Of a stretch of DNA of 64,000 bases, positions 1 through 64,000 are shown one piece after another. Location of the stretch: contig NZ_QPKJ02000007.1 of the NCBI RefSeq assembly GCF_003344625.1, forward strand, positions 310,001 through 374,000, given 5' to 3'. How positions within the stretch are numbered: position 1 is the first letter of the stretch; each line of letters starts with the position of its first letter. Made by a program: the position numbers and the translations under genes. The notes below the pieces were generated by a model. That model was given only the letters and a program-made list of their open reading frames with translations, was not told the origin of the DNA and ran no database searches. The DNA comes from Solirubrobacter deserti (lineage in GTDB: Bacteria > Actinomycetota > Thermoleophilia > Solirubrobacterales > Solirubrobacteraceae).

Positions 1-598
1 CCCAGCCCATGCCGGGCGCACGCATGTTGTGGATGGTGGCGATGAAGTTGATCGCGCCGATGATCGAGCTCAGGCCGGTGAGGTGGACCATGTAGATCCA
101 CGCTTCCTGGCCGTTGGTGCCCGAGTACTGCTTGAGGCTGAGCGGGACGTACGAGAACCAACCGGCCTCCGGCGGGGAGAACAGCATCGACCCGTAGAGG
201 GCGAGGCCGCCGAACAGGTACATCCAGTACGACCACGCGTTCAGGCGCGGGAAGGCGACGTCGCGCGCGCCGATCATCAGCGGCAGCAGGTAGTTCGCGA
301 AGCCCGCCCACACCGGCACGATGACCAGGAAGACCATGGTCGTCCCGTGCATCGTGAGGATCTGGTTGTACCGCTCAGGCGTGAGCAGCGTGTTGTCCGG
401 CACGGCGAGCTGCGTGCGGATCAGCAGCGCCTCGACACCGCCCAGCACGAAGAAGACCAGCACCGTGGCGAGGTACATGATCCCGATCTTCTTGTGATCG
501 GTGGTGGTGAACCACGAGGTCCAGCCGCGGGTCTTGTCCGGGTCGTCGATCGCGCGGGCGATGATCTGCGGACGCCCGACCATGGTCTGATCGGCCAT
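1..598 (-). CDS. ctaD: cytochrome c oxidase subunit I, N-terminal part (cut by window edge)
   Basis: Catalytic subunit of aa3-type cytochrome c oxidase in the cytoplasmic membrane, which reduces oxygen and pumps protons. About 199 N-terminal residues are visible; the gene runs off the left edge. The translation shows the family hallmark TTDHKKIG near residue 31 and TMHGTTM, with a haem a ligand His at about residue 84, then the first transmembrane helices and the conserved RDVAFPRLNAWSYW stretch. The ATG overlaps the ctaC stop by one base (TGATG), so the two are translationally coupled and ctaD is the second gene. Family assignment is secure from sequence; the rest of the protein cannot be seen. 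Confidence 0.96.
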   Translation of the reverse strand, partial: MADQTMVGRPQIIARAIDDPDKTRGWTSWFTTTDHKKIGIMYLATVLVFFVLGGVEALLIRTQLAVPDNTLLTPERYNQILTMHGTTMVFLVIVPVWAGFANYLLPLMIGARDVAFPRLNAWSYWMYLFGGLALYGSMLFSPPEAGWFSYVPLSLKQYSGTNGQEAWIYMVHLTGLSSIIGAINFIATIHNMRAPGMGW

Positions 599-1503
599 CA
601 GTTCTCGCCGCCCGCGGACTGCTGCTCGTTCAGCTGCTTCTGCTGCTCGGTGACGTTGGTCTCAGCGGTCTTGACCTGCTGGACCTTCTCGGCGTACCAG
701 CGCTTGTAGTCCTCCATGCGCATGCCGATCACGCGGCCGTACATGTTGGCGTGGTTGCGCCCGCACAGCTCGGCGCACTGACCCGTGTACACAACTTGCG
801 ACTCGCCCTCCGGAATGGCGTCCGGCGGGATCCGGAACCAAAGCTTGTTCGTGTAGCCCGGGACGGCGTCCATCTTGCCGCCGAGCTTGGGAATCCACCA
901 TGAGTGCGCGACATCGTCGGCGGTGATGTCGAGCAGGACCGTCATGCCGACGGGCACGACCATGTCCGTGTAGGTCAGCAGCCGGTCGTTGCCCGGGTAC
1001 AGGTACCGCCAGACGTACTGCTGGCCGTTGACCTCGATCGTCATCGACGGGCCGTCCGGCGCGGACTGGTTCGTCGCGGCGTACTGGACGTTCTCGACGT
1101 TGGCGACGGGGTTGCCGTTCTCGTCGATCAGCGATCGCGGCGGGTTCTTGATCGACGGCAGCTGGATGAAGGTGAAGACCGTGATGAAGATCAGGATCAC
1201 GAACGCGCCGACCGTCCAGCCGATCTCGAGCTTCGTGTTGCCGTGGATCTGGGCCGCGGTGCGGCCCTTCTTGGCCTTGAACTTGAACAGCGCCCACAGC
1301 AGCGTCGCCTCGACCCCCACGAAGATGAACAACGCGAGGATGAACACCATGATGTAGAGCGTCTTGATGCTGTCCGCGTTCGGCGAGCCGCCGGCTTCGG
1401 GAAACAGCAGACCAGCCTTGGCGGCCGGTGCGGCAAGGAGCGCGGCCACCAGCGCAAGGGGCAGCGCGAGCAGCAGGCGTCGACGATTACGACCTTCGGA
1501 CAC
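598..1503 (-). CDS. ctaC: cytochrome c oxidase subunit II
   Basis: Carries the binuclear CuA centre that takes electrons from cytochrome c and passes them to subunit I. The 301-residue protein has a cleavable signal peptide (hydrophobic to about residue 30), two transmembrane helices (about 46-72 and 92-113) and an extracytoplasmic cupredoxin domain. The CuA ligands are visible: His in VAHSWWIP, then CAELCGRNHANM supplying two Cys, Glu, His and Met. A long charged Gln/Glu-rich tail follows. It lies directly upstream of ctaD with a one-base overlap. The stretch upstream to 1619 (about 115 bases) shows no further gene. Confidence 0.96.
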   Translation of the reverse strand: MSEGRNRRRLLLALPLALVAALLAAPAAKAGLLFPEAGGSPNADSIKTLYIMVFILALFIFVGVEATLLWALFKFKAKKGRTAAQIHGNTKLEIGWTVGAFVILIFITVFTFIQLPSIKNPPRSLIDENGNPVANVENVQYAATNQSAPDGPSMTIEVNGQQYVWRYLYPGNDRLLTYTDMVVPVGMTVLLDITADDVAHSWWIPKLGGKMDAVPGYTNKLWFRIPPDAIPEGESQVVYTGQCAELCGRNHANMYGRVIGMRMEDYKRWYAEKVQQVKTAETNVTEQQKQLNEQQSAGGEN

Positions 1504-1619
1504 GAGGGCCGGGAGTATAAGGAGCGAGAGGACGCCTTCGCGGCGCGGTCGGCCTGATGACGGTCAAGTGGGGCTCCAGAACTTGACGCCGTTGCGTGCA
1601 CGTCCCTGCATGCAGCCGT

Positions 1620-2402
1620 CTAACAACCCGTGAAATTCGGGGGTCGTTTCTCGACGAACGCGGTGACGCCTTCGAGGAAGTCGGCGGTCCGGGCGGCCTC
1701 GTGCTGGAGGTCCGCCTCGAGCTCGAGCTGCTGCTCCAGGCGCCCGAACGACCACGCGTTGAGCTGGCGCTTGGAGCCCGCGTAGGAGCGCGTCGGGCCC
1801 TGCGCCATCCGGCTTGCCAGCTCGTGCGCCCGCGCCTGCAGCTCGTCGTCGGCGACCACCCGGTTGATCAGGCCCCAGTCGAGCGCCTGGCTGGCCGGGA
1901 CGCGTTCGCCCAGCATCGCCATCTCGGTCGCGCGGGCGAAGCCGATCCGCTCCGGGATCAGGAAGCTGGACCCGCCGTCCGGCACCAGGCCGATGTTCAC
2001 GAACGCGAGCATGAAGTAGGCGCGTTCGGCCGCCAGCACGAGGTCGCAGGCGAGCGCGAACGAGATCCCGATGCCCACCGCCGGGCCGTTGACCGCGCTG
2101 ATCACGGGCTTGGGCATCGTCCGCAGGCCGCGGATGATCGGGTGGAAGTGCTGGTCGAGCGCCGTGTGGATGTCCGGCATGCCGTCCTCGGCCGGCTCGA
2201 AGCCGGACTTGAGGTCCGCGCCCGAGCAGAACGCCTTCCCCGCGCCCGTGAGGATCACGGCCCGCGTGTGAGAATCGGCCGCGGCCTCCTCCACGGCCTG
2301 CCGGAGGCCGTCGCGAAGGTCCGTGTTGGCGGCGTTCATCGCTTCCGGCCGGTTCAGCGTGATCGTGGTCACGGCGCCGTCGCGCTCGGTTAGGACGCTC
2401 AT
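1620..2402 (-). CDS. enoyl-CoA hydratase/isomerase family protein
   Basis: A 260-residue crotonase-fold protein acting on acyl-CoA thioesters in the cytoplasm. The oxyanion-hole segment KAFCSGADLKSG and the second-site segment NGPAVGIGISFALACDL are present. The two glutamates of classical hydratase (crotonase) are not at their usual places; instead the helix reads GLVPDGGSS, with an Asp, as in PaaG-like isomerases. A ring-epoxide or double-bond isomerase role is therefore as likely as hydration. The ATG start gives the usual crotonase N-terminus; a far longer reading frame on this strand continues upstream only as antisense of the next two genes. It diverges from the amidotransferase-like gene with about 40 bases between. 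Confidence 0.9.
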   Translation of the reverse strand: MSVLTERDGAVTTITLNRPEAMNAANTDLRDGLRQAVEEAAADSHTRAVILTGAGKAFCSGADLKSGFEPAEDGMPDIHTALDQHFHPIIRGLRTMPKPVISAVNGPAVGIGISFALACDLVLAAERAYFMLAFVNIGLVPDGGSSFLIPERIGFARATEMAMLGERVPASQALDWGLINRVVADDELQARAHELASRMAQGPTRSYAGSKRQLNAWSFGRLEQQLELEADLQHEAARTADFLEGVTAFVEKRPPNFTGC

Positions 2403-2441
2403 GGTGTGATTGTGCTGGAAAGGTGGGTACTCCATAGCCTC

Positions 2442-3176
2442 ATGGACGACGGGCGCAGACCACGGATCGGGCTCTGCACCGCTCTGGAGCGGGCTCGCTG
2501 GACCGTCTGGGACCGCGAGGCCTTCCTGCTCTCGCGCGCCTACGTCGACGCTCTGCAGGGCGCCGGCGCGATCGCGATGATGCTGCCGCCCGACGAATGG
2601 GTCGCCGACCATCCGGACGACGTCCTGGGCGGCCTCGACGGCCTGATGCTGGCCGGCGGCGCCGATATCGACCCCTCCAGCTACGGCGGCCCACGTCACC
2701 CGAAGGTCACCAACACGCGCGTGGACCGTGACCGCGCCGAGATCGCGCTGTTCACCCGAGCGCTGGAGCGCGACCTGCCCGTGCTGGGCATCTGCCGCGG
2801 GATGCAGCTGATCAACGTCGCGCGCGGCGGCACGCTGATCCAGCACCTCCCGGACGACGTCGGCCACACCGACCACCGCCGGTCGCTCGGCTCCTTCGAC
2901 AACGCCGACCACGACGTCCGGCTCCAGCCGGGGTCGCTGGCCGCGCGGGCGTGCGGGGAGACCTTGCACGCGACCAAGTCGCACCACCACCAAGCCGTGG
3001 ACGAGCTCGGCGACGGGATCGTCGCGAGCGGATGGTCGGTGCTCGACGACCTCGTCGAGGCGATCGAGCTCCCGGACGCGTCGTGGGCGCTCGGGGTGCA
3101 GTGGCACCCGGAGGTCGACCCGCGCTCGCAGGTCGTGCGCTCGTTCGTCTCGGAAGCCGCGCTGGTCGCGGCGTAG
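2442..3176 (+). CDS. gamma-glutamyl-gamma-aminobutyrate hydrolase family protein (class I glutamine amidotransferase, peptidase C26)
   Basis: Cytoplasmic class I GATase-like hydrolase, related to PuuD, which cleaves gamma-glutamyl amides in polyamine breakdown. The 244-residue protein shows the nucleophile elbow GICRGM with Cys at about 118, the glycine-rich LAGGADIDPSSYGG typical of the C26 family, and the catalytic His-Glu pair in GVQWHPE near residue 222. The start chosen is ATG in MDDGRRPRIG; an upstream start would add 12 unconvincing residues. No other polyamine genes adjoin it, so the natural substrate is unknown. Family call is strong; substrate is inference from the family. Confidence 0.9.
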   Translation: MDDGRRPRIGLCTALERARWTVWDREAFLLSRAYVDALQGAGAIAMMLPPDEWVADHPDDVLGGLDGLMLAGGADIDPSSYGGPRHPKVTNTRVDRDRAEIALFTRALERDLPVLGICRGMQLINVARGGTLIQHLPDDVGHTDHRRSLGSFDNADHDVRLQPGSLAARACGETLHATKSHHHQAVDELGDGIVASGWSVLDDLVEAIELPDASWALGVQWHPEVDPRSQVVRSFVSEAALVAA

Positions 3177-3260
3177 CGGCCGCACGCCAGCACGCCCCAG
3201 CGTGGGGACTAGGGCTGCCCGTACCAGCCCATCCGAGCGACTCGATAAGTTCTTGAGTCC

Positions 3261-4193
3261 GTGCCCCGTTCGACCGCCACCCGCGCGGCCGCTTGCACGG
3301 TGCTCGCCGTCGGCCTCGCGGCGCCGCTGCTCCGCCGTCGGCTCCGCCTGAAGCCACCCGTGGTGATCGCCGCTGCGGCGGCTACGCCCTTCGCCCTCGG
3401 AACGCTGCTGCCGCGCAGCCGCGGGCGGGACTTCGGCATGTGCGTGCTGCAGATGTACGCCTATCTGGCCACGTACCAGATGCCCAACGACGACCCGGCC
3501 AAGCTCGAGGCGCGGGTGCGGGTCAAGTACCCGGTCGTGCTGGACCGGCTGATCGGCTTCGGCACGACGCCCACGATGCGGCTGCAGCGCGCGCTCGGGA
3601 CCGAGAACGGGTTCAAGCTGTGGGAGAAGGTCCTGGTGTGGTCGCACTGGGTGTGGTTCGCGTTCCCGCACGGGACCGTGGCCTACGTCCTGTTCAAGCA
3701 CCGCGACCAGTTCCCGAGCGCGGCGGCGCGGATCTACGCGACCTTCGACGTCGGCGTGATCGGCTACTGGGCGATCCCGACGGCCCCGCCGTGGTACGCG
3801 GCCCAGCAGGGCCTGATGGAGGACGGCCGCACGCCGGAGCTGCGCCGCATGATGGTCGAGTACGGCGAGCAGTTCTGGAGGCAGGGCTGGGCGCCCCTGT
3901 ACGGTGTCCTCGGAGGCAACCCCCTGGCCGCCATGCCGTCGCTGCACTTCGCCACGTCCGTGACGGCCGCGCACGTGCTCAGCGACACGGGCCGTGTCGC
4001 GGGTCTGCTCGGCTGGATCTACGCCAGCACGCTCGGGCTCGCGCTCGTGTACCTGGGCGAGCACTACGTGACCGACCTCGCGGCCGGGCTGGCGCTCGCG
4101 GAGGGCATCCGCGTGGCGACGCCGAAGGTCGCTCCCACGGCGACGCGGCTGAGCCGGACGCTGCAACAGCTCGAGGCGAGGGCCCGGGCATGA
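3261..4193 (+). CDS. PAP2-superfamily membrane protein (phosphatase or inositolphosphotransferase type)
   Basis: A 310-residue integral membrane protein with the PAP2 signatures at its C-terminal end: AMPSLHFATS (phosphatase motif 2) and YLGEHYVTDLAAG (motif 3, His and Asp). It has about six hydrophobic segments and a long hydrophilic region between residues 70 and 190, more like the Aur1/inositolphosphotransferase branch than small undecaprenyl-PP phosphatases. Probably acts on a lipid phosphate on the outer face of the membrane. GTG start after an 84-base gap. Its stop overlaps the next gene's ATG (ATGA), so it is coupled to the flippase-like protein downstream, which supports a shared role in envelope lipids. 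Confidence 0.85.
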   Translation: MPRSTATRAAACTVLAVGLAAPLLRRRLRLKPPVVIAAAAATPFALGTLLPRSRGRDFGMCVLQMYAYLATYQMPNDDPAKLEARVRVKYPVVLDRLIGFGTTPTMRLQRALGTENGFKLWEKVLVWSHWVWFAFPHGTVAYVLFKHRDQFPSAAARIYATFDVGVIGYWAIPTAPPWYAAQQGLMEDGRTPELRRMMVEYGEQFWRQGWAPLYGVLGGNPLAAMPSLHFATSVTAAHVLSDTGRVAGLLGWIYASTLGLALVYLGEHYVTDLAAGLALAEGIRVATPKVAPTATRLSRTLQQLEARARA

Positions 4194-5302
4194 CCCGCGC
4201 GCCGGAGCAGACGGTGGATCCCCGCCCGCCCGGCGACGAGCACGACGACGATGACCGCGGGCTGGAGTTCACCGGCCGCAGCGTCCTGACCCTGTGCGGC
4301 TTTCTCGCCGCGATGATCCTCGGGCTCTACCTGCTGCTGCCGCAGCTCACCGGCCTGGACGACACGTGGAGCCGGATCGAGGACGGCTCGCCGTTCTGGA
4401 TCGTGCTCGCCCTGCTGCTCACGCTCGGCATGTTCTGGGGCTACATCGAGATGTTCCGCGGCGTGTTCTCGAAGGTCGGCGACGGCGTGATCGGGCGCAC
4501 CGAGAGCTTCCTGATCACGATGGCGGGCCTGGCCGCGAGCCGCATCTTCGCCGCGGGCGGCGCCGGCGGGCTCGTCCTGCAGGCGTGGGCGCTGCGCCAG
4601 GCCGGCCTGCCCAAGCGCGTCGTCGCCGACAAGACGATCAGCTTCCTCGTCCTGACCTACTTCCCCTACGCGGCGGCCGTGATCATCTGCGGCGTGGGCC
4701 TGCGCGTCGGCCTGTTCCCCGGTGAGGCGCCGTTCCCGATGACCGTCGTCCCGGCCATCATCGCGACCGTGATGATGGGCGTCGCCGCACTGATCCTGCT
4801 CGTCCCGACCGACCTCCAGCGCCGCCTCGACGGCTTCGCGCGCCGCACCGGCATGCTCGGCCGGATCGCCCAGCGGCTCGCGTCCATCCCCGCCGCGTCG
4901 AGCGCCGGCCTGCACGACGCGCTCGCGCACCTGCGCAGCCGGGACCCGGCTCTGCTCGGCGCGCTGCTGTTCTGGGCCGCGCAGATCGCCGTGCTGTGGG
5001 CGGCGTTCCGCGCCTTTGGCGACGCGCCGCCGGTCGCCGTGCTGATCCAGGCCTTCTTCGTCGGGATGCTCGGCAACCTGCTGCCGATCCCGGGCGGCGT
5101 CGGCGGCGTCGAAGGTGGCATGATCGGCGCCTTCGCGGCGTTCGGCGTGGACGCCGGGCTCGCGGTCGTCGCGGTCCTGGTGTTCCGCGCCCTCACGTTC
5201 TGGCTACCACTGCTCCCAGGAGTGATCTCCTTCTTCAAGCTTCGCGCGCGCGTGGAAACATGGCGCCGGGAACGCGGCGCTACTATACAAAGTAAAGCGT
5301 GA
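4190..5302 (+). CDS. lysylphosphatidylglycerol synthase TM-region family protein (UPF0104)
   Basis: A 370-residue polytopic membrane protein of the flippase-like family related to the N-terminal half of MprF. After a charged Asp-rich N-terminus of about 35 residues come roughly eight transmembrane segments. The family's conserved tracts are visible: ASRIFAAGGAGGLVLQAWALR early on and GNLLPIPGGVGGVEGG near the C-terminus. No aminoacyltransferase domain is attached, so a lipid-flipping or transport role is more likely than lysylation. The ATG overlaps the preceding PAP2 gene's stop; trxB begins 17 bases after its own stop. Confidence 0.87.
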   Translation: MTRAPEQTVDPRPPGDEHDDDDRGLEFTGRSVLTLCGFLAAMILGLYLLLPQLTGLDDTWSRIEDGSPFWIVLALLLTLGMFWGYIEMFRGVFSKVGDGVIGRTESFLITMAGLAASRIFAAGGAGGLVLQAWALRQAGLPKRVVADKTISFLVLTYFPYAAAVIICGVGLRVGLFPGEAPFPMTVVPAIIATVMMGVAALILLVPTDLQRRLDGFARRTGMLGRIAQRLASIPAASSAGLHDALAHLRSRDPALLGALLFWAAQIAVLWAAFRAFGDAPPVAVLIQAFFVGMLGNLLPIPGGVGGVEGGMIGAFAAFGVDAGLAVVAVLVFRALTFWLPLLPGVISFFKLRARVETWRRERGATIQSKA

Positions 5303-5318
5303 GCGTGGAAAGGGACGA

Positions 5319-6332
5319 ATGGCAGACGTCGAGAACGTGATCATCATCGGCAGTGGACCCGCCGGGTACACGGCGGCGTTGTACACGGCCCGAGCCAATC
5401 TGAACCCGCTCGTGATCGAGGGCTTCCTCTGGGGTGGCCTGCTGCAGCAGACGACCGACGTGGAGAACTACCCGGGCTTCCCCGAGGGGATCATGGGCCC
5501 GGACATGATGCAGAAGTTCCGCGACCAGGCGGAGCGCTTCGGCACGCGCTTCATCACCGACAACGTGACGCGGTTCGAGCCCGGTGCCGAAGGCGAGCCG
5601 CACACGGTCTGGGTCGAGGACGACGAGTACAAGGCCCGCACGGTGATCCTCGCGATGGGCGCGGAGCACAAGAAGCTCGGCGTGCCCGGCGAGGAGGAGC
5701 TCGGCGGCCGCGGCGTGTCCTACTGCGCGACCTGCGACGCCGCCTTCTACAAGGACCGCACGACGATCATCGTCGGCGGCGGCGACTCCGCGATGGAGGA
5801 GGCCATCTTCCTCGCGAAGTTCTCCTCGAAGGTCACGATCGTCAACCGGCGCGACGAGTTCCGCGCCTCGAAGATCATGCTCGAGCGCGCGCAGAAGACC
5901 GAGAACATCGAGTTCCTGACGCCCTACGTCGTCAAGGCCTTCCTGGCCGGCGACAACGGCCAGCTGGACCGTGCCGACCTGATCAACACCGAGACCGGTG
6001 AAGAGCTGGTGGTGCCGATGGCGGGTGCCTTCATCGCGATCGGTCATGAGCCGCAGTCCGCGATCGTCGACGGCCTGATCGAGACCGACGAAGACGGCTA
6101 CGTGAAGGTCGAAGGCCGCTCCACCCGCACCAACATCCCGGGCGTGTTCGCCGCCGGCGACCTCGTCGACCACACGTACCGCCAGGCCATCACCGCCTCC
6201 GGCTCCGGCTGCCAGGCCGCCCTGGACGCCGAGTGGTACCTGCGCGACAACCCCGCCGTTCCGACGCCGAAGGCCCTCGAGGGGACCGGCAACCTGGCCG
6301 AAGAGCAGTGGGCGCCCGCCGCCCGCTCCTAG
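5319..6332 (+). CDS. trxB: thioredoxin-disulfide reductase
   Basis: NADPH-dependent flavoenzyme that reduces thioredoxin in the cytoplasm. The 337-residue protein has the FAD-binding GSGPAGYTAA at residue 11, the redox-active CATC at 136-139, the NADPH-binding GGGDSAMEEA after residue 150 and the C-terminal FAD motif GVFAAGDLVD. Length is slightly above the usual 310-320 because of a short C-terminal extension rich in Ala and Pro. The ATG follows a purine-rich GGAAAGGGA ribosome site. No thioredoxin gene lies beside it in this window. Confidence 0.96.
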   Translation: MADVENVIIIGSGPAGYTAALYTARANLNPLVIEGFLWGGLLQQTTDVENYPGFPEGIMGPDMMQKFRDQAERFGTRFITDNVTRFEPGAEGEPHTVWVEDDEYKARTVILAMGAEHKKLGVPGEEELGGRGVSYCATCDAAFYKDRTTIIVGGGDSAMEEAIFLAKFSSKVTIVNRRDEFRASKIMLERAQKTENIEFLTPYVVKAFLAGDNGQLDRADLINTETGEELVVPMAGAFIAIGHEPQSAIVDGLIETDEDGYVKVEGRSTRTNIPGVFAAGDLVDHTYRQAITASGSGCQAALDAEWYLRDNPAVPTPKALEGTGNLAEEQWAPAARS

Positions 6333-6874
6333 CGGCGTTCGCCGCCGCCGCGCTCGGCGTCTCGAGCTGCGGCGGCGACGACGAGCCCGCGGCCAGCACG
6401 CTGCCGACCGCGCCGAACACCATCAAGCTCTCCTCGCCCGTCGTGAAGGACGGCAAGCTGCCGGCCGCCAACACGTGCGACGGCGCCGGCACGATCCCCA
6501 CGATCGTGTGGCGTGAGGTTCCGGCCGGGCAGGCCGTCGAGACCGTGCTCGTGGTCGAGGACCCCGACGCCGAGGACGGCCCGTTCATCCACTGGACCGC
6601 GTTCGGCATCTCGGCCGCCACCGGCGCCGGCCTCGCGCCGGACGGCCAGTTCCCGACGGGCACGAAGTACGGCAAGAACTCCGCCGGCAAGGAAGGCTGG
6701 GCGGCGCCGTGCCCGCCTGAGGGCGACGGACCGCACCGCTACGTGTTCAGCATGTATGCGCTCAAGGACGCCTCGGCGCTGGAAGCGGGCGCGGAGCCGC
6801 AGGCCGTGCTGGACAAGCTCGAGGGCGCCGTCGCGCGCGGCACGTTCACCGCGACCTACGAGCGGGCCGGCTAG
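6308..6874 (+). CDS. YbhB/YbcL-type Raf kinase inhibitor-like (PEBP) lipoprotein
   Basis: A 188-residue phosphatidylethanolamine-binding-protein family member. A short basic N-terminus and a hydrophobic stretch end in the lipobox VSSC, so it is probably a lipidated exported protein. The mature part shows the PEBP core: NTCDGAGTIPTIVW, VVEDPDAEDGPFIHWTAFGI with the ligand-site Asp-Pro-Asp and His, and the late HRYVFSMYAL segment. The start chosen is GTG at the head of the signal peptide, overlapping trxB by 25 bases; the upstream ATG would lie well inside trxB. Its stop and that of the converging next gene share the palindrome CTAG. Confidence 0.87.
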   Translation: MGARRPLLAAFAAAALGVSSCGGDDEPAASTLPTAPNTIKLSSPVVKDGKLPAANTCDGAGTIPTIVWREVPAGQAVETVLVVEDPDAEDGPFIHWTAFGISAATGAGLAPDGQFPTGTKYGKNSAGKEGWAAPCPPEGDGPHRYVFSMYALKDASALEAGAEPQAVLDKLEGAVARGTFTATYERAG

Positions 6875-8283
6875 CAGAGCGACTCGGTCGTCGCGCCCGG
6901 TGCCAGGCACCGCGTGGCGACCGACGGAGCCTTGCGCGCCCGCACCGTGAGCGTCTTGACGGCGCCGATCATGTTCGGCGCCGACACGACCACGCGGATC
7001 TTGGTGCCGGCCTTGAGCGTTCCCTGTTTGGCCCGCTTGGCGAAGAACGCCTTCAGCGACACGGTCCCGCTGACGTTGGTGAACGTCAGCGACGGGCGCT
7101 TGCAGCCCTTCGCGCACGTGGCCGTGACGGTCGCGCCCGCGGGCACGCCGCGCAGCGTGAGCGCCTTGAACACGCCGTTCTTCGCGTTCGCCCGCAGGTC
7201 GACGAGCAGGCGCTTGGGTGCGTAGACGGGGGAGACGACCTCGGGCGCGCGCGGCGGCGCGGGGACCACGATGACCGGGTCCGGCGCCTTGGGCGGAGCG
7301 GCTTCCCCGAGCGCGCGGAAGAGCGGCTCCCACGTCAGCAGGCCGGCCTGCGAGCGCACGAACCAGCGCGCGCCTTCGCCCGGCGCGACGACGTGGATCA
7401 GCGAGGAGCCGGCGCGGATCGCGGCGGGGTCGCCGGTGAGCGCGCCGCCGAGCGACTCGACCGTGCCGCCGCTGAACAGGCGCAGCGCGCCGGCGGCGTC
7501 GCGCGCGAAGACGTGGAGGTGGCCGGCGCCGTCCAGCGCGGCGGCGGGGGAACCCGCGATCGCGTCGGGCGCGAGCGGCGCCCACGCGCTGAACGCGAAC
7601 GCCGGCGGCTCCTGGGCGCTGCGCCACAGCGCACCGTCCGTGCCGCGCGCGAAGACCTCGAGCCGACCGTCGGGGTGCCGCACGAGCGCCGGGTCACCGG
7701 TGACCGGGCCGCCCAGCGAGTCGCGCGCCCACGCGGCGCCGGTGTGCCAGGCGGTGGTGAGCGTGCCGTCGCCCGCGCGGACGGTCACGACCCGGTCGCC
7801 GTTGCGGTCGAGGATCGCGGCCGGCTCGCCGGCGACGTCTTCGGCCAGCGCCTCGGGCGCGCTCCAGCCCGTCGCCGCCTGCGTCGCGGTCCAGAGCTTG
7901 CCGTCCACGCCGCGGTAGAAGGCCGCGAGGCGACCGTCGTCGAGCAGCAGATCGGGCGGGCCCGCCGCGCCGGTGCCGATCGGTACGCGCGCGGACCACT
8001 CGCCGTCCGGCAGCGCGTAGACCGTGCCGTCCTCGGCGCGCGCGGCGACCAGCAGGGTGCCGGTGGCGTCACGCTCGACCGCGACCGGCTGCTGCGCCAG
8101 CTGCTCACCGCCGAGCCGCGTCAGCACGCCGCCGGGGGGCGCGTGGTAGAGCGCGCCGTCGCTGCCGACGACGTACGCGTGCACGGCGCCGGCGGCGTCG
8201 AGCGCGACGGTGCGGGTGGCGTACGCAGGCGCCGCGCACGAGAGCGCGAGCGCGGCGAGAGCAAAGACGACGGCTCGGCGCAT
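6871..8283 (-). CDS. secreted lectin-like beta-propeller protein with conserved C-terminal module
   Basis: About 470 residues with an N-terminal signal peptide (MRRAVVF to ATRT). The body is made of about six repeats of the kind DGRLxxFxRGxDGxLW and GxLHVFARDAAGALR, as in PLL-like/fucolectin-type propellers, which bind carbohydrate. After a Pro-rich linker comes a roughly 110-residue module (GVPAGATVTATC, then KTLTVRARKAP, ending in a CLAPGA tail and a final Cys). The same module ends two other secreted proteins in this window. The start at MRRAVVF was preferred to an ATG 18 bases upstream because it gives a standard signal peptide. Ligand unknown. Confidence 0.75.
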   Translation of the reverse strand: MRRAVVFALAALALSCAAPAYATRTVALDAAGAVHAYVVGSDGALYHAPPGGVLTRLGGEQLAQQPVAVERDATGTLLVAARAEDGTVYALPDGEWSARVPIGTGAAGPPDLLLDDGRLAAFYRGVDGKLWTATQAATGWSAPEALAEDVAGEPAAILDRNGDRVVTVRAGDGTLTTAWHTGAAWARDSLGGPVTGDPALVRHPDGRLEVFARGTDGALWRSAQEPPAFAFSAWAPLAPDAIAGSPAAALDGAGHLHVFARDAAGALRLFSGGTVESLGGALTGDPAAIRAGSSLIHVVAPGEGARWFVRSQAGLLTWEPLFRALGEAAPPKAPDPVIVVPAPPRAPEVVSPVYAPKRLLVDLRANAKNGVFKALTLRGVPAGATVTATCAKGCKRPSLTFTNVSGTVSLKAFFAKRAKQGTLKAGTKIRVVVSAPNMIGAVKTLTVRARKAPSVATRCLAPGATTESLC

Positions 8284-8305
8284 CCCGCCGACTCTAATCA
8301 CGAGA

Positions 8306-9946
8306 TCAGCGAACGCGCAACGAATACTGGCGTTCCTGGTAGCGCGAACTGCCCTGAGGTTTGATGGCGATGAAGTACGAGCGCTTCTTGGAGCCGCGGT
8401 TGCGGACGGTCACGCGCTCGGCCTTCTTGGTGCCCGAGTTGCGCGAACGCGCCACGCGCCCGTCGACGTCGTTGACCGAGATCGCGTCGGTCGTGAAGAC
8501 CTCCAGCGCCGGGTCGCCGAAGCGCGGCAGGACCGTGATCCGGGCGGACTCGCGGGCCGGGATGACGATCCGGTAGACGTCCACCGGGTCCTCGGTCTTG
8601 TCCAGCAGCGCGCTGAGCTCGACGCCCTTGCCGCCGGACCAGATCGGCGTCGCGGGCTTGCCGAACGCGGTGCCGTCCACCCACACGAGGTTGTCGTTGG
8701 GCTCCACCGGGTCCTGGATCGGCAGCTGCTCGGCCGGCTTGGTCAGCGCCCCGCCGACGTTGAGGACGCCGAAGCCGGTCAGCGGGTCCCAGCCCGGGCG
8801 GTTCACGCCGTCCGGCGCGACCACGTCGGTCGCGCTGCGCTTGACGGCCTCGACCACGCGATCGGGCGAGAGGTCGGGCCGCGCGGCACGGACCCAGGCC
8901 ATCGCGGCCGACACCATCGGCGCCGAGAAGCTCGTGCCGTCCATCGCCTGGTAGCCGTCCTGGACGCCGTCCCCGTCCAGCGAAGGCGGGACCGCGGTGA
9001 GGATGCCCACGCCCGGCGCGCTCAGGTCCACCGCCGTGTTGGCGTTGGAGAAGATCGCGCTGCGGTCGTCCGGCGTGGTGGCCGCGACGGTGACGACGTG
9101 CGGCAGCGAGGCCGGGAACTCGAGCGGGTTGCCCTCCTGGAACTCGTTGCCCGCGGCGGCCACCGGGATGATCCCCTTGGCGATCCCAAAGTACAGCTGC
9201 ACCCACTCCGCGGCGCAGCGCGACGGCGAGCCGTAGCTCATGTTGATCACGGCGGCGCCGGCCTGGATCGCCTTGCCGATCGCCTCGCCCGAGGACGCGC
9301 ACGTGATCCCGCCCTCGGTGCCCGCGGCGACGGGCAGCGGGACGTTGACCGCTCGCGCGCCGGGCCAGACGCCGAGGATGCCGACGTTGTTCTGCGGCGC
9401 CGACGCGACCGCGGCGGTCGCCGTGCCGTGCGAGCTGGTGATCGGGACGCCCGGCAGCGCGCTGAAGTTCGGGTTGCCGGCCAGGTCAGGGTGCGACGGG
9501 TCCGCCGCCGCATCCACGAGCGCGACGAGCGGGCTGGTCGGCGCGACCACCGGCGGGACGAAGCTCGGCGGCGCCACCTTCGCGCGCCACGCGTTCGGCG
9601 GCGTCGAGAGCGGGTCGTCCGGCACCGACTGCTTGGTGTCCAGGATCGTGTTGGCCTGCGCGTAGAGCAGCAGGCCCGCCTTCTCCAGCGCGGCCGCGAG
9701 CGCTTTGGCCTGCGAGCGCTCGACCACGTAGTTCCCGAGGCCGGAGTGGCGGGCGCCGAAGCGCTCCGCGATCTTCGCCGACGCTGCGCCCGGTGTGGCA
9801 CCGACGAGCCAAGTGTCAGGATCCGAACGCACCGACGAGGCGGTCACGTCGCCCGGGAGCTGGTTCGGGAGCTCCGGCAGGGCGGCGTGCGCTGCAGGAG
9901 CGCTCACGAGCAGGGCGAGAGTGGCGGCAAGGACGGCTCGGGTCAC
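8306..9946 (-). CDS. S8 family serine peptidase (subtilase), secreted
   Basis: A 546-residue exported protease. A signal peptide (about residues 1-21) is followed by a propeptide-like segment of about 115 residues and a subtilisin domain. The triad is readable: Asp145 in VALVDAAAD (the usual DTG is altered to DAA), His173 in SSHGTATAAV, Ser339 in GTSFSAP, with the oxyanion Asn267 in AAAGNEF. A C-terminal domain of about 150 residues, beginning near PVEPNDNL and ending in a Lys/Arg-rich strand region, resembles a PPC-type beta-sandwich. It is co-directional with the propeller gene 22 bases downstream, so the two may be one transcript. Confidence 0.92.
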   Translation of the reverse strand: MTRAVLAATLALLVSAPAAHAALPELPNQLPGDVTASSVRSDPDTWLVGATPGAASAKIAERFGARHSGLGNYVVERSQAKALAAALEKAGLLLYAQANTILDTKQSVPDDPLSTPPNAWRAKVAPPSFVPPVVAPTSPLVALVDAAADPSHPDLAGNPNFSALPGVPITSSHGTATAAVASAPQNNVGILGVWPGARAVNVPLPVAAGTEGGITCASSGEAIGKAIQAGAAVINMSYGSPSRCAAEWVQLYFGIAKGIIPVAAAGNEFQEGNPLEFPASLPHVVTVAATTPDDRSAIFSNANTAVDLSAPGVGILTAVPPSLDGDGVQDGYQAMDGTSFSAPMVSAAMAWVRAARPDLSPDRVVEAVKRSATDVVAPDGVNRPGWDPLTGFGVLNVGGALTKPAEQLPIQDPVEPNDNLVWVDGTAFGKPATPIWSGGKGVELSALLDKTEDPVDVYRIVIPARESARITVLPRFGDPALEVFTTDAISVNDVDGRVARSRNSGTKKAERVTVRNRGSKKRSYFIAIKPQGSSRYQERQYSLRVR

Positions 9947-10000
9947 GGGAAGCTCAACACCTGGGGAGGGCGATCGGAGCGGCGAGCCTACACTCGCGGC

Positions 10001-10255
10001 GTGGACACGTTCACTGTGGTCTCGACCGTACTGGTCGGCGCGCTCGTCGTGACCGTGTTGCTGTTAGGACTCTTCAGCAAACGGTCGACGCACGAGATCC
10101 TGGACTGGAAGCCGACCCGTTCGCCCGAGGTCGAGGCTGAGAACGAGCTCGACGACATCGAGCAGATGGTCGCCGCGCAGAACGAGCTGCGGCGCCGCCG
10201 CGGCAAGCCCGAGCGCACGCTCGAGGACATCGAGGACGAGTGGCGCGCGTCCTGA
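10001..10255 (+). CDS. small single-pass membrane protein, unknown function
   Basis: An 84-residue protein. One hydrophobic segment (about residues 6-24, TVVSTVLVGALVVTVLLLGL) is followed by a charged cytoplasmic tail with acidic and Arg-rich helices (ENELDDIEQM, ELRRRRGKPE) that could form a coiled coil. GTG start; a TACACT box lies about 12 bases upstream. The 3' end overlaps the next gene by 16 bases, suggesting coupling. I do not recognise the family. Confidence 0.65.
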   Translation: MDTFTVVSTVLVGALVVTVLLLGLFSKRSTHEILDWKPTRSPEVEAENELDDIEQMVAAQNELRRRRGKPERTLEDIEDEWRAS

Positions 10256-10650
10256 TCGTGCCCTGCGGCTGCCGCGGGCGCGCGCTGGCGTCGGCGCTGC
10301 GGGCCGACGGCCACGCCGTGCGCGGGACCACGCGCGGCGCCCATGTGGAGGAGATCCGTGCGGCCGGGGCGGAGCCCTACGTCGGCGATCCCGACCGGAT
10401 CGCGACGCTGATGGACGCGCTGCACGGCGTCACGATCGTGTGCTGGCTGGCCGGCACGATCGAGATCCCCGAAGGCCGGCTGCGGATGTTCTTCGAGAAG
10501 CTCGTCGACACGCACGTGCGGGGCGTGGTCTACGAGGGCGCGTTCGAGGCGCTGGCGCGGCGCAGCTCGGAGACCTGGCAGATCCCGCTGGAGGTCGTCA
10601 CTCCCGCTCAAGACGCCAAGGCCGCCGTGGACCGACTTCTAGGCGGTTGA
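10240..10650 (+). CDS. short NAD(P)-binding-like protein
   Basis: A 136-residue protein. The start VLIVPCGCRGRALASALRADGH resembles the first beta-alpha-beta of a Rossmann fold as in NAD-dependent epimerases, with GCRGRA in place of GxxGxxG. The middle segment LHGVTIVCWLAGTIE fits the next strands. It lacks the Tyr-x-x-x-Lys active site and the C-terminal lobe of full epimerases, so it is either a minimal nucleotide-binding protein or a reduced relative. GTG start inside the end of the preceding gene. Its 3' end overlaps the convergent Nudix gene by about 53 bases, which is unusual and may mean the C-terminus is run-on. Confidence 0.55.
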   Translation: MARVLIVPCGCRGRALASALRADGHAVRGTTRGAHVEEIRAAGAEPYVGDPDRIATLMDALHGVTIVCWLAGTIEIPEGRLRMFFEKLVDTHVRGVVYEGAFEALARRSSETWQIPLEVVTPAQDAKAAVDRLLGG

Positions 10651-11254
10651 GCAGGTCGGTCAGGATGCGCGACGTCGCGCCCCAGACCATGTGGCCGTCG
10701 ACCTCGTAGACGTCGGTCCGGAACGCGATCCCGCGCCGCACCATCCGCTTGAGGGAATGGCCGGCGACGAGGTCGTCGAGCGCGAGCTCGAGCACCTCCG
10801 CGACCTCGGTCTCCTGCATCACCCACGCGAACCCGGGCTCGATCAGGCCGACGAACGGATAGATGGCGTAGTCGGTGGCGACCGTTCCGACCGGCACGAG
10901 CGCGCCGATCACGTCCACCTCCGACGGCGGCAGCCCGATCTCCTCGTGGGCTTCGCGCAGCGCCGTCTCCTCGAGGCTCTCGCCGGGGTCGCGGCGGCCG
11001 CCCGGGAACGAGATCTCGCCGGCGTGCCGGGAGAGGTCCTCGCGGCGCTTGGTGAAGACGGCGTGCAGCCGCCCGGCGTGGTCGGTGAACAGCGGCACGA
11101 GCACGGCGGAGTGCGTCCGCCCGCCGTAGACGGCCATGCCGAGCGCCTCCTCGGGGTCCAGGAGGCGCGCCTGCAGCTGCTCGCGCGTGGTCAGGTGAGC
11201 TCGACCCGCTCGTCGAAGGCGACCTCGCCCTCGAGGGTGCGGTGCACCGGGCAC
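10598..11254 (-). CDS. Nudix hydrolase, CoA pyrophosphatase-like
   Basis: Cytoplasmic Nudix enzyme of the NudL/CoA-diphosphatase type, which cleaves CoA or its derivatives to 3',5'-ADP and phosphopantetheine. The Nudix box is complete, from GGRRDPGESL through REAHEEIGL, preceded by RHAGEISFPGG, the UPF0035-type signature of this subgroup. The start is uncertain: the listed ATG overlaps the OsmC gene by 64 bases, the domain itself begins near TTREQLQARL just at the OsmC stop, and the next ATG (11137) would cut into the fold. A non-ATG start near 11194 is possible. Follows osmC-like on the same strand. Confidence 0.87.
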   Translation of the reverse strand: MPGAPHPRGRGRLRRAGRAHLTTREQLQARLLDPEEALGMAVYGGRTHSAVLVPLFTDHAGRLHAVFTKRREDLSRHAGEISFPGGRRDPGESLEETALREAHEEIGLPPSEVDVIGALVPVGTVATDYAIYPFVGLIEPGFAWVMQETEVAEVLELALDDLVAGHSLKRMVRRGIAFRTDVYEVDGHMVWGATSRILTDLLNRLEVGPRRPWRLERE

Positions 11255-11625
11255 TTGGCGGCGATCACCTGCAGGCGCTCGACCTGCTCCTCGCTCAGGT
11301 GGGCCGGCATCCGCATGACCATCTCGAAGCGGGTTGGGCAGCCGCGCTGGGCGGGGGAGTAGCGGCAGTCGACCTCGAGGCCGTCCACGTTCCAGCCCTT
11401 GCGCTCGGCGTACATCTCCATCGTCACCGCCGTGCAGGCGGCGAGCGCCGCGGCCAGCAGCTCCTGCGGGCTCGGGCCCATGTCCTGCCCGCCCTGGTTC
11501 TCCGGCTCGTCGACGGTGATCGTGTGCCGTCCCGTCTTGACGTCATGCGTGTAGCGCTCGCGCTTGCGCGCGACGGCCCGCATCGCCTGGGACGAGGTCT
11601 TCTCTGACCGGTTGATGAGTGCCAT
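11191..11625 (-). CDS. OsmC family peroxiredoxin-like protein
   Basis: A 144-residue OsmC/Ohr-family protein, which reduces organic hydroperoxides using two cysteines. Cys64 (LAACTAVTMEMY) and Cys125 (AAKCPVHRT) are both present with their usual surroundings, and the Ohr-type GGQDMGPSPQELLAAAL segment precedes the first. The ATG overlaps the DUF1015 stop by one base (TGATG) and follows a GGAGGA ribosome site lying in the end of that gene. It sits between DUF1015 and the Nudix hydrolase in a three-gene run. Confidence 0.92.
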   Translation of the reverse strand: MALINRSEKTSSQAMRAVARKRERYTHDVKTGRHTITVDEPENQGGQDMGPSPQELLAAALAACTAVTMEMYAERKGWNVDGLEVDCRYSPAQRGCPTRFEMVMRMPAHLSEEQVERLQVIAAKCPVHRTLEGEVAFDERVELT

Positions 11626-12827
11626 CAGTCCTCCAGGGGATTGAACACCATCCCCGTCAGCACCTTCGGGAAGAAATAGGTCGACTTCGGCGGCATGTTC
11701 TCGCCCGCCACGGCGACGTCGCGCACGCGCTCGACCGGGCTCGCGTTCATCAGGAAGGCCGCGTCGGCCTCGCCCGCGTCCACCTTCGCCTTGGCCTGCT
11801 CCGGCGTGCGCGCGTAGTCGAGGCCGTGCAGGTGGGAGATGTCGTCCTCGGTGAGCCCGAGCGCGTCCATCAGGATCAGCTTCTCCAGCACGGCCGTGTC
11901 CAGGCGCCGGTACGGCTCCGGCTTGCCGATGAGCGCCGCGTCGGCGACCTCCCAGTCCTTGAGGTAGAGCGTGGAGAGCTCACCGTTGGCGTAGTACCCG
12001 ATGCTCAGCGTGGCACGCGGCTCGGTGGTCCAGTCGCGCCCGAACGCGGCGGTGAGCGCTTCCATGTCGGCGTTCGTGGCCAGGCGGTGGGTCGGGAAGA
12101 CGGTCAGGCCCTCGTCCTGCAGGGCGACCAGGCACATCAGCACGTGGGTCGCGGCCGGGTTCTCCTGCTGGTAGACGCGCGCGGTCTCGTAGCGGTGGTG
12201 GCCGTCGGCGATCAGCAGCTCGGTGCCCGAGAGCGCGGCCTTGAAGGCTTCGATCGCCTGCGGGTCATCGACGCGCCAGAGCTTGTGCGTGGTGGCCTCG
12301 TCGTCGCTGACCTCGCCCCAGGGCGCCGATTGCGTGAACGGCGCGATCGCCTTCCACGCGGCGTTCTGCGGGTCGTCGTAGAGGCTGAAGATCGGCGACA
12401 GGTTCGTGCGTGTGGCGCGCGTGAGCCGCAGCCGGTCCTCCTTCGGGCCGGGATGCGTGCGCTCGTGCGGGCGGATGCGGCCGGGGCCGTAGTCCTCCAC
12501 GCGCACGCGCGCGAAGACGCCGTGGCGGGTGCGCTGCCGGCCGTCGGGCCCGGTGTAGTCCTGTGCGAGCGCCCACAGAGCCGGGGTGTTGTCGCGGGTG
12601 ACGATGCCTTCGGTCGTCCAGGCGGTGAGCGTCTGCGCAGCGTGCGCGTACGGGTCGGAGTCGCTGAAGGGAAGATCGATCTCGACGACGTTGTACGGCG
12701 AACGGCCCAGGAGCGCCGCTCGCTGGGCCGAATCGATCACGTCATAGGGCGGGGCGGCTACGGGCTGGAGCCCGCCGACCTTCACCAGGTCGTAGTGCAG
12801 TGCCAGAAGGGGCTCGACGTCGGCCAT
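11625..12827 (-). CDS. DUF1015 family protein
   Basis: A 400-residue protein of the DUF1015 (COG4198) family, whose biochemical role is unknown. Family landmarks are clear: VAAPPYDVI near residue 25, LLIADGHHRYETA in the middle and a C-terminal MPPKSTYFFPK. The conserved DGHHRYE and PPKST motifs suggest a phosphate or nucleotide pocket, but this is inference. First gene of a coupled run with osmC-like and the Nudix hydrolase. The divergent or upstream control region is only 18 bases from the CAP gene's stop. Confidence 0.93.
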   Translation of the reverse strand: MADVEPLLALHYDLVKVGGLQPVAAPPYDVIDSAQRAALLGRSPYNVVEIDLPFSDSDPYAHAAQTLTAWTTEGIVTRDNTPALWALAQDYTGPDGRQRTRHGVFARVRVEDYGPGRIRPHERTHPGPKEDRLRLTRATRTNLSPIFSLYDDPQNAAWKAIAPFTQSAPWGEVSDDEATTHKLWRVDDPQAIEAFKAALSGTELLIADGHHRYETARVYQQENPAATHVLMCLVALQDEGLTVFPTHRLATNADMEALTAAFGRDWTTEPRATLSIGYYANGELSTLYLKDWEVADAALIGKPEPYRRLDTAVLEKLILMDALGLTEDDISHLHGLDYARTPEQAKAKVDAGEADAAFLMNASPVERVRDVAVAGENMPPKSTYFFPKVLTGMVFNPLED

Positions 12828-12845
12828 CGACGTCGAGGATAGGGG

Positions 12846-13523
12846 TCAGGCCTTGGCGCCGAAGTCGGCCGTCACGGTGGCGCCGACGCCCGCGTCGCTC
12901 GGCACGCCGAGGCGGATCGCGATGCCGACTTCCTTGTAGGACTTCTTGAGGATGTTGGCCTTGTGGCCGGCCGAGTTCATCCAGGCGTCCATGATCGCCT
13001 GCGGGGTGCTCAGCTCGCCCGTGCCCCACGCGAGGTTCTCACCGATCGTCCACGCGTCGTTGCGCTTGGCGTAGCCCGCGGCCAGGATGCGGTCGACGAA
13101 CGTGTCGCCGTCCGGGCTGGTGTGGTCGAAGAAGCCGTCGGCCACCATGTCGTCCGAGTGGCCCGCGGCGGCCTTGCGCAGCTTCGCGTTGTCCTTGAGC
13201 AGCGGCAGGCCCGCGGTGTTGCGGATCTGGTTGTGCAGGCACAGGATCGCGGCGCGCACGACCTCGAGGTTGGCGGCGTCCGGCGTGATCGTCGTGTTCG
13301 AGCAGGGCGCGAGCGAGGCCTTGGCCTGGACCTTCTTGGCCTTCGTCGCCTTCGCCTTGGCCTTGGTGGAGCGCTTGTCGCCGAGCGCGATCTTGGCCGT
13401 GATCGTCTTGGTCGCCTTGCTGCCCTTCTTCGCCGGAGCGGCGGAGGCGGGCGCGGCGAACACGAGGCCGGCGGCGACGGCCACGGCGGGGATCATGCGA
13501 GTGAAGATCTTCTTGGCGTGCAC
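12846..13523 (-). CDS. secreted CAP-domain (SCP/PR1) protein under a c-di-GMP riboswitch
   Basis: A 225-residue exported protein. After the signal peptide (to about ASAAPA) comes a Lys/Ala-rich segment of about 45 residues that is probably disordered or wall-binding, then a CAP domain of about 135 residues with LHNQIRNTAGLPLL, AAAGHSDDM, FFDHTSPDGDTF, IGENLAWG and MNSAGHKANIL. These carry the His and Glu residues of the CAP cavity. Family members are extracellular; enzymatic activity is seldom shown. The long leader holds a c-di-GMP-I aptamer (separate entry). GTG start preceded by GGAG at a fitting distance; that GGAG lies in the palindrome at 13528-13539. Confidence 0.9.
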   Translation of the reverse strand: MHAKKIFTRMIPAVAVAAGLVFAAPASAAPAKKGSKATKTITAKIALGDKRSTKAKAKATKAKKVQAKASLAPCSNTTITPDAANLEVVRAAILCLHNQIRNTAGLPLLKDNAKLRKAAAGHSDDMVADGFFDHTSPDGDTFVDRILAAGYAKRNDAWTIGENLAWGTGELSTPQAIMDAWMNSAGHKANILKKSYKEVGIAIRLGVPSDAGVGATVTADFGAKA

Positions 13524-13549
13524 GGCTGACGGCTCCGTCTCGGTCAGTG

Positions 13550-13594
13550 GTCGGGTCAGTGCGTTCCGTCGACCCGACGTGCCGTGCAGGCACG
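13550..13594 (-). promoter_or_regulatory. candidate expression platform of the c-di-GMP riboswitch
   Basis: Between aptamer and gene two strong hairpins can be drawn on the minus strand: CGTGCC/GGCACG at 13578-13594 with a 5-base loop, and GTCGGGTC/GACCCGAC at 13550-13578 with a 13-base loop. They share one base and so may be mutually exclusive or stacked. No T-tract follows, so control could be by a GC-rich terminator without U-tail or by access to the ribosome site. The pairing is seen; the mechanism is inferred. Confidence 0.4.
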
Positions 13595-13670
13595 AATCCT
13601 TCGGTAGCCCGGCTGGCTCAGAGAGCCCCGTGGCTTTGCGCCCCGTCCTCGCGGATGGTTTGCCTTTGTC
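13590..13670 (-). promoter_or_regulatory. class I c-di-GMP riboswitch (GEMM-I)
   Basis: Read on the minus strand the leader of the CAP gene contains, in order, AAAGGCAAACC, a GCGA tetraloop stem, GGGGCGCAAAGCC, ACGGGGCU, and then AGCCGGGCUACCGAAGG. These are the conserved blocks of the GEMM-I aptamer: the GGCAAACC and GCAAAGCC strands flank the ligand site, and the GNRA loop docks in the second stem. Order, spacing and direction all match, and the only gene downstream on this strand is the CAP protein. It would make expression of a surface protein depend on c-di-GMP. Confidence 0.9.
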
Positions 13671-13748
13671 GGGAGATGGAACGAGTTGTTGCCTACTTGA
13701 TCGGCAGCTGGCGGCAAATCATTAGCCCGCTGCGATACTGACCTCTGA

Positions 13749-13823
13749 CGGGGCGTGGCGCAGCCTGGTTAGCGCGCGTGCTTTGGGAGCACGAGGTCCC
13801 CGGTTCGAATCCGGGCGCCCCGA
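13749..13823 (+). tRNA. tRNA-Pro(TGG)
   Basis: The cloverleaf folds fully: acceptor stem CGGGGCG with CGCCCCG, a D arm with AGC..GGTTAGCG, anticodon stem CGTGC/GCACG with loop TTTGGGA (anticodon TGG), and T arm CCCGG-TTCGAAT-CCGGG. Discriminator A; CCA is not encoded. A GATACT box ten bases upstream could be the promoter -10. The 3' end lies close to the methyltransferase-like gene. Confidence 0.97.
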
Positions 13824-13831
13824 TCACTAGC

Positions 13832-14659
13832 GTGTCGGCTCATGCCGACCCGAATCCAGCACTGACGGTGGGTGTCGATGCCGCGGGACTGCGGTTCTTA
13901 CTGACCGCGACAGGCGTCGATCTGGCCCGCACACTTACGATCGGCCGTCAGCAGCTATTCCTGGAGCAGGACGCGCTGGAGGCGGCGTTCCGCGATCATG
14001 GGCGGCCGCTGGCGGCGCACGACGCACGGGAGTTACTCGCCGGTGACCGCTGGGCGGAGCCGCTGTTTGAGCGGCTGGGCGCCGGGTCGGTGTCGTCGCT
14101 CGACGCGTCCGACTACGAGGGCGCGACGATCGTCGCCGACCTCAACCGGCCGGTCGACACGCTCGACGCTCAGTTCTCCTGCGTCTTCGACGGCGGCACG
14201 CTCGAGCACGTGTTCGAGTTCCCGACGGCGCTGCGCAGCTGCATGCGGATGGTCGCCCAGGGCGGGCATCTGATCACGATCAGCCCGTTCGACCACTACG
14301 CGGGCCATGGCTTCTATCAGTTGGGCCCAGAGGTCCCGTTCCGAGCGTTCACCCGCGAGAACGGGTACGAGCTCGAGCGGGTGCTGGTGTCCGAGGGCGC
14401 AGAACGCTGGTGGGAGCTGTCGGATCCGCTTGAGGTCGGTCGCCGGCCGGTCCTCCCGCGCCGGCGCCCAATGCTGATCTACGCGCAGGCGCGCCGAGTG
14501 GACCTGACCGAGCCGCTGCGGATTCCGCCGCAGGAGAGTGACTACGCCGCGTTGTGGGCGGGCCGCAGCGTGTCGCCCGCGCCGCGGCCGAGCCTCGTCG
14601 ATCGCATGCTCGGCCGTGCCCCCCGGGATCCCGCGTTCATGCGGCGCGTGCGTCTCTGA
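13832..14659 (+). CDS. class I SAM-dependent methyltransferase-like protein
   Basis: About 275 residues. The centre carries the SAM-methyltransferase pattern CVFDGGTLEHVFEFPTALRSC followed by a strand-turn MVAQGGHLITISPF and GHGFYQLGPEVPFRAF, a combination seen in uncharacterised methyltransferases found in glycan or nucleotide-sugar neighbourhoods. The N-terminal third lacks a clear glycine-rich SAM loop, so enzymatic activity is uncertain. The start is ambiguous: GTG at 13832 lies just after tRNA-Pro; another GTG at 13868 gives VGVDAAGLRF. Reading further upstream would run into the tRNA. Substrate unknown. Confidence 0.65.
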   Translation: MSAHADPNPALTVGVDAAGLRFLLTATGVDLARTLTIGRQQLFLEQDALEAAFRDHGRPLAAHDARELLAGDRWAEPLFERLGAGSVSSLDASDYEGATIVADLNRPVDTLDAQFSCVFDGGTLEHVFEFPTALRSCMRMVAQGGHLITISPFDHYAGHGFYQLGPEVPFRAFTRENGYELERVLVSEGAERWWELSDPLEVGRRPVLPRRRPMLIYAQARRVDLTEPLRIPPQESDYAALWAGRSVSPAPRPSLVDRMLGRAPRDPAFMRRVRL

Positions 14660-14681
14660 CGCCCGTGCTACGAATCCCGCG

Positions 14682-15038
14682 ATGCTCGCGCTCTATCTAC
14701 ACCTGCTCGCCATGGCGACGTTCGTCGGCGGGCAGCTGGTCCTCGGCCTCGCGGTGGTGCCGGGGCTGCGCGGCCGCGACCGGGAAGGGCTGCGGGCCGT
14801 CGCGCGGCGGTTCGGCTGGATGTCGCTGGCCGCGCTGGCCGTGCTGCTGGCGACGGGCGCGTGGATGGCGAGCGATCGCGATCTGTGGGACGACTCGACG
14901 CTGCACGCGAAGCTCACCTTGTTCGTGGTCGCCGGCGGGCTGATCCTGGCGCACCTGAAGTGGGGTGCCGCCCACTGGCTGCAGGGCGCGATCCTGCTCG
15001 TCTCGCTCGTGATCGTCTGGCTCGGCGTGAACCTGTGA
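14682..15038 (+). CDS. small four-helix membrane protein, CopD/HemJ-like
   Basis: A 118-residue protein with four hydrophobic segments. His in LYLHLLAMATFVGGQ of helix 1 and His in LHAKLTLFVVAGG of helix 3 occupy positions like those of haem or copper ligands in HemJ and CopD-type proteins; the similarity is by pattern only. It is the first gene of a tightly coupled operon: its stop overlaps the GTG of the next gene (GTGA). Role unknown; membrane redox or metal handling is a guess. Confidence 0.6.
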   Translation: MLALYLHLLAMATFVGGQLVLGLAVVPGLRGRDREGLRAVARRFGWMSLAALAVLLATGAWMASDRDLWDDSTLHAKLTLFVVAGGLILAHLKWGAAHWLQGAILLVSLVIVWLGVNL

Positions 15039-16618
15039 CCGACGATCCCTACCGGATGTACATCGTCATCCGGCGCGGCGCGTTCACGTCGTTGAGCGAG
15101 GGTGGACGGATGGTGGGGCTCGCGGCCGTGCGGGCGACCAAGCAGTTCGAGCTGCCGGACGAGTGGCGGCGGCGGGCGGGGAAGGTCGTGCTGCGGGCGC
15201 GCCAGCCTTCGCAGTTCGCGCGGCTGCTGGAAGAGCCGCACGCGAGCGGTGGGGACGGCGTGATCGCGCTGCCGCCGCGGCGGCGTTCGGAGCGCTCGGA
15301 GACGCTGACCAAGATCCAGGCGATGTCGACCGAGCTCGACCCGCCGCCGTCCAGCTCGTCCGCGCCCGTCGTCTACGCCATCAACCCGGATGTCCACATG
15401 AGCACGGGCAAGACGCTCGCCCAGATCGCGCACGCCGCGGTGATGGCGGACGCGCTCGGCCTCGACGTGAGCCGCGCGCGGGTGATCGTCCCGGAACGCT
15501 GGGACGCGATGGACAACTGCGTCGCCGAGGTGCGCGACGCGGGCCTGACGGAGGTCCCGCCGGGAACCGTGACCGTGCGCGTCCTAAAGTCACCGCCGAT
15601 GCGCGCCTTCGCCTCCGACAACTACGCCCCGATCCTCCCCGAAGCGCTGGAGGCCATCGCGGCGGCCAACACCGGGCACGCCGTCTCCTACGGGGCCGAC
15701 GAGTGGACCGACCAGCTGCGCGACCGGGCCGAGGACGTCTTCGGCACGCGCGACATCTATCCCGTCTTCAACGGCACGGGCGCGAACGTGGTCGGCCTGC
15801 GGGCGATGCTGCGGCCGTGGCAGGGCGTCGTGTGCGCCGAGACCGCGCACCTGAACGTGGATGAGGGCGGCGCGCCCGAGGTCATGGGCGCCATCAAGCT
15901 GCTCACGGTCGCCACACCCGACGGCAAGCTGACGCCGGAGCTCGTGGACACACGCGTGATCCGGATCGGCGATGAGCACTCGGTGCAGCCCGGCGTGGTC
16001 TCCGTGACCCAGTCGACCGAGCTCGGAACGCTCTACAGCGTCGACGAGCTGCGCGCGCTGGCCGATCACGCGCACGCGCACGGAATGCTGTTCCACATCG
16101 ACGGCTCGCGGCTGGCCAACGCGGCGGCGTCGCTGGACGTCTCCCTGCGCGAGGTGGTCGAGGGCGCGGACGTCGTCTCCTTCGGCGGGACGAAGATCGG
16201 CCTGCTCGCGGCGGAGGCGGTCGTCGTCCTGCACCCGGAGATCGCGCCTTCGCTGCTGTATCTGCGCAAGCAGTCGATGCAGCTGGCGTCGAAGATGCGC
16301 TTCATCTCGGCGCAGCTGCTCGCGCTGCTCGAGGGCGACCTGTGGCGCCGCTCGGCCGGCCACGCCAACGCGATGGCGGCCCGGCTCGCCGACGGCGTGC
16401 GCGAGGTGGTGCAGCTCACCCAGCCCGTCCAGGCCAACGGCGTGTTCGCGATCCTGCCGCCGGGCGCGGCGGAGGAGCTCCAGCGCGAGTTCAAGTTCTA
16501 CGTCTGGAACGAGCACACCGGCGAGGTGCGCTGGATGTGCTCCTGGGACACGACCGAGGAGGACGTCGACGCGTTCGTCGCCGCGGTCAAGAACGTCGTC
16601 GGCGCCGCGGTGCAGTGA
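15035..16618 (+). CDS. in-frame fusion: peptidyl-tRNA hydrolase 2 (PTH2-like) plus low-specificity L-threonine aldolase
   Basis: One uninterrupted 527-codon frame. Residues 1-188 are a complete actinobacterial PTH2-type protein: DPYRMYIVIRRGAF, LPPRRRSERSE, then MSTGKTLAQIAHAA and DAGLTEVPPGTVTV. Residues 189-527 are a complete PLP-dependent threonine aldolase/beta-eliminating lyase starting MRAFASDNYAPILP, with HIDGSRLANA and the PLP lysine in SFGGTKIG. No stop separates them; the linker is essentially zero. The second part could also be started separately at ATG 15600. GTG start overlaps the upstream stop, and the downstream NrtR-like GTG overlaps this stop. A mixed role in translation quality control and amino-acid breakdown would be unusual. 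Confidence 0.82.
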   Translation: MTDDPYRMYIVIRRGAFTSLSEGGRMVGLAAVRATKQFELPDEWRRRAGKVVLRARQPSQFARLLEEPHASGGDGVIALPPRRRSERSETLTKIQAMSTELDPPPSSSSAPVVYAINPDVHMSTGKTLAQIAHAAVMADALGLDVSRARVIVPERWDAMDNCVAEVRDAGLTEVPPGTVTVRVLKSPPMRAFASDNYAPILPEALEAIAAANTGHAVSYGADEWTDQLRDRAEDVFGTRDIYPVFNGTGANVVGLRAMLRPWQGVVCAETAHLNVDEGGAPEVMGAIKLLTVATPDGKLTPELVDTRVIRIGDEHSVQPGVVSVTQSTELGTLYSVDELRALADHAHAHGMLFHIDGSRLANAAASLDVSLREVVEGADVVSFGGTKIGLLAAEAVVVLHPEIAPSLLYLRKQSMQLASKMRFISAQLLALLEGDLWRRSAGHANAMAARLADGVREVVQLTQPVQANGVFAILPPGAAEELQREFKFYVWNEHTGEVRWMCSWDTTEEDVDAFVAAVKNVVGAAVQ

Positions 16619-17274
16619 AGGCCACGAACACCGCGGGCTACGAGGCGCCGATCGGCCTGACCGCCGATCCCGTGGTGTTCACGCTGCTCGACGGGCGCCT
16701 GTGCGTGCTGCTCGCGCGCCGGCTGGAGGAGCCGCAGCGCGGGCTTTTCTCGCTCCCGGGCGGGTTCGTGGGCGCGAGCGAGAGCCCCAGCGAGACCGCC
16801 GAGCGCAAGCTGCGCGAGAAGACCGGCGTCGGGAGCGTGCACCTGGAGCAGCTGCGCACGTACGCCGATCCGTCGCGCGACCCGCGCGGCTGGCTGCCGT
16901 CGATCGCCTACATGGCCCTGGTGCGACCCGAGACGCTGCCGGAGGACGGGCCGGCGGAGCGCGAAGCGTCCTGGCATCCCGTCGACCGGCTGCCGGAGCT
17001 GGCGCTCGACCACGCGACGATCGTCGACGATGGCATCTGGCGCCTGCACGCGCGCGTCGCCGACAAGGTCTGGTTCGTGCGCAAGGCGCTCGCGCTGCTC
17101 CCGGAGCCGTTCACCCTCAAGCAGGCGCAGCTGCTGTACGAGGCGCTGCGCGGGGAAGTGGTGGACGCGGCGAACTTCCGCCGCGACATGCGCGCCACCG
17201 GGCTGCTCGAGGACACGGGCTCCCAGCGCTCGGAAGGGCCGGGGCGGCCCGGCCGGCTCTACCGCCGCGTGTAG
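16615..17274 (+). CDS. NrtR-like regulator (degenerate Nudix domain plus winged helix)
   Basis: A 219-residue protein. The N-terminal Nudix domain has LPGGFVGASESPSETAERKL but the catalytic REUxEE core reads RKLREKTG, with acidic residues replaced by Lys, so hydrolysis is probably lost. This is typical of NrtR, which senses ADP-ribose and represses NAD-metabolism genes. The C-terminal 80 residues (EPFTLKQAQLLYEALRG, NFRRDMRATGLLEDTG) form the winged-helix DNA-binding part. GTG start overlaps the stop of the fusion gene (GTGA). No NAD biosynthesis gene is in the window, so its target may be its own operon. Confidence 0.83.
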   Translation: MKATNTAGYEAPIGLTADPVVFTLLDGRLCVLLARRLEEPQRGLFSLPGGFVGASESPSETAERKLREKTGVGSVHLEQLRTYADPSRDPRGWLPSIAYMALVRPETLPEDGPAEREASWHPVDRLPELALDHATIVDDGIWRLHARVADKVWFVRKALALLPEPFTLKQAQLLYEALRGEVVDAANFRRDMRATGLLEDTGSQRSEGPGRPGRLYRRV

Positions 17275-17358
17275 ACGGCGCGCGCCAAGGTCCCGCCAAG
17301 GATGCGGCAAGCCCGCGCGGCTTTGCTTGCGCGGCACCCGAGCCAAGGATGTCCTCCC

Positions 17359-18984
17359 GTGTCCATTGCCAGTCGTCTCGCCCTGATATTGATCGCTGTG
17401 TTCGCCGCGACCGCCTCCCCGGCGTTCGCGGGCGGCACCCTGCAGGTGGACATCTCCGGAGCGGGTGAGGTCACCGGGTCGGGGGGCATCGCCTGCGAGC
17501 GTGCGCCGGGCGGCCAGGCTCCGAAGGGCACGTGCTCAGGCGCCTACCAGGGCACGCTGCAGTGCACGACCGGCCCGCGGCCGACGTGCAAGGAGATCCC
17601 GGCGATCGTCGAGCTGACCGCGCACGGCACGGCGAACGGCTTCATCTTCGACGGCTGGTCCGGCGCCTGCTCCAACCAGGAGGTCACGTGCACGCTGTCG
17701 ATGACCCGGAGCTTCGACGTGACCGCGGTCTTCAAGGACATCCAGGACCCGGGGATCACGTTCGGAGGGGTCACTCCGACCGTACGCGGCGCCGTCACGC
17801 TGCAGTCGACGGCGACCGACAACGGCGGGGTGGCCCGGGTCGACTTCACCCTCGGCGGCGTGACGATCAGCGACCCGGTCGCGCCGTACTCCGCCACCTT
17901 CAACACCGCGGCGCTCAAGGACGGGACCGTGACCGCCGTCGCCACCGCGGTCGACACCGCCGGCCGGACCAAGACCTCGCCCGCCGTGAACACCGTGATC
18001 GACAACGCCGCCCCGTCCGTCACCGTCGGCGGCCCGAACGGTGCCGTGTTCCGCTCCGGTGGCACGCAGTCCTGGACGATCCAGTCGTCCGACGCGACCA
18101 CCGGCGTCGCCTCCGTGGCCTGCAGCGTCGTCCCGGCCGGCGCGCCGGCCGCCTTCTCGAGCTGCAGCGCCGCCGGCGCCCACAGCGTGTCCGGCAAGCC
18201 ACACGGCGCCTACGTGTTCACCGCGCGCGTGACCGACAAGGCGGGCAACGTGACCGACGTGGCCCGCGCGTTCGCGATCGACGAGGTCGCGCCCAAGACG
18301 GCGGTGAGCGCCGGCGTCGCCGACGGCGCCACGACCTCCGACACGGCGCTGACGTGGGCGTTCGGCGCAGACGAGCCCAACGCGGCGTTCGCCTGCCGCG
18401 TGTACCCGGCGGCGCTGACCCCGGGCGCGTTCGCCCCGTGCTCGGCGGCCGGCGCCCACACCGCCGCGGGCTTCTCCCCGGGCGTCTACACGTTCGAGGT
18501 CCAGGCGACCGACGCGGCCGGCAACGTCGAGACCGCCCCGGTCAAGCGCACGTTCACGGTCGTCCCCGCGCCCGCGCCCGCGGCTCCGCCCGCCGGTCCC
18601 GCCGGCCCGTCCGGCCCCACGGGCTCGACCATCCCGGGCCTGAACGCCACCGGCAAGTCGGCGCCGCAGATCAACGTCACGTTGACCTTCACCTTCAGCA
18701 ACTCGACCAAGAAGCAGACCAAGCTCACCTCGCTGGTCCTCAAGGGCGTCCCGGACGGCGCGACCGTCTCCACCAAGGGGTTCAAGAAGACCAACGCCTC
18801 CGGCACCGTCTCCCTCAAGAAGCTCCTCAAGAAGCCGTTCAAGGCCGGCTCGACGATCGTCGTCACCGTCTCCAAGCCCGGCATGGGCACCGCGATCAAG
18901 ACGCTCAAGATCCTCCCGCGCAAGACCCCGGTCGTCACGACCCAGTGCCAGGCGCCGGGCGCGGCCAAGCCGGTGCCCTGTTAA
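17359..18984 (+). CDS. secreted Ig-like repeat protein with conserved C-terminal module
   Basis: About 541 residues with a signal peptide (MSIASRLAL to PAFAGG). The N-terminal domain is Cys-rich (GACSNQEVTCTLSMTRSFDVTAVF, like a secreted adhesin repeat); then come Ig-like domains with VARVDFTLGG, ATAVDTAGRT and two copies of the type FxCRVxPAxLTPGAFxPCSAAGAHT, a Pro-rich linker and the C-terminal module (GVPDGATVSTKGF, KPGMGTAIKTLKI, QCQAPGAAK and a terminal Cys). Likely a cell-surface or matrix protein. GTG start chosen for the signal peptide. The 80-base leader carries the repeat GCCAAGGATG twice. Confidence 0.75.
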   Translation: MSIASRLALILIAVFAATASPAFAGGTLQVDISGAGEVTGSGGIACERAPGGQAPKGTCSGAYQGTLQCTTGPRPTCKEIPAIVELTAHGTANGFIFDGWSGACSNQEVTCTLSMTRSFDVTAVFKDIQDPGITFGGVTPTVRGAVTLQSTATDNGGVARVDFTLGGVTISDPVAPYSATFNTAALKDGTVTAVATAVDTAGRTKTSPAVNTVIDNAAPSVTVGGPNGAVFRSGGTQSWTIQSSDATTGVASVACSVVPAGAPAAFSSCSAAGAHSVSGKPHGAYVFTARVTDKAGNVTDVARAFAIDEVAPKTAVSAGVADGATTSDTALTWAFGADEPNAAFACRVYPAALTPGAFAPCSAAGAHTAAGFSPGVYTFEVQATDAAGNVETAPVKRTFTVVPAPAPAAPPAGPAGPSGPTGSTIPGLNATGKSAPQINVTLTFTFSNSTKKQTKLTSLVLKGVPDGATVSTKGFKKTNASGTVSLKKLLKKPFKAGSTIVVTVSKPGMGTAIKTLKILPRKTPVVTTQCQAPGAAKPVPC

Positions 18985-18992
18985 CGGAATCC

Positions 18993-19020
18993 GGCGGCGC
19001 AGCATCTAAGCTGCGCCGCC
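18993..19020 (+). terminator. strong hairpin, probable terminator
   Basis: A perfect 11-base-pair inverted repeat, GGCGGCGCAGC with GCTGCGCCGCC, around the loop ATCTAA. It begins nine bases after the stop of the secreted Ig-like gene and ends two bases before tRNA-Arg. No T-run follows, as is common for terminators in GC-rich actinobacteria. It would isolate the tRNA from upstream transcription. Confidence 0.65.
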
Positions 19021-19022
19021 AG

Positions 19023-19096
19023 GCCCCTGTAGCTCAGCTGGATAGAGCAGCGGACTTCTAATCCGCAGGTCGTTGGTTCGAATCCAACCGGGGGCG
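19023..19096 (+). tRNA. tRNA-Arg(TCT)
   Basis: Acceptor stem GCCCCTG pairs with CGGGGGC (one T-G pair), the D arm has AGCTCAGCTGGATAGAGC, anticodon stem GCGGA/TCCGC encloses CTTCTAA (anticodon TCT), and the T arm is GTTGG-TTCGAAT-CCAAC. Discriminator G; CCA not encoded. The DNA downstream is rich in gene fragments, as often seen at tRNA-associated insertion sites, but I found no copy of the tRNA 3' end that would mark an att site. Confidence 0.97.
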
Positions 19097-19202
19097 CTTC
19101 GGATTCGCCGTCGGTCCGGCGCGGTTTGCATCGCCAGGGGGCTCCGGTGGCTCGCGTCCGGGATGCCGAGGAGCGCGGCTGCGAACGACCGTATGGCCTT
19201 CT

Positions 19203-19296
19203 CAGGACCGCGCGCTGGTCACGCGGCACGCGCTGCTCGCGCGGCTCGCGGGCTCGGGCGCGCACGTGACGCTCGTCTCGGCGCCCGCGGGCAGCG
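19203..19296 (+). pseudogene. fragment of a LuxR/MalT-type regulator, N-terminal end of the ATPase domain
   Basis: In one frame the sequence reads [15 protein letters not shown] then [10 protein letters not shown], which matches the start of MalT/LuxR ATPases just before their Walker A (normally APAGSGKTTL). At this point the match stops, and the next bases belong in another frame to an alpha/beta hydrolase fragment. The break falls inside the P-loop, so no function is possible. It looks like a deletion join rather than a gene. Confidence 0.6.
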
Positions 19297-19298
19297 CG

Positions 19299-19477
19299 AG
19301 GAGATCACGGCCTCGCCGCTGCGCGCCAGGACCGAGCAGCTCGCCGGGCTCCCGCCGGCCCTGGTCATCACCGCCGGGGCCGACGTCTTGCGCGACGAGG
19401 GCGAGGCCTACGCCAACCAGCTCCGCCAAGCCGGCGTCCCGGTCGTCGCCACGCGCGACGAAACGGTGGCGTGGTGA
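19299..19477 (+). pseudogene. fragment of an alpha/beta hydrolase (hormone-sensitive-lipase type), C-terminal part
   Basis: The frame reads [34 protein letters not shown] and LRQAGVPVV, which match the C-terminal lobe of acetyl-hydrolase/esterase proteins including the catalytic Asp (usually EFDPLRDE). It ends DETVAW-stop exactly where the catalytic His (usual VHGF) should follow, and the N-terminal lobe with the HGGG and GDSAGG motifs is absent. A dead remnant joined to the LuxR fragment. Confidence 0.65.
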
Positions 19478-19518
19478 TTGCAAGGGCATCTGATACCGGT
19501 TGACAGCTCTCGCGCGCG

Positions 19519-20598
19519 GTGAGAGGTTCCGCGCACGCGGATGGTCCGCAGCTACGGCGCAACCACGCGGTCGTGGCGGCGGCTCCGAGGTGTGTCTCAG
19601 TCGCGCAAGGCGCTCAGTCGATCAACGCGACGCCAGCACGCCAGATCCACAACGCGCTTCTGTACGCCGCTGACGTGACGTTCGACGGCGAGGTGACGCT
19701 CGCCGATGCCAGTCGCTCGGATTTCGCCGGCGCGGTCGTCGCCGCGGCCGATCGAGGCGGCGACGGACGCGTCTCGCACAGCGAGCTCCGGCGGTTCGTC
19801 GAGCACGCGGCTGGACGTGACCGGACGACGTCCAGTCGCGAACTGCGGACGATGCTGGACCAGCTGGGGGTTGGCCCGCGCCCACCTCGGCCCACGAGCA
19901 CCCGAGGGCGTGCGTCACGCGGTGACGGCGCTCAGATATGCCGCCGACCGCACGTTCGACGGAACGATCGACCGGCGCGACGCGCGCGGGTTCGCCTTCG
20001 CCGGCCGGCTGCTTGACGCCGCCGACCGACGGTCCGGCTCCCGCCACCGCGACGCCCGGCTATCGAGCCAGGAGTTGCACGCCTTCGTCGGCCGCTACGC
20101 CGGCAGCGACGGACGAGTCTCCAGCGGCGAGCTCAAGCGCATCGTGGCGCGACTCGGTGGGTGGCCGGCGAGTCGCCCGGGGGGCCTGACCGCGCCTGCT
20201 CCGCCTCCCTTCGTGCCTGCTCCTCCCGCGCCCCCCGCGCCGGCTCCGCCGCCACCGCCACTGCCCCATCGCCACAGCCGCCCCCGCTGCCGCTTCCCGA
20301 AGCGTACTTTTCCGCCGTGGCGAGCTTTCACTTCGCCCGGCTCGACCAGAACGCTGACGAACTGGTCGACTCGCGCGACGGACAGAGCACCGTGGACGCG
20401 CTCGCGCGCATGGGCACGACGTCGATGGTGTTTGAGGAGATGATCAGGTTCGTGATGCGCTACGACGCCGACAACAGCTTCGGTCTCAACCAGGCCGAAC
20501 GAGCAGCGGTCCAGGTGGCGATCTGGGGCACCGGTCCCGTGCCGGCACCGCTTGGCATTGTCTCGCTTCGGCTGCAGTCGGCTGCTCTCAGCTCCTGA
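19519..20598 (+). pseudogene. EF-hand-like repeat protein broken by two compensating frameshifts
   Basis: Three related units of about 70 residues can be traced in alternating frames. Unit 1 (frame of 19519): ALLYAADVTFDGEVTLAD and DRGGDGRVSHSELRRF. Unit 2 (frame of 19706, to about 20210): ALRYAADRTFDGTIDRRD and GSDGRVSSGELKRIV. A Pro-rich linker follows, then unit 3 (back in the first frame): FARLDQNADELVDSRD and YDADNSFGLNQAERAAV. The DxDxDG-like loops point to EF-hand calcium sites. The shifts fall at about 19880-19920 and about 20215-20290. Either a decayed gene or a sequence with two indel errors. Its 3' end overlaps the converging MTHFR-like gene by about ten bases. Confidence 0.6.
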
Positions 20599-21508
20599 GC
20601 TGCGCTCGGAGCGCTTCGGCGAGGCGCACTGACGCTTCGATCTCCACGCGACGGATCGAGACGCTCTCGACGTTGATGCCGAACGGAACGTCGAGCGCGC
20701 GGCAGAACGCAATCAGCTCGGTGGCGGTCGCCAGCGCCTGCTGGTAGGACGCTTCGAGCGGGTCGGCGGCGTGTCGGAGGTCGTTCTCGATCCACCGCGG
20801 GACGTCGACGCCGAGCCACCGCAGGAAGGCCAGCGTCTTCATCGATCCGCACACCGAGAACGTGAAGACGAGCGGGACCCGCGGCACGCCGCGCGACCGA
20901 CACTCATAGTGATAGTCGGAGACGAAGCTCTTCGCGGCGTTCAAGTCGTAGACGACCTGCGTGACGAAGAACCGGCAACCCGACTCCTGTTTGGCCAGCA
21001 GGCGCAGATGCTCGTCCTCGCGCCGGCTGTGGCGCTCAGGGATCGCGACGCCGCCCAGCGTGAGCGCCGCGTTGGCCTCCCGGCGCAGCGCCTGGGCGTC
21101 GGCGAGCGACATTCGAGTGGCCGCGGCGCTCGACGCCGCTCCGACCAGGACCGTCATGACCCGGGCGGGATCCTGCGCCGTCAGCCACCCCCGCAGCTCC
21201 TCGGGCGCGTACTTGCCCACCGCGCGATACACGATCACCGGCGTCGGCCACGCGTCGAGGTGATCGGCGAGGTAGTCGGCGGGATCCAACGTGGGCATGA
21301 ACGGGAACGGGCGCTCGGCCGGGTTGCGCTCCGCCTCGTCGGCGATGTCGTAGAGGATCAGGCCGTCGAGGCCGAGCGGACGCAGACGGGCGGTGGTCAC
21401 GTCGGCGATCTCGCGCACCTGCCCGGGTTCCGTCGCCAGCCGCGGGGGCGTGAGGGCGAACAGCAGGAACTCGCCGTGACCGGTCTCGATGCGGCGGATG
21501 AGATTCAC
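20588..21508 (-). CDS. methylenetetrahydrofolate reductase-like protein
   Basis: A 306-residue member of the MTHFR TIM-barrel superfamily in a short actinobacterial form. It shows GLDGLILYDIADEAERNP, LGGVAIPERHSRREDEHLRLLAKQESGCRFFVTQVVYD and a C-terminal PLVFTFSVCGSMKTLAFLRWLGVDVP. The equivalent of the FAD/folate-binding surface is recognisable, but the N-terminal catalytic Glu motif is not obvious, so it may use another substrate or serve methionine synthesis differently. ATG start at MNLIRRIETG. It lies alone in the decay zone and is apparently intact. Confidence 0.8.
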   Translation of the reverse strand: MNLIRRIETGHGEFLLFALTPPRLATEPGQVREIADVTTARLRPLGLDGLILYDIADEAERNPAERPFPFMPTLDPADYLADHLDAWPTPVIVYRAVGKYAPEELRGWLTAQDPARVMTVLVGAASSAAATRMSLADAQALRREANAALTLGGVAIPERHSRREDEHLRLLAKQESGCRFFVTQVVYDLNAAKSFVSDYHYECRSRGVPRVPLVFTFSVCGSMKTLAFLRWLGVDVPRWIENDLRHAADPLEASYQQALATATELIAFCRALDVPFGINVESVSIRRVEIEASVRLAEALRAQLRS

Positions 21509-21626
21509 GGGCGGAACCGTACCGGCGGGTCAGGGACCGCGACCACGCCCGTGGAGTCGAGCTTTGAGCGCGAACCCAGCCCGGCACCGACGTCCTCGGA
21601 CGTCCACACCTTGGTGCCTGACGGCG

Positions 21627-21836
21627 CTACTTCGCAGTACGGACGGTTTCTGCGGCCGGCGCGCCCGGGGTGTCTGTGGGCGCAGACGGGGCATCACCGC
21701 CCGCCTCCGCCCTCTCTCGCTCGTCGATCAGCTCGGGAAGCAGGTACCAGAGCTCGTTGCCGCGACCTGTCTCCGCCACTTCCGCGGGAAGTCTGTCGCG
21801 ATAGGCCTTGCGGATCGGCGCGCTTGGGCCGGTCAC
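21627..21836 (-). CDS. small hypothetical protein
   Basis: A 69-residue hydrophilic protein (IRKAYRDRLPAEVAE, GNELWYLLPELIDERERA, then an Ala/Pro/Thr-rich tail). GTG start overlapping the stop of the gene just upstream (GTGA), which is the main reason to believe the pair is real. No recognised family. Confidence 0.45.
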   Translation of the reverse strand: MTGPSAPIRKAYRDRLPAEVAETGRGNELWYLLPELIDERERAEAGGDAPSAPTDTPGAPAAETVRTAK

Positions 21837-22081
21837 GAGCGCAGGTTGGCAGCATCATGGGTCTCGGGGTGGTCGTGGCGTCCGCGGCGCCATGGGCGCT
21901 TGGAACCATCGCTCTGAGCGGCGGCGGGGCGGGCGATGAAGATCCCGAGGAGGGCCGCGAAAGCCGCGGCCACGATGCCACCGAGAGCGGTGGCGACGAA
22001 TCGAACCTCCGCTTGTCCAGCGCGCTCAGGGTTGAGCGACCGTTGTACGCGGATGCTCTCAGCCGGGCCGCGGCGTGTCAC
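21833..22081 (-). CDS. small hypothetical membrane protein
   Basis: An 82-residue protein with one transmembrane segment (FVATALGGIVAAAFAALLGIF, about residues 28-48) followed by a basic, His-rich tail. GTG start. Its stop overlaps the GTG of the next small gene, suggesting a two-gene unit. No family recognised. The 118 bases on from the pair (21509-21626) and the 147 bases between this gene and ridA show no further gene of their own. Confidence 0.45.
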   Translation of the reverse strand: MTRRGPAESIRVQRSLNPERAGQAEVRFVATALGGIVAAAFAALLGIFIARPAAAQSDGSKRPWRRGRHDHPETHDAANLRS

Positions 22082-22147
22082 TCCGCGCGTGACGCGCGTC
22101 CTGTTCCTCGCCGTCGATCTCCCCCGGCCGGAGGTCGCGACCCACGA

Positions 22148-23656
22148 TCACATCGGTCGGGTCGATGTCCGCGGGCGGACCTGTCGTCGCGCGTGGCGCG
22201 ATGGCGGCTCGTAAGGGAGACTTGCTCGATGACCAGACGCGCAGTGTCCAGCGAGCAGGCGCCGGCAGCACTCGGTCCGTACAGCCAGGCGATCGTCGCC
22301 AACGGCCTCGTCTTCTGCTCCGGGATGGCCGGCATCGATCCGACGGGCGCGATCCCGGAGGGGATCGAGGCTCAGACCGAGCAGGCGCTGACCAACCTGG
22401 CGCGCGTGCTCGAGGCGGCGGGCGCGTCGATGGACGACGTGGTCAAGACGACGATCTTCTACGCCGACGTCGAGGACTTCGCTCGCCTGAATGAGGTGTA
22501 CGCGCGGCACATGCCCGACCCGCCGCCGGCGCGCTCCGCTCCGGCGCACGTGCGGCTTCCGCGGGGTCTCCTCGTCTCGATCGAGGCCATTGCGGTCCTT
22601 CCGACCTGATCGTGGGCCGTGGCCCGGCGCTGCGACTGCCGACGGTCGTGACGGACGCGTGCCGGCGTGTTTGGTCAGCGCGCGGTCCAGGAACGGTCCG
22701 AGCGTGCGGGCGAAGACCTGCGTGAGGTGGTCGGTGTCCTTGTGCACGAGCGCGCCGCCGATCACCGGATAGCAGCGCCGCGAGTCGCAGAACTGGCGTG
22801 TCAGGTCGATGGCCGGCCGGCCGGTCGCACGCGCGGCCGCGGCGGCTGGATCCGGAGCGAGCCGGCGCGGGTACGAGCAGGCGCCTTCGAGCGGGCGCTG
22901 GTGAGCCATCCGGCGACGGACGCAGTCCTTGGTTGCGATGGGCTCCGCGGGCGCGTCGCGGACGACGATCACGTTCCTGTCGGCCAGCTCGGAGAAGCGC
23001 GCGATGTAGCCCGCCAGACGGGCGGCGTGCGCGCTCTGGCCGGGCGCGGGCATGACGAACTGCTCGGCCTTGCCGGCGACGAAGATCGTCCGGATCTCCG
23101 GGTGGTCGTGCAGCCACGACATGACGTCGGCGTTCCATTGCGGGCAGCGTTGATCGAACGGCGGCCCGGCGCCCGTGGTCGCCGTCGAGAACATGCACAG
23201 CGGCACCGAGGCGTCCTCCACTCGCCAGTTGCGTCGCCTGGCGACGACCGCGAGCGCCGGGCGCATGTGCTGCGCATGGCTGTCGCCGATCAGCGCGACG
23301 GTCGCGCTTGGGTGGGTCGCGCCGAATGTGCACGGCGAGAGCTGCTCGGTGACCTTGTGGGGACGGCACGCGAAGTTGGGATTGAGGAGGGCCTGATCGG
23401 GGGTGGGCGCGACCAGTCGGGCCAGCCCGGGGTTCAGGCAGCGACGTTCGGGGTCGCGTGAAGCGGCGCCGAAGCAGTGCGGCGCGGCCTCCGCCGCCGC
23501 GGCGACGGCCAGAGCCGCAAGTGCGAGCAGTGCGCAGGCGAGCGCGCGGGCGGACCATCGGCCGCGACCGTGCGGTCCTGCGGCCGGTGTCCATCCGGGT
23601 GCGGCGGACGTTGCGAAGGGATGCACGCGCGTGCAGCGCGCGCCCGGACCATTCAT
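22148..23656 (-). CDS. secreted SGNH-hydrolase-domain protein with run-on C-terminus
   Basis: The first 340 or so residues are convincing. A basic N-terminus and one hydrophobic segment (ALACALLALAALAVAAAA) lead to an SGNH domain like that found C-terminal to OafA/YrhL acyltransferases, with VALIGDSHAQHM (Ser nucleophile), SVPLCMF, WLHDHPEIRTIFVAGKAEQF and the catalytic DxxH in DTDHLTQ. It would normally end soon after FLDRALTK. Here the frame has no stop there and continues for about 160 residues antisense through the whole of ridA, low in complexity and Arg-rich. A one-base shift near 22680 would end it at a TGA. The original stop has probably been lost. Confidence 0.6.
   Translation of the reverse strand: MNGPGARCTRVHPFATSAAPGWTPAAGPHGRGRWSARALACALLALAALAVAAAAEAAPHCFGAASRDPERRCLNPGLARLVAPTPDQALLNPNFACRPHKVTEQLSPCTFGATHPSATVALIGDSHAQHMRPALAVVARRRNWRVEDASVPLCMFSTATTGAGPPFDQRCPQWNADVMSWLHDHPEIRTIFVAGKAEQFVMPAPGQSAHAARLAGYIARFSELADRNVIVVRDAPAEPIATKDCVRRRMAHQRPLEGACSYPRRLAPDPAAAAARATGRPAIDLTRQFCDSRRCYPVIGGALVHKDTDHLTQVFARTLGPFLDRALTKHAGTRPSRPSAVAAPGHGPRSGRKDRNGLDRDEETPRKPHVRRSGARRRRVGHVPRVHLIQASEVLDVGVEDRRLDHVVHRRARRLEHARQVGQRLLGLSLDPLRDRARRIDAGHPGAEDEAVGDDRLAVRTECCRRLLAGHCASGHRASLPYEPPSRHARRQVRPRTSTRPM
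22229..22609 (+). CDS. RidA family protein (enamine/imine deaminase)
   Basis: A 126-residue RidA/YjgF/UK114-type protein that hydrolyses reactive enamine/imine intermediates released by PLP enzymes. Landmarks: APAALGPYSQAIVANGLVFCSGMAGIDP at the N-terminus, EQALTNLARVLEAAGASMDDVVKT in the middle, and the C-terminal ARSAPAHVRLPRGLLVSIEAIA with the substrate-binding Arg. ATG with a purine-rich AAGGGAGA site eight bases upstream. It lies entirely within the antisense extension of the SGNH gene on the other strand. Confidence 0.93.
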   Translation: MTRRAVSSEQAPAALGPYSQAIVANGLVFCSGMAGIDPTGAIPEGIEAQTEQALTNLARVLEAAGASMDDVVKTTIFYADVEDFARLNEVYARHMPDPPPARSAPAHVRLPRGLLVSIEAIAVLPT

Positions 23657-23817
23657 CCGGCGAAAATACGGTGCGGCGGCGAACCTGTGCGCTGCACGTC
23701 CGACCAGGTGCACGGCGCGACGGAAGCCGGTTCAGCCGACGGAGGGGCCTGTACGGCGGGTTGAGCGGCCCCGCGATCACCCACCCGCGTCGCGCGACGC
23801 GCTCCCGGTCGCGGGCG

Positions 23818-24480
23818 TCAACACACGAATCGAGCACGGGTGTTGGGGACGCCGGTGGCAGCTCCGGTGGCGCCGGCCTGGGAGCGCATGACCATGAAGC
23901 GAGGGCCGACGATGTCGCCGCCGCCGTCGAAGCGCACCGCGCCGATGATCGTCGTGGTCCGCAGACGCCGGAGCCAAGCGTTGACCGAAGCGCGCGTGCC
24001 GTCGGAGCGCGCGACCGCGTCGAGCAGCGCTTCGGCGGCCGCGACGGCGGCGAGCGTGGAGGGCCGCGGAGGCACGGGCAGGCGTCTGGCCGACATGCGG
24101 CTGCGGGCGTCGAGCGCTGCGAGCGGCACGTTGCGTCGTGGGTCGATGCGAACGACCTTGCCGTCAGCGGCGTCCAGCACCCAGACGCCGCCCTCACCGG
24201 CGGCGATGCGCGTCGGGCGCTCGCCGACGCGGATCGTGGCGGTCACCGCGTTGAGTTGCGGATCGATGCGGCTGGCCGTTCCGGCCAGGCTGTTCGCGAC
24301 CCGGATCGAGCCGAAGCCGCCGACCACCGCTGACGGCCCCGCGACCCGCCCGCCGGCCGCCGCGGCGATCGGGATCCGAGCGCTCAGCCGGCCGGAGTCC
24401 GGGTCGAGCCGGAGGACGCTGTCGTCCGCGGCGCTCGCTGCCCACAGCGCGCCGGCACTCAGCGCGAGATCGAGCTCCCC
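23818..24480 (-). pseudogene. remnant of a YVTN-propeller/periplasmic-binding (ABC substrate-binding) protein
   Basis: One frame fuses two partial domains. The first part has ALWAASAADDSVLRLDPDSG, VVGGFGSIRVANSLAGTASRIDP and VGERPTRIAAGEGGVWVLDAADG, which are propeller blades of the YVTN type. The second, after a short join near IDPRRNV, reads AAEALLDAVARSDGTRASVNAWL then GAVRFDGGGDIVGPRF, the C-terminal end of a Leu/Ile/Val-type binding protein. The large middle of the binding domain is missing, and no start or signal sequence precedes the blades. Such propeller-plus-binding-domain proteins are common in this lineage; this copy is an internal-deletion relic. Confidence 0.6.
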
Positions 24481-24483
24481 GAC

Positions 24484-24732
24484 ATGGCCACGCGGACACC
24501 GGTCGGCGTACCGCTGGACGTCGAGCCCCAAGACTTCGTGGCCGCTGCGCTCTCGCCGGACGGCCGCCACCTGTTCGCGCTCTCCACGAGCCGTACCGCA
24601 CTGCGCTGGGACCTCTCGATCCGCGTGTGAAAGCAGCACGCCTGCCGCGTCGCCGGGCGTGAGCTGACCTCGCGCGAATGGCGAGAAGCCCTCCCCGCCA
24701 TGCCGTACCGAACGGCCTGCCGGCCAGGCTGA
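24484..24732 (+). pseudogene. C-terminal WD40-repeat fragment with an in-frame TGA
   Basis: The plus strand reads PVGVPLDVEPQDFVAAALSPDGRHLFALSTS and ALRWDLSIRV, then TGA at 24628-24630, then in the same frame KQHACRVAGRELTSREWREALP and PYRTACRPG-stop. Actinobacterial WD40 proteins end with exactly this ACxxAGRxLTxxEW tail, with a Trp at the place of the TGA, so TGG to TGA is the simplest reading. Everything upstream of the last repeat is missing. It abuts the propeller remnant on the opposite strand. Confidence 0.6.
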
Positions 24733-24825
24733 GCGCCACAGGCCCGCGCGGACGAACGTCACCCCGCAGTTGACGCCGCGAGCGGGGTCGCGCCAGTTTC
24801 GCGTGCGCGTGTCGATTCTGCGCTC

Positions 24826-25010
24826 CCGCCCGCGGAGTTCCTGGAGGCCGTGACGGCGTTCGACGAGTTCCACGCCGAGCTCGCGCGGCGGCATCGCGTG
24901 GCAGGGCGAGCCCTTGCAGCCGTCGGCGACCGCGACGACCGCGACGACCGTGCGTGGGCGCGACGGTCGTCCGACGGTGACCGACGGGCCGTTCGCCGAT
25001 CTCAGGTGTA
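24826..25010 (+). pseudogene. YCII-related/DGPF-domain remnant with frameshift
   Basis: One frame gives EFLEAVTAFDEFHAELARRH; the adjacent frame continues GEPLQPSATATTATTV and GRDGRPTVTDGPFAD. Joined, they match the middle of DGPF-domain (YCII-superfamily) proteins, normally about 120 residues. The shift falls at about 24895-24905. Both the N-terminal MKYMLL-type strand and the part after DGPF are missing. Upstream to 24733 only non-coding DNA is seen. Confidence 0.5.
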
Positions 25011-25050
25011 CGCCTTCTCCACCGTCGGCTAAACGTCGCGCGGCCGAGCG

Positions 25051-26832
25051 TCAGCCCGATTCGCGGATCGCGCCGCGGATGCGCGGGCGCTTGGCCGCGG
25101 CGCTCGCGCCCGCGCTGCAGGCCGGGCGGTTCTCGCCCACCCGGTAGGAGCGGGTCTGGACCTTCTGGCCCGAGCGCACGCAGTAGAGCTTGCCGATGCC
25201 CGCGAAGCCGGGCTTGGTGATCGTGACGTCGATCGCGGCGCCCGGGCGCAGCGAAGCACCGTTCACCGCGGCCAGCAGCGACATCGACCCGCGGGCGGAC
25301 TTGCCGACCGAGAAGCTTCGGGCCAGGGCACCGGGGCAGGCGCTGCCGCGGCAGCGGACGGTGACCGTCGCGCCGGCGGGCACCTTGCGCGCCTCCAGCT
25401 CGGTGAAGCGGACGCGGTCGCTCGGGGATTCGTAGCGCAGCCAGCGGCCGTAGATCGTCGTGCCGCGGGGCAGGGACTGCTCGACGCGGAAGCGGATCGT
25501 CACCTGCGAGCGCTTGCCGCCCGGGCTGGTGTAGCGGAAGACGACCGCGCCGGAGCGGGACGCGCGCAGGAAGGCCCGGACCGCGCCCCGCTCGCCGGTG
25601 CGGGCGGTCGCGTTCCGGGTCCTGCCCCCGATCGTGGTGCGGATGTCGATCCGCGTGCGCTTGGGCGCCGAGCGGCGGACGCCGCCGACGGTGCAGGTCA
25701 GGCGGCCCGCGAAGCGGTAGCGCTTGTTGCGCCGCAGGACGATGACGCCGCGCGTGGTCCGCAGCGGCGGCTGGTCGAGGACCATCGTCAGGGCGGGGTT
25801 GGCGCACGTGCCCGGCGACGACGCCTGGGCGCCCTGGACGCCGCCGCCCGGGCTGCCGGGCTGCGGGATCAACGGGTCGGTGAAGCTCGAGCCGATCACC
25901 AGCGAGCGCTGCGGGATGTTCTCGATCAGCTGCCGGTTGATGACCTCGGTGCCGCGGGTCATGACCGTGGTCGCGTTGCCGGCGTGGTCGGTGACGGTCA
26001 CGGTGATCACGCGCAGGTCGGCCGCGGTGAAGCTCTCGGGAAGCGAGGTCGTGTCGAGGTTGAGCTCCACGCGCCCGCGGGTGATGCAGCCGACGGGCTG
26101 GAAATCGACGTCGTTCTGGCCGACGAGCCCGTATGCCAGGTCGACCGAAGCCGGGTCGCTGGACAGGTCCTTGCAGGCCGGGTCCGGGCCGCCGAACGTG
26201 GCGCGACCCTTCTCCACGCCGTCCACCGCGAGCACCGCTTCCTTGAGGCCGACTCCGTTGTCGATCGCGCTGACCTCCATCTTCATCGCGCCGGAAGCCG
26301 GGTTGCGCCAGCCGGCCACCGCGCCCGTGGGCGCCGCGGTGTCGCTGACCCGCATCGCGAGCGAGGAGACCTCGGCGCCGCCCGGGGTGTCGCACCGGGT
26401 GGCGACGCACTGGACGTCGAAGGCCACGCGCGAGCCGGTCGCGTCGTACGCCGCCGCGCCGTTGACCGGGGCGGCGGTCTCCAACGGCGTGTCGCCGACC
26501 AGCAGCTGGTAGCGCTGGCCCTCCGTAAGGCTCACGTTCCGGTTGAGCTTGACGCTCCTCAACGTCGTCGGGCTCGGCACGGAGAACGACCACCCCGCGC
26601 GGCCGGAGGCGGGGCGCGCGGTCAGCGCGCGCCCGGAGGCGTCACCGCAGCGGTTGGCCGCGGCGTCACCGCCGGCTCTCGAGGCGCGATCGCCCGTCTG
26701 GGGCAGCGGCTGACCCTCAGGCCCCTGGCAGACCCACAGCCACACGTCACCCGCGTTCGCCGCCGGCGCCGCGACGCCCGCCACGGCGAGCGTGCCGCAC
26801 AGCGCCAGCAGCAGACCGGCGAGTCGGCGCAT
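25051..26832 (-). CDS. secreted multidomain protein with conserved C-terminal module, function unknown
   Basis: About 593 residues. The signal peptide MRRLAGLLLALC to AANAGDVW sets the start; an ATG 39 bases further upstream is less apt. The N-terminal half has lectin-like or Ig-like character (WLWVCQGPEGQPL, RYQLLVGDTPLE, AIDNGVGLKEAVLAVDG, TVTVTDHAGNATT). The C-terminal third is strand-rich and basic, with VPAGATVTVRCRGSACP and ITKPGFAGIGKLYCVRSG, the same module type found at the end of two other secreted proteins in the window. Proteins of this layout are common and uncharacterised in Solirubrobacterales. Confidence 0.72.
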   Translation of the reverse strand: MRRLAGLLLALCGTLAVAGVAAPAANAGDVWLWVCQGPEGQPLPQTGDRASRAGGDAAANRCGDASGRALTARPASGRAGWSFSVPSPTTLRSVKLNRNVSLTEGQRYQLLVGDTPLETAAPVNGAAAYDATGSRVAFDVQCVATRCDTPGGAEVSSLAMRVSDTAAPTGAVAGWRNPASGAMKMEVSAIDNGVGLKEAVLAVDGVEKGRATFGGPDPACKDLSSDPASVDLAYGLVGQNDVDFQPVGCITRGRVELNLDTTSLPESFTAADLRVITVTVTDHAGNATTVMTRGTEVINRQLIENIPQRSLVIGSSFTDPLIPQPGSPGGGVQGAQASSPGTCANPALTMVLDQPPLRTTRGVIVLRRNKRYRFAGRLTCTVGGVRRSAPKRTRIDIRTTIGGRTRNATARTGERGAVRAFLRASRSGAVVFRYTSPGGKRSQVTIRFRVEQSLPRGTTIYGRWLRYESPSDRVRFTELEARKVPAGATVTVRCRGSACPGALARSFSVGKSARGSMSLLAAVNGASLRPGAAIDVTITKPGFAGIGKLYCVRSGQKVQTRSYRVGENRPACSAGASAAAKRPRIRGAIRESG

Positions 26833-26875
26833 CGATGCGCGAAGAGCGACCGTCACCGAACAACCGAGCACGGGG

Positions 26876-27847
26876 TCATCCCGAGCCCTCGTAGACGATC
26901 TGCGTGCGGTAGCGGATGACGGGCTTCTCGACCACGACCGTGCGCGTGCGCACGACCGGCACCTGGACCGTGCGGGTGCGGGTGCGACGGACGATCACGG
27001 TGCGCGTGGGCCCCGGGACCCGCTTGATCTTGATGACGGGCGGCTGGGGCGTGCCCTCCTTGGTGACCGTGACGGTCTTGACCACCGTCTTGCCCTCGGC
27101 GTCGGTCTCGCTGCGCTGCTCGACCTGCTGGACGGGCAGCCGCTTGACGACCTGGATCGTCGTCGGGCGCGTGACCGGCTTGGCGTCGGACTTCACGTCG
27201 CCCTTGGCCGGCGGCGGCGCGGGGTGCACAACGTAGGACGGGGAGCTGAGCAGCGGCGGCGGCGCCTGGAAGGTCTCCGGGCAGCCCTTGCACTCCTCCT
27301 TCTCCGCGATCACCGGCGGGCGCAGCGGGCTGCCGCTGCGGCAGCGAACGCGGACGACGTCATCGGCGTCCACGAGCACCGCGGTGCCCTGGGCGAGCAT
27401 CGCCTGCGCCGGTTCGGCGCGGCCCTTCACGAACGCGTGGTCGGTGACGCGGGTCGGCTCCACCAGGGTGACCGCGCGCAGCTTGCGGATGTAGCCCGCG
27501 ACCGCGTCCGCGGTCGGGCGCTGGCCCTGCACGCGCGCCCAGGCCTTCAGGTGGTCGGGCTTGGCGGCCAGCGCGGCGACCAGCCGCTCACGGTCGCACA
27601 CGTAGTTGGAGCCGGTGCCCCCGAACTGCGCGGAGCTCTTGATCGTGACGAGGCTCTTGACCTCGGCCGGCGGCGTGAACGCGGCGAGCTGCGTCGACGA
27701 GGCGGGGATGAAGGGAACCTCCTCCGCCTTGGCCACGGAGGCCTCGCGTCCTCCACCGACGAACCACCCGGCCGCCAAGCCGGCGGCGAGGACCACGAAG
27801 AGAAGAGCGACTCGCACCGCACGGGGGTGCTCACGGAATCCAACCAC
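26876..27847 (-). CDS. DUF6777-like membrane-anchored protein with basic repetitive tail
   Basis: A 323-residue protein. An N-terminal helix (VALLFVVLAAGLAAGWFVGG) anchors it. The central domain has YVCDRERLVAALAAKPDHLKAWARVQ, VAGYIRKLRAVTLVEPTRVTDHAF and QGTAVLVDADDVVRVRCRSGSPLRPP, matching DUF6777 proteins. The final 100 residues are low-complexity, rich in Val, Arg and Thr (TRTVIVRRTRTRTVQVPVVRTRT). GTG start. It lies 43 bases upstream of the secreted multidomain gene on the same strand. Function unknown. Confidence 0.7.
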   Translation of the reverse strand: MVGFREHPRAVRVALLFVVLAAGLAAGWFVGGGREASVAKAEEVPFIPASSTQLAAFTPPAEVKSLVTIKSSAQFGGTGSNYVCDRERLVAALAAKPDHLKAWARVQGQRPTADAVAGYIRKLRAVTLVEPTRVTDHAFVKGRAEPAQAMLAQGTAVLVDADDVVRVRCRSGSPLRPPVIAEKEECKGCPETFQAPPPLLSSPSYVVHPAPPPAKGDVKSDAKPVTRPTTIQVVKRLPVQQVEQRSETDAEGKTVVKTVTVTKEGTPQPPVIKIKRVPGPTRTVIVRRTRTRTVQVPVVRTRTVVVEKPVIRYRTQIVYEGSG

Positions 27848-27925
27848 GTTTGGGATCCCTACAGACTCCGGAGAGCCAGCGCAATCACTGGCCCGGGCCG
27901 CCGAATTCTGGTATGCAGGGTCGAG

Positions 27926-28090
27926 CTAGGACTGTGCGGTGCGCAGCTCCGACAGCTGCGCACGCAGGGTCCGGACCTCTTCACGCAGGGCCTCGACGAT
28001 CTCCTCGAGGTCGGCGTCCGGAGGCTGCAGCAACCCGTGCACCAAGGCGTGGTGACGGACCACATCGATGTCGCGACGCGACAGCAACAT
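27926..28090 (-). CDS. 54-residue coiled-coil microprotein
   Basis: MLLSRRDIDVVRHHALVHGL is followed by a predicted coiled coil, ADLEEIVEALREEVRTLRAQL, ending RTAQS. The composition is unlike the antisense frames around it, and it has an ATG and its own intergenic space between the kinase and DUF6777 genes. A TTTGGA...GGTAAT pair lies upstream as a weak promoter. No family recognised; it could bind a partner through the coiled coil. Confidence 0.6.
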   Translation of the reverse strand: MLLSRRDIDVVRHHALVHGLLQPPDADLEEIVEALREEVRTLRAQLSELRTAQS

Positions 28091-28137
28091 GTTCTGAGGA
28101 TTACCCGCATCCAAACGACCTCGAACCGCCGAACTGG

Positions 28138-30237
<2,100 letters not shown>

Positions 30238-30400
30238 CCGAGCCGACCATACGGATTCGCGGTCTCCCGCAACAAGGGCTCGGACCGCCTGCGACCCCGT
30301 GGGGCAAGCGGCTACGCGGGTCTCAGCGCACCGACGCGGCCGAAACGGGCGCCTGGCTCAGGTCAGCGTGGTTACGCATCGGCCGGACGGCGGGTGCGGG

Positions 30401-31945
30401 ATGCTGCCCTGCGTGTGGTCCGTGCTCGCGCTGCTCGTCGTCCTGCTCGCCCGCCCTGAGGCGGCCGTCGCGCAGGACGTCCCGTCCGGCTGGCAGCGCA
30501 CGCCGCAGCAGGTGGCGGACGCGGCGGTGAGCGATCCGCGCGTCCGGGAGGAGCGGGCCGGACGCGGGCGCACGGTGGTCGACGTCGCGCCGCGGCTTCA
30601 GGAGCGCGTGTGGGACGTCTCGGTGTTCGCCGGGCGCGAGGAGATCGCCGTCGCGGTCGTCGACGACGCGTCCGGGCGGGTGCTCGAGGCGTGGACCGGG
30701 CCGCAGGTGCAGTGGCCGATGGCGCGCGGGTACCCGGGCGCGTTCGGCGGAGCGGTCAACGCGCCGTGGGTCTGGATCGTCCTCGGCCTGCTGTTCCTCG
30801 CGCCGTTCCTGCGCGGGCCGCCGAGCATCGTCCACCTCGACGTGGCCGCGCTGCTCGCGTTCTCCGGCGCCTACGCGGCGTTCAACGTCCCGCACCTGAA
30901 GCTGTCCGCGACCGTCGCGACGGTCCTGCTCGCCTACCTGCTCGCCCGGATGCTGTGGGTCGCGTGGCGCGGTGGCAGCGCGCCCGCGCCCACGTGGCCC
31001 GCGTCCGTCTTCGTGGTCGGGCTCGTGTTCCTGCTCGGCTTCCGGGCGATCGTGTCGATCACGGGTGGCAACGTCGTCGACGTCGGCTACTCGGGCGTGA
31101 TCGGCGCCGACCGGCTCCCGCACGGCGAGGCGCTCTACGGCGCGTTCCCGGACGACAACGAGCACGGCGACACCTACGGCCCGGTCGCCTACGCGGCGTA
31201 CGTCCCGTTCGAGCTCGCCTTTCCCTGGAGCGGCACCTGGGACGAGCTGCCGGCGGCGCGCGCGGCCGCCGTCGCGTTCGACCTGGCGTGCGTGGCGCTG
31301 TGCTGGCTGCTCGGCCGCCGGCTCGGCGGCCCGCGGCTCGGGCTGCTGCTCGCCTACCTGTGGGCGGCGTATCCGTTCACGCTGCTGGTGATGGCGTCGT
31401 CGGCGAACGACGCGCTCGTGGGCGCGTTCGTGCTCGGCGCGCTGCTGCTCGCCGCGCGGCCCGTCGGCCGCGGCGTGGTAGGCGCGATGGCCGGATTGAC
31501 CAAGTTCGCCCCGCTCGCGCTGCTGCCGCTGCTCGCGACCTACCGGCACGGGCGCCGCGGCCTGCTGCTCACGGCGGCGGCCGCGCTGGTCACCGGCGCG
31601 CTGCTGCTGGCGCCGTTCGACGTCGGCGTCTTCTGGGATCGCACCCTGGGCTTTCAGGCCGGGCGCAGCTCGCCGTTCTCGCTCTGGGGCTCGTGGGAGC
31701 TCGCGGCGCGCGTGCAGCCCGTGGCGACGCTCGCCGCCGTCGCGCTGGCGGTGGCCGTCGCGTTCGTTCCGCGCCGTCGGGACCGCACCACGCTGTGCGC
31801 GCTCGCCGCCGCCGTCCTGATCGCCCTGCAGCTCGCGCTGGAGTACTGGTTCTACCTGTACCTGGTGTGGTTCGTCGCGCTCGTGTGGGCCGCGCTGCTG
31901 GCGCCTAGCGATGGTGCTCGGCGTAGCGACGCTGCTCGGGTGTGA
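30401..31945 (+). CDS. polytopic membrane protein, glycosyltransferase 87-like
   Basis: About 514 residues. A signal-anchor (CVWSVLALLVVLLA) is followed by an extracytoplasmic domain of about 110 residues (QRTPQQVADAAVSDPRVRE to WTGPQVQWPMARGYPG) and about ten transmembrane helices. The loop GNVVDVGYSGVIGADRL and GALYGAF-like PHGEALYGAFPDDNEHGDTYGPVAY resemble the GT87/DUF2029 polyprenyl-phosphate-mannose transferases. ATG at 30401 is preferred; GTG at 30368 is possible. Reading up to 30200 would cross the kinase start. The 160-base region before it shows no gene. Sugar donor and acceptor unknown. Confidence 0.72.
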   Translation: MLPCVWSVLALLVVLLARPEAAVAQDVPSGWQRTPQQVADAAVSDPRVREERAGRGRTVVDVAPRLQERVWDVSVFAGREEIAVAVVDDASGRVLEAWTGPQVQWPMARGYPGAFGGAVNAPWVWIVLGLLFLAPFLRGPPSIVHLDVAALLAFSGAYAAFNVPHLKLSATVATVLLAYLLARMLWVAWRGGSAPAPTWPASVFVVGLVFLLGFRAIVSITGGNVVDVGYSGVIGADRLPHGEALYGAFPDDNEHGDTYGPVAYAAYVPFELAFPWSGTWDELPAARAAAVAFDLACVALCWLLGRRLGGPRLGLLLAYLWAAYPFTLLVMASSANDALVGAFVLGALLLAARPVGRGVVGAMAGLTKFAPLALLPLLATYRHGRRGLLLTAAAALVTGALLLAPFDVGVFWDRTLGFQAGRSSPFSLWGSWELAARVQPVATLAAVALAVAVAFVPRRRDRTTLCALAAAVLIALQLALEYWFYLYLVWFVALVWAALLAPSDGARRSDAARV

Positions 31946-32057
31946 GCGCCTCGCCGTGGGTCAGCGCGAACCAGAGCTCGTTCTCGAGCCAGAACCGGTG
32001 CAGGAACTCCGCCAGCGACCCCTCGGACGATGGGCTGCTCGAGCAGCCGCTGCAAGC
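31905..32057 (-). other. possible small coding remnant downstream of glyA
   Basis: Directly after the glyA stop the same frame reads CSSSPSSEGSLAEFLHRFWLENELWFALTHGEALTPEQRRY and ends AEHHR-stop. The composition looks like a real acidic/aromatic protein tail rather than chance, but no ATG, GTG or TTG lies in frame before it. It is either the tail of a decayed gene or a start-less remnant; read-through of the glyA TAG would also produce it. It overlaps the end of the GT87-like gene by about 40 bases. Confidence 0.3.
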
Positions 32058-33290
32058 CTACGCGGGCGGCGGGAAGGCGCGCGCCAGCTCGAGGACCTCG
32101 CCGCGGATGCGCTCCAGCGTCGCCTCGTCCCGCGCCCGGACGCCCTCGTCGATCCAGCGCGCGAGCTCCGGCATGTGGTCGGGCGCGAGGCCGCGGGTGG
32201 TGATCGCGGGCGTGCCCAGGCGGATGCCGGACGGGTCCAGCGGCGGGCGCGGGTCGAACGGGACCGCGTTGTAGTTGCAGACCAGGCCCGCCCGCTCGAG
32301 CGCCTCCGCGGCGGCACGCCCGGGCACACCGGTCGCGGACAGGTCGACGAGCAGCAGGTGGTTGTCGGTGCCGCCGGAGACGAGGTCGTACCCGCGCTCG
32401 AGCAGCGCATCGGCCAGCGCCACCGCGTTGGCGACGATGGCGTGCGCGTACTCGGCGAAGGCGGGCTGCGCGGCCTCGTGCAGCGCGACCGCGATCGCGG
32501 CCGTCGTGTGATCGTGCGGGCCGCCTTGGAGGCCGGGGAAGACGGCGCGGTCGAGCGCGGACGCGTGCTCGGCGCCCGACAGCAGCATCGCCCCGCGCGG
32601 GCCGCGGAGGGTCTTGTGGGTGGTGGTCGCGATCGCGTCGGCGTGGCCGACCGGGGAGGGGTGGGCCCCGCCCGCGATCAGGCCGGCGATGTGCGCGACG
32701 TCGGCCGCCAGCATGGCGCCGACCTCCTGCGCGATCGCGGCGAAGCCGGCGAAGTCGATCGTGCGCGGGATCGCCGTGCCGCCGCACCAGATCAGCTTCG
32801 CCCGCTCACGCCGGGCGAGCGCGCGCACCTCGTCGAGGTCGATCACGCCCGTGTCGCGGCGCACGCCGTAGCGGACCGACCGGAACCAGCGGCCGGTGAC
32901 GGACACGCCCCAGCCGTGCGTGAGGTGCCCGCCGGCGTCGAGCGCCATCCCCAAGACCGTGTCGCCCGGCTCCAGGAAGGCCGCGTAGACGGCGAGGTTC
33001 GCGGGCGCGCCGGAGAGCGGCTGGACGTTCGCGTGCTCGACGCCGAACAGCTCGCGTGCGCGCTGCGTCGCCACCTCCTCGATCCCGTCGACGACCGCGT
33101 TGCCCTGGTAGTAGCGCTTGGACGGGTAGCCCTCCGAGTACTTGTTGGTGAGCACCGACCCCGTCGCGGCGAGCACCGCGGGCGAGACGTGGTTCTCGGA
33201 CGCGATCAGGCACAGCGTGTCGTGCTGGCGCGCCTGCTCGGCGGCGATCAACTCGGCGACCTGCGGATCGACGGTGGCGAGGGAGTGCAT
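32058..33290 (-). CDS. glyA: serine hydroxymethyltransferase
   Basis: PLP enzyme interconverting serine and glycine and charging tetrahydrofolate with a one-carbon unit. The 410-residue protein shows LIASENHVSPAVL, TNKYSEGYPSKRYYQG, NVQPLSGAPAN and the PLP lysine in TTTHKTLRGPRG. Starts: ATG at 33290 is six bases after GGAGG and is preferred over the GTG two codons earlier, which overlaps that ribosome site. The leader carries a ZTP riboswitch (separate entry), linking expression to purine/one-carbon status. Confidence 0.97.
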   Translation of the reverse strand: MHSLATVDPQVAELIAAEQARQHDTLCLIASENHVSPAVLAATGSVLTNKYSEGYPSKRYYQGNAVVDGIEEVATQRARELFGVEHANVQPLSGAPANLAVYAAFLEPGDTVLGMALDAGGHLTHGWGVSVTGRWFRSVRYGVRRDTGVIDLDEVRALARRERAKLIWCGGTAIPRTIDFAGFAAIAQEVGAMLAADVAHIAGLIAGGAHPSPVGHADAIATTTHKTLRGPRGAMLLSGAEHASALDRAVFPGLQGGPHDHTTAAIAVALHEAAQPAFAEYAHAIVANAVALADALLERGYDLVSGGTDNHLLLVDLSATGVPGRAAAEALERAGLVCNYNAVPFDPRPPLDPSGIRLGTPAITTRGLAPDHMPELARWIDEGVRARDEATLERIRGEVLELARAFPPPA

Positions 33291-33312
33291 GGGCACCTCC
33301 GAAGCTCGGATT

Positions 33313-33400
33313 CGATGCCCAGGCGCGCGGCGGCTCAGGGGCGCGCCGCTTCCCGGTGGTCAGTTCCACCCGAGGCGCCAGTCACGACGCGCGTCGGCGA
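33313..33400 (-). promoter_or_regulatory. ZTP/ZMP riboswitch (pfl motif)
   Basis: On the minus strand the glyA leader reads CGUCGUGACUGGCG, then a GGGUGGA / ACCACCGGGAAGCG pairing, and after a GC-rich variable stem CCGCCGCGCGCCUGGGC. These are the two conserved halves of the pfl aptamer, which binds ZMP/ZTP when 10-formyl-tetrahydrofolate is short and commonly controls glyA, folD and purH. Just after it, UCCGA can pair with UCGGA, the latter touching the GGAGG ribosome site of glyA, so control may be at translation. Confidence 0.9.
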
Positions 33401-33419
33401 AGCTACCACCCTGACCCTA

Positions 33420-33434
33420 TGTAGATCAGCTACA
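33420..33434. promoter_or_regulatory. candidate PadR operator
   Basis: TGTAG-ATCAG-CTACA, a perfect five-base inverted repeat with a five-base spacer (seven with flanking A/G mismatches), lies eight bases before the padR ATG and between it and the divergent glyA leader. PadR-family operators are often ATGT/ACAT-type dyads near their own promoter, so autoregulation is plausible. Confidence 0.5.
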
Positions 33435-33442
33435 GTGCTCGC

Positions 33443-33745
33443 ATGCGACTGTCGGTACAGACGCTCCGCATCCTGCAGCTGTTCGCGCAGGACCCGAGCG
33501 AGCCGCGCTACGGGCTCGAGGTCATGGACTACACGGGCCTGCAGAGCGGGACGGTGTACCCCGCGCTGCACCGGCTCGAGGCCAACGGCTGGCTGGTCAG
33601 CCGCGAGGAGGAGGTGGACGCGTCGGCGGCGGGCCGTCCGGCGCGCCGCCTGTATCACCTGACGCCGGACGGGCTGGCGGGAGCGCGCGCGGCGCTCGAG
33701 CCGTTCCAGGCCCCGCAGCCGGTGCTGAAAGCGAGGCTCGCATGA
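33443..33745 (+). CDS. PadR family transcriptional regulator
   Basis: A 100-residue winged-helix regulator: LSVQTLRILQLF, RYGLEVMDYTGLQSGTVYPALHRLEANGWL is the recognition helix and wing region, and PARRLYHLTPDGLAGARAAL ends it. It belongs to the short PadR class lacking the long C-terminal coiled coil. Its stop overlaps the ATG of the membrane-protein gene (ATGA). Such pairs usually mean that the regulator controls the linked membrane protein. A dyad lies just upstream (separate entry). Confidence 0.92.
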   Translation: MRLSVQTLRILQLFAQDPSEPRYGLEVMDYTGLQSGTVYPALHRLEANGWLVSREEEVDASAAGRPARRLYHLTPDGLAGARAALEPFQAPQPVLKARLA

Positions 33746-34276
33746 TCGAGTACCTGCTCGCCCGCGCGCTCACGCGCCTGCCGGACGCGCTGCGGGAGCG
33801 CTACGCCGCCGAGTGGCGCGCCGATCGCGCGGCGCTGAGCGGGCGCCGGCTCGCGACCCTGCGCTGGGCGGTCGGCCTGCAGCGCGCCTCGCGCGAGCTC
33901 AGCGGCGAGGGCCGTTACGCGTGGCTCCCGCGGCCGGCGTTCGACGCGCTCGCGTTCGGGCTGGCGTACTACGCCGCCTACGCGCTCCGGTTCGAGGGCG
34001 ACGTGCCCTCCGCCTACCGGGACCTGCTGGTGCAGACGCTGCCGTTCGCGGTCATCGGCGGCACGGCGTGCATGGCGCTGACCGGCAACTACGCGCCCCG
34101 GGGTGCCGGCGCGCTGCAGGTCGTCAAGGGCGTGATGCTCGCCACCCTGGCCCTGATCGCCTACACGGCGCTCGTGCAGCCCACCCTGGTCCTCACCGCC
34201 CGCGGCCTGGCCGTCCTGACCGTCCCCGCCGGCGTCTGCCTGCTGTTCGCGACGACGGCGGGCGCGACGATGCTGC

Positions 34277-35242
<966 letters not shown>

Positions 35243-35288
35243 GGACCGAGCGTGCCAGCGGGCACGGGCGCGAAGAAGAGGCGCCGCG

Positions 35289-35313
35289 ATCCAGGGATCA
35301 GCGATCCGCGGCT
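35289..35313. promoter_or_regulatory. operator-like dyad upstream of the SDR gene (copy 1)
   Basis: ATCCAGGGATCAGCGATCC followed by GCGGCT. The core GGATC-N3-GATCC is a perfect inverted repeat and 22 of about 25 bases match the copy upstream of the regulator gene. It overlaps the 3' end of the regulator gene and lies about 45 bases before the SDR start. Confidence 0.6.
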
Positions 35314-36143
35314 GCGAAGCGCTGATTGCCGATCACCGACAGCAGCCGCAGCTTGTCCGCGTCCTCGCTGCCGGGCGTGGCGGTGTAGACGAGCAGGATC
35401 TGGCCCTCGTCGGCGGCGATCAGGTGCTGGCAGTGCAGCGTGATGACGCCGATCCGCGGGTGGACCATCCGCTTGCGGTCGCTGAGCCGGATCGCGACCT
35501 CGTGCTGGCTCCACAGCTCAGCGAACTCCGGGCTGATGCGCAGCAGCTCGTCGACGATCTCCCGCGCGCGCGGGTCGTCGGGATCGCGCGCGAGCACGGC
35601 GCGCGTGCCCGCGACGTACGCCCGCGTGTGCCGGGGCCGGTCCTCCTCCGGATAGATCTCGCGCTCGCGCGGGTCGGTGAACCAGCGGTACAGCACGCTG
35701 CGCGCCGGGCCGGTGTGGCGCGTCTGCTCGCCCACGAGCGCGACGGCGAGCTCGTTCTGCGCGAGCGTGTCGCCGAGGTCCGACATCACCTGGGCGGGCG
35801 TGTCCAGCCGGTCGAGCACCCGCATCAGCGCCGGGTTGACGTGATCGGTGCGGCGCGCCCGCGGCGACGGCGTGTGACCCGCCAGGCGGAACAGATGGTC
35901 GCGCTCGTCCTGCGTGAGCCGCAGGGCGCGGGCGATCGAGGCCAGCATCGGCTCCGACGGCTGCGGCCCGCGCTGCTGCTCGAGCCGGCTGTAGTAGTCC
36001 GTCGACATGTGCGCCAGCAGCGCGACCTCCTCACGCCGTAGCCCTTTCGTCCGGCGCCGCGGCCCGGCGTCGAGCCCCACGTCGTCGGGAAGCAGCGCCT
36101 CACGGCGGCGGCGCAGGAAGTCGGCGAGCTGCGGACGGTCCAT
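35298..36143 (-). CDS. MmyB-type helix-turn-helix transcriptional regulator
   Basis: A 281-residue XRE-family regulator with a C-terminal ligand-binding domain of the MmyB type, which in characterised members binds a fatty acid. The HTH lies in [26 protein letters not shown]; the C-terminal part has [32 protein letters not shown] and [17 protein letters not shown] start chosen over the GTG one codon earlier. Regulators of this class are often paired with an SDR, as here, and dyads flank this gene on both sides. Confidence 0.92.
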
Positions 36144-36177
36144 CACGCCGCCCAGTATCGGACGGGACGCTCCGGCT

Positions 36178-36202
36178 ATCCAGGGATCGCCGATCCGTGG
36201 CT
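36178..36202. promoter_or_regulatory. operator-like dyad upstream of the MmyB-type regulator (copy 2)
   Basis: ATCCAGGGATCGCCGATCC followed by GTGGCT. The same GGATC-N3-GATCC core as copy 1, extended here to the 21-base dyad CCA-N15-TGG. It lies 35 bases before the regulator's ATG, in position for autoregulation, and touches the stop of the convergent-side SnoaL-like gene. Confidence 0.6.
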
Positions 36203-36783
36203 CAGGCGACGTGCAGGACGCCGGCGTCGGCGACCTCGCGCACGCGGCTCCCGTCCGGCGTCAGCGTGATGCGCGTCCAGACCGTCGAGACGAAGCCGGG
36301 TCCGAAGCGCGGCGCGCCGGAGGCCGTCGAGCGGACCCACATGACGTCCGGCTCATCGGGATGCGCGAGGACCGCGTCCGTCCGGCTTTCCGCGCGCAGC
36401 TGCCGGTCGGCGGCCCGCAGCACGCGGATGTAGACCTTCGCCCCGAGCCGGTGCCTGCCGTAGACGGCGGCGAAGTCGTCGCTGAGCAGCGTGCGCAGCG
36501 CGTGCCAGTCCTTGGCCTCGCTGAGCTCGTCCATGCGGTCGATCACCGGCGCGTCGGCGGGCGCGGCGCCCTCCGGCGGCCCGACCCTCGGATCGACCGC
36601 CTTCAGCAGCCGCTTGCGGGCGCCCGCCGGCGCCAGCACCTGGCAGTAGACCTGCTGGGCCACGAGGATTCCGGCGACCACCAGGATCGGCGCCCACAGC
36701 GGTGCGCCGAGCGCGTCCATGACGCCGAACACGAGCAGCGTGAGGGCGACGCTGCAGACGATCACGATCAGTTGGAGCTTCAT
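36202..36783 (-). CDS. membrane-anchored NTF2/SnoaL-like protein
   Basis: A 193-residue protein with two hydrophobic helices at the N-terminus (LIVIVCSVALTLLVFGVM and APILVVAGILVAQQVY) and a C-terminal NTF2-fold-like domain (VIDRMDELSEAKDWHALRTLLSDDFAAVYG, VWTRITLTPDGSRVREVADAG). Probably a small-ligand or protein-binding domain held at the membrane; no catalytic residues can be assigned. ATG at MKLQLIVIV. A dyad of the MmyB type lies at its 3' end. Confidence 0.65.
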   Translation of the reverse strand: MKLQLIVIVCSVALTLLVFGVMDALGAPLWAPILVVAGILVAQQVYCQVLAPAGARKRLLKAVDPRVGPPEGAAPADAPVIDRMDELSEAKDWHALRTLLSDDFAAVYGRHRLGAKVYIRVLRAADRQLRAESRTDAVLAHPDEPDVMWVRSTASGAPRFGPGFVSTVWTRITLTPDGSRVREVADAGVLHVA

Positions 36784-36861
36784 GAGCGCGCGGGAGCCTA
36801 TGCGAGCCGTCACGCGCGCGCGACCATCCGTTCGGCCAGTTCGGGCCGTACGCTCCCGCGC

Positions 36862-37236
36862 ATGGAGATGCATCCCGCCATGGCCGGCCACCTGCGCGCC
36901 GTCACCCAGGACGCGGCCGCGCTGCGCGACGTGTGGGCGCCGGACGGCGTGCTCGAGTTCCCGTACGCGACCGCGGACATGACGGCGCGGATCGAGGGCG
37001 TCGACGCGCTGATCGCGTTCTTCGACGGGCCGCGCCGCTGGGGCGATTGGCGCTTCGAAGTGGTCGATGCCGTCGAGGACTCCGCTCGGCGCCTGGTCGT
37101 CGCGGAGATCCACGCCGAGGCGATCTGGGTGCAGACCGGACGGTCGTACGTGCAGGACTATGTGATCTGGATGGCGCTTGACGAGGACGGGCGAATCCGG
37201 TCCTGGCGCGAGTACTGGGACAAGTCGCGCGTCTAG
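36862..37236 (+). CDS. SnoaL-like/NTF2-fold protein
   Basis: A 124-residue single-domain NTF2-like protein: AMAGHLRAVTQDAAALRDVWAPDGVLEFPY, VDALIAFFDGPRRWGDWRF and WREYWDKSRV at the end. Related proteins bind or isomerise small hydrophobic molecules (PhzA/B, SnoaL, limonene epoxide hydrolase). ATG start with CGCGC before it and no strong ribosome site. The stop overlaps the TatA-like microprotein stop on the other strand. Confidence 0.75.
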   Translation: MEMHPAMAGHLRAVTQDAAALRDVWAPDGVLEFPYATADMTARIEGVDALIAFFDGPRRWGDWRFEVVDAVEDSARRLVVAEIHAEAIWVQTGRSYVQDYVIWMALDEDGRIRSWREYWDKSRV

Positions 37237-37322
37237 CGCCTTCGCGCGAGCAGCACCACCGTCACGACGATCGCGATCAAGATGAGCAGGATCAAGAGCT
37301 CGAGTGGCCCGAAGTTCGGCAT
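37233..37322 (-). CDS. TatA-like 29-residue membrane microprotein
   Basis: The reading MPNFGPLELLILLILIAIVV continues TVVLLARRR-stop. The beginning, with Pro, Phe-Gly-Pro, Glu-Leu-Leu, matches the N-terminus of TatA/TatE (MPNIGPLELLII...) almost residue for residue, but the amphipathic helix and tail of TatA are absent; it ends in three Arg after the membrane segment. An ATG and the membrane pattern are clear. It could be a Tat-associated or unrelated single-pass peptide. Too short to be called by default settings. Confidence 0.65.
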   Translation of the reverse strand: MPNFGPLELLILLILIAIVVTVVLLARRR

Positions 37323-37396
37323 GGCGCGGAGCGTAGTTCCTGAGCACTTTGAACGCGCCGGCTCATCGTCCGCCTCGGGTTGCCAGACTCTTTGCC

Positions 37397-38770
37397 GTGG
37401 AGCGCGCGGATGCGCAGCGCACGCGCGTGCGCATCGTGGAGGCGAGCCGGCGGCTGCTGGAGCAGTCGCCCGCGGCGCCCGTGGCCGACGTCGCGGCGGC
37501 GGCCGGCGTGTCGCGCTCGACCCTGTACCGGCACTTCCCGGACCGGGAGAGCCTGCTGCGCGCGGTGCAGGCGCACCGGCCCCGGGACGCCGGCGAGACG
37601 ACTGAGCGGTCGCTGCCGCCCGGGCACCTGGGGCGTGAGCGGCCCGTCCCGCTCGAGGGGATCCACGTGTTCGACGTGGTGGCGCCGCCGGTGCTGCCGG
37701 AACAGCTCGTCGCCGAGGCGCAGCGGATCGCCGACGTCCCGCTGGCGCTGTACGTGCTCGACATAGACGGGTCGCACCTGCTGCGCGTGGCCGGGCCCGA
37801 CCGGCTGCCGGAGCGGATCGCGGCGCCGCTGGCCGTCGGGCCGGAGCTCGACTCGGACGGGCTGTCGCAGCTGCGCGCCGTGCTCGCCGACCGGCCCGGG
37901 ATCGAAGTCGTGCCGTTGTGGCTGCGCGGGCGCGCGACGGGCGTGATGCTGACGCTGGGCCGGCCGCGGCGCCCGCTCGCCGAGATCGCGCGCCAGGCGG
38001 CGGCCGCGATCACGCTCGCCGACCGCTACACGGACACGTTCGCGCGCGGGCAGCGGCGCAAGCAGCCGACAGCGGCGGCGGAGATCCAGCAGAGCCTGCT
38101 CCCGCCCCGGATCTCGCGCATCTCCGGCGGCGAGGTGGCGGGCAACGTTCTGCCGAGCTACGAGGTCGCCGGCGACTGGTTCGACATCGTGGAGAACCTT
38201 GACGGCGTGTGGCTCACGCTCGCGGACGGGCTCGGGCCGAGCACCCGCGCCGCCGCGAGCAGCGCGGTGGCGCTCGGCGCGCTGCGGGCCAGCCGGCGCA
38301 GCGGTGGTACGCCGCAGGACGCGCTGATGCTGATGCACCGGACGCTGCGGGAGATGCCCGGCCCGGCGGAGGAGATGACCGCGATCGTCGCCCGCTGGGA
38401 CCCGGCGACGTTCCAGCTCGAGCTGGTCAACTGCGGTCATGCGCCGCCGCTGGTGGTCCGCGCCGACCGGACCGTCGAGACGCTCAAGCTGCCCGTGCGG
38501 CGCGGGCTCGGCGGCCGCGCCAGCCCGCGCCCGTCCGAGTTCGTCACCACGCTCAGCCCGGGCGAGCGGCTGGTGCTCTTCTCCGACGGCGTGGTCGCCG
38601 ACGGGGCGGGCCAGGCGGGCTTGAGCTACGACGACGTGGCGGAGGCGGCGCTGCGCTCCGAGCGCGGCTCGGCCGCCGACACCGTGCGGCAGGTCCATCG
38701 CGCGGTGCTTGAAGCCAGCGGGTCGGATCTGCGCGACGACGCGACCGTCGTCTGCCTCGCCGCCGAGTGA
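37397..38770 (+). CDS. TetR-type HTH fused to SpoIIE-family PP2C phosphatase
   Basis: About 457 residues. Residues 8-60 (RVRIVEASRRLLEQSP, AAAAGVSRSTLYRHFPDRESLL) form a TetR-type DNA-binding domain. The middle (about 90-215) is GAF-like. The C-terminal part is a PP2C/SpoIIE domain: AEIQQSLLPPR, EVAGDWFDIV, LTLADGLGPST, VLFSDGVVAD and DLRDDATVVCL, with metal-binding Asp residues in place. Such phosphatases dephosphorylate anti-sigma antagonists. GTG at MERADAQRT is preferred over a TTG sixteen codons earlier. The sigma-factor gene two genes on is the natural partner. Confidence 0.85.
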   Translation: MERADAQRTRVRIVEASRRLLEQSPAAPVADVAAAAGVSRSTLYRHFPDRESLLRAVQAHRPRDAGETTERSLPPGHLGRERPVPLEGIHVFDVVAPPVLPEQLVAEAQRIADVPLALYVLDIDGSHLLRVAGPDRLPERIAAPLAVGPELDSDGLSQLRAVLADRPGIEVVPLWLRGRATGVMLTLGRPRRPLAEIARQAAAAITLADRYTDTFARGQRRKQPTAAAEIQQSLLPPRISRISGGEVAGNVLPSYEVAGDWFDIVENLDGVWLTLADGLGPSTRAAASSAVALGALRASRRSGGTPQDALMLMHRTLREMPGPAEEMTAIVARWDPATFQLELVNCGHAPPLVVRADRTVETLKLPVRRGLGGRASPRPSEFVTTLSPGERLVLFSDGVVADGAGQAGLSYDDVAEAALRSERGSAADTVRQVHRAVLEASGSDLRDDATVVCLAAE

Positions 38771-38784
38771 CGCGTCCCGCCGCC

Positions 38785-38831
38785 GGGACACTTCGTACCG
38801 AAATCTGTCCCATCTCCCGTCAAGTTGTCCC
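38785..38831. promoter_or_regulatory. repeated TGTCCC motifs before the DUF2382-sigma genes
   Basis: GGGACA at 38785-38790 and TGTCCC at 38806-38811 form an inverted repeat with 15 bases between; another TGTCCC lies at 38826-38831. A GGGTAC at 38838 resembles the -10 box of SigB-type promoters, ten bases before the ATG, but no good -35 is at the right distance. Possibly an operator and a leaderless promoter; suggestive only. Confidence 0.3.
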
Positions 38832-38852
38832 GCGACCGGGTACGGGTTGCGC

Positions 38853-39008
38853 ATGGGGGACATGGAGCAGGACGAGCCCGGGCGCGTGCGCCTGCGCGCG
38901 TACGTCGTCGAGGAGGCGGCGGGAACGCTGACGATCCCGGTGCGCCGGGAGGAGATCCGCGTCGAGCGCGAGCCGGCCGCGGGCGCCGAGGACGACGAGC
39001 AACGTTGA
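38853..39008 (+). CDS. short DUF2382 (YsnF-like) peptide
   Basis: A 51-residue protein whose core RVRLRAYVVEEAAGTLTIPVRREEIRVERE matches one repeat of DUF2382, the stress-associated YsnF/PRC-linked domain. Usual members are 100-300 residues, so this is a minimal version. Its TGA overlaps the TTG of the sigma-factor gene (TTGA), indicating coupled translation. Role probably in general stress response; mechanism unknown. Confidence 0.65.
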   Translation: MGDMEQDEPGRVRLRAYVVEEAAGTLTIPVRREEIRVEREPAAGAEDDEQR

Positions 39009-39745
39009 GGACCGCGACCGTTCGACAAGCCGAGGAGCAGGCGCTGTTCGCGCGGCTCGCGCGCGAGAACACGCCGGCGGCCCGCGCGGCGGTCGTCGAG
39101 CGCTTCATGCCGCTCGCCCGCCAGATCGCGCGCCGCTACAGCCGCGGGCTCGACCTCGAGGACTTCGAGCAGATCGCCGCCGTCGGGCTGGTGAAGGCGA
39201 TCGACCGCTTCGACCCCGAACGCGGGCTCGCCTTCACCTCGTTCGCCGTCCCGACGATCGCGGGCGAGATCAAGCGCTACCTGCGCGACCACGCGTGGTC
39301 CGTGCGCGTCCCGCGCGACCTGCAGGAGACCTACATCCGGCTCGACCGCGCGACCGCGGACCTGACGCCCGAGCTCGGCCGGGCGCCTACCGCGGCCGAG
39401 CTGGCCGAGCGGGTCGGCAGCACGGTCGAGCTCGTCCTCGAGGCCCGTCAGGCCGTGACCGCCCGCCGCGCCGTCTCGCTCGACCAGCCCACGCCGGGCG
39501 AGGAGACGATCGGGACGCTCGTCGGCACCGAGGAGGCGGGCTTCGAGGCCGCCGAGCGGTCCGCGCTGCTGGACGCGCTGCTGCGCGACCTCACCGACCG
39601 TGAGCGCCGCATCCTGCACCTGCGCTTCGCCGAGGACCTCACGCAGACGGAGATCGGCGAGCGCGTCGGGCTCTCGCAGGTGCAGGTCTCACGGCTGATC
39701 CGTCAGGCCATCACGCGGCTGCAGAAGAGCGCGGCCGAGAACTAG
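39005..39745 (+). CDS. SigB/SigF-family RNA polymerase sigma factor
   Basis: A 246-residue group 3 sigma-70 factor. Region 2 (FMPLARQIARRYSRGLDLEDFEQIAAVGLVKAIDRFD) and the -10 reading segment TIAGEIKRYLRDHAWSVRVPRDLQE, region 3 (LGRAPTAAELAERVG) and region 4 (LTDRERRILHLRF, QTEIGERVGLSQVQVSRLI) are all present and match stress/SigF-type factors. Start: TTG overlapping the DUF2382 stop; it restores the standard N-terminus (VRQAEEQALFARLA). Together with the phosphatase it forms a partner-switch output, but no anti-sigma or antagonist gene is adjacent. Confidence 0.92.
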   Translation: MRTATVRQAEEQALFARLARENTPAARAAVVERFMPLARQIARRYSRGLDLEDFEQIAAVGLVKAIDRFDPERGLAFTSFAVPTIAGEIKRYLRDHAWSVRVPRDLQETYIRLDRATADLTPELGRAPTAAELAERVGSTVELVLEARQAVTARRAVSLDQPTPGEETIGTLVGTEEAGFEAAERSALLDALLRDLTDRERRILHLRFAEDLTQTEIGERVGLSQVQVSRLIRQAITRLQKSAAEN

Positions 39746-40149
39746 AACGAGCGCCAGCTGCCACGGCTCAGGAAGAAGCCGTGGCTGCCGTTGCGGCACG
39801 TGAGGCCCTTCTCGGTCGAAGTGCAGCGCAGCCGGCCGAACGTGCGCGACTGGCCGTAGCGCAGCACCTTCGCGCTGCGCTCACTCGCGGCCGGGCCGAC
39901 GTCCCCGGCGCACACGATCGGCGTCGCCCGGCCCGAGCGGGTGAGCGCGACGCGCGTGTCCGAGTACGCGCCCGCGCCGCCGCAGTCGCGCTTGGCCGGC
40001 TTGGGCCGCAGCCCGGACTTGATCTCGCACTCGACGCGCGAGCTCGAGCCGTCGCAGACGATGTTGCCGGACGGGGTCTTGAAGTACGCGCCGTGCGCGG
40101 CGCCGGTGAGAGCCGCGAACAGCGCGGCGGTGAGAACGAGGAGGCGCAT
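39742..40149 (-). CDS. secreted DUF6636 protein
   Basis: A 135-residue exported protein. The signal peptide MRLLVLTAALFAALT to GAAHG sets the start. The mature part has YFKTPSGNIVCDGSSSRVECEIKSGL and a late FGRLRCTSTEKGLTCRNGSHGFFLSRG, typical of DUF6636 with four to six paired cysteines. Function unknown. Its stop shares CTAG with the stop of the convergent sigma-factor gene. Confidence 0.82.
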   Translation of the reverse strand: MRLLVLTAALFAALTGAAHGAYFKTPSGNIVCDGSSSRVECEIKSGLRPKPAKRDCGGAGAYSDTRVALTRSGRATPIVCAGDVGPAASERSAKVLRYGQSRTFGRLRCTSTEKGLTCRNGSHGFFLSRGSWRSF

Positions 40150-40236
40150 GTCGAGGCGCGAGGCTACGGGCCGCGCGGTCGCGTGCCCACCGCCCCTAGG
40201 TGTTGTGCGCACCACCCGCATGAGCCGGCTGGGCCT

Positions 40237-40242
40237 GGGTAT
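40237..40242 (+). promoter_or_regulatory. SigB-type -10 box (GGGTAT) before csbD-like gene
   Basis: GGGTAT, identical to the SigB/SigF -10 consensus, lies 36 bases before the csbD-like ATG, giving a leader of about 28 bases with a good GGAG ribosome site. No clean GTTT -35 stands 13-16 bases upstream, so the evidence is partial, but the gene family and the neighbouring sigma gene agree with it. Confidence 0.4.
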
Positions 40243-40277
40243 GACCACCCTGTCGAGATTCAGCGAAAGGAGCCCCC

Positions 40278-40445
40278 ATGGGTGACGGCACGGCAGACAA
40301 GCTGAAGGGTCACGCGAAAGAGGCCACGGGCGAGGTGACCGGCGACGACGAGCTCAAGCGTGAGGGCAAGGTCGATCGCACGTCCGGCACGGTCAAGGAC
40401 AAGGTCGGCGACGCCGCCGACAAGGTCAAGGACACGCTCAAGTAG
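40278..40445 (+). CDS. CsbD family stress protein
   Basis: A 55-residue hydrophilic protein (DKLKGHAKEATGEVTGDDELKREGKVDRTSG then KVGDAADKVKDTLK), the CsbD pattern throughout. In Bacillus csbD belongs to the SigB general stress regulon; here it lies 530 bases from a SigB/SigF-like sigma gene. ATG preceded by AAAGGAG. It overlaps the convergent pgeF stop by eight bases. Missed by ordinary size cut-offs but unmistakable. Confidence 0.9.
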   Translation: MGDGTADKLKGHAKEATGEVTGDDELKREGKVDRTSGTVKDKVGDAADKVKDTLK

Positions 40446-41163
40446 CCAGCACGGCGACGGTCGCGAAGCGGCCGGTCACGTGCGGCTCGCGGCGGTGCGA
40501 GTAGAACTCGTCCAGCGCGCGGGCGGTGGAGACACCGGCGACCTCGATCTGCGTCACGCCTGCGGAGCGCAGGTCGAGCTCGTTCGCCGCCCACAGGTCG
40601 AAGAGGGCCTTGCCGCCGCCGAGCTCGCGCAGGATCGGGGCGTCTGAGCCGTAGGCGTCCCGCGCGCGGGTGATGACGTCCTCGCCGACCTCGTACTCCT
40701 CGGGCCCGATCGAGGGCCCGATCGCGGCGATCACCGCCGCGGGGTCGGTGCCGAAGCGTGCCGTCATGGCGCGCACGCTCGCGGACGCGATGCGCGCGCA
40801 GGTGCCCTGCCAGCCCGCGTGGGCGAGCCCGAGCGCGTGGTGCTCGGGGTCGTAGGCGAGCACGGGCACGCAGTCGGCCATGATCACGCACAGCGGAAGG
40901 CCGGGCGTGTTCGTGATCAGCGCGTCGGCGCCGTTCACGAGCTGCGGCGCGTCGACGTGGGCGACCACGTCGCTGTGCACCTGCTTGCACCACACCGCGC
41001 GGTCCGGCAGCCCGTAGGTCCGGAACAGACGCGGCGCGTGGTCATCCCTCACCTTCGAGCTGAGGTCGAGATCATCACGTCTGGTGGTCACCAGCGCGTC
41101 GACCGCGTCCGGCAGCGTCTCGAAGCGGTAGACGCGCAGGCCGTCGCGGTCGTCAGCGCGCAC
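40438..41163 (-). CDS. pgeF: PgeF family protein (YfiH/multicopper-laccase-domain)
   Basis: A 241-residue YfiH-type protein. The zinc/copper ligand set is visible: His63 in WCKQVHSD, Cys98 in MADCVPV and His115 in AHAGWQG. In E. coli PgeF corrects peptidoglycan precursors carrying L-Ser in place of L-Ala; other members are purine nucleoside phosphorylases. The neighbouring murD2 and murL favour a peptidoglycan role here. ATG start inside the last ten bases of murD2, so coupled to it. Confidence 0.9.
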   Translation of the reverse strand: MRADDRDGLRVYRFETLPDAVDALVTTRRDDLDLSSKVRDDHAPRLFRTYGLPDRAVWCKQVHSDVVAHVDAPQLVNGADALITNTPGLPLCVIMADCVPVLAYDPEHHALGLAHAGWQGTCARIASASVRAMTARFGTDPAAVIAAIGPSIGPEEYEVGEDVITRARDAYGSDAPILRELGGGKALFDLWAANELDLRSAGVTQIEVAGVSTARALDEFYSHRREPHVTGRFATVAVLAT

Positions 41164-42439
41164 GGGCCAGCTCCGCGAAGTGGTCGCCGCGGGCGGCGAA
41201 GTTCTTGTGCGTGTTGAAGCTCGGCGCGGCGGGGGAGAGCAGGACCACGGTGCCGGGCTGGGCCGCCGCGCGCGCCGCCGCCACCGCCGCCGGCAGATCC
41301 GGGACGAGCTCGGCCTCGCCGTCCGCCGCGCGCACCGCGTCGACCAGGCGTGAGCCCGTGTCCGGCAGGCCCAGTACCCGAGCGCCGCGAGCCGCGAGCA
41401 CCGTGCCGAGCTCCGTGTAGTCCTGCGAGCGCTCGAACCCGCCGCCGATCAGCACCACCTGCGCGTCGGGGAAGCTCTCGACCGCGAACTTCGCCGCCTC
41501 GGGCTCGGTCGAGATGCTGTCGTCGACCCAGCGCACGCCGTCGGCCTCGTGGACGATCTGCAGCCGGTGGTCGAGACCGACGAAGTCCTTCAGGGCATCG
41601 ATCTCGAGCGGGACGCCGGCCGCCTCCACCGCCGTGAACGCCCCGCACACGTTGAGCGCGTTGTGGCGGCCGATCAGCGGCAGCTCGGACACGACGACGT
41701 CCCCGCGTGCGACCGCCCCCTCCTCGGTCACGTGCCACCCGGGAGCGGCGCCGAACGTGAACGCCTCGGCCTCTGGGACGCGCGGCGCGGCCATCACGGC
41801 CTCCGACGTCGCGTTGAGCACGCAGCGCCGCACGCCGTCGAGCGTCAGCAGCCGCAGCTTGTCGCGCCGGTAGGCCTCGACGCTCCCGTGCCAGTTGACG
41901 TGCTCGGCGTAGACGTTGCTCACGACCGCGGTCTCGGGGCCCGTGGCGAGGTCGGCGATCTGGTAGCTGGAGAGCTCGATGACGGCCAGGGCGTCGTCAT
42001 CGAGCAGGTCCAGCGCCGGCGCCCCGATGTTCCCGCCCAGCCGCACCTCCACGCCTGCGCGCGCGATCAGGTGGGCGATCAGCTTCGACGTCGTCGACTT
42101 GCCCTTGGTCGCGGTCACGCCGATCACGCGACGGCCCTCGCGCTCGGCCATCCACAGCGCCGTCGGCGTGGTGGTCCTCAACCCGCGCAGCTCGGGCCGG
42201 TAGATCGAGACGCCGGGGGAGCGCACCACCACGTCGCACCCACGCAGCGCGTCCGCGCCGGACGCGTCCACGACGCGCGCGCCGTCGGTCAGCTCCGGCG
42301 CGTCCGCCGGCTCCTCCAGCACGACCACCGCGATCCGCGCGCGCGGCAGCTGGGCCGCCACGTGCCGTGCGAACGAACGCGTCTCCAGGCCCGCGCCCCA
42401 GACGCCGATCGTCAGCCCGTCAAGCGCCGAGAAGCGCAT
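41153..42439 (-). CDS. murD2: MurD2-type UDP-N-acetylmuramoyl-L-alanine:L-glutamate ligase
   Basis: A 428-residue Mur ligase. The ATP loop TKGKST (111-116), the ELSSYQIAD segment, NVYAEHVNWHGS, and the HNALNVCGAF and DDSISTEPEAA elements are typical of MurD, but the N-terminal domain (GLTIGVWGAGLETRSF) and the pairing with murL define the MurD2 branch, which adds L-Glu. In the known pathway MurL then epimerises the terminal Glu to D. It overlaps murL by 20 bases and is followed by pgeF. Substrate stereochemistry is inferred from the pairing. Confidence 0.85.
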   Translation of the reverse strand: MRFSALDGLTIGVWGAGLETRSFARHVAAQLPRARIAVVVLEEPADAPELTDGARVVDASGADALRGCDVVVRSPGVSIYRPELRGLRTTTPTALWMAEREGRRVIGVTATKGKSTTSKLIAHLIARAGVEVRLGGNIGAPALDLLDDDALAVIELSSYQIADLATGPETAVVSNVYAEHVNWHGSVEAYRRDKLRLLTLDGVRRCVLNATSEAVMAAPRVPEAEAFTFGAAPGWHVTEEGAVARGDVVVSELPLIGRHNALNVCGAFTAVEAAGVPLEIDALKDFVGLDHRLQIVHEADGVRWVDDSISTEPEAAKFAVESFPDAQVVLIGGGFERSQDYTELGTVLAARGARVLGLPDTGSRLVDAVRAADGEAELVPDLPAAVAAARAAAQPGTVVLLSPAAPSFNTHKNFAARGDHFAELARAR

Positions 42440-43748
42440 GCACGTGCTCGATCAGCTCGTCCGGCACGTTGTGCGCGTCGCTCAGCCGCAGCACCGCTGC
42501 GACGTCCGGGTGGCGCGTCGGCAGCACCTCACGGACGAGCCGGGCGACGACCGTGTGGTCCTTCCAGCGCTCGTCGTCCGCGAGCAGCAGGATCGCCGCC
42601 GCGGACTCCTCCTCCTCACCCACGCACTCGAACGGCTTGTGCCCGCCGGTCGCGGTCAGCAGCGCGAAGCCCTCGTACTGGTCCTCGAGGTCGAGCATCG
42701 GCTTGTGGAAGATCGCCTCCAGCGCGGACGGTTCCATGTACGGCGCCAGGATCAGGAACACGAAGCGGCACTTCGGGCAGTTCCCGCACCACGACGACGC
42801 CCGCAGCGCGGGGTCCAGCCGGAAGATCGCGTTGCAGCTCGTGAACGCGCCGTGATACGCCGGCATCCCCGCGAAGGTCCGCGCGATCCCCAGCTCGGAG
42901 GCCGGCCGCAGCAGCGAAAAGATGTCCACCGGGGCACCCGTCTCGGCCACCGCGCCGCGCAGCAGCGCCTCGGCGCGTGCGCTCTTGGAGAATTGGTGGT
43001 TGACCTCGATGCCGTCGTAGACGACGTTCCCCGAGGACGCGCTGCGCTCGTTGGCCAGCGTCACGGCGTCGTAGCCGTTCAGCGCGGCGGTGAGCAGCGC
43101 CACGCAGGACACGATCGCCGTGATCGGCACGTGCCCGTTGAGCGCGCCCGACCGGTTGAGCTCACCGAGCAGCTCGAGCGGCAGCCGCCGCTGCGCGACC
43201 ACGTGCTCGACGCCCGCCACCGCTGCCGTGCGCTGCATCGCGGGGTTGTCACGGACGGAGAACAGCGTGAAGTCGAGGCCGGAGCGGCGCACGATCTCGA
43301 GCGCCACGATCGAGTCCTTGCCGCCACCGATCGGCACCAGCACGCGTGACAACGACCGCGCGGGCGCCTCACGCACGAGGCCCTCGCGCGGGAACTTCGG
43401 CCGCGGCAGCGCCGGCAGGTGGTTGACCACCGCGAACTCGCCCAGGCCCTCGGAGTACAGCGCCTCCAGGAAGTCCGCCGCCGCCGGGCCGGGCACCGCG
43501 CCCTCGAACGCCACCTCGGGCGGCGCCGCCGTCTTGTAGTAGGACACGCCCGCGACCCAGTGCAGCAGGTCGAGGATCGGCTCCACGCGCGCGAGGTCCG
43601 CGCCCTCGGGCACCGGCACCTCGAGCTCCTCGACGAACTCGTGCTCGTCGTCGAGCGCGTACCCGAGGCGCACGACGCCGTCGGCCGACAGGGAGCGCTC
43701 GGTGAAGCGGAACGTGCGGTACTTCGAGGGGTCGAACAAACCGCGCAT
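42420..43748 (-). CDS. murL: MurL: UDP-MurNAc-L-Ala-L-Glu epimerase
   Basis: A 442-residue protein of the MurL family, which converts the terminal L-Glu of UDP-MurNAc-L-Ala-L-Glu to D-Glu, so that no free D-Glu (MurI) is needed. Visible: the PP-loop-like IGGGKDSIVALEI at 141-146, TLANERSASSGNVVYDG, a CGNCPKCRFVFL cysteine cluster and KPMLDLEDQYEGFALL. ATG start; the divergent region beyond is only seven bases from the DUF559 pseudogene's stop. It is the first gene of the murL-murD2-pgeF run. Confidence 0.9.
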   Translation of the reverse strand: MRGLFDPSKYRTFRFTERSLSADGVVRLGYALDDEHEFVEELEVPVPEGADLARVEPILDLLHWVAGVSYYKTAAPPEVAFEGAVPGPAAADFLEALYSEGLGEFAVVNHLPALPRPKFPREGLVREAPARSLSRVLVPIGGGKDSIVALEIVRRSGLDFTLFSVRDNPAMQRTAAVAGVEHVVAQRRLPLELLGELNRSGALNGHVPITAIVSCVALLTAALNGYDAVTLANERSASSGNVVYDGIEVNHQFSKSARAEALLRGAVAETGAPVDIFSLLRPASELGIARTFAGMPAYHGAFTSCNAIFRLDPALRASSWCGNCPKCRFVFLILAPYMEPSALEAIFHKPMLDLEDQYEGFALLTATGGHKPFECVGEEEESAAAILLLADDERWKDHTVVARLVREVLPTRHPDVAAVLRLSDAHNVPDELIEHVHALLGA

Positions 43749-43755
43749 GAGGGTA

Positions 43756-44603
43756 TTACCGCGCCAGGCGCTCCCGGGCGACCGCGATGACGTCCTGCGG
43801 CGCGGCCACCCGTCGCACGTCCCAGCCCGCGGCCCGCAGCCGCTCGTCCCGGCGGGCGTCGTCGCGCCGGTCCGGGGCGCGCCCGTGGTGCGGGCCGTCG
43901 AGCTCGATCACGAAGCTGCGGTCCGGCCAGTGGAAGTCGACCTCCTCGCCGAGGAGCTTCGTGTTGACGAGCGGCCGGGGGAGGCCCGCCTCGGCGAGCG
44001 CGACGACCGCCTCGACCTCGCCGCGGCTGCGGGTTCCCGCCGAGCCGGCCTCGTACAGCGCGATGGCGGTTTTGAGGAGGCCCAGTTGCGACCGTTCGCG
44101 CGGTCCATCGCGTCCTGCGTGGCGAGCAGCGAGTACAGCCCGAGGTACGCCGCCTGGCGGATCACCGCCGTGATCTCGTCGGGCACCGTGACGACGTCGG
44201 TGAGGTCGACGAGCAGGCGGTGCACCATCGTCACCGGGATGCCCCGGCGATCGGTCCGGTCGCGCGGGTCGATCGTGGCGCGGCGGAACCGCGTGCCCGA
44301 GGGCGACCGACGCTTGCTCGGGACAATGACATCGATGAGGGAGGCGCGCCCACGTGCGACCTCGAGGAGCTCCGCCGCTGCCCAATGGCTCAACAACGCG
44401 CCGGGGCCCGCCGCGAGTACCGCGGCGAGCAGTTCGCCCTCACGTGAGAGCGGGCCGAGCGAGTACACGCCGCGGTAGCGCCGGTGGAGCCGGCCGCCTT
44501 GCACCCGCCGCGTGATCTGGCCGTCGTCCAGTCCGGCTGCGTGCAGCTGCGTTCGTGAGATCAGGCCGTGCTGGCGCTCGGCGAAGGCGGCGATCGCGAG
44601 GTC
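43756..44603 (-). pseudogene. AbiEi-type HTH/DUF559 protein broken by a frameshift
   Basis: The N-terminal part (AIAAFAERQHGLISRTQLHAAG, GRLHRRYRGVYSLGPL, GALLSHWAAAELLEV) has the AbiEi-like wHTH layout of actinobacterial DUF559 proteins. It runs to SLLATQDAMDRANGR in one frame, and the rest (LLKTAIALYEAGSAG, LLGEEVDFHWPDRSFVIELDG, Vsr-like DUF559) continues in another. The shift falls at about 44075-44098. Whole family members are about 280 residues, matching the sum of both parts. A GTG at MDLAIAAF is the likely old start. Mutation or sequencing indel cannot be separated here. Confidence 0.7.
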
Positions 44604-44742
44604 CACGCCGGGTGCGGTCGGAAACTTGTCCTGAGAACAAGGAATCGACCGCACCCCCGCATCCTTGCGCGGCGCGCTGGCACGGATCTACGCGCGATTG
44701 CACCAAATCTGTGCCAAACGCGTGAAGCTATCATCGAATTCG

Positions 44743-45759
44743 ATGAGCTTCTCACCGATCTCGGTCCCGCTGTCGATCTTGGACCTGGCGCAGATCCCGG
44801 AGGGCGGGAATGCGCAGACCGCCCTGCACCGCAGCCGCGAGCTCGCCCAGCACGCGGAGCGGCTCGGCTACCGGCGCTTCTGGCTGGCTGAGCACCACAA
44901 CATGGCCGGGATCGCGTCCGCGGCCACGTCCGTGGCGATCGGCTTCGTCGCCGAGGGCACGAGCACGATCCGCGTCGGCGCGGGCGGGATCATGCTCCCG
45001 AACCACTCGCCGCTCGTGATCGCCGAGCAGTTCGGGACGCTCGACGCGCTGTATCCGGGCCGGATCGACCTCGGGCTCGGGCGCGCGCCCGGCACCGACA
45101 TGCCGACGATGCGCGCGCTGCGCCGGGACAACACCAGCGCGGACACGTTCCCGCAGGACGTGCAGGAGCTCCAGCAGCTGCTCGGCGACCCGTTCCCCGA
45201 CCAGCACATCCAGGCCGTTCCGGGCCAGGGCAGCCACATCCCGCTGTGGATCCTCGGCTCGAGCCTGTTCGGCGCGCAGCTCGCCGCGGCGCTCGGCCTG
45301 CCGTACGCGTTCGCGTCGCACTTCGCGCCCGCCGCGCTCGTCCCCGCCATCCACGTCTACCGCGAGTCGTTCCGGCCGTCCGAGCAACTGCAAGAACCGC
45401 ACGTGATGCTCGCGGCCAACGTGATCATCGCCGACACCGACGAGGAAGCCACAAAACTCGCGACCAGCCAGCAGAAGTCGTTCATCGACGGCGCGTTCCG
45501 GCGCCAGCGCACGCTCCTGCAGCCGCCGATCGACGACATCGAGGCCTACTGGACGCCGCAGGAGAAGCAGCAGCTGCAGAGCATGCTGAGCTGCTCGTTC
45601 ATCGGCTCGCCCGAGACCGTCCACCAGCAGATCAGCGCCTTCGTGGACGAGCACCAGCCGGACGAGCTGATCGTCGCCACGAGCGCGTTCGACCAGCAGG
45701 CGCGGATCGACTCGCTGGAGCGCCTCGCGAGCCTGACGGATGCCGCCGTACGCGCTTGA
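44743..45759 (+). CDS. LLM class flavin-dependent oxidoreductase
   Basis: A 338-residue TIM-barrel monooxygenase of the bacterial luciferase-like superfamily (YhbW-like): [54 protein letters not shown] and [32 protein letters not shown]. It uses reduced flavin; substrate unknown. ATG start with a TATCAT -10-like box 9 bases upstream. The MarR gene starts inside its last 20 bases, so the two form an operon. Confidence 0.93.
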
Positions 45760-46168
45760 GCCGCCGGCGTCCGCGCACGCCGAGATCCGCGCCGCGCTGC
45801 ACGAGCTCGTGGGGCGCTTCCTGGCGGACTACGACCGCGCGGCGCAGGCGCACGGCCTCACGCTGACGCAGGCGCGCGTGCTCGGCTTCGCGTCCTGCGA
45901 GCCGCTGTCCCAGCGCGAGCTGGCGCAGCGCTTCGGCTGCGACCCGTCGAACATCAGCGTGATCGTCGACCGGCTCGTGGAGCGCGGCCTGGTCGAGCGC
46001 CGGCCCGACCCGGCGGACGGGCGCGTGAAGCTGATCGCGGCGACGGACGCCGGGCAGGAGACGGCCCAGCGCTGCTGCGCGGCGCACGAGTTCCCCGCGC
46101 TCGACCAGCTCACGCCGGACGAGCGCGAGACCGTCCGTGCCGGGCTCACACTCCTCACGCGCGGCTGA
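45740..46168 (+). CDS. MarR family transcriptional regulator
   Basis: A 142-residue winged-helix regulator: [18 protein letters not shown] dimer helix, [56 protein letters not shown] across the HTH and wing, and a C-terminal helix. It overlaps the oxidoreductase gene by 20 bases and probably controls it. The pair of cysteines near residue 106 (QRCCAAHEF) could be redox-sensitive. Confidence 0.92.
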
Positions 46169-46183
46169 CGCCACAATCCACGC

Positions 46184-47608
46184 GTGGAGCACGTCGACGT
46201 CGTGATCGTGGGCGCCGGTCTGAGCGGGATCGGCGCCGCCCGCCATCTGCAGGACCGGCTGCCGGACCTGTCGTTCGCGCTGCTCGAGGCGCGCGACGCG
46301 ATCGGCGGCACGTGGGACCTGTTCCGCTATCCGGGCGTGCGCTCGGACTCGGACATGCAAACGCTCGGGTACCGCTTCAAGCCCTGGACGGACGAGAAGG
46401 CGCTGGCGGACGGCCCGTCGATCCTCGAGTACGTGCGCGAGACCGCGCGCGAGACCGGAGTCGACCGGCACATCCGCTTCAACCACAAGGTCACGGACGC
46501 CGCGTGGGCGGACGGGCGCTGGACGCTGACGATCGAAGGCCAGGAGCCGCTCAGCTGCTCTTTCCTGTACGTGTGCGGCGGCTATTACCGCTACGACGAG
46601 GGCTACCTGCCGTCGTTCGCCGACCGCGAGGCGTTCACCGGCGAGATCATCCACCCGCAGTTCTGGCCTGAGGACTTCGACTACACGGGCAAGCGGATCG
46701 TCGTGATCGGCTCAGGCGCCACCGCGGTGACGATCGTCCCCGCGATGGCCGACAAGGCCGCGCACGTGACGATGCTGCAGCGCTCACCCACGTACATCCT
46801 CTCGCTGCCGTCCAAGGACAAGCTCGCGCTCAAGCTGCGCAAGCTGCTCGGCGACCGCCGCGGTTACCAGGTGACCCGCTGGAAGAACGTCGCGGTCTCG
46901 ACGCTCGTCTACCAGCTCTCCCAGCGCTTCCCGACCTTGATGCGCAAGGTGATCCGCAAGGGCGTTATCGCGCGCGTGCCGCCCGGCTATCCCGTCGACA
47001 CCCACTTCAACCCGACCTACGGTCCGTGGGACCAGCGCCTGTGCCTGGTGCCCGACGGTGACCTGTTCCGCGCGCTGCGCAAAGAACAAGCGTCGATCGT
47101 CACCGACCGGGTCGAGCGCTTCACGCCCACCGGCATCCAGCTCGCCTCCGGGCAGCACCTCGAAGCCGACGTCATCGTGACCGCCACCGGCCTCAACCTG
47201 CAGGCCTTCGGCGGGATCGCGCTCACCGTCGACGGCCAGCCGGTCCACCTGCCCGACCACCTCGCCTACAAGGGCATGATGCTCTCCGACGTGCCGAACT
47301 TCGTGTTCACGATCGGCTACACGAACGCGTCCTGGACGCTCAAAGCCGATCTCGTCGCGGAGTTCACGTGCCGCGTGCTCGCCCACATGCGCGAGGGCGG
47401 CTACACCACCTGCGTGCCGGTCGACGACGGCGGCGTGCCCCGCAAGCCGCTGCTCGACTTCGAGGCCGGCTACGTCCAGCGCAGCCTCCACCTGTTCCCT
47501 CAGGCGGGCGCGAAGGCCCCGTGGCGGCTGGGCATGAACTACGCGCAGGACGTCGTCACCCTGCGCCACGGCAAGCTCGACGACGGTGCGCTGCGCTTCA
47601 CCGCGTAG
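46184..47608 (+). CDS. flavin-containing monooxygenase, Baeyer-Villiger type
   Basis: A 474-residue NADPH/FAD monooxygenase of the EtaA/BVMO group. It has the FAD motif [11 protein letters not shown], the [18 protein letters not shown] segment, the Baeyer-Villiger fingerprint [11 protein letters not shown] (FxGxxxHxxxW) and the NADPH motif [13 protein letters not shown]. Mycobacterial EtaA oxidises ketones and activates thioamide pro-drugs; here the substrate is unknown. GTG start 15 bases after the MarR stop, same strand, so it may be part of that regulator's operon. Confidence 0.92.
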
Positions 47609-47620
47609 AGTGCGCGCACC

Positions 47621-48787
47621 GTGGCCGTCCTGCTGATCGGCACCCTCGACACCAAAGGCGAAGAGCTCGCGTTCCTGCGCTCGCGGTTGCGGCAGAGCGG
47701 GGTGGACGTGCTCCTGGCGGACGTGGGCACCGGCGGGCCGCCCACGGTCGAGCCGGACATCGCGCGCGAGGAGATCGGCGACGTGCACGACGAGCGCGGC
47801 GCCGCGGTGCGCGCGATGGCGGACGGCGCGGCGCGGCTCGCGCGGCGGCTCTACGACGCGGGCGAGCTCGACGGCGTGCTCGGCGCGGGCGGCTCGGGCA
47901 ACACCGCGATCGCGACCGCGGCGATGCGCGCGCTGCCGGTCGGCGTGCCGAAGCTGATGGTCTCGACGATGTCCGCCGGCGACTGCCGCGACTACGTCGG
48001 CGGGACCGACGTCACGCTGATGGCGTCGGTCACCGACATCGCGGGGTTGAACTCGATCTCGGCGCAGATCCTGGCCAACGCCGCGGGCGCGATGGCGGGG
48101 ATGGTGGGCGCGCCGCCGCTCGAGCCACAGGACCACAAGCCGCTCATCGGGGCGACGATGTTCGGCGTCACGACGCCGTGCGTGGATCATGCGCGCAAGC
48201 GGCTCGAGCAGCGCGGGTACGAGGTGCTCGTGTTCCACGCCACCGGTACCGGCGGACGCGCCATGGAGGCGCTGGTGGAGTCGGGCTTCCTGGCCGGCGT
48301 CCTCGATGTGACCACCACGGAGCTCGCCGACGATCTCGTGGGCGGCGTCCTCACCGCCGGCCCGGACCGGCTGGAGGCGGCGGGCCGCCACGGGCTCCCG
48401 CAGGTGGTCTCGCTGGGCGCGCTGGACATGGTCAACTTCGGCGCGCGCAGCACGGTGCCGTCGCAGTTCGAGCACCGCGTCCTGTGCGAGCACAACCCGT
48501 CCGTGACGCTCATGCGCACCACGCCCGAGGAGTGCGCGGAGCTCGGGCGCAGGATCGCGCGCAAGCTCGCGCGGGCCACCGGGCCGACCGCGCTGTTCGT
48601 CCCTTTGCAAGGCCTGTCGCTGCTCGACGCACCCGGGCAGCCGTTCCACGATCCGGAGGCCGACGCGGCGCTGTTCGACGCGCTGCGCCCGGCCGCCGGC
48701 GACGTCGAGGTGATCGAGATGGACTGCAGCGTCAACGACCCGGCGTTCGCGGAGGCGATGGCCGACAGACTCGCCGCGCAGCTGTGA
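47621..48787 (+). CDS. Tm-1-like ATP-binding protein (UPF0261)
   Basis: A 388-residue member of the UPF0261 family. The start [20 protein letters not shown] and [43 protein letters not shown] match the N-terminal ATP-binding part of the tomato Tm-1 protein; the C-terminal part ([14 protein letters not shown]) is the usual family end. The family nearly always occurs with a PEP-hydrolase-type TIM-barrel protein, as here. GTG start; the stop overlaps the GTG of the next gene. In bacteria its role is unknown. Confidence 0.92.
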
Positions 48788-49605
48788 CGGGCGACCAGGC
48801 CCGGGCGCGGCTGAAGGCGACCCTCGAGCACGGCGGCGTGATCATCGGCTCCGGCGCGGGCACGGGCCTGTCGGCCAAGTGCGCGCAGGACGGCGGCGCG
48901 GACCTGATCATCATCTACAACTCCGGCCGCTACCGGATGGCGGGCCGCGGCTCGCTCGCCGGGATGATGCCCTACGGCGACGCCAACGCGATCGTGCTCG
49001 AGATGGCGCGCGAGGTCTTGCCCGTGGCGGGCGACACGCCCGTGCTCGCCGGTGTGTGCGGGACCGACCCGTTCCGCGACATGCGCCGCTTTCTCGCCCA
49101 GCTCGAGGACGAGGGGTTCGCCGGCGTGCAGAACTTCCCGACCGTCGGCCTGATCGACGGCACCTTCCGGGCCAACCTGGAGGAGACGGGAATGGGCTAC
49201 GCGCTCGAGGTCGAGATGATCCGCACCGCCGCCGCGATGGGCCTGCTGACCGCGCCCTACGTCTTCGATCCCGAGCAGGCCGAGGCGATGGCGGCCGCCG
49301 GCGCCGACGTGCTCGTCCCGCACATGGGCCTGACCACCAACGGCGCGATCGGCGCGCGCACGGCCAAGCCGCTCGAGCAGTGCGTGACCGAGATCCAGGC
49401 GATGCGCGACGCGGCGGTCAAGGTCAACCCCGACGTGATCGTCCTCTGCCACGGCGGCCCGCTCGCCGAGCCCGAGGACGCGCAGTACGTGCTCGACCAC
49501 ACCGAGGGCGTGGTCGGCTTCTTCGGCGCTTCGTCCACCGAGCGCCTGCCCGTCGAGCAGGCGCTCACGGACAACATGCGCCGCTTCAAGGCGTTGACTG
49601 CGTGA
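48784..49605 (+). CDS. phosphoenolpyruvate hydrolase family protein (TIM-barrel, copy 1)
   Basis: A 273-residue TIM-barrel protein related to the C-terminal half of Tm-1 and to PEP hydrolase/mutase-type enzymes. Visible: [58 protein letters not shown] and [21 protein letters not shown] start overlaps the UPF0261 stop (GTGA), so the pair reconstitutes the two-part Tm-1 arrangement. It meets a paralogue head-on, with 20 bases shared at the 3' ends. Confidence 0.9.
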
Positions 49606-50440
49606 GCCCGATCGGGATCGACTTGAACTGCTCGGTGGTCTCCGAGAGCGCCTGCTCGACCGGCAGCCGCTCGACGCTCGACGCGCCCACGAACCCGACT
49701 GCGCCCGTCCGGCTCATCACGTAGGCCGCGTCTTCGGGGGTCGCGATCGGCCCGCCGTGGCAGAGCACCAGCACGTCGGGGTTCTGCGCCACCGCGGTCG
49801 CGCCGATGTCCTGCACCTGCTCGCACGCGACGTCCAGCGACATCGCCTCCTCGGCGCTCATGCCGATGCTGCCGCCGACGGTCAGGCCCATGTGGGCGAT
49901 CACGGCGTCCGCGCCCGCCGCCGCCATCGCCGCCGCCTCCTGCGGGTTGAAGACGTAGACGATCGTGAACAGCCCGAGCTCGTGCGCGGTGCCGATCATC
50001 GCGACCTCGCGCGCGAAGCCGAGGTCGGAGGCCTCGAGCTCGCGCCGGATACGGCCGTCGAACAGGCCCACGGTCGGGAAGTTGTTCACGCCCGAGAAGC
50101 CCGCCTCGATGACCTGGCCGAGGAAGCGGCGCATCACCCGCGTGGGGTCGGTGCCGTTGACGCCCGCGATCACCGGCGTGCGCTTGACCACGGGCAGGAT
50201 CTCGCGCTCGCCCATCTCCATCACGATCGCGTTCGCGTCCCCCAACGCGAGCAGGCCGCACATGGAGCTGTGCCCGGCCATGCGGAAGCGGCCGGAGTTG
50301 TAGACGATCACGAGATCGGCCCCACCGCGCTCGATGAACTTCGCGGAGATCCCCGTGCCCGCGCCGGCGCACACGATGGCCTGCTTTCGCTCGATTTGGC
50401 TCTGCAGGCGACTAATCACCTGCTGCCGCGTGAACTGCAT
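49586..50440 (-). CDS. phosphoenolpyruvate hydrolase family protein (TIM-barrel, copy 2)
   Basis: A 284-residue paralogue of the previous gene, about half identical by eye: [63 protein letters not shown] and [20 protein letters not shown] at [10 protein letters not shown]; much longer readings on this strand are antisense of the ROK gene. It lies divergent from the ROK gene with about 95 bases between, which holds a promoter for ROK and probably one for itself. It may be ROK-controlled. Confidence 0.9.
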
Positions 50441-50496
50441 CCAGCGCCTCTCCCCAATTTCGTCGACAAGCAACGTAAATATACCGGCGATGCAAG

Positions 50497-50524
50497 TTAA
50501 CGCCAGCCGTGGACGACGTATAGT
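50497..50524 (+). promoter_or_regulatory. promoter for the ROK gene
   Basis: TTAACG at 50497-50502 and TATAGT at 50519-50524 with 16 bases between are close to the housekeeping consensus. Transcription would begin at about 50531, four bases before the GTG, so the message may be leaderless. The AT-rich patch AACGTAAATATACC at 50472-50485 lies between the two divergent genes and could hold an operator. Confidence 0.5.
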
Positions 50525-50534
50525 GGTCGGCGCT

Positions 50535-51701
50535 GTGGCAGTTCCGTCGACACTTCGGCTGGCGCGGACCGGTGAGGTCCTCGATCTGCTGCGACGCGGC
50601 GGAGCCGAGACGACGGCCGACCTGGCGGCCGAGATGGGCGTCGCCCGCTCTACTGTCACCGAGCGTCTCGAGGTGCTCTTCCAGCACGGGCTGATCGTCA
50701 CCGTGGGGGAGACGAGCGGCGCCCGCGGGCGCCCCGCCAGCCGGCTCGCCTTCAACGCCTCCGCCGGCGTGACGCTGGCCGCGCAGGTCGGCATGAGCGG
50801 CGTGCTGATGGCCGTGACCGACCTGGCCGCCGAGGTGCTCTGGTACCGCAAGGTGGACCTCGACGTCTCCAAGGGGCCGGAGGAGTTGCTGCGCGTCCTC
50901 GACGCGCACTTCAGCGAGGCGCTCAGCGACCTCGGCAAGCAGGCCGGGCGCCTGTACGGCATGGGCATCGGGCTCGCGGGCGACCTCGAGATCGCCGGCA
51001 CGGCCGTGTCCTGGCGCGCCTTCCCGCTCGCCGACCGCCTGCGCGCGCGCTTCGAGTGCCCGGTGCTGGTCGACCGCGACGTGAACTTCCTCGCGCTCGG
51101 CGAGCACCGCACGAGTTGGCCCGACGCGCGCGTGTTCCTGTGCCTGAAGGTCGGCACGGTGATCGCGTGCGGGCTGATCATCGACGGCCAGGTGGTGCGC
51201 GGCGCGACCGGCTTGCTGGGCGAGGTCGGTCACACCAAGGTCGCCGGCGAGGACGCACCCTGCACCTGTGGTAGCACCGGCTGTCTTAACACCGTCGCCA
51301 GCGGCATGGCGCTCGCGGCCCAGCTCAACGAGCAGGGCTTCGACGTCCACAGCGCGCGCGAGGTGTCCGAGCTCGCCGACCGCGGCGTGCTCGAGGCCGT
51401 CCAGGCCGTCCGCGCCGCCGGCCGCCAGATCGGCGAGGTCATGGCCGCCGCCATCAACCTGCTCAACCCGGACGTGATCGCCGTCTGGGGCTACCTCGTG
51501 GACACCGGCGACCAGTTCCTCGCCGGCATGCAGGAAGCGATCTACAAGACGGCGCTCCCGGCCTCCGCCCGCGCCGTCTCGCTCGCGCGACCCCCGCACG
51601 GCGACGACGCCGGCCTGCGGGGCGCCGCGCTCACGGTGATCGAGCACACGCTCCAGCCCGAGGCGATCGACGCCTTCGTGGCTGACTCGGCCGCCGCCTA
51701 A
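50535..51701 (+). CDS. ROK family transcriptional regulator
   Basis: A 388-residue NagC/XylR-type repressor. The N-terminal wHTH reads EVLDLLRRGGAETTADLAAEMGVARSTVTERLEVL; the ROK domain has GIGLAGDLEIAG, DRDVNFLALGEH and the zinc segment GHTKVAGEDAPCTCGSTGCLN, where the usual Glu after GC is Leu-Asn. Such proteins sense sugars or sugar phosphates. GTG at 50535 chosen from promoter position; an ATG at 50490 is also in frame but precedes the -10. It stands at the head of the catabolic and transport locus that follows. Confidence 0.93.
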   Translation: MAVPSTLRLARTGEVLDLLRRGGAETTADLAAEMGVARSTVTERLEVLFQHGLIVTVGETSGARGRPASRLAFNASAGVTLAAQVGMSGVLMAVTDLAAEVLWYRKVDLDVSKGPEELLRVLDAHFSEALSDLGKQAGRLYGMGIGLAGDLEIAGTAVSWRAFPLADRLRARFECPVLVDRDVNFLALGEHRTSWPDARVFLCLKVGTVIACGLIIDGQVVRGATGLLGEVGHTKVAGEDAPCTCGSTGCLNTVASGMALAAQLNEQGFDVHSAREVSELADRGVLEAVQAVRAAGRQIGEVMAAAINLLNPDVIAVWGYLVDTGDQFLAGMQEAIYKTALPASARAVSLARPPHGDDAGLRGAALTVIEHTLQPEAIDAFVADSAAA

Positions 51702-51790
51702 TCCGCCGCGTCACACGCCGTCACCGCGCGCTGTATGCGTCGCCGGTCCGTGCATTCCAAATGGATTATCTCGGCGATCCACAAAAAGAG

Positions 51791-51818
51791 TTGCACGCTC
51801 GCCGTTAATTGGTAGGGT
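51791..51818 (+). promoter_or_regulatory. promoter for the catabolic/transport operon
   Basis: TTGCAC at 51791-51796 and TAGGGT at 51813-51818, with 16 bases between, lie 29 bases before the epimerase ATG. A GAGGAGAGGAG purine run provides the ribosome site. The 89 bases before it (from the ROK stop) are unusually AT-rich for this genome, a likely operator zone for the ROK protein. Confidence 0.5.
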
Positions 51819-51846
51819 TCGCCAAAGAGCGAGGAGAGGAGACTCG

Positions 51847-52710
51847 ATGAACCCCTTGGGGGCATCGACATGGATTTGGACGTCCCCGTTCGGGGACGAG
51901 CAGCTCGGTTTGGTTGGCCGAGCCAAGGAATTCGGCTTCGACGTGTTGGAGATCGCGGTGGAGGAGCCGGGTCTGATCACGGGCACGCGGTTGCGCGACG
52001 CCGGTGAGCGGGCCGGCGTGACCTTCACGGTCTGCGGCGCGTTCGGCCCCGATCGTGATCTGTCGCACGAGGACGCCGGGATCCGCGCGACGGGAATCGA
52101 CTACGTCAAGGCCTGCGTGGACTTGGCCGCCGAACTCGGCGCGCCGCACTTCGTCGGCCCGATGTACTCGGCCGTGGGCAAGACGCGCATGCTCGAGCCG
52201 CACGAGCGCGCCGCTCAGCGCGCGCTCGCGGCGGAGAGTCTCAAGCGCGTGGCCGAGTACGCGGCGCAACGCGACGTCAAGCTCGCCGTCGAGCCGCTCA
52301 ACCGCTTCGAGACGGACCTGATCAACACGGCCGAGCAGGTGCTCGAGCTGCTCGACGAGGTCGGCTCGCCGCAGCTCGGCGTGCTGCTGGACACGTTCCA
52401 CATGAACATCGACGAGAAGTCGATCGGCGACGCGGTGCGCCTCGTCGGCGATCGGCTCCTCCAGGTGCACACGTGCGAGAACGACCGCGGCACGCCCGGC
52501 ACCGGCCACATCCCGTGGAGCGACCTCTTCGGCGCGCTCCGCGACATCGACTTCGACGGCCCGCTGGTGATCGAGTCCTTCACCCCTGAGCTGAAGGAGA
52601 TCGCGAAGGCCGTGTCCCTGTGGCGTCCCCTCGACGCCCCGAGCGACGAGCTCGCCAAGCGCGGCGCCGCGTTCCTGCGCGAGTCGCTGACCCCCGCCGT
52701 CGCGGCCTGA
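51847..52710 (+). CDS. sugar phosphate isomerase/epimerase family protein
   Basis: A 287-residue TIM-barrel of the D-tagatose/D-psicose 3-epimerase group. The metal site is visible: Glu in AVEPLNRFETDLINT, Asp in LLDTFHMNIDE, His-x-x-Glu in VHTCENDRGTPGTGHIPW and Glu in LVIESF. Acts on a free ketose or a 3-keto sugar; 3-ketoglycoside lyase/epimerase is plausible next to a Gfo/Idh/MocA gene and a ThuA protein. First gene of the operon; the next starts 14 bases after it. Confidence 0.92.
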   Translation: MNPLGASTWIWTSPFGDEQLGLVGRAKEFGFDVLEIAVEEPGLITGTRLRDAGERAGVTFTVCGAFGPDRDLSHEDAGIRATGIDYVKACVDLAAELGAPHFVGPMYSAVGKTRMLEPHERAAQRALAAESLKRVAEYAAQRDVKLAVEPLNRFETDLINTAEQVLELLDEVGSPQLGVLLDTFHMNIDEKSIGDAVRLVGDRLLQVHTCENDRGTPGTGHIPWSDLFGALRDIDFDGPLVIESFTPELKEIAKAVSLWRPLDAPSDELAKRGAAFLRESLTPAVAA

Positions 52711-52724
52711 GACGAGGAGACCCT

Positions 52725-53855
52725 GTGATTCGAGTGGCGATGATCGGGCTCGGCTTCGGCGCCGAGTTCATCCCGATCTACCAGCAGCACCCGGACGCGG
52801 AGCTGGCGGCGATCTGCCGCCGCGATCGGGCGGGCCTCGACGAGGTGGGCGACCACTTCGGCGTCGACAAGCGCTACACGGACTACCGCGAGCTGCTCAA
52901 GGACCCGGACATCGACGCGGTCCACATCAACTCGCCGATCCCCGACCACGCGTGGATGACGCTCGAGGCGCTGGAGGCCGGCAAGCACGTGGCGTGCACC
53001 GTGCCGATGGCGACGTCCATCGAGGACTGCCAGAGGATCGTCGACGCGGTCGAGCGGACCGGCCTGAAGTACATGATGATGGAGACGGTCGTCTACGCCC
53101 GCGAGTACCTGTACATCAAGGAGCTCTACGACACGGGCGAGCTCGGCAAGCTGCAGTTCCTGCAGGCCAGCCACATGCAGGACATGGACGGGTGGCCCGA
53201 CTACTGGCCCGGGCTGCCGCCGATGTGGTACGCGACGCATTGCGTGGGGCCGATGCTGGCGCTCACGGATGCGACCGCCGAGGTCGTCTCCTGCTTCGGC
53301 TCGGGCACGATCCGCGACGAGCTGATCGAGCACTACGGCTCGCCGTTCGCGGTCGAGTCCGCGCACATCAAGCTGCAGGACTCCGACGTCTCGGCGCGCA
53401 TCTACCGCAGCCTGTTCGACGTCGCGCGCCAGTACCGCGAGAGCATCGACGTCTACGGCTCCAAGCAGGCGTTCGAATGGACGCTGATCGAGGGCGGCAA
53501 GCACGTGCTGCACACGGCCAAGAAGCCCGAGCCCGAGATCCCGCAGGAGATCGACGTGCCGGACTTCGCGCACCGCCTGCCGGAGCCGATCCAGCGCTTC
53601 ACCACCAAGGGCGTCTACGACGACGAGGAGACGCATCTCTCCTTCACCCAGGGCGCGGGCCATGGCGGCTCGCACCCGCACCTCGTGCACGAGTTCGTGT
53701 CCGCGCTCACCGAAGCCCGGGCCCCGTTCCCGGACGCCCGCCGCTCGGCCAACTGGACGTGCGTCGGCCTGTGCGCGCACGAGTCCGCGCTCAAGGGCGG
53801 CGAGCTCGTGCGCCTGCCCGAGTTCACCCTGCGGCCGGAGGCCGTCGCGGGCTGA
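52725..53855 (+). CDS. Gfo/Idh/MocA family oxidoreductase with atypical active site
   Basis: A 376-residue NAD(P)-dependent sugar oxidoreductase: GLGFGAEFIPIY binds the cofactor; YTDYRELLKDPDIDAVHINSPIPDH follows. The usual EKP motif, whose Lys is catalytic, is replaced in HVACTVPMATS by Thr-Val-Pro, so the mechanism or even catalysis may differ; the later WYATHCVGPMLAL His is present. Its C-terminal domain is complete (HPHLVHEFVSALTEARAPFPD). GTG start after GACGAGGAGA. Likely partner of the epimerase in sugar oxidation. Confidence 0.9.
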   Translation: MIRVAMIGLGFGAEFIPIYQQHPDAELAAICRRDRAGLDEVGDHFGVDKRYTDYRELLKDPDIDAVHINSPIPDHAWMTLEALEAGKHVACTVPMATSIEDCQRIVDAVERTGLKYMMMETVVYAREYLYIKELYDTGELGKLQFLQASHMQDMDGWPDYWPGLPPMWYATHCVGPMLALTDATAEVVSCFGSGTIRDELIEHYGSPFAVESAHIKLQDSDVSARIYRSLFDVARQYRESIDVYGSKQAFEWTLIEGGKHVLHTAKKPEPEIPQEIDVPDFAHRLPEPIQRFTTKGVYDDEETHLSFTQGAGHGGSHPHLVHEFVSALTEARAPFPDARRSANWTCVGLCAHESALKGGELVRLPEFTLRPEAVAG

Positions 53856-54748
53856 TGAGCATGCCGGCCACAAAGGCGGCGGAGCGGGTCGAGCTGACCA
53901 ACCAGCTCGGCATGTCGGTGTCCGTGCTCACGTACGGCGGGATCCTGCAGACGGTGCGGCTGCCCGACGGCTTCAACGTCGCGCTCGGCCACGACGACGT
54001 CGCCGACTACGAGCACGCGGTGCCGCGGTACATGGGCGCGCTGATCGGGCGCTACGCGAACCGGATCGCCGGCGCGCGCTTCACGCTCGACGGCGTCGAG
54101 CACGAGCTGACGGCCAACGACGGGCCCAACTGCCTGCACGGCGGCGACGAGTTCGACCGCGCGCTGTGGGCGGCCGAGCCCGTCCGCGACGGCGTCCGGT
54201 TGACCCACGTCAGCCCGGACGGCGAGCACGGCTTCCCCGGCACGGTCACCGCGCACGTCACCTACACGCTCGCGCCGCGGCGCAACCAGCTCAAGCTCGA
54301 CTTCGAGGCGACCACGGACGCGCCGACGGTCGTGTCGCTCACGACGCACAGCTACTGGCGGCTCGGGGACGGCGTCCCGGTCCTGCAGATCCTCGCCGAC
54401 CGCTATACGCCGGTCGACGCCCAGTTGATCCCGACGGGTGAGATCGCCTGGGTCGCGGGCACCGAGATGGACTTCCGGGTCGCGCGGCGGCTCGAGCGCG
54501 AGTACGACCACAACTGGGTGCTCAACGCCCAGGGGCTTGCGGCGGTGCTGCGCGATCCCGCCTCCGGCCGCGTGCTGCGCCTCAGCACGACCGAGCCGGG
54601 GCTGCAGGTCTACACGCACACGGGGGTCGCGCTCGAGCCCCAGCGCTTCCCGGACTCGCCCAACCAGCCGCACTTCCCGACCGCGGTGCTGCGGCCGGGG
54701 CAGACGTGGCGGGCGACGACGACCTACGACTTCGAGGTCCGGCGATGA
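53855..54748 (+). CDS. aldose 1-epimerase (mutarotase)
   Basis: A 297-residue GalM-type protein. Conserved: GRYANRIAGARFTLDG, NCLHGGDEFD, the catalytic His in TTHSYWRL and the C-terminal Glu in GVALEPQRFPDSPN. It interconverts alpha and beta anomers of the sugar taken up. The ATG overlaps the stop of the oxidoreductase (TGATG) and its own stop overlaps livH's ATG (ATGA), so transport and metabolism are translated together. The exact sugar is unknown. Confidence 0.93.
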   Translation: MSMPATKAAERVELTNQLGMSVSVLTYGGILQTVRLPDGFNVALGHDDVADYEHAVPRYMGALIGRYANRIAGARFTLDGVEHELTANDGPNCLHGGDEFDRALWAAEPVRDGVRLTHVSPDGEHGFPGTVTAHVTYTLAPRRNQLKLDFEATTDAPTVVSLTTHSYWRLGDGVPVLQILADRYTPVDAQLIPTGEIAWVAGTEMDFRVARRLEREYDHNWVLNAQGLAAVLRDPASGRVLRLSTTEPGLQVYTHTGVALEPQRFPDSPNQPHFPTAVLRPGQTWRATTTYDFEVRR

Positions 54749-55695
54749 ACCAGTTCGTCACCGTGACGCTCAACGGGCTCACGCTCGCGGCGCTGTACTT
54801 CGTGGTCGCGAGCGGGTTCACGCTGATCTTCGGCCTGATGCGCGTCGTCAACATGGCGCACGGCGCGCTGTACCTGCTCGGCGGCTACATCGCGCTGGAG
54901 ATCCAGACGCGCTGGTTCGAGGACGAGGGCTCCGGTCTGGGCCTCTCGCTCAGCGGCGCCTCCGACACCGAGTACAGCGTCTTCGCCTGGTTCGTCCCGC
55001 TCGTGCTGGCGACGCTGATCATCGGCGTCCTCGGGGTGGTCCTGCAGCAGGTGTTCCTGCGCTGGAACCAGGGGCAGGACCTGCGCCAGGCGCTGATCAC
55101 GATCGCGCTGAGCGTGATCCTGGCCGACCAGATGCTCGCCTACTGGGGCGGCATCTCCAAGGACATCGCGGCGCCTTCCGCGTGGCCCACCAGCATCACG
55201 CTCCCGGGCGACGTGCGCTTCGGCTTCTTCCGCGGCGTGGTCGTGCTGGCCGCGGCGCTGATCATCGGCCTCGGCCTGTACCTGATCATCAAGCGCACGC
55301 GCTTCGGCAAGATCGTGCGCGCCGGCGTCGACGACCGCGACATGGTCTCCGCGCTCGGCATCAACGTCAACCGCGTCTTCATCGGGATGTTCTTCCTGGG
55401 CGCGATGCTCGCGGGCATCGGCGGCGTGCTGGGCGGGACGATGATTTCGCTCGCGCCCGGCCAGGACACGGCGTTCCTGCTGAACTCGCTGATCGTCGTG
55501 ATCATCGGCGGGATGGGGTCGCTGGGCGGCGCCGCCATCGGCGCGCTCGCGCTCGGCCTCGTGGACGCGTACGCGGACGTCTACCTCGTCTTCGGCGACG
55601 TCGATCTCACCAACTACTCGATCATCGTGACGTTCGCGCTGCTCGTGGGCGTGCTCGCCGTGCGGCCGCTCGGCCTGTTCGGGAGGCCCGCATGA
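54745..55695 (+). CDS. LivH-type ABC transporter permease
   Basis: A 316-residue inner-membrane permease of the branched-chain amino acid (HAAT/LIV) family: LAALYFVVASGFTLIFGLMRVVNMAHGALYLLGGY at the start, DRDMVSALGINVNRVFIGMFFLGAMLAG and VVIIGGMGSLGGAAIGALALGLVDAY. Eight helices. An insert of about 20 residues after the second helix (RWFEDEGSGLGLS) is unusual. Coupled to the aldose epimerase, so the substrate may be a sugar-related compound rather than an amino acid. Confidence 0.95.
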   Translation: MNQFVTVTLNGLTLAALYFVVASGFTLIFGLMRVVNMAHGALYLLGGYIALEIQTRWFEDEGSGLGLSLSGASDTEYSVFAWFVPLVLATLIIGVLGVVLQQVFLRWNQGQDLRQALITIALSVILADQMLAYWGGISKDIAAPSAWPTSITLPGDVRFGFFRGVVVLAAALIIGLGLYLIIKRTRFGKIVRAGVDDRDMVSALGINVNRVFIGMFFLGAMLAGIGGVLGGTMISLAPGQDTAFLLNSLIVVIIGGMGSLGGAAIGALALGLVDAYADVYLVFGDVDLTNYSIIVTFALLVGVLAVRPLGLFGRPA

Positions 55696-56732
55696 ACCCC
55701 ATCGTCTCGACGAAGCGGTTCTCGTGGCCGGCGCTGATCGTCGTCGTCGCGCTGGCCGCGATCGCGCCGCTGCTGGTCAGCGACTTCTTCCTGAACTCGA
55801 TCCTGACCAAGGCGCTGTGGCTCGGCATCGCGGCCGCGAGCCTGATCTTCCTCGCGGCGTACGCCGGGATGGTCTCGCTCGGCCAGGTCGGCATCTACGG
55901 GATCGCGGGCATGGCCTACGCGAACCTGGTGCTCGCCGACGGTGGCGCGGGCGCGGCCTGGAACCCCTACCTGGCGCTGATCGGCGCGCTCGTCATCGCC
56001 ACGGTCGTCGGGCTCGGCTTCGGCTGGATCGCGGCCCGCAGCGAAGGCATCTACTTCCTGATGATCACGCTCGCGTTCAGCGTGCTCGTCTACTACTTCT
56101 TCAGCCAGGTCACCGGGCTCTCGGGCTTCGGCGGCATCAACAGCGTGGACCTGCCGGGCGTGGTCGGCTCGCCCGAGACCGACCCGGTGCCGCGCTACTT
56201 CCTGACGCTCGTGGTCGCGGTCCTGGTCTTCCTCGGCCTCGGCGCGCTCTCGCGGACCGCGTTCGGCCTCGGCATGCAGGGCGTGCGCGACGAACCGGCC
56301 CGCATGCGCGCGCTCGGCTTCGACGTGACCCGGCACCGCACGCTGGCGTTCGGCGTCGCCGCCTTCGTCGCCGGGGTCGCCGGCGTGCTGTCGGTCTTCT
56401 ACAACACCCGCATCACGCCGGGTTCGATCAACCTGGCGCAGACGATCGACGTCCTGATCGTGGCCGTCATCGGCGGTCTGTACCGGCTCGAGGGAGCGTG
56501 GGTCGGCGCGCTCACCTACGCGCTGATCGACAACTACTCGCGCGAGTGGGTGCCGGAAGTCGGCAACGTGCTCGGCCCCGCGCGCTTCAACACGCTGATC
56601 GGCGTGCTGTTCCTGATCATCGTCCTCGCGTCCCCAGGCGGCCTGATCGGCATCTGGGACTCGCTGATGGCGAAGGTCCGGACCCCACGCCGCGCACCGG
56701 CGCCCAAACCGGTGCCGCAGACAATCGAATAG
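55692..56732 (+). CDS. LivM-type ABC transporter permease
   Basis: A 346-residue second permease: LAAYAGMVSLGQVGIYGIAGMAYANLVL, GSPETDPVPRYFL loop, RDEPARMRALGFDVTRHRTLAFGVAAFVAGVAGVL, and a final GLIGIWDSLMAKVR. The ATG overlaps livH's stop. With LivH it forms the membrane channel. Confidence 0.95.
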   Translation: MNPIVSTKRFSWPALIVVVALAAIAPLLVSDFFLNSILTKALWLGIAAASLIFLAAYAGMVSLGQVGIYGIAGMAYANLVLADGGAGAAWNPYLALIGALVIATVVGLGFGWIAARSEGIYFLMITLAFSVLVYYFFSQVTGLSGFGGINSVDLPGVVGSPETDPVPRYFLTLVVAVLVFLGLGALSRTAFGLGMQGVRDEPARMRALGFDVTRHRTLAFGVAAFVAGVAGVLSVFYNTRITPGSINLAQTIDVLIVAVIGGLYRLEGAWVGALTYALIDNYSREWVPEVGNVLGPARFNTLIGVLFLIIVLASPGGLIGIWDSLMAKVRTPRRAPAPKPVPQTIE

Positions 56733-56750
56733 TCACAGAGGGGAGAGAGG

Positions 56751-58166
56751 ATGTTCAGACGTTCACACGTCGCGCTGGTCGCTGCGTGCGCGGTGTTCGC
56801 CGCCTGCGGGTCCGAGAGCAACGATGACGCCGACAAGGGCGCCGACACGAACAAGGCCGCGGAGGGCGGCGGTGGCGGCGATCCGATCAAGATCGGCTTC
56901 CTGTCGGACTGCGAGGGCGCGTTCGGCTCGTTCTTCGAGCCGACGGCCTCGGGCGCGAACCTCGCGCTGATCAAGTACGCGGGCGCCAAGCCGGCCGGCG
57001 AGAAGCCGACCGACGGCGTCACGGGCGCGACGATCGCCGGCAAGCCGGTGGAGATCGTCGGCTACGGCTGCGCGGACGACACCGCCGACAAGGCGATCGA
57101 GGAGACGCGCCGCCTGATGGAGCAGGAGGACGCCGACGTGCTGATCGGCCCGCTCTCCGGCGACGAGGGCATCGCGGTCGCCAACTACGCCAAGGAGCAC
57201 CCGGACAAGACGTTCGTCAACGGCATCGCCGGCGCGCAGGACTCGACGCTGAAGGTGCAGGCGCCGAACTTCTTCCGCTTCCACCCGGACGGCGCGCAGT
57301 GGTCCGCGGGCCTGGGCGACTACGCCTACAACGAGCTGGGGTGGAAGAACGCGGCGATCATTGGTGACGACTACTCGTTCCCGTACACCTCGCTGGCCGG
57401 CTTCGTGGCCGAGTTCTGCGCCATCGGCGGCCAGATCCCCAAGCGCGTGTGGGCGCCGCTGGGCGAGGAGGACTACTCGTCCTACATCTCCCAGATCCCC
57501 GAGGACGTCGACGGCCTCTACGTCGGCATCGGCGGCTCGGGCCTGATCTCGTTCATCAAGCAGTACGAGGAGCAGCGCGGCCGCGTGGACACCGAGCGCA
57601 TGCTCGGCAACGTCTTCTGGGACGACCCGCTCGTGCTCAAGGAGGTCGGCAAGTCGCTCGTGGGCGGCGTGACCTCCGCCATGACCGCCGCCGACTCGGA
57701 CTCGCCCGAGGTCGCGGCCTACATCCAGGGCCTCAAGGACAACTACGGCGATGAGATCGCCGGCGCCGGCCCGTCCGTGTTCACCTACGGCTACTACACC
57801 GGCATGACGGCGCTGATCAAGGCGCTGGAGGCCGTCGGCGGCGACGTCGCCGACCAGAGCAAGCTGCAGGCCGAGCTGGCCAAGACCACGCTGTCCGGCG
57901 ACGAGGCCCCGTGGGGCGACGTCAAGCTCGACTCCAACCGCCAGGCGGTCTCGAACGTCTTCCTGAAGAAGATCGTCGAGGACACGACGGGCGACGGCGT
58001 GCCGGACGTGCAGACGTTCGCGCGCGTGAACGAGGTCGACCAGACCTTCAACGGCGCCTTCTCGGCCGACACGCCCGCTCCGGACCGCGACAACCCGAAG
58101 TGCGAGGCCGGCGAGGCCCCGCCGTGGGTCGGCAAGGCCGAAGACGTGAGCTTCGCGAAGAAGTAG
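56751..58166 (+). CDS. ABC transporter substrate-binding lipoprotein (LIV type)
   Basis: A 471-residue binding protein. The lipobox VFAACGS at residue 15-21 anchors it; an acidic linker (ESNDDADKGADTN) leads to a periplasmic-binding fold type I: IKIGFLSDCEGAFGSFFEP, IGPLSGDEGIAVANYAKEH, NFFRFHPDGAQWSAGLGDYA, GWKNAAIIGDDYSFPY and FTYGYYTGMTALIKALE. The ligand residues of LivJ (Ser-x-Gly and Thr-Glu) are not conserved, which argues against a plain leucine/valine ligand. ATG with a GGGGAGAGAGG ribosome site. Confidence 0.94.
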   Translation: MFRRSHVALVAACAVFAACGSESNDDADKGADTNKAAEGGGGGDPIKIGFLSDCEGAFGSFFEPTASGANLALIKYAGAKPAGEKPTDGVTGATIAGKPVEIVGYGCADDTADKAIEETRRLMEQEDADVLIGPLSGDEGIAVANYAKEHPDKTFVNGIAGAQDSTLKVQAPNFFRFHPDGAQWSAGLGDYAYNELGWKNAAIIGDDYSFPYTSLAGFVAEFCAIGGQIPKRVWAPLGEEDYSSYISQIPEDVDGLYVGIGGSGLISFIKQYEEQRGRVDTERMLGNVFWDDPLVLKEVGKSLVGGVTSAMTAADSDSPEVAAYIQGLKDNYGDEIAGAGPSVFTYGYYTGMTALIKALEAVGGDVADQSKLQAELAKTTLSGDEAPWGDVKLDSNRQAVSNVFLKKIVEDTTGDGVPDVQTFARVNEVDQTFNGAFSADTPAPDRDNPKCEAGEAPPWVGKAEDVSFAKK

Positions 58167-58173
58167 TGATGTG

Positions 58174-58953
58174 ATGGCGACCCCAGCAACAGCAGCCGAA
58201 CCGGCGATCCTGCGCTTGAGCGGGATCGATCGCCGGTTCGGCGGGGTCCACGCCGTGCGCGGCGTGGACCTCGAGGTGCGGCCCGGCGAGCGCCGGGCCG
58301 TGCTCGGCCCCAACGGGGCCGGCAAGACGACGGTGTTCAACCTGATCTCGGGGGAGTTCCCGCCGAGCAGCGGTCGCGTCGAGCTCTTCGGCCACGACGT
58401 GACGAACCTGCCCGCCCGCAAGCGCGCCCGCATGGGGCTCTCGCGGACGTTCCAGACGTCGCGGCTGTTCGCTGGGCTGAGCGTCGAGGACAACCTGTTC
58501 CTCGGCGCGCTGGGCGTGGGCGCGGGGCACCTGCGGATGGTGCCCTCGTCCAAGGACGGTCGCCTGCGCGAGCAGGCGCGCGCGATGGCGTCGCAGGTCG
58601 GCCTCGACAGCCGGCTCGACGACCTCGTGATGGACCTCTCGCACGGTGAGCAGCGCCAGCTCGAGGTGGGCATGGCGCTGGTCGCCGAGCCGAAGCTGCT
58701 GATGCTCGACGAGCCCGCCGCCGGCCTCTCGCGCGCGGAGCGCGTGAAGCTCACGGAGATGCTGCTCGGGCTGGATGAGTCGATCACGCTGATCCTCATC
58801 GAGCACGACATGGACGTCGCCCTGCGCGTGGCGCAGTGGGTGACGATGATGCACGACGGCGCGGTGATCGTGGAGGGCACGCCGGAGGAGATCCGCGGCA
58901 ACCAGACCGTGCACGACCTCTACCTGGGATCGGGGCTGATCTCGCATGAGTGA
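58174..58953 (+). CDS. LivG-type ABC transporter ATP-binding protein
   Basis: A 259-residue ATPase: Walker A GPNGAGKTT, LFAGLSVEDNLFLGALG, signature LSHGEQRQLEVGMAL, Walker B LLMLDEPAAGLS and the switch IEHDMDVAL. A GTG one codon earlier is an alternative start. The signature LSHGE instead of LSGGE is common in LivG proteins. Eight-base overlap with livF. Confidence 0.95.
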   Translation: MATPATAAEPAILRLSGIDRRFGGVHAVRGVDLEVRPGERRAVLGPNGAGKTTVFNLISGEFPPSSGRVELFGHDVTNLPARKRARMGLSRTFQTSRLFAGLSVEDNLFLGALGVGAGHLRMVPSSKDGRLREQARAMASQVGLDSRLDDLVMDLSHGEQRQLEVGMALVAEPKLLMLDEPAAGLSRAERVKLTEMLLGLDESITLILIEHDMDVALRVAQWVTMMHDGAVIVEGTPEEIRGNQTVHDLYLGSGLISHE

Positions 58954-59677
58954 GCCGCTGCTGGTCATCGAGGACCTGCACGCCTACTACGGCACGGCGC
59001 ACGTCGTCGAAGGCGCGTCGCTCACGATGGGCGCCGAGCCCGTCGCGCTGATCGGCCGCAACGGCATGGGCAAGTCGACGCTGTGCAAGGCGCTGTCGGG
59101 GACGCTCGGCGTCAACGGCCGCACGACGGGCTCGGTCCGCCTCGACGGGGCCGACATCCAGGGCAAGGCCGCGCACAAGATCGCCAAGGCGGGAGTCGGC
59201 TACGTGCCCCAGGGCCGGCGACTGTTCCAGTCGCTGACCGTGGACGAGCACCTGCAGATCGTGGGCGCGTCCTCGAAGGCCGCCTGGACGCCCAAGCGCG
59301 TCTACGAGCTGTTCCCGCGCCTGGCCGAGCGCAAGCACGTCTCCGGCACGTCGCTGTCCGGCGGCGAGCAGGAGATGCTCTCGATCGGCCGGGCGCTGCT
59401 CACCAACCCGAAGCTGTTGATCATGGACGAGCCGTCAGAGGGACTGGCTCCGACCGTGGTCGAGACGCTGATCGAGACGATCAAGGACCTCGCGGCCGCC
59501 GGTATGGGGCTGCTGGTGGTCGAGCAGAACCTCGGCGTTGCGACCGCGCTCGCCGATCGTGTAGTGGTGATGGTGTCCGGGTCGATCGCTACGGAGACGA
59601 CCTCGGGCCAGCTGTTGTCCGACCCCGAGCAGCAGAAGCGCTACCTCGGGGTGGAACCGCTCGCCGAAGCGGCGTAA
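58946..59677 (+). CDS. LivF-type ABC transporter ATP-binding protein
   Basis: A 243-residue ATPase: Walker A GRNGMGKST, VGYVPQGRRLFQSLTVDEHLQI, signature LSGGEQEMLSIGRALL, Walker B LLIMDEPSEGLAP and VVEQNLGVATALADR. With LivG it drives the importer. ATG start inside livG. 18 bases separate it from the giant ThuA protein. Confidence 0.95.
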   Translation: MSEPLLVIEDLHAYYGTAHVVEGASLTMGAEPVALIGRNGMGKSTLCKALSGTLGVNGRTTGSVRLDGADIQGKAAHKIAKAGVGYVPQGRRLFQSLTVDEHLQIVGASSKAAWTPKRVYELFPRLAERKHVSGTSLSGGEQEMLSIGRALLTNPKLLIMDEPSEGLAPTVVETLIETIKDLAAAGMGLLVVEQNLGVATALADRVVVMVSGSIATETTSGQLLSDPEQQKRYLGVEPLAEAA

Positions 59678-59695
59678 AGAGGAGAGAGGGAACTC

Positions 59696-62600
59696 ATGAG
59701 GTTGAGAGGAGCGGTGGCGCTGGCCGCCGCATTGCTCGGGGTGGCCGCCCCATCGGCGGCGGCCCAGTCATCGCGCTACGACGTGCTCGTCTTCTCCAAG
59801 ACGACCGGGTTCCGGCACACCGATTCGATCGCGGCCGGGCGCACCGGGATCCAGGCGATGGGCGCCGAGAAGAACTTCAACGTCACGTTGAGCGAGGACT
59901 CGTCCCTGTTCACCGACGCCGCGCTGCGCGACTTCGAGGTCGTCGTGATGCTCAACACCGACGGCGAGAACATCCTCAACGCCGCGCAGCGGACGGCGTT
60001 CGAGCGCTGGTACCAGCGCGGCAAGGGGCTCGTCGGCATCCACGCGTCCGCGAACGCGGACCGCAACTGGGAGTGGATGAACGAGGCGCGTGGCGGCTCG
60101 CTGTTCGCCAACCACCCGAGCGGCGCGCTGCAGTTCCAGCAGGCGACGGTCAACGTGGTGGAGCCGAATCACCCCTCCACGCAGGGGATTCCCGCCAACT
60201 GGGTGCGCACGGACGAGTGGTACAACTTCACGCAGGAGCCGGTCGGCGTCAAGACGCTGGCCAAGCTCGACGAGAGCACCTACGAGGAGCAGGACGGCAG
60301 CGCGGAGGCCGACGACCACCCGATCGCGTGGTGCTCGAACTACGACCGCGGCCGCAGCTTCTACACCGCCCTAGGCCACAACGGCTCGGCGTGGCAGGAG
60401 CCCGACTTCCAGAAGCACATCGTCGGCGCCATCGAGTGGGCGTCCGGGCTGGTTCCCGGTGACTGCGGCGCGCCGCGCGAGGGCATCCCGACCGACGCGT
60501 CCTTCGACAAGGTGACGCTCGACGACAACACCGAGAACCCGATGGAGATCGCCATCGCGCCCGGTGGCAACGTCTACTACGTCGAGCTCGCCGGCAAGGT
60601 CAAGTACTACAACGCCGCCACCGGCGCCGTCCGCGTCGTGGGCACGATCCCCGTGCACCGCGGCAACGAGAACGGCCTGCTCGGCATCGCGCTGGACCCG
60701 AACTTCGCCACCAACAAGTGGATGTACCTGTTCTACAGCGCGCCATCACCGGAGGAGCAGCACGTCTCGCGCTTCACGGTCAAGGAGGACGGCACGCTCG
60801 ACATGGCGTCCGAGAAGGTGCTGCTGAAGATCCCGCACCAGCGGATCGTCTGCTGCCACTCCGCCGGCTCGATGACGTTCGGTCCCGGCGGCCTGCTGCA
60901 CATCTCCACCGGCGACGACACCGAGCACGCGGCCTCGCAGGGCTACAACCCGATCGACGACGACAACCTGCGCAACAACCCGGGCGACAACCCGGACGCC
61001 GATCGCGCCTACGACGCCCGCCGCACCTCCGGCAACACGAACGACCTGCGCGGCAAGATCCTGCGCATCAAGCCCGAGCCGGACGGGACGTACTCGATCC
61101 CGAACGGCAACCTGTTCCCGCCGGGCATCTCGGACCCGCTGAAGACCAAGCCCGAGATCTACACCATGGGGCACCGCAACCCGTTCCGGATCCAGGTCGA
61201 CCAGGAGACGGGCTGGGTCTACAACGGCGAGGTCGGCCCGGACGCGGGCGGCGAGAACGCCAACCGCGGCCCGCGCGGCTACGACGAGCTCAACCAGATC
61301 CGCCAGGCGGGCAACATGGGCTGGCCGTACTGCATCGCCGACAACAAGGCCTACCGCGACTGGAACTTCACCACGCAGGTCGCGGGCGAGACGTTCGACT
61401 GCGCCGGCGGCCCGAACAACACCTCCGCCTACAACACCGGCCTGGCCAAGACGCCCGGCGCGACCGGTGCGCTGCTGTGGTGGCCCTACAGCAGCGGCGA
61501 CGGCTATCCGACCAACATCCCGGGCGGCTTCCCGTGGGCGAACGCGCCGACCCGGATCCCGCCGGGCAGCGGCCGCACCGCGATCGCCGGCCCGATCTAC
61601 CACTACAACGCCGAGGCAGGAGCGGACACGCGGCTCCCCGCCTTCTACGACGACCAGGTGATCTTCGCGGACTGGTCGCGCGACTGGATCGCCACGATGC
61701 GCCTGAACGCGGAGGGCAAGCCGGCGGAGATCCGCGAGTTCATGCCCAACGCCGACTTCCGGCACCCGCAGGACATCGAGATGGGCCCGGATGGGCGCCT
61801 GTACGTGCTCGAGTGGGGCCGTGACTTCAACTACGCCGGCTCGGGCATCAACCCGGACTCCGGCCTCTACCGGATCGACTACGTCAAGGGCTCGCGCACG
61901 CCGCTGGCCAAGGCGTCCGCGGACAAGGACTCGGGCGTGTCGCCGTTGACGGTGACGTTCTCGAGCGCCGGCTCCGAGGACCCGGACGGCGACGCGCTGA
62001 CCTACGAGTGGGACTTCGGCGACGGCTCGGCCAAGTCCACGCAGGCCAACCCGGCGCACACCTTCACGACGTCCGGCACGTTCACCGTGCAGCTGAAGGT
62101 CACCGACACGTCCGGCAAGTCCAGCTCGTCCTCGGTCGTCGTGACCGTGGGCAACACGCGCCCGACGGTGACGCTGGATCTGCCGCAGGGCGGCGTCTAC
62201 GGCTGGGGCGACGAGATCGCCTACAAGGTGACCGTCACCGACCCGGAGGACGCGAACATCGACTGCTCGAAGGTCGTCGTCTCGCCGGGCATCTTCCACG
62301 ACGAGGGCGGCAACGCCCACGTGCACCCGGGCGTCAACAAGACGGGCTGCGAGGGCACGATCCAGGTCGAGCAGGAGTCCGGGCACGAGAAGAGCGCCAA
62401 CATCGCGCTCGTGCTCACGGCGACCTACCTCGACAACGGCGCGCCGGGCTCCCAGCCGCTGGAGGGCGCCACGACGCGGCGCCTGAACCCGAAGGAGATC
62501 CAGGCCGAGCACTACACCGGCCAGTCCGGCGTGGCGGCCGTCGACAGCACGTCGGCGGACGGTGGCCGGCGGGTCGGCGGGCTCGACGTGGGCGACTCGT

Positions 62601-64000
62601 TCTTCTTCGAGCCGGTCTCGCTCAAGAACATCAACAAGGTGACGGTCCGGTACGCCTCGGCGGGCGCGGGAGGCCTGGCGGAGTTCCGCCTGGACTCCCC
62701 GACGGGCCCGCTCGTCGGCACCGCCGACCTGACCGCGAGCGGCGGAGCCGGGGTCTATAAGACCGCGTCCGCGACGCTCACGCTGCCGGACGCCAACGAC
62801 CACAAGCTGTACGTGGTGGTCGCGGCCCGCAGCGGCGGCCCGACGACGGCGCTGTACGAGATCGACTCGATGACCTTCTCCGGCAAGGGCGTGGCCTCCA
62901 ACGCCGCCCCTGAGGTGTCGGTCACGGCGGACTCGACGAGCGGCGTCGCGCCGTTCCCGGTCAGCTTCACCGGCAACGTCCTGGATCCCGAGGGCGGAGC
63001 GCTCACCTACGCGTGGGACTTCGACTCCAACGGCACCACGGACGCGACCACCAAGGACGCCACGCACGTGTACACGGCGATCGGCACCTACACCGCGACG
63101 CTGACCGCGACCGACGCGGGCGGCAAGCACCAGAAGGCGACGATCCGCATCGACGCGACCTCCGCCGTGGCCTCCTGCCCGGGTGACGACGACTTCCTCG
63201 GGACGTCGTTGAACACGAGCCGCTGGACCGTCACGCGCGAGGACCCGACGGCCATGAACGTGAGCGGCGGGTCGCTGAACATCACGTCGCAGAACTTCGA
63301 CATCCACGGCGGGGGCACCGGGCTGCGCAACATCGTGCACCAGCCGCTGCCGACGTCCGGGCCGTGGACGGCGACGATCAAGGCCAACTGGGACCCGACC
63401 ACCAACTACAACAACGCCGGCCTGATGGTCTACGGCGACGACGCCAACTTCATCAAGGCCGGGATGGTCTGGAGCGGCGGCCGGCGCTTCGAGGCCTTCA
63501 AGGAGCTCACCAACACGCCGACGGCCCTCGGGTCGGCGACGGGCGTGCTGGCCGCGTCCTTCCCGACCACCTGGTACCTGCGGCTGACGTCCAACGGGAC
63601 CACGATCCAGCCCGCGTACTCGGCGGACGGGATCACGTGGACCAACTACGGCGCCACGACGAACCTGACCGGCATCACGGCGCCGAAGATCGGTGTCTAC
63701 GCGACGTCCGCGTCGTCGGTGAACCGCGACTTCAAGGTCGACTGGTTCAAGCTCACGACGCCGCAGACGCCCAGCGACGAGTTCGACGGCTCGACGCTGA
63801 ACCTGTGCCGCTGGAACAGCATCGTCCGCCACGAGCCGGGTGGGTACACCGTCGCCGACGGCAAGCTCACGCTGCCGGCCGCGCACGGTGACTTCTTCGG
63901 CAACGGTGCGAACAACAACCCCAACATGCTGCTCCAGCAACCGGCGCCCAGCGGGCCCTGGACGATGGAGACGCGCCTGACGTTCAACCCGAACGAGAAC
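59696..64000 (+). CDS. giant secreted ThuA / PQQ-type sugar dehydrogenase / PKD / CBM protein (3' end beyond window)
   Basis: A frame open to the right edge (1435 codons seen, no stop). Signal peptide (MRLRGAVALAAALLG to SAAAQ). ThuA-like domain about 25-255 (VLVFSKTTGFRHTDSI, GLVGIHASANADRNWEW, HPIAWCSNYDRGRSFYTALGH). PQQ-dependent soluble-glucose/sorbosone-dehydrogenase propeller about 265-728 (LLGIALDPNF, GGLLHISTGDDTEH, MGHRNPFRIQVD). PKD domain about 740-818, a CBM6-like region about 931-1065 (IQAEHYTGQSG), a second PKD about 1071-1153, then two GH43-C2-like jelly-roll domains from 1161 and 1360, the second cut. Extracellular oxidation or binding of a glycan is likely; the sugar is unknown. 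ATG after AAGAGGAGAGAGG, 18 bases from livF. Confidence 0.88.
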   Translation, partial: MRLRGAVALAAALLGVAAPSAAAQSSRYDVLVFSKTTGFRHTDSIAAGRTGIQAMGAEKNFNVTLSEDSSLFTDAALRDFEVVVMLNTDGENILNAAQRTAFERWYQRGKGLVGIHASANADRNWEWMNEARGGSLFANHPSGALQFQQATVNVVEPNHPSTQGIPANWVRTDEWYNFTQEPVGVKTLAKLDESTYEEQDGSAEADDHPIAWCSNYDRGRSFYTALGHNGSAWQEPDFQKHIVGAIEWASGLVPGDCGAPREGIPTDASFDKVTLDDNTENPMEIAIAPGGNVYYVELAGKVKYYNAATGAVRVVGTIPVHRGNENGLLGIALDPNFATNKWMYLFYSAPSPEEQHVSRFTVKEDGTLDMASEKVLLKIPHQRIVCCHSAGSMTFGPGGLLHISTGDDTEHAASQGYNPIDDDNLRNNPGDNPDADRAYDARRTSGNTNDLRGKILRIKPEPDGTYSIPNGNLFPPGISDPLKTKPEIYTMGHRNPFRIQVDQETGWVYNGEVGPDAGGENANRGPRGYDELNQIRQAGNMGWPYCIADNKAYRDWNFTTQVAGETFDCAGGPNNTSAYNTGLAKTPGATGALLWWPYSSGDGYPTNIPGGFPWANAPTRIPPGSGRTAIAGPIYHYNAEAGADTRLPAFYDDQVIFADWSRDWIATMRLNAEGKPAEIREFMPNADFRHPQDIEMGPDGRLYVLEWGRDFNYAGSGINPDSGLYRIDYVKGSRTPLAKASADKDSGVSPLTVTFSSAGSEDPDGDALTYEWDFGDGSAKSTQANPAHTFTTSGTFTVQLKVTDTSGKSSSSSVVVTVGNTRPTVTLDLPQGGVYGWGDEIAYKVTVTDPEDANIDCSKVVVSPGIFHDEGGNAHVHPGVNKTGCEGTIQVEQESGHEKSANIALVLTATYLDNGAPGSQPLEGATTRRLNPKEIQAEHYTGQSGVAAVDSTSADGGRRVGGLDVGDSFFFEPVSLKNINKVTVRYASAGAGGLAEFRLDSPTGPLVGTADLTASGGAGVYKTASATLTLPDANDHKLYVVVAARSGGPTTALYEIDSMTFSGKGVASNAAPEVSVTADSTSGVAPFPVSFTGNVLDPEGGALTYAWDFDSNGTTDATTKDATHVYTAIGTYTATLTATDAGGKHQKATIRIDATSAVASCPGDDDFLGTSLNTSRWTVTREDPTAMNVSGGSLNITSQNFDIHGGGTGLRNIVHQPLPTSGPWTATIKANWDPTTNYNNAGLMVYGDDANFIKAGMVWSGGRRFEAFKELTNTPTALGSATGVLAASFPTTWYLRLTSNGTTIQPAYSADGITWTNYGATTNLTGITAPKIGVYATSASSVNRDFKVDWFKLTTPQTPSDEFDGSTLNLCRWNSIVRHEPGGYTVADGKLTLPAAHGDFFGNGANNNPNMLLQQPAPSGPWTMETRLTFNPNEN

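Follow-up and report, generated by a model that had tools for sequence, protein, structure and literature searches.

A Class-I c-di-GMP Riboswitch behind a Putative Flagellar/WhiG-Type Promoter: A Possible Two-Layer c-di-GMP Gate on a CAP-Domain Gene of Solirubrobacter deserti

The leader of a CAP-domain gene of the soil actinobacterium Solirubrobacter deserti, termed CAP-A here, carries a class-I c-di-GMP riboswitch aptamer, and a flagellar/WhiG-type promoter appears to lie 24 nt upstream of it. The promoter was overlooked in the initial annotation of the 64-kb stretch of DNA under study (hereafter the window), as were the WhiG and RsiG genes, the other five aptamers of this genome (one of them ahead of a second CAP gene), and the variant label given by Rfam. 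Because a WhiG-type promoter, an aptamer, and a WhiG/RsiG pair are found in one genome, c-di-GMP probably gates a single gene twice, at initiation and in the mRNA. On balance, we favor such a two-layer gate on CAP-A, in whichever direction the riboswitch acts.

The CAP-A Gene and Its Aptamer

The features of the locus are listed below in window coordinates.

11625..12827 (-): ORF 18 nt past CAP-A, a possible second gene of the unit, which we take to be DUF1015-like
12846..13523 (-): CAP-domain protein, 225 aa (PF00188, 66.1 bits; cut-off 21.1)
13521-13523 (-): GTG start of CAP-A
13533..13536 (-): Shine-Dalgarno sequence GGAG, 9 nt ahead of the GTG, read from the sequence
13550..13578 (-): hairpin B (GUCGGGUC/GACCCGAC), predicted by folding; its 5' arm is complementary to the P1 5' strand CCCGAC
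13578..13594 (-): hairpin A (CGUGCC/GGCACG), predicted by folding; a possible decoy, with a 5' arm similar to the start region
13599..13673 (-): class-I c-di-GMP (GEMM-I) riboswitch aptamer with G20/A47/C92, from RF03167 and RF01051 covariance scores, residues by alignment
13698..13705 (-): putative -10 element GCCGATCA of a flagellar/WhiG-type promoter
13721..13724 (-): putative -35 element TAAT of the same promoter, assigned by a published rule that allows up to two mismatches

The initial annotation had placed a GEMM-I aptamer, on the correct strand, in the leader of a secreted CAP-domain protein, and both parts of this claim stand. The plain RF01051 model scores the CAP-leader aptamer at 64.5 bits, one base shifted, which exceeds the gathering threshold of 35. 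The GTG start lies 75 nt past the aptamer end on the same strand. In addition to the PF00188 match, the protein has a signal-like N terminus and a Lys/Ala-rich spacer, both assigned by reading; its score for the TIGR02909 YkwD domain is 77 bits, under the cut-off of 171. The adjacent ORF adjoins CAP-A in five of six loci, our own included, and no match to it is found in the 750 nt of the sixth (L016).

The RF01051 label needs qualification. Across the whole 64-kb window, the best-scoring Rfam family is RF03167, "c-di-GMP-I-GGC" (69.5 bits, E = 2.3e-14, gathering 59). The letters GGC presumably denote positions 20, 47, and 92. The RF03167 consensus has a G at position 47, where the CAP-A aptamer has an A. 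The ligand-contact residues of the CAP-A aptamer are G20, A47, and C92 (columns 10, 39, and 95 of alignment A3). This alignment holds 65 of the 66 aptamers found in relatives (L052 is identical to L023 and was left out), and its numbering follows PMC3764141 and PMC4744006, whose relevant parts place G20 in J1-2, A47-A48-A49 in J2-3, and C92 in J3-1. A47 is present in all 65 aptamers, as is C44, whose interhelical partner is G83; GAC at positions 20, 47, and 92 is present in 61, including CAP-A, the exceptions being L020, L065, L071, and L072. With canonical G20, A47, and C92, the GGC label does not fit, and membership in RF03167 was rejected despite its score. From these residues, c-di-GMP is the expected ligand. 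A different ligand, as for a GGC variant or a 3',3'-cGAMP riboswitch, would fit the higher RF03167 score but is very improbable: position 47 is not the variant G, position 20 is G rather than A, and the genome has 51 GGDEF matches, fragments counted.

The CAP-A element thus resembles RF01051 riboswitches in fold, conserved blocks, contact residues, and leader position; it differs from them in its CAP target and its flagellar/WhiG-type promoter. In the set of aptamers from the taxonomic class, a letter motif applied without alignment finds G20 and A47 in 60 of 72; of the remainder, five have A, five T, and one C at position 20, and one has T at position 47. In L020 and in the five class-set aptamers with A in place of G at position 20 (the latter by letter motif), the ligand is possibly altered. 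A20 is the change known from cGAMP-binding GEMM-Ib riboswitches.

A Flagellar/WhiG-Type Promoter ahead of the Aptamer

The CAP-A promoter reads TAAT-N15-GCCGATCA, with two mismatches to TAAA / GCCGATAA. In PMC8325347, WhiG targets in Rubrobacter were sought by the rule TAAA / GCCGATAA, with no more than two mismatches and a start codon no further than 200 bp away, and 12 of 20 were confirmed by 5' end mapping. In the leaders studied here, the motif was first noticed by eye as a GCCGAT-like box shortly ahead of the aptamers. A loose promoter score returns a candidate in 47 of 66 leaders, as compared to 30% of mononucleotide shuffles. The published rule was then applied to the 110 nt ahead of each aptamer with spacers of 14-16. 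It finds sites before 24 of the 66 relatives' aptamers, whereas dinucleotide shuffles yield 39 in 6600 and sequence windows from the same loci 6 in 3774; at one mismatch or fewer, nine aptamers retain a site. For 22 of the 24 leaders that have a site, the -10 box ends 13-26 nt ahead of the aptamer.

The same scan outside the order, within the class, is the fairer test, because the rule was fixed beforehand, whereas the motif had first been seen by eye in the set of 66. Sites precede 27 of 71 aptamers; the corresponding counts are 48 in 3550 shuffles and 13 in 3240 sequence windows, and the spacing between box and aptamer is more variable (3-81 nt). This set covers 71 of the 109 matches listed outside the order (29 loci and 42 further sequences); L224 was dropped from the replication set as a member of the same family. 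Elsewhere in the phylum, in other classes, an uncontrolled count finds sites at 17 of 29 top-scoring loci; 11 of these 29 come from one family, 10 of them with sites.

Among CAP genes, too, the site goes together with the aptamer, occurring in six of nine with an aptamer versus none of 19 without (Fisher p = 2e-4, a value that overstates independence because many leaders are orthologous). For this comparison, short letter motifs served to recognize aptamers, repeats were skipped, and three of the 11 own-genome CAP loci (L079, L081, and L082), which gave no tblastn match, were left out. A rule site is present in five of the six CAP-A leaders, our own included; the sixth, that of L016, carries GCCGATTA and a poor -35 element.

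CAP-A could instead be served by an ordinary stand-alone c-di-GMP riboswitch, with the WhiG-like site arising by chance and transcription starting at another promoter. The two mismatches of the CAP-A site are in keeping with this explanation, and 42 of the 66 related leaders have no rule site. We nonetheless regard it as improbable, given that the site is correctly placed, is the sole minus-strand match to the rule in the 64-kb window at spacers of 14-16, and recurs in the CAP-A leaders, while no sigma70-type promoter was found in 13300-13900. The two mismatches also weigh against the two-layer gate, as does the fact that only three of the six own-genome leaders (CAP-A, CAP-B, and pilin) pass the rule. 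The window holds one plus-strand match, at 51801-51808. A tRNA-Pro (TGG) gene at 13749-13823 (+), oriented divergently to the CAP leader, is separated by 24 nt from the -35 element.

Sigma Factors and RsiG

The genome encodes a WhiG equivalog (NF004935, 367.8 bits versus a cut-off of 343), and no flagellar gene was read in the stretch that holds it. RsiG is represented by an 86-aa ORF (PF22802, 73.9 bits versus a cut-off of 27) that, by reading, contains the motif E(X)3S(X)2R(X)3[Q/H](X)3D in its H variant, and the E-S-R-H-D spacing is as described for Conexibacter RsiG. From these matches we infer that WhiG reads the CAP-A promoter and that RsiG gates it. RsiG was rejected as a marker of riboswitch genomes, since 38 of 41 relatives have an RsiG match regardless of aptamers. 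One of the relatives (G031) has aptamers yet no RsiG match.

A second FliA/WhiG-family sigma factor (214.8 bits versus a cut-off of 189.6) is encoded amid ORFs that read as flagellar-type, and this promoter should be readable by it as well; WhiG and flagellar sigma factors have their promoter specificity in common (PMC8325347). If this factor rather than WhiG transcribes the gene, CAP-A would follow flagellar assembly, and the riboswitch would be the sole c-di-GMP sensor. Two genomes (G120 and G282) that have promoter sites yet no RsiG match agree with such an arrangement. It is nevertheless rather unlikely in our view, because many of the targets are pilins, as for Rubrobacter WhiG, and 54 of the 58 riboswitch genomes examined across the class and phylum have an RsiG match.

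Proposed Two-Layer Gate

In the two-layer gate that we favor, transcription would begin at the flagellar/WhiG-type promoter, whose motif is present and whose use we infer. At high c-di-GMP, the small anti-sigma factor RsiG would keep WhiG inactive. In the second layer, the class-I aptamer would fold no more than ~20 nt from the 5' end of the nascent RNA, and ligand-stabilized P1 would alter the hairpin cover of the Shine-Dalgarno sequence and GTG, such that translation changes. In the OFF version, low c-di-GMP would allow the CAP protein to be made alongside the type IV pilin.

A close precedent is the RsiG-(c-di-GMP)2-WhiG switch of Rubrobacter and Conexibacter (PMC8325347). It shares with our system WhiG, a single-motif Conexibacter-type RsiG, the promoter rule, and pilin targets. 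It differs in that the target transcripts described here also bear a c-di-GMP aptamer; the word riboswitch is absent from the main text of PMC8325347. In the Bdellovibrio attack phase, FliA-type promoters similarly precede surface-anchor and protease genes, and a c-di-GMP riboswitch RNA (merRNA) is present in the same phase. Unlike the CAP-A leader, merRNA is not followed by a conserved ORF, and the FliA-promoter column of Table 2 in that source is blank for it (PMC3627812, in part). The Cd1 class-I riboswitch of Clostridioides difficile is likewise tied to a flagellar sigma factor, SigD, with the order reversed: there, the riboswitch controls the sigma operon, whereas here a flagellar-type sigma factor appears to transcribe the riboswitch (PMC6366702, in part). 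Our literature search, outside which most subscription journals lie, found no report that pairs a c-di-GMP riboswitch with a WhiG-type promoter. It likewise found no paper joining a c-di-GMP riboswitch with a CAP domain, and nothing on Solirubrobacter riboswitches beyond a Mycobacterium genome paper.

Tentatively, and with somewhat less than even confidence, we suggest that deep-branching Actinobacteria have recruited class-I riboswitches as a second c-di-GMP sensor on WhiG transcripts, with RsiG responding in the micromolar range and the aptamer in the nanomolar range. The result would be a double lock or a band-pass filter. If the two-layer gate holds, the same gene would be read at two steps, transcription and RNA, by sensors of one signal whose affinities, taken from related parts, are about a thousand-fold apart, and the level of CAP protein could track c-di-GMP unusually sharply. 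CAP-A would then offer a natural case in which to ask what a cell gains from layering two sensors for a single signal, and would carry the RsiG-WhiG system further than the sigma factor. Pilins, CAP proteins, subtilases, and glycoside hydrolases would form a list of candidate c-di-GMP outputs for a class that has received little study, and a CAP family would acquire a regulatory context.

Expression Platform and Output Direction

Two hairpins between the aptamer and the start had been put forward as a possible expression platform. Both fold (13594-13578 and 13578-13550), whereas their role as a platform is not borne out: the complementarities are marginal to non-significant, and the folding differences are small. 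The pairing of hairpin A is maintained in six orthologues (alignment A4, by reading), which also conserve the aptamer and much of the sequence between it and the start. In several orthologues, predicted folding pairs the start region with GCACGGC in a helix. A terminator-type platform was rejected, as no minus-strand terminator was found in 13300-13900. Together with the short leader and the conserved hairpins, this result suggests that output control acts on translation.

Three specific pairings were considered and set aside. Complementarity of the hairpins to the start, which would make them a start-codon decoy switch, is equalled by 25, 62, 51, 432, 745, and 551 per 1000 shuffles in the six orthologues; it is marginal in three, not above shuffles in the other three, and not significant as a whole. 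Anti-P1 pairing by the 5' arm of hairpin B is equalled by 46 (own sequence), 122, 75, 171, 748, and 98 per 1000 shuffles, and was dropped as marginal at best. Masking of the Shine-Dalgarno sequence by P1 was rejected in 11 direct-type leaders, where the native mean is -7.45 versus -7.66 kcal/mol for swapped partners (permutation p = 0.62), a result that counts against OFF. In direct-type leaders (loci L018, L010, L020, L022, L024, L061, L059, L025, L014, and L049), the 3' end of the aptamer runs nearly into the Shine-Dalgarno sequence, and the start lies 7-13 nt beyond.

Once the aptamer has formed, opening the start region costs less energy in five of the six CAP-A orthologues, by 0.3-3.3 kcal/mol, and in four of the six direct-type leaders that could be computed, which favors ON. 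Across 51 leaders the values are mixed, the bound value not being computable for four of them. In four further direct-type leaders, P1 pairs, when forced, extend into the Shine-Dalgarno region, a geometry that favors OFF.

The opening energies bear on a second form of the gate, in which the same two layers operate and c-di-GMP turns translation ON. Production of CAP protein would then be confined to intermediate c-di-GMP, at levels that exceed the threshold of the riboswitch but stay below that of RsiG. We regard this band-pass behavior as doubtful; the probability we assign to it is the other half of that given to the two-layer gate and not additional to it. The lower opening energies in the CAP-A orthologues are consistent with it, as are the affinities of related parts, which are far apart: ~1 nM for a c-di-GMP riboswitch (PMC3627812, in part) and a quoted 1.7 uM for Conexibacter RsiG with WhiG. 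However, the energy differences are small, the model ignores tertiary contacts, and the possible anti-P1 pairing would argue for OFF. That high c-di-GMP turns CAP-A OFF is, taken by itself, also a doubtful claim, and we lean toward it slightly because it is coherent with the action of RsiG at high c-di-GMP.

The aptamer might also bind c-di-GMP with little effect on CAP-A, as a non-responsive leader or a sponge RNA. Precedents are Bc1 of Bacillus thuringiensis, which hardly altered downstream expression (PMC11218506, in part), and the Bdellovibrio merRNA (PMC3627812, in part), and our own platform tests are weak. Conservation from the aptamer through much of the stretch to the start in six orthologues speaks against such an element, and we consider it quite unlikely.

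Regulon and Distribution

Six class-I aptamers are present in this genome. Their downstream genes are CAP-A, a subtilase (PF00082), a cellulase-family gene (PF00150), a second CAP gene, a pilin with an N-methylation motif (PF07963), and one gene without a Pfam match; an aptamer is found at 2 of the 11 CAP matches in the genome. The initial proposal of a c-di-GMP-controlled surface protein draws partial support from the canonical aptamer, from the signal-like N terminus of the CAP protein, from the recurrence of aptamer and CAP-A in the genus genomes searched, and from the same-genome aptamers before a type IV pilin and secreted-looking proteins; the platform role that it suggested for the hairpins is not borne out.

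Among relatives, 66 aptamers occur in 22 of 41 genomes, this one counted. By reading of the translations, they precede CAP-A (6), CAP-B (5), pilin-like (20), and subtilase-like (6) genes; Pfam was applied to 10 representative downstream ORFs, and L054 has no downstream ORF because it lies at a contig end. The expectation that related CAP genes would share the leader is borne out within the genus and, among the CAP loci compared, not beyond it. The aptamer and CAP-A occur together in all seven Solirubrobacter genomes searched, one of which is of the same species. Among the best 80 of at least 564 CAP loci, three have the aptamer (two of S. phytolaccae and one of Candidatus S. pratensis), and these come from the same genomes as G003 and G002, such that they are not independent of the genus set. 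None of the 76 non-Solirubrobacter loci among those 80 has an aptamer above noise, nor does L123, the fourth Solirubrobacter locus; some of the 80 have short upstream sequence (79 nt only for L171). A hit at L149 (13.5 bits, E = 0.27) was counted as noise. In these best 80 of at least 564 loci, the riboswitch-CAP link is thus seen in Solirubrobacter only.

Several further loci deserve mention. L023 and L052 (G023:C1:3813901-3814862) are identical aptamers ~880 bp apart, each before a pilin ORF with the same N terminus, which looks like a tandem duplication of riboswitch and pilin. The aptamer of L006 (G000:C200:478509-478589) lies ~0.9 kb downstream of a same-strand GGDEF domain (479473-479946). 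L071 (G012:C7:35927-36000) is a weak aptamer match (35.6 bits) before an ORF that reads as ClpC-like, and an RsiG match with an internal stop codon lies ~540 nt beyond it. Elsewhere in the window, a ZMP/ZTP riboswitch (RF01750, 59.9 bits) at 33310-33395 (-) stands just ahead of an ORF at 32058-33296 (-) that reads as glycine hydroxymethyltransferase-like, presumably an ordinary ZTP target.
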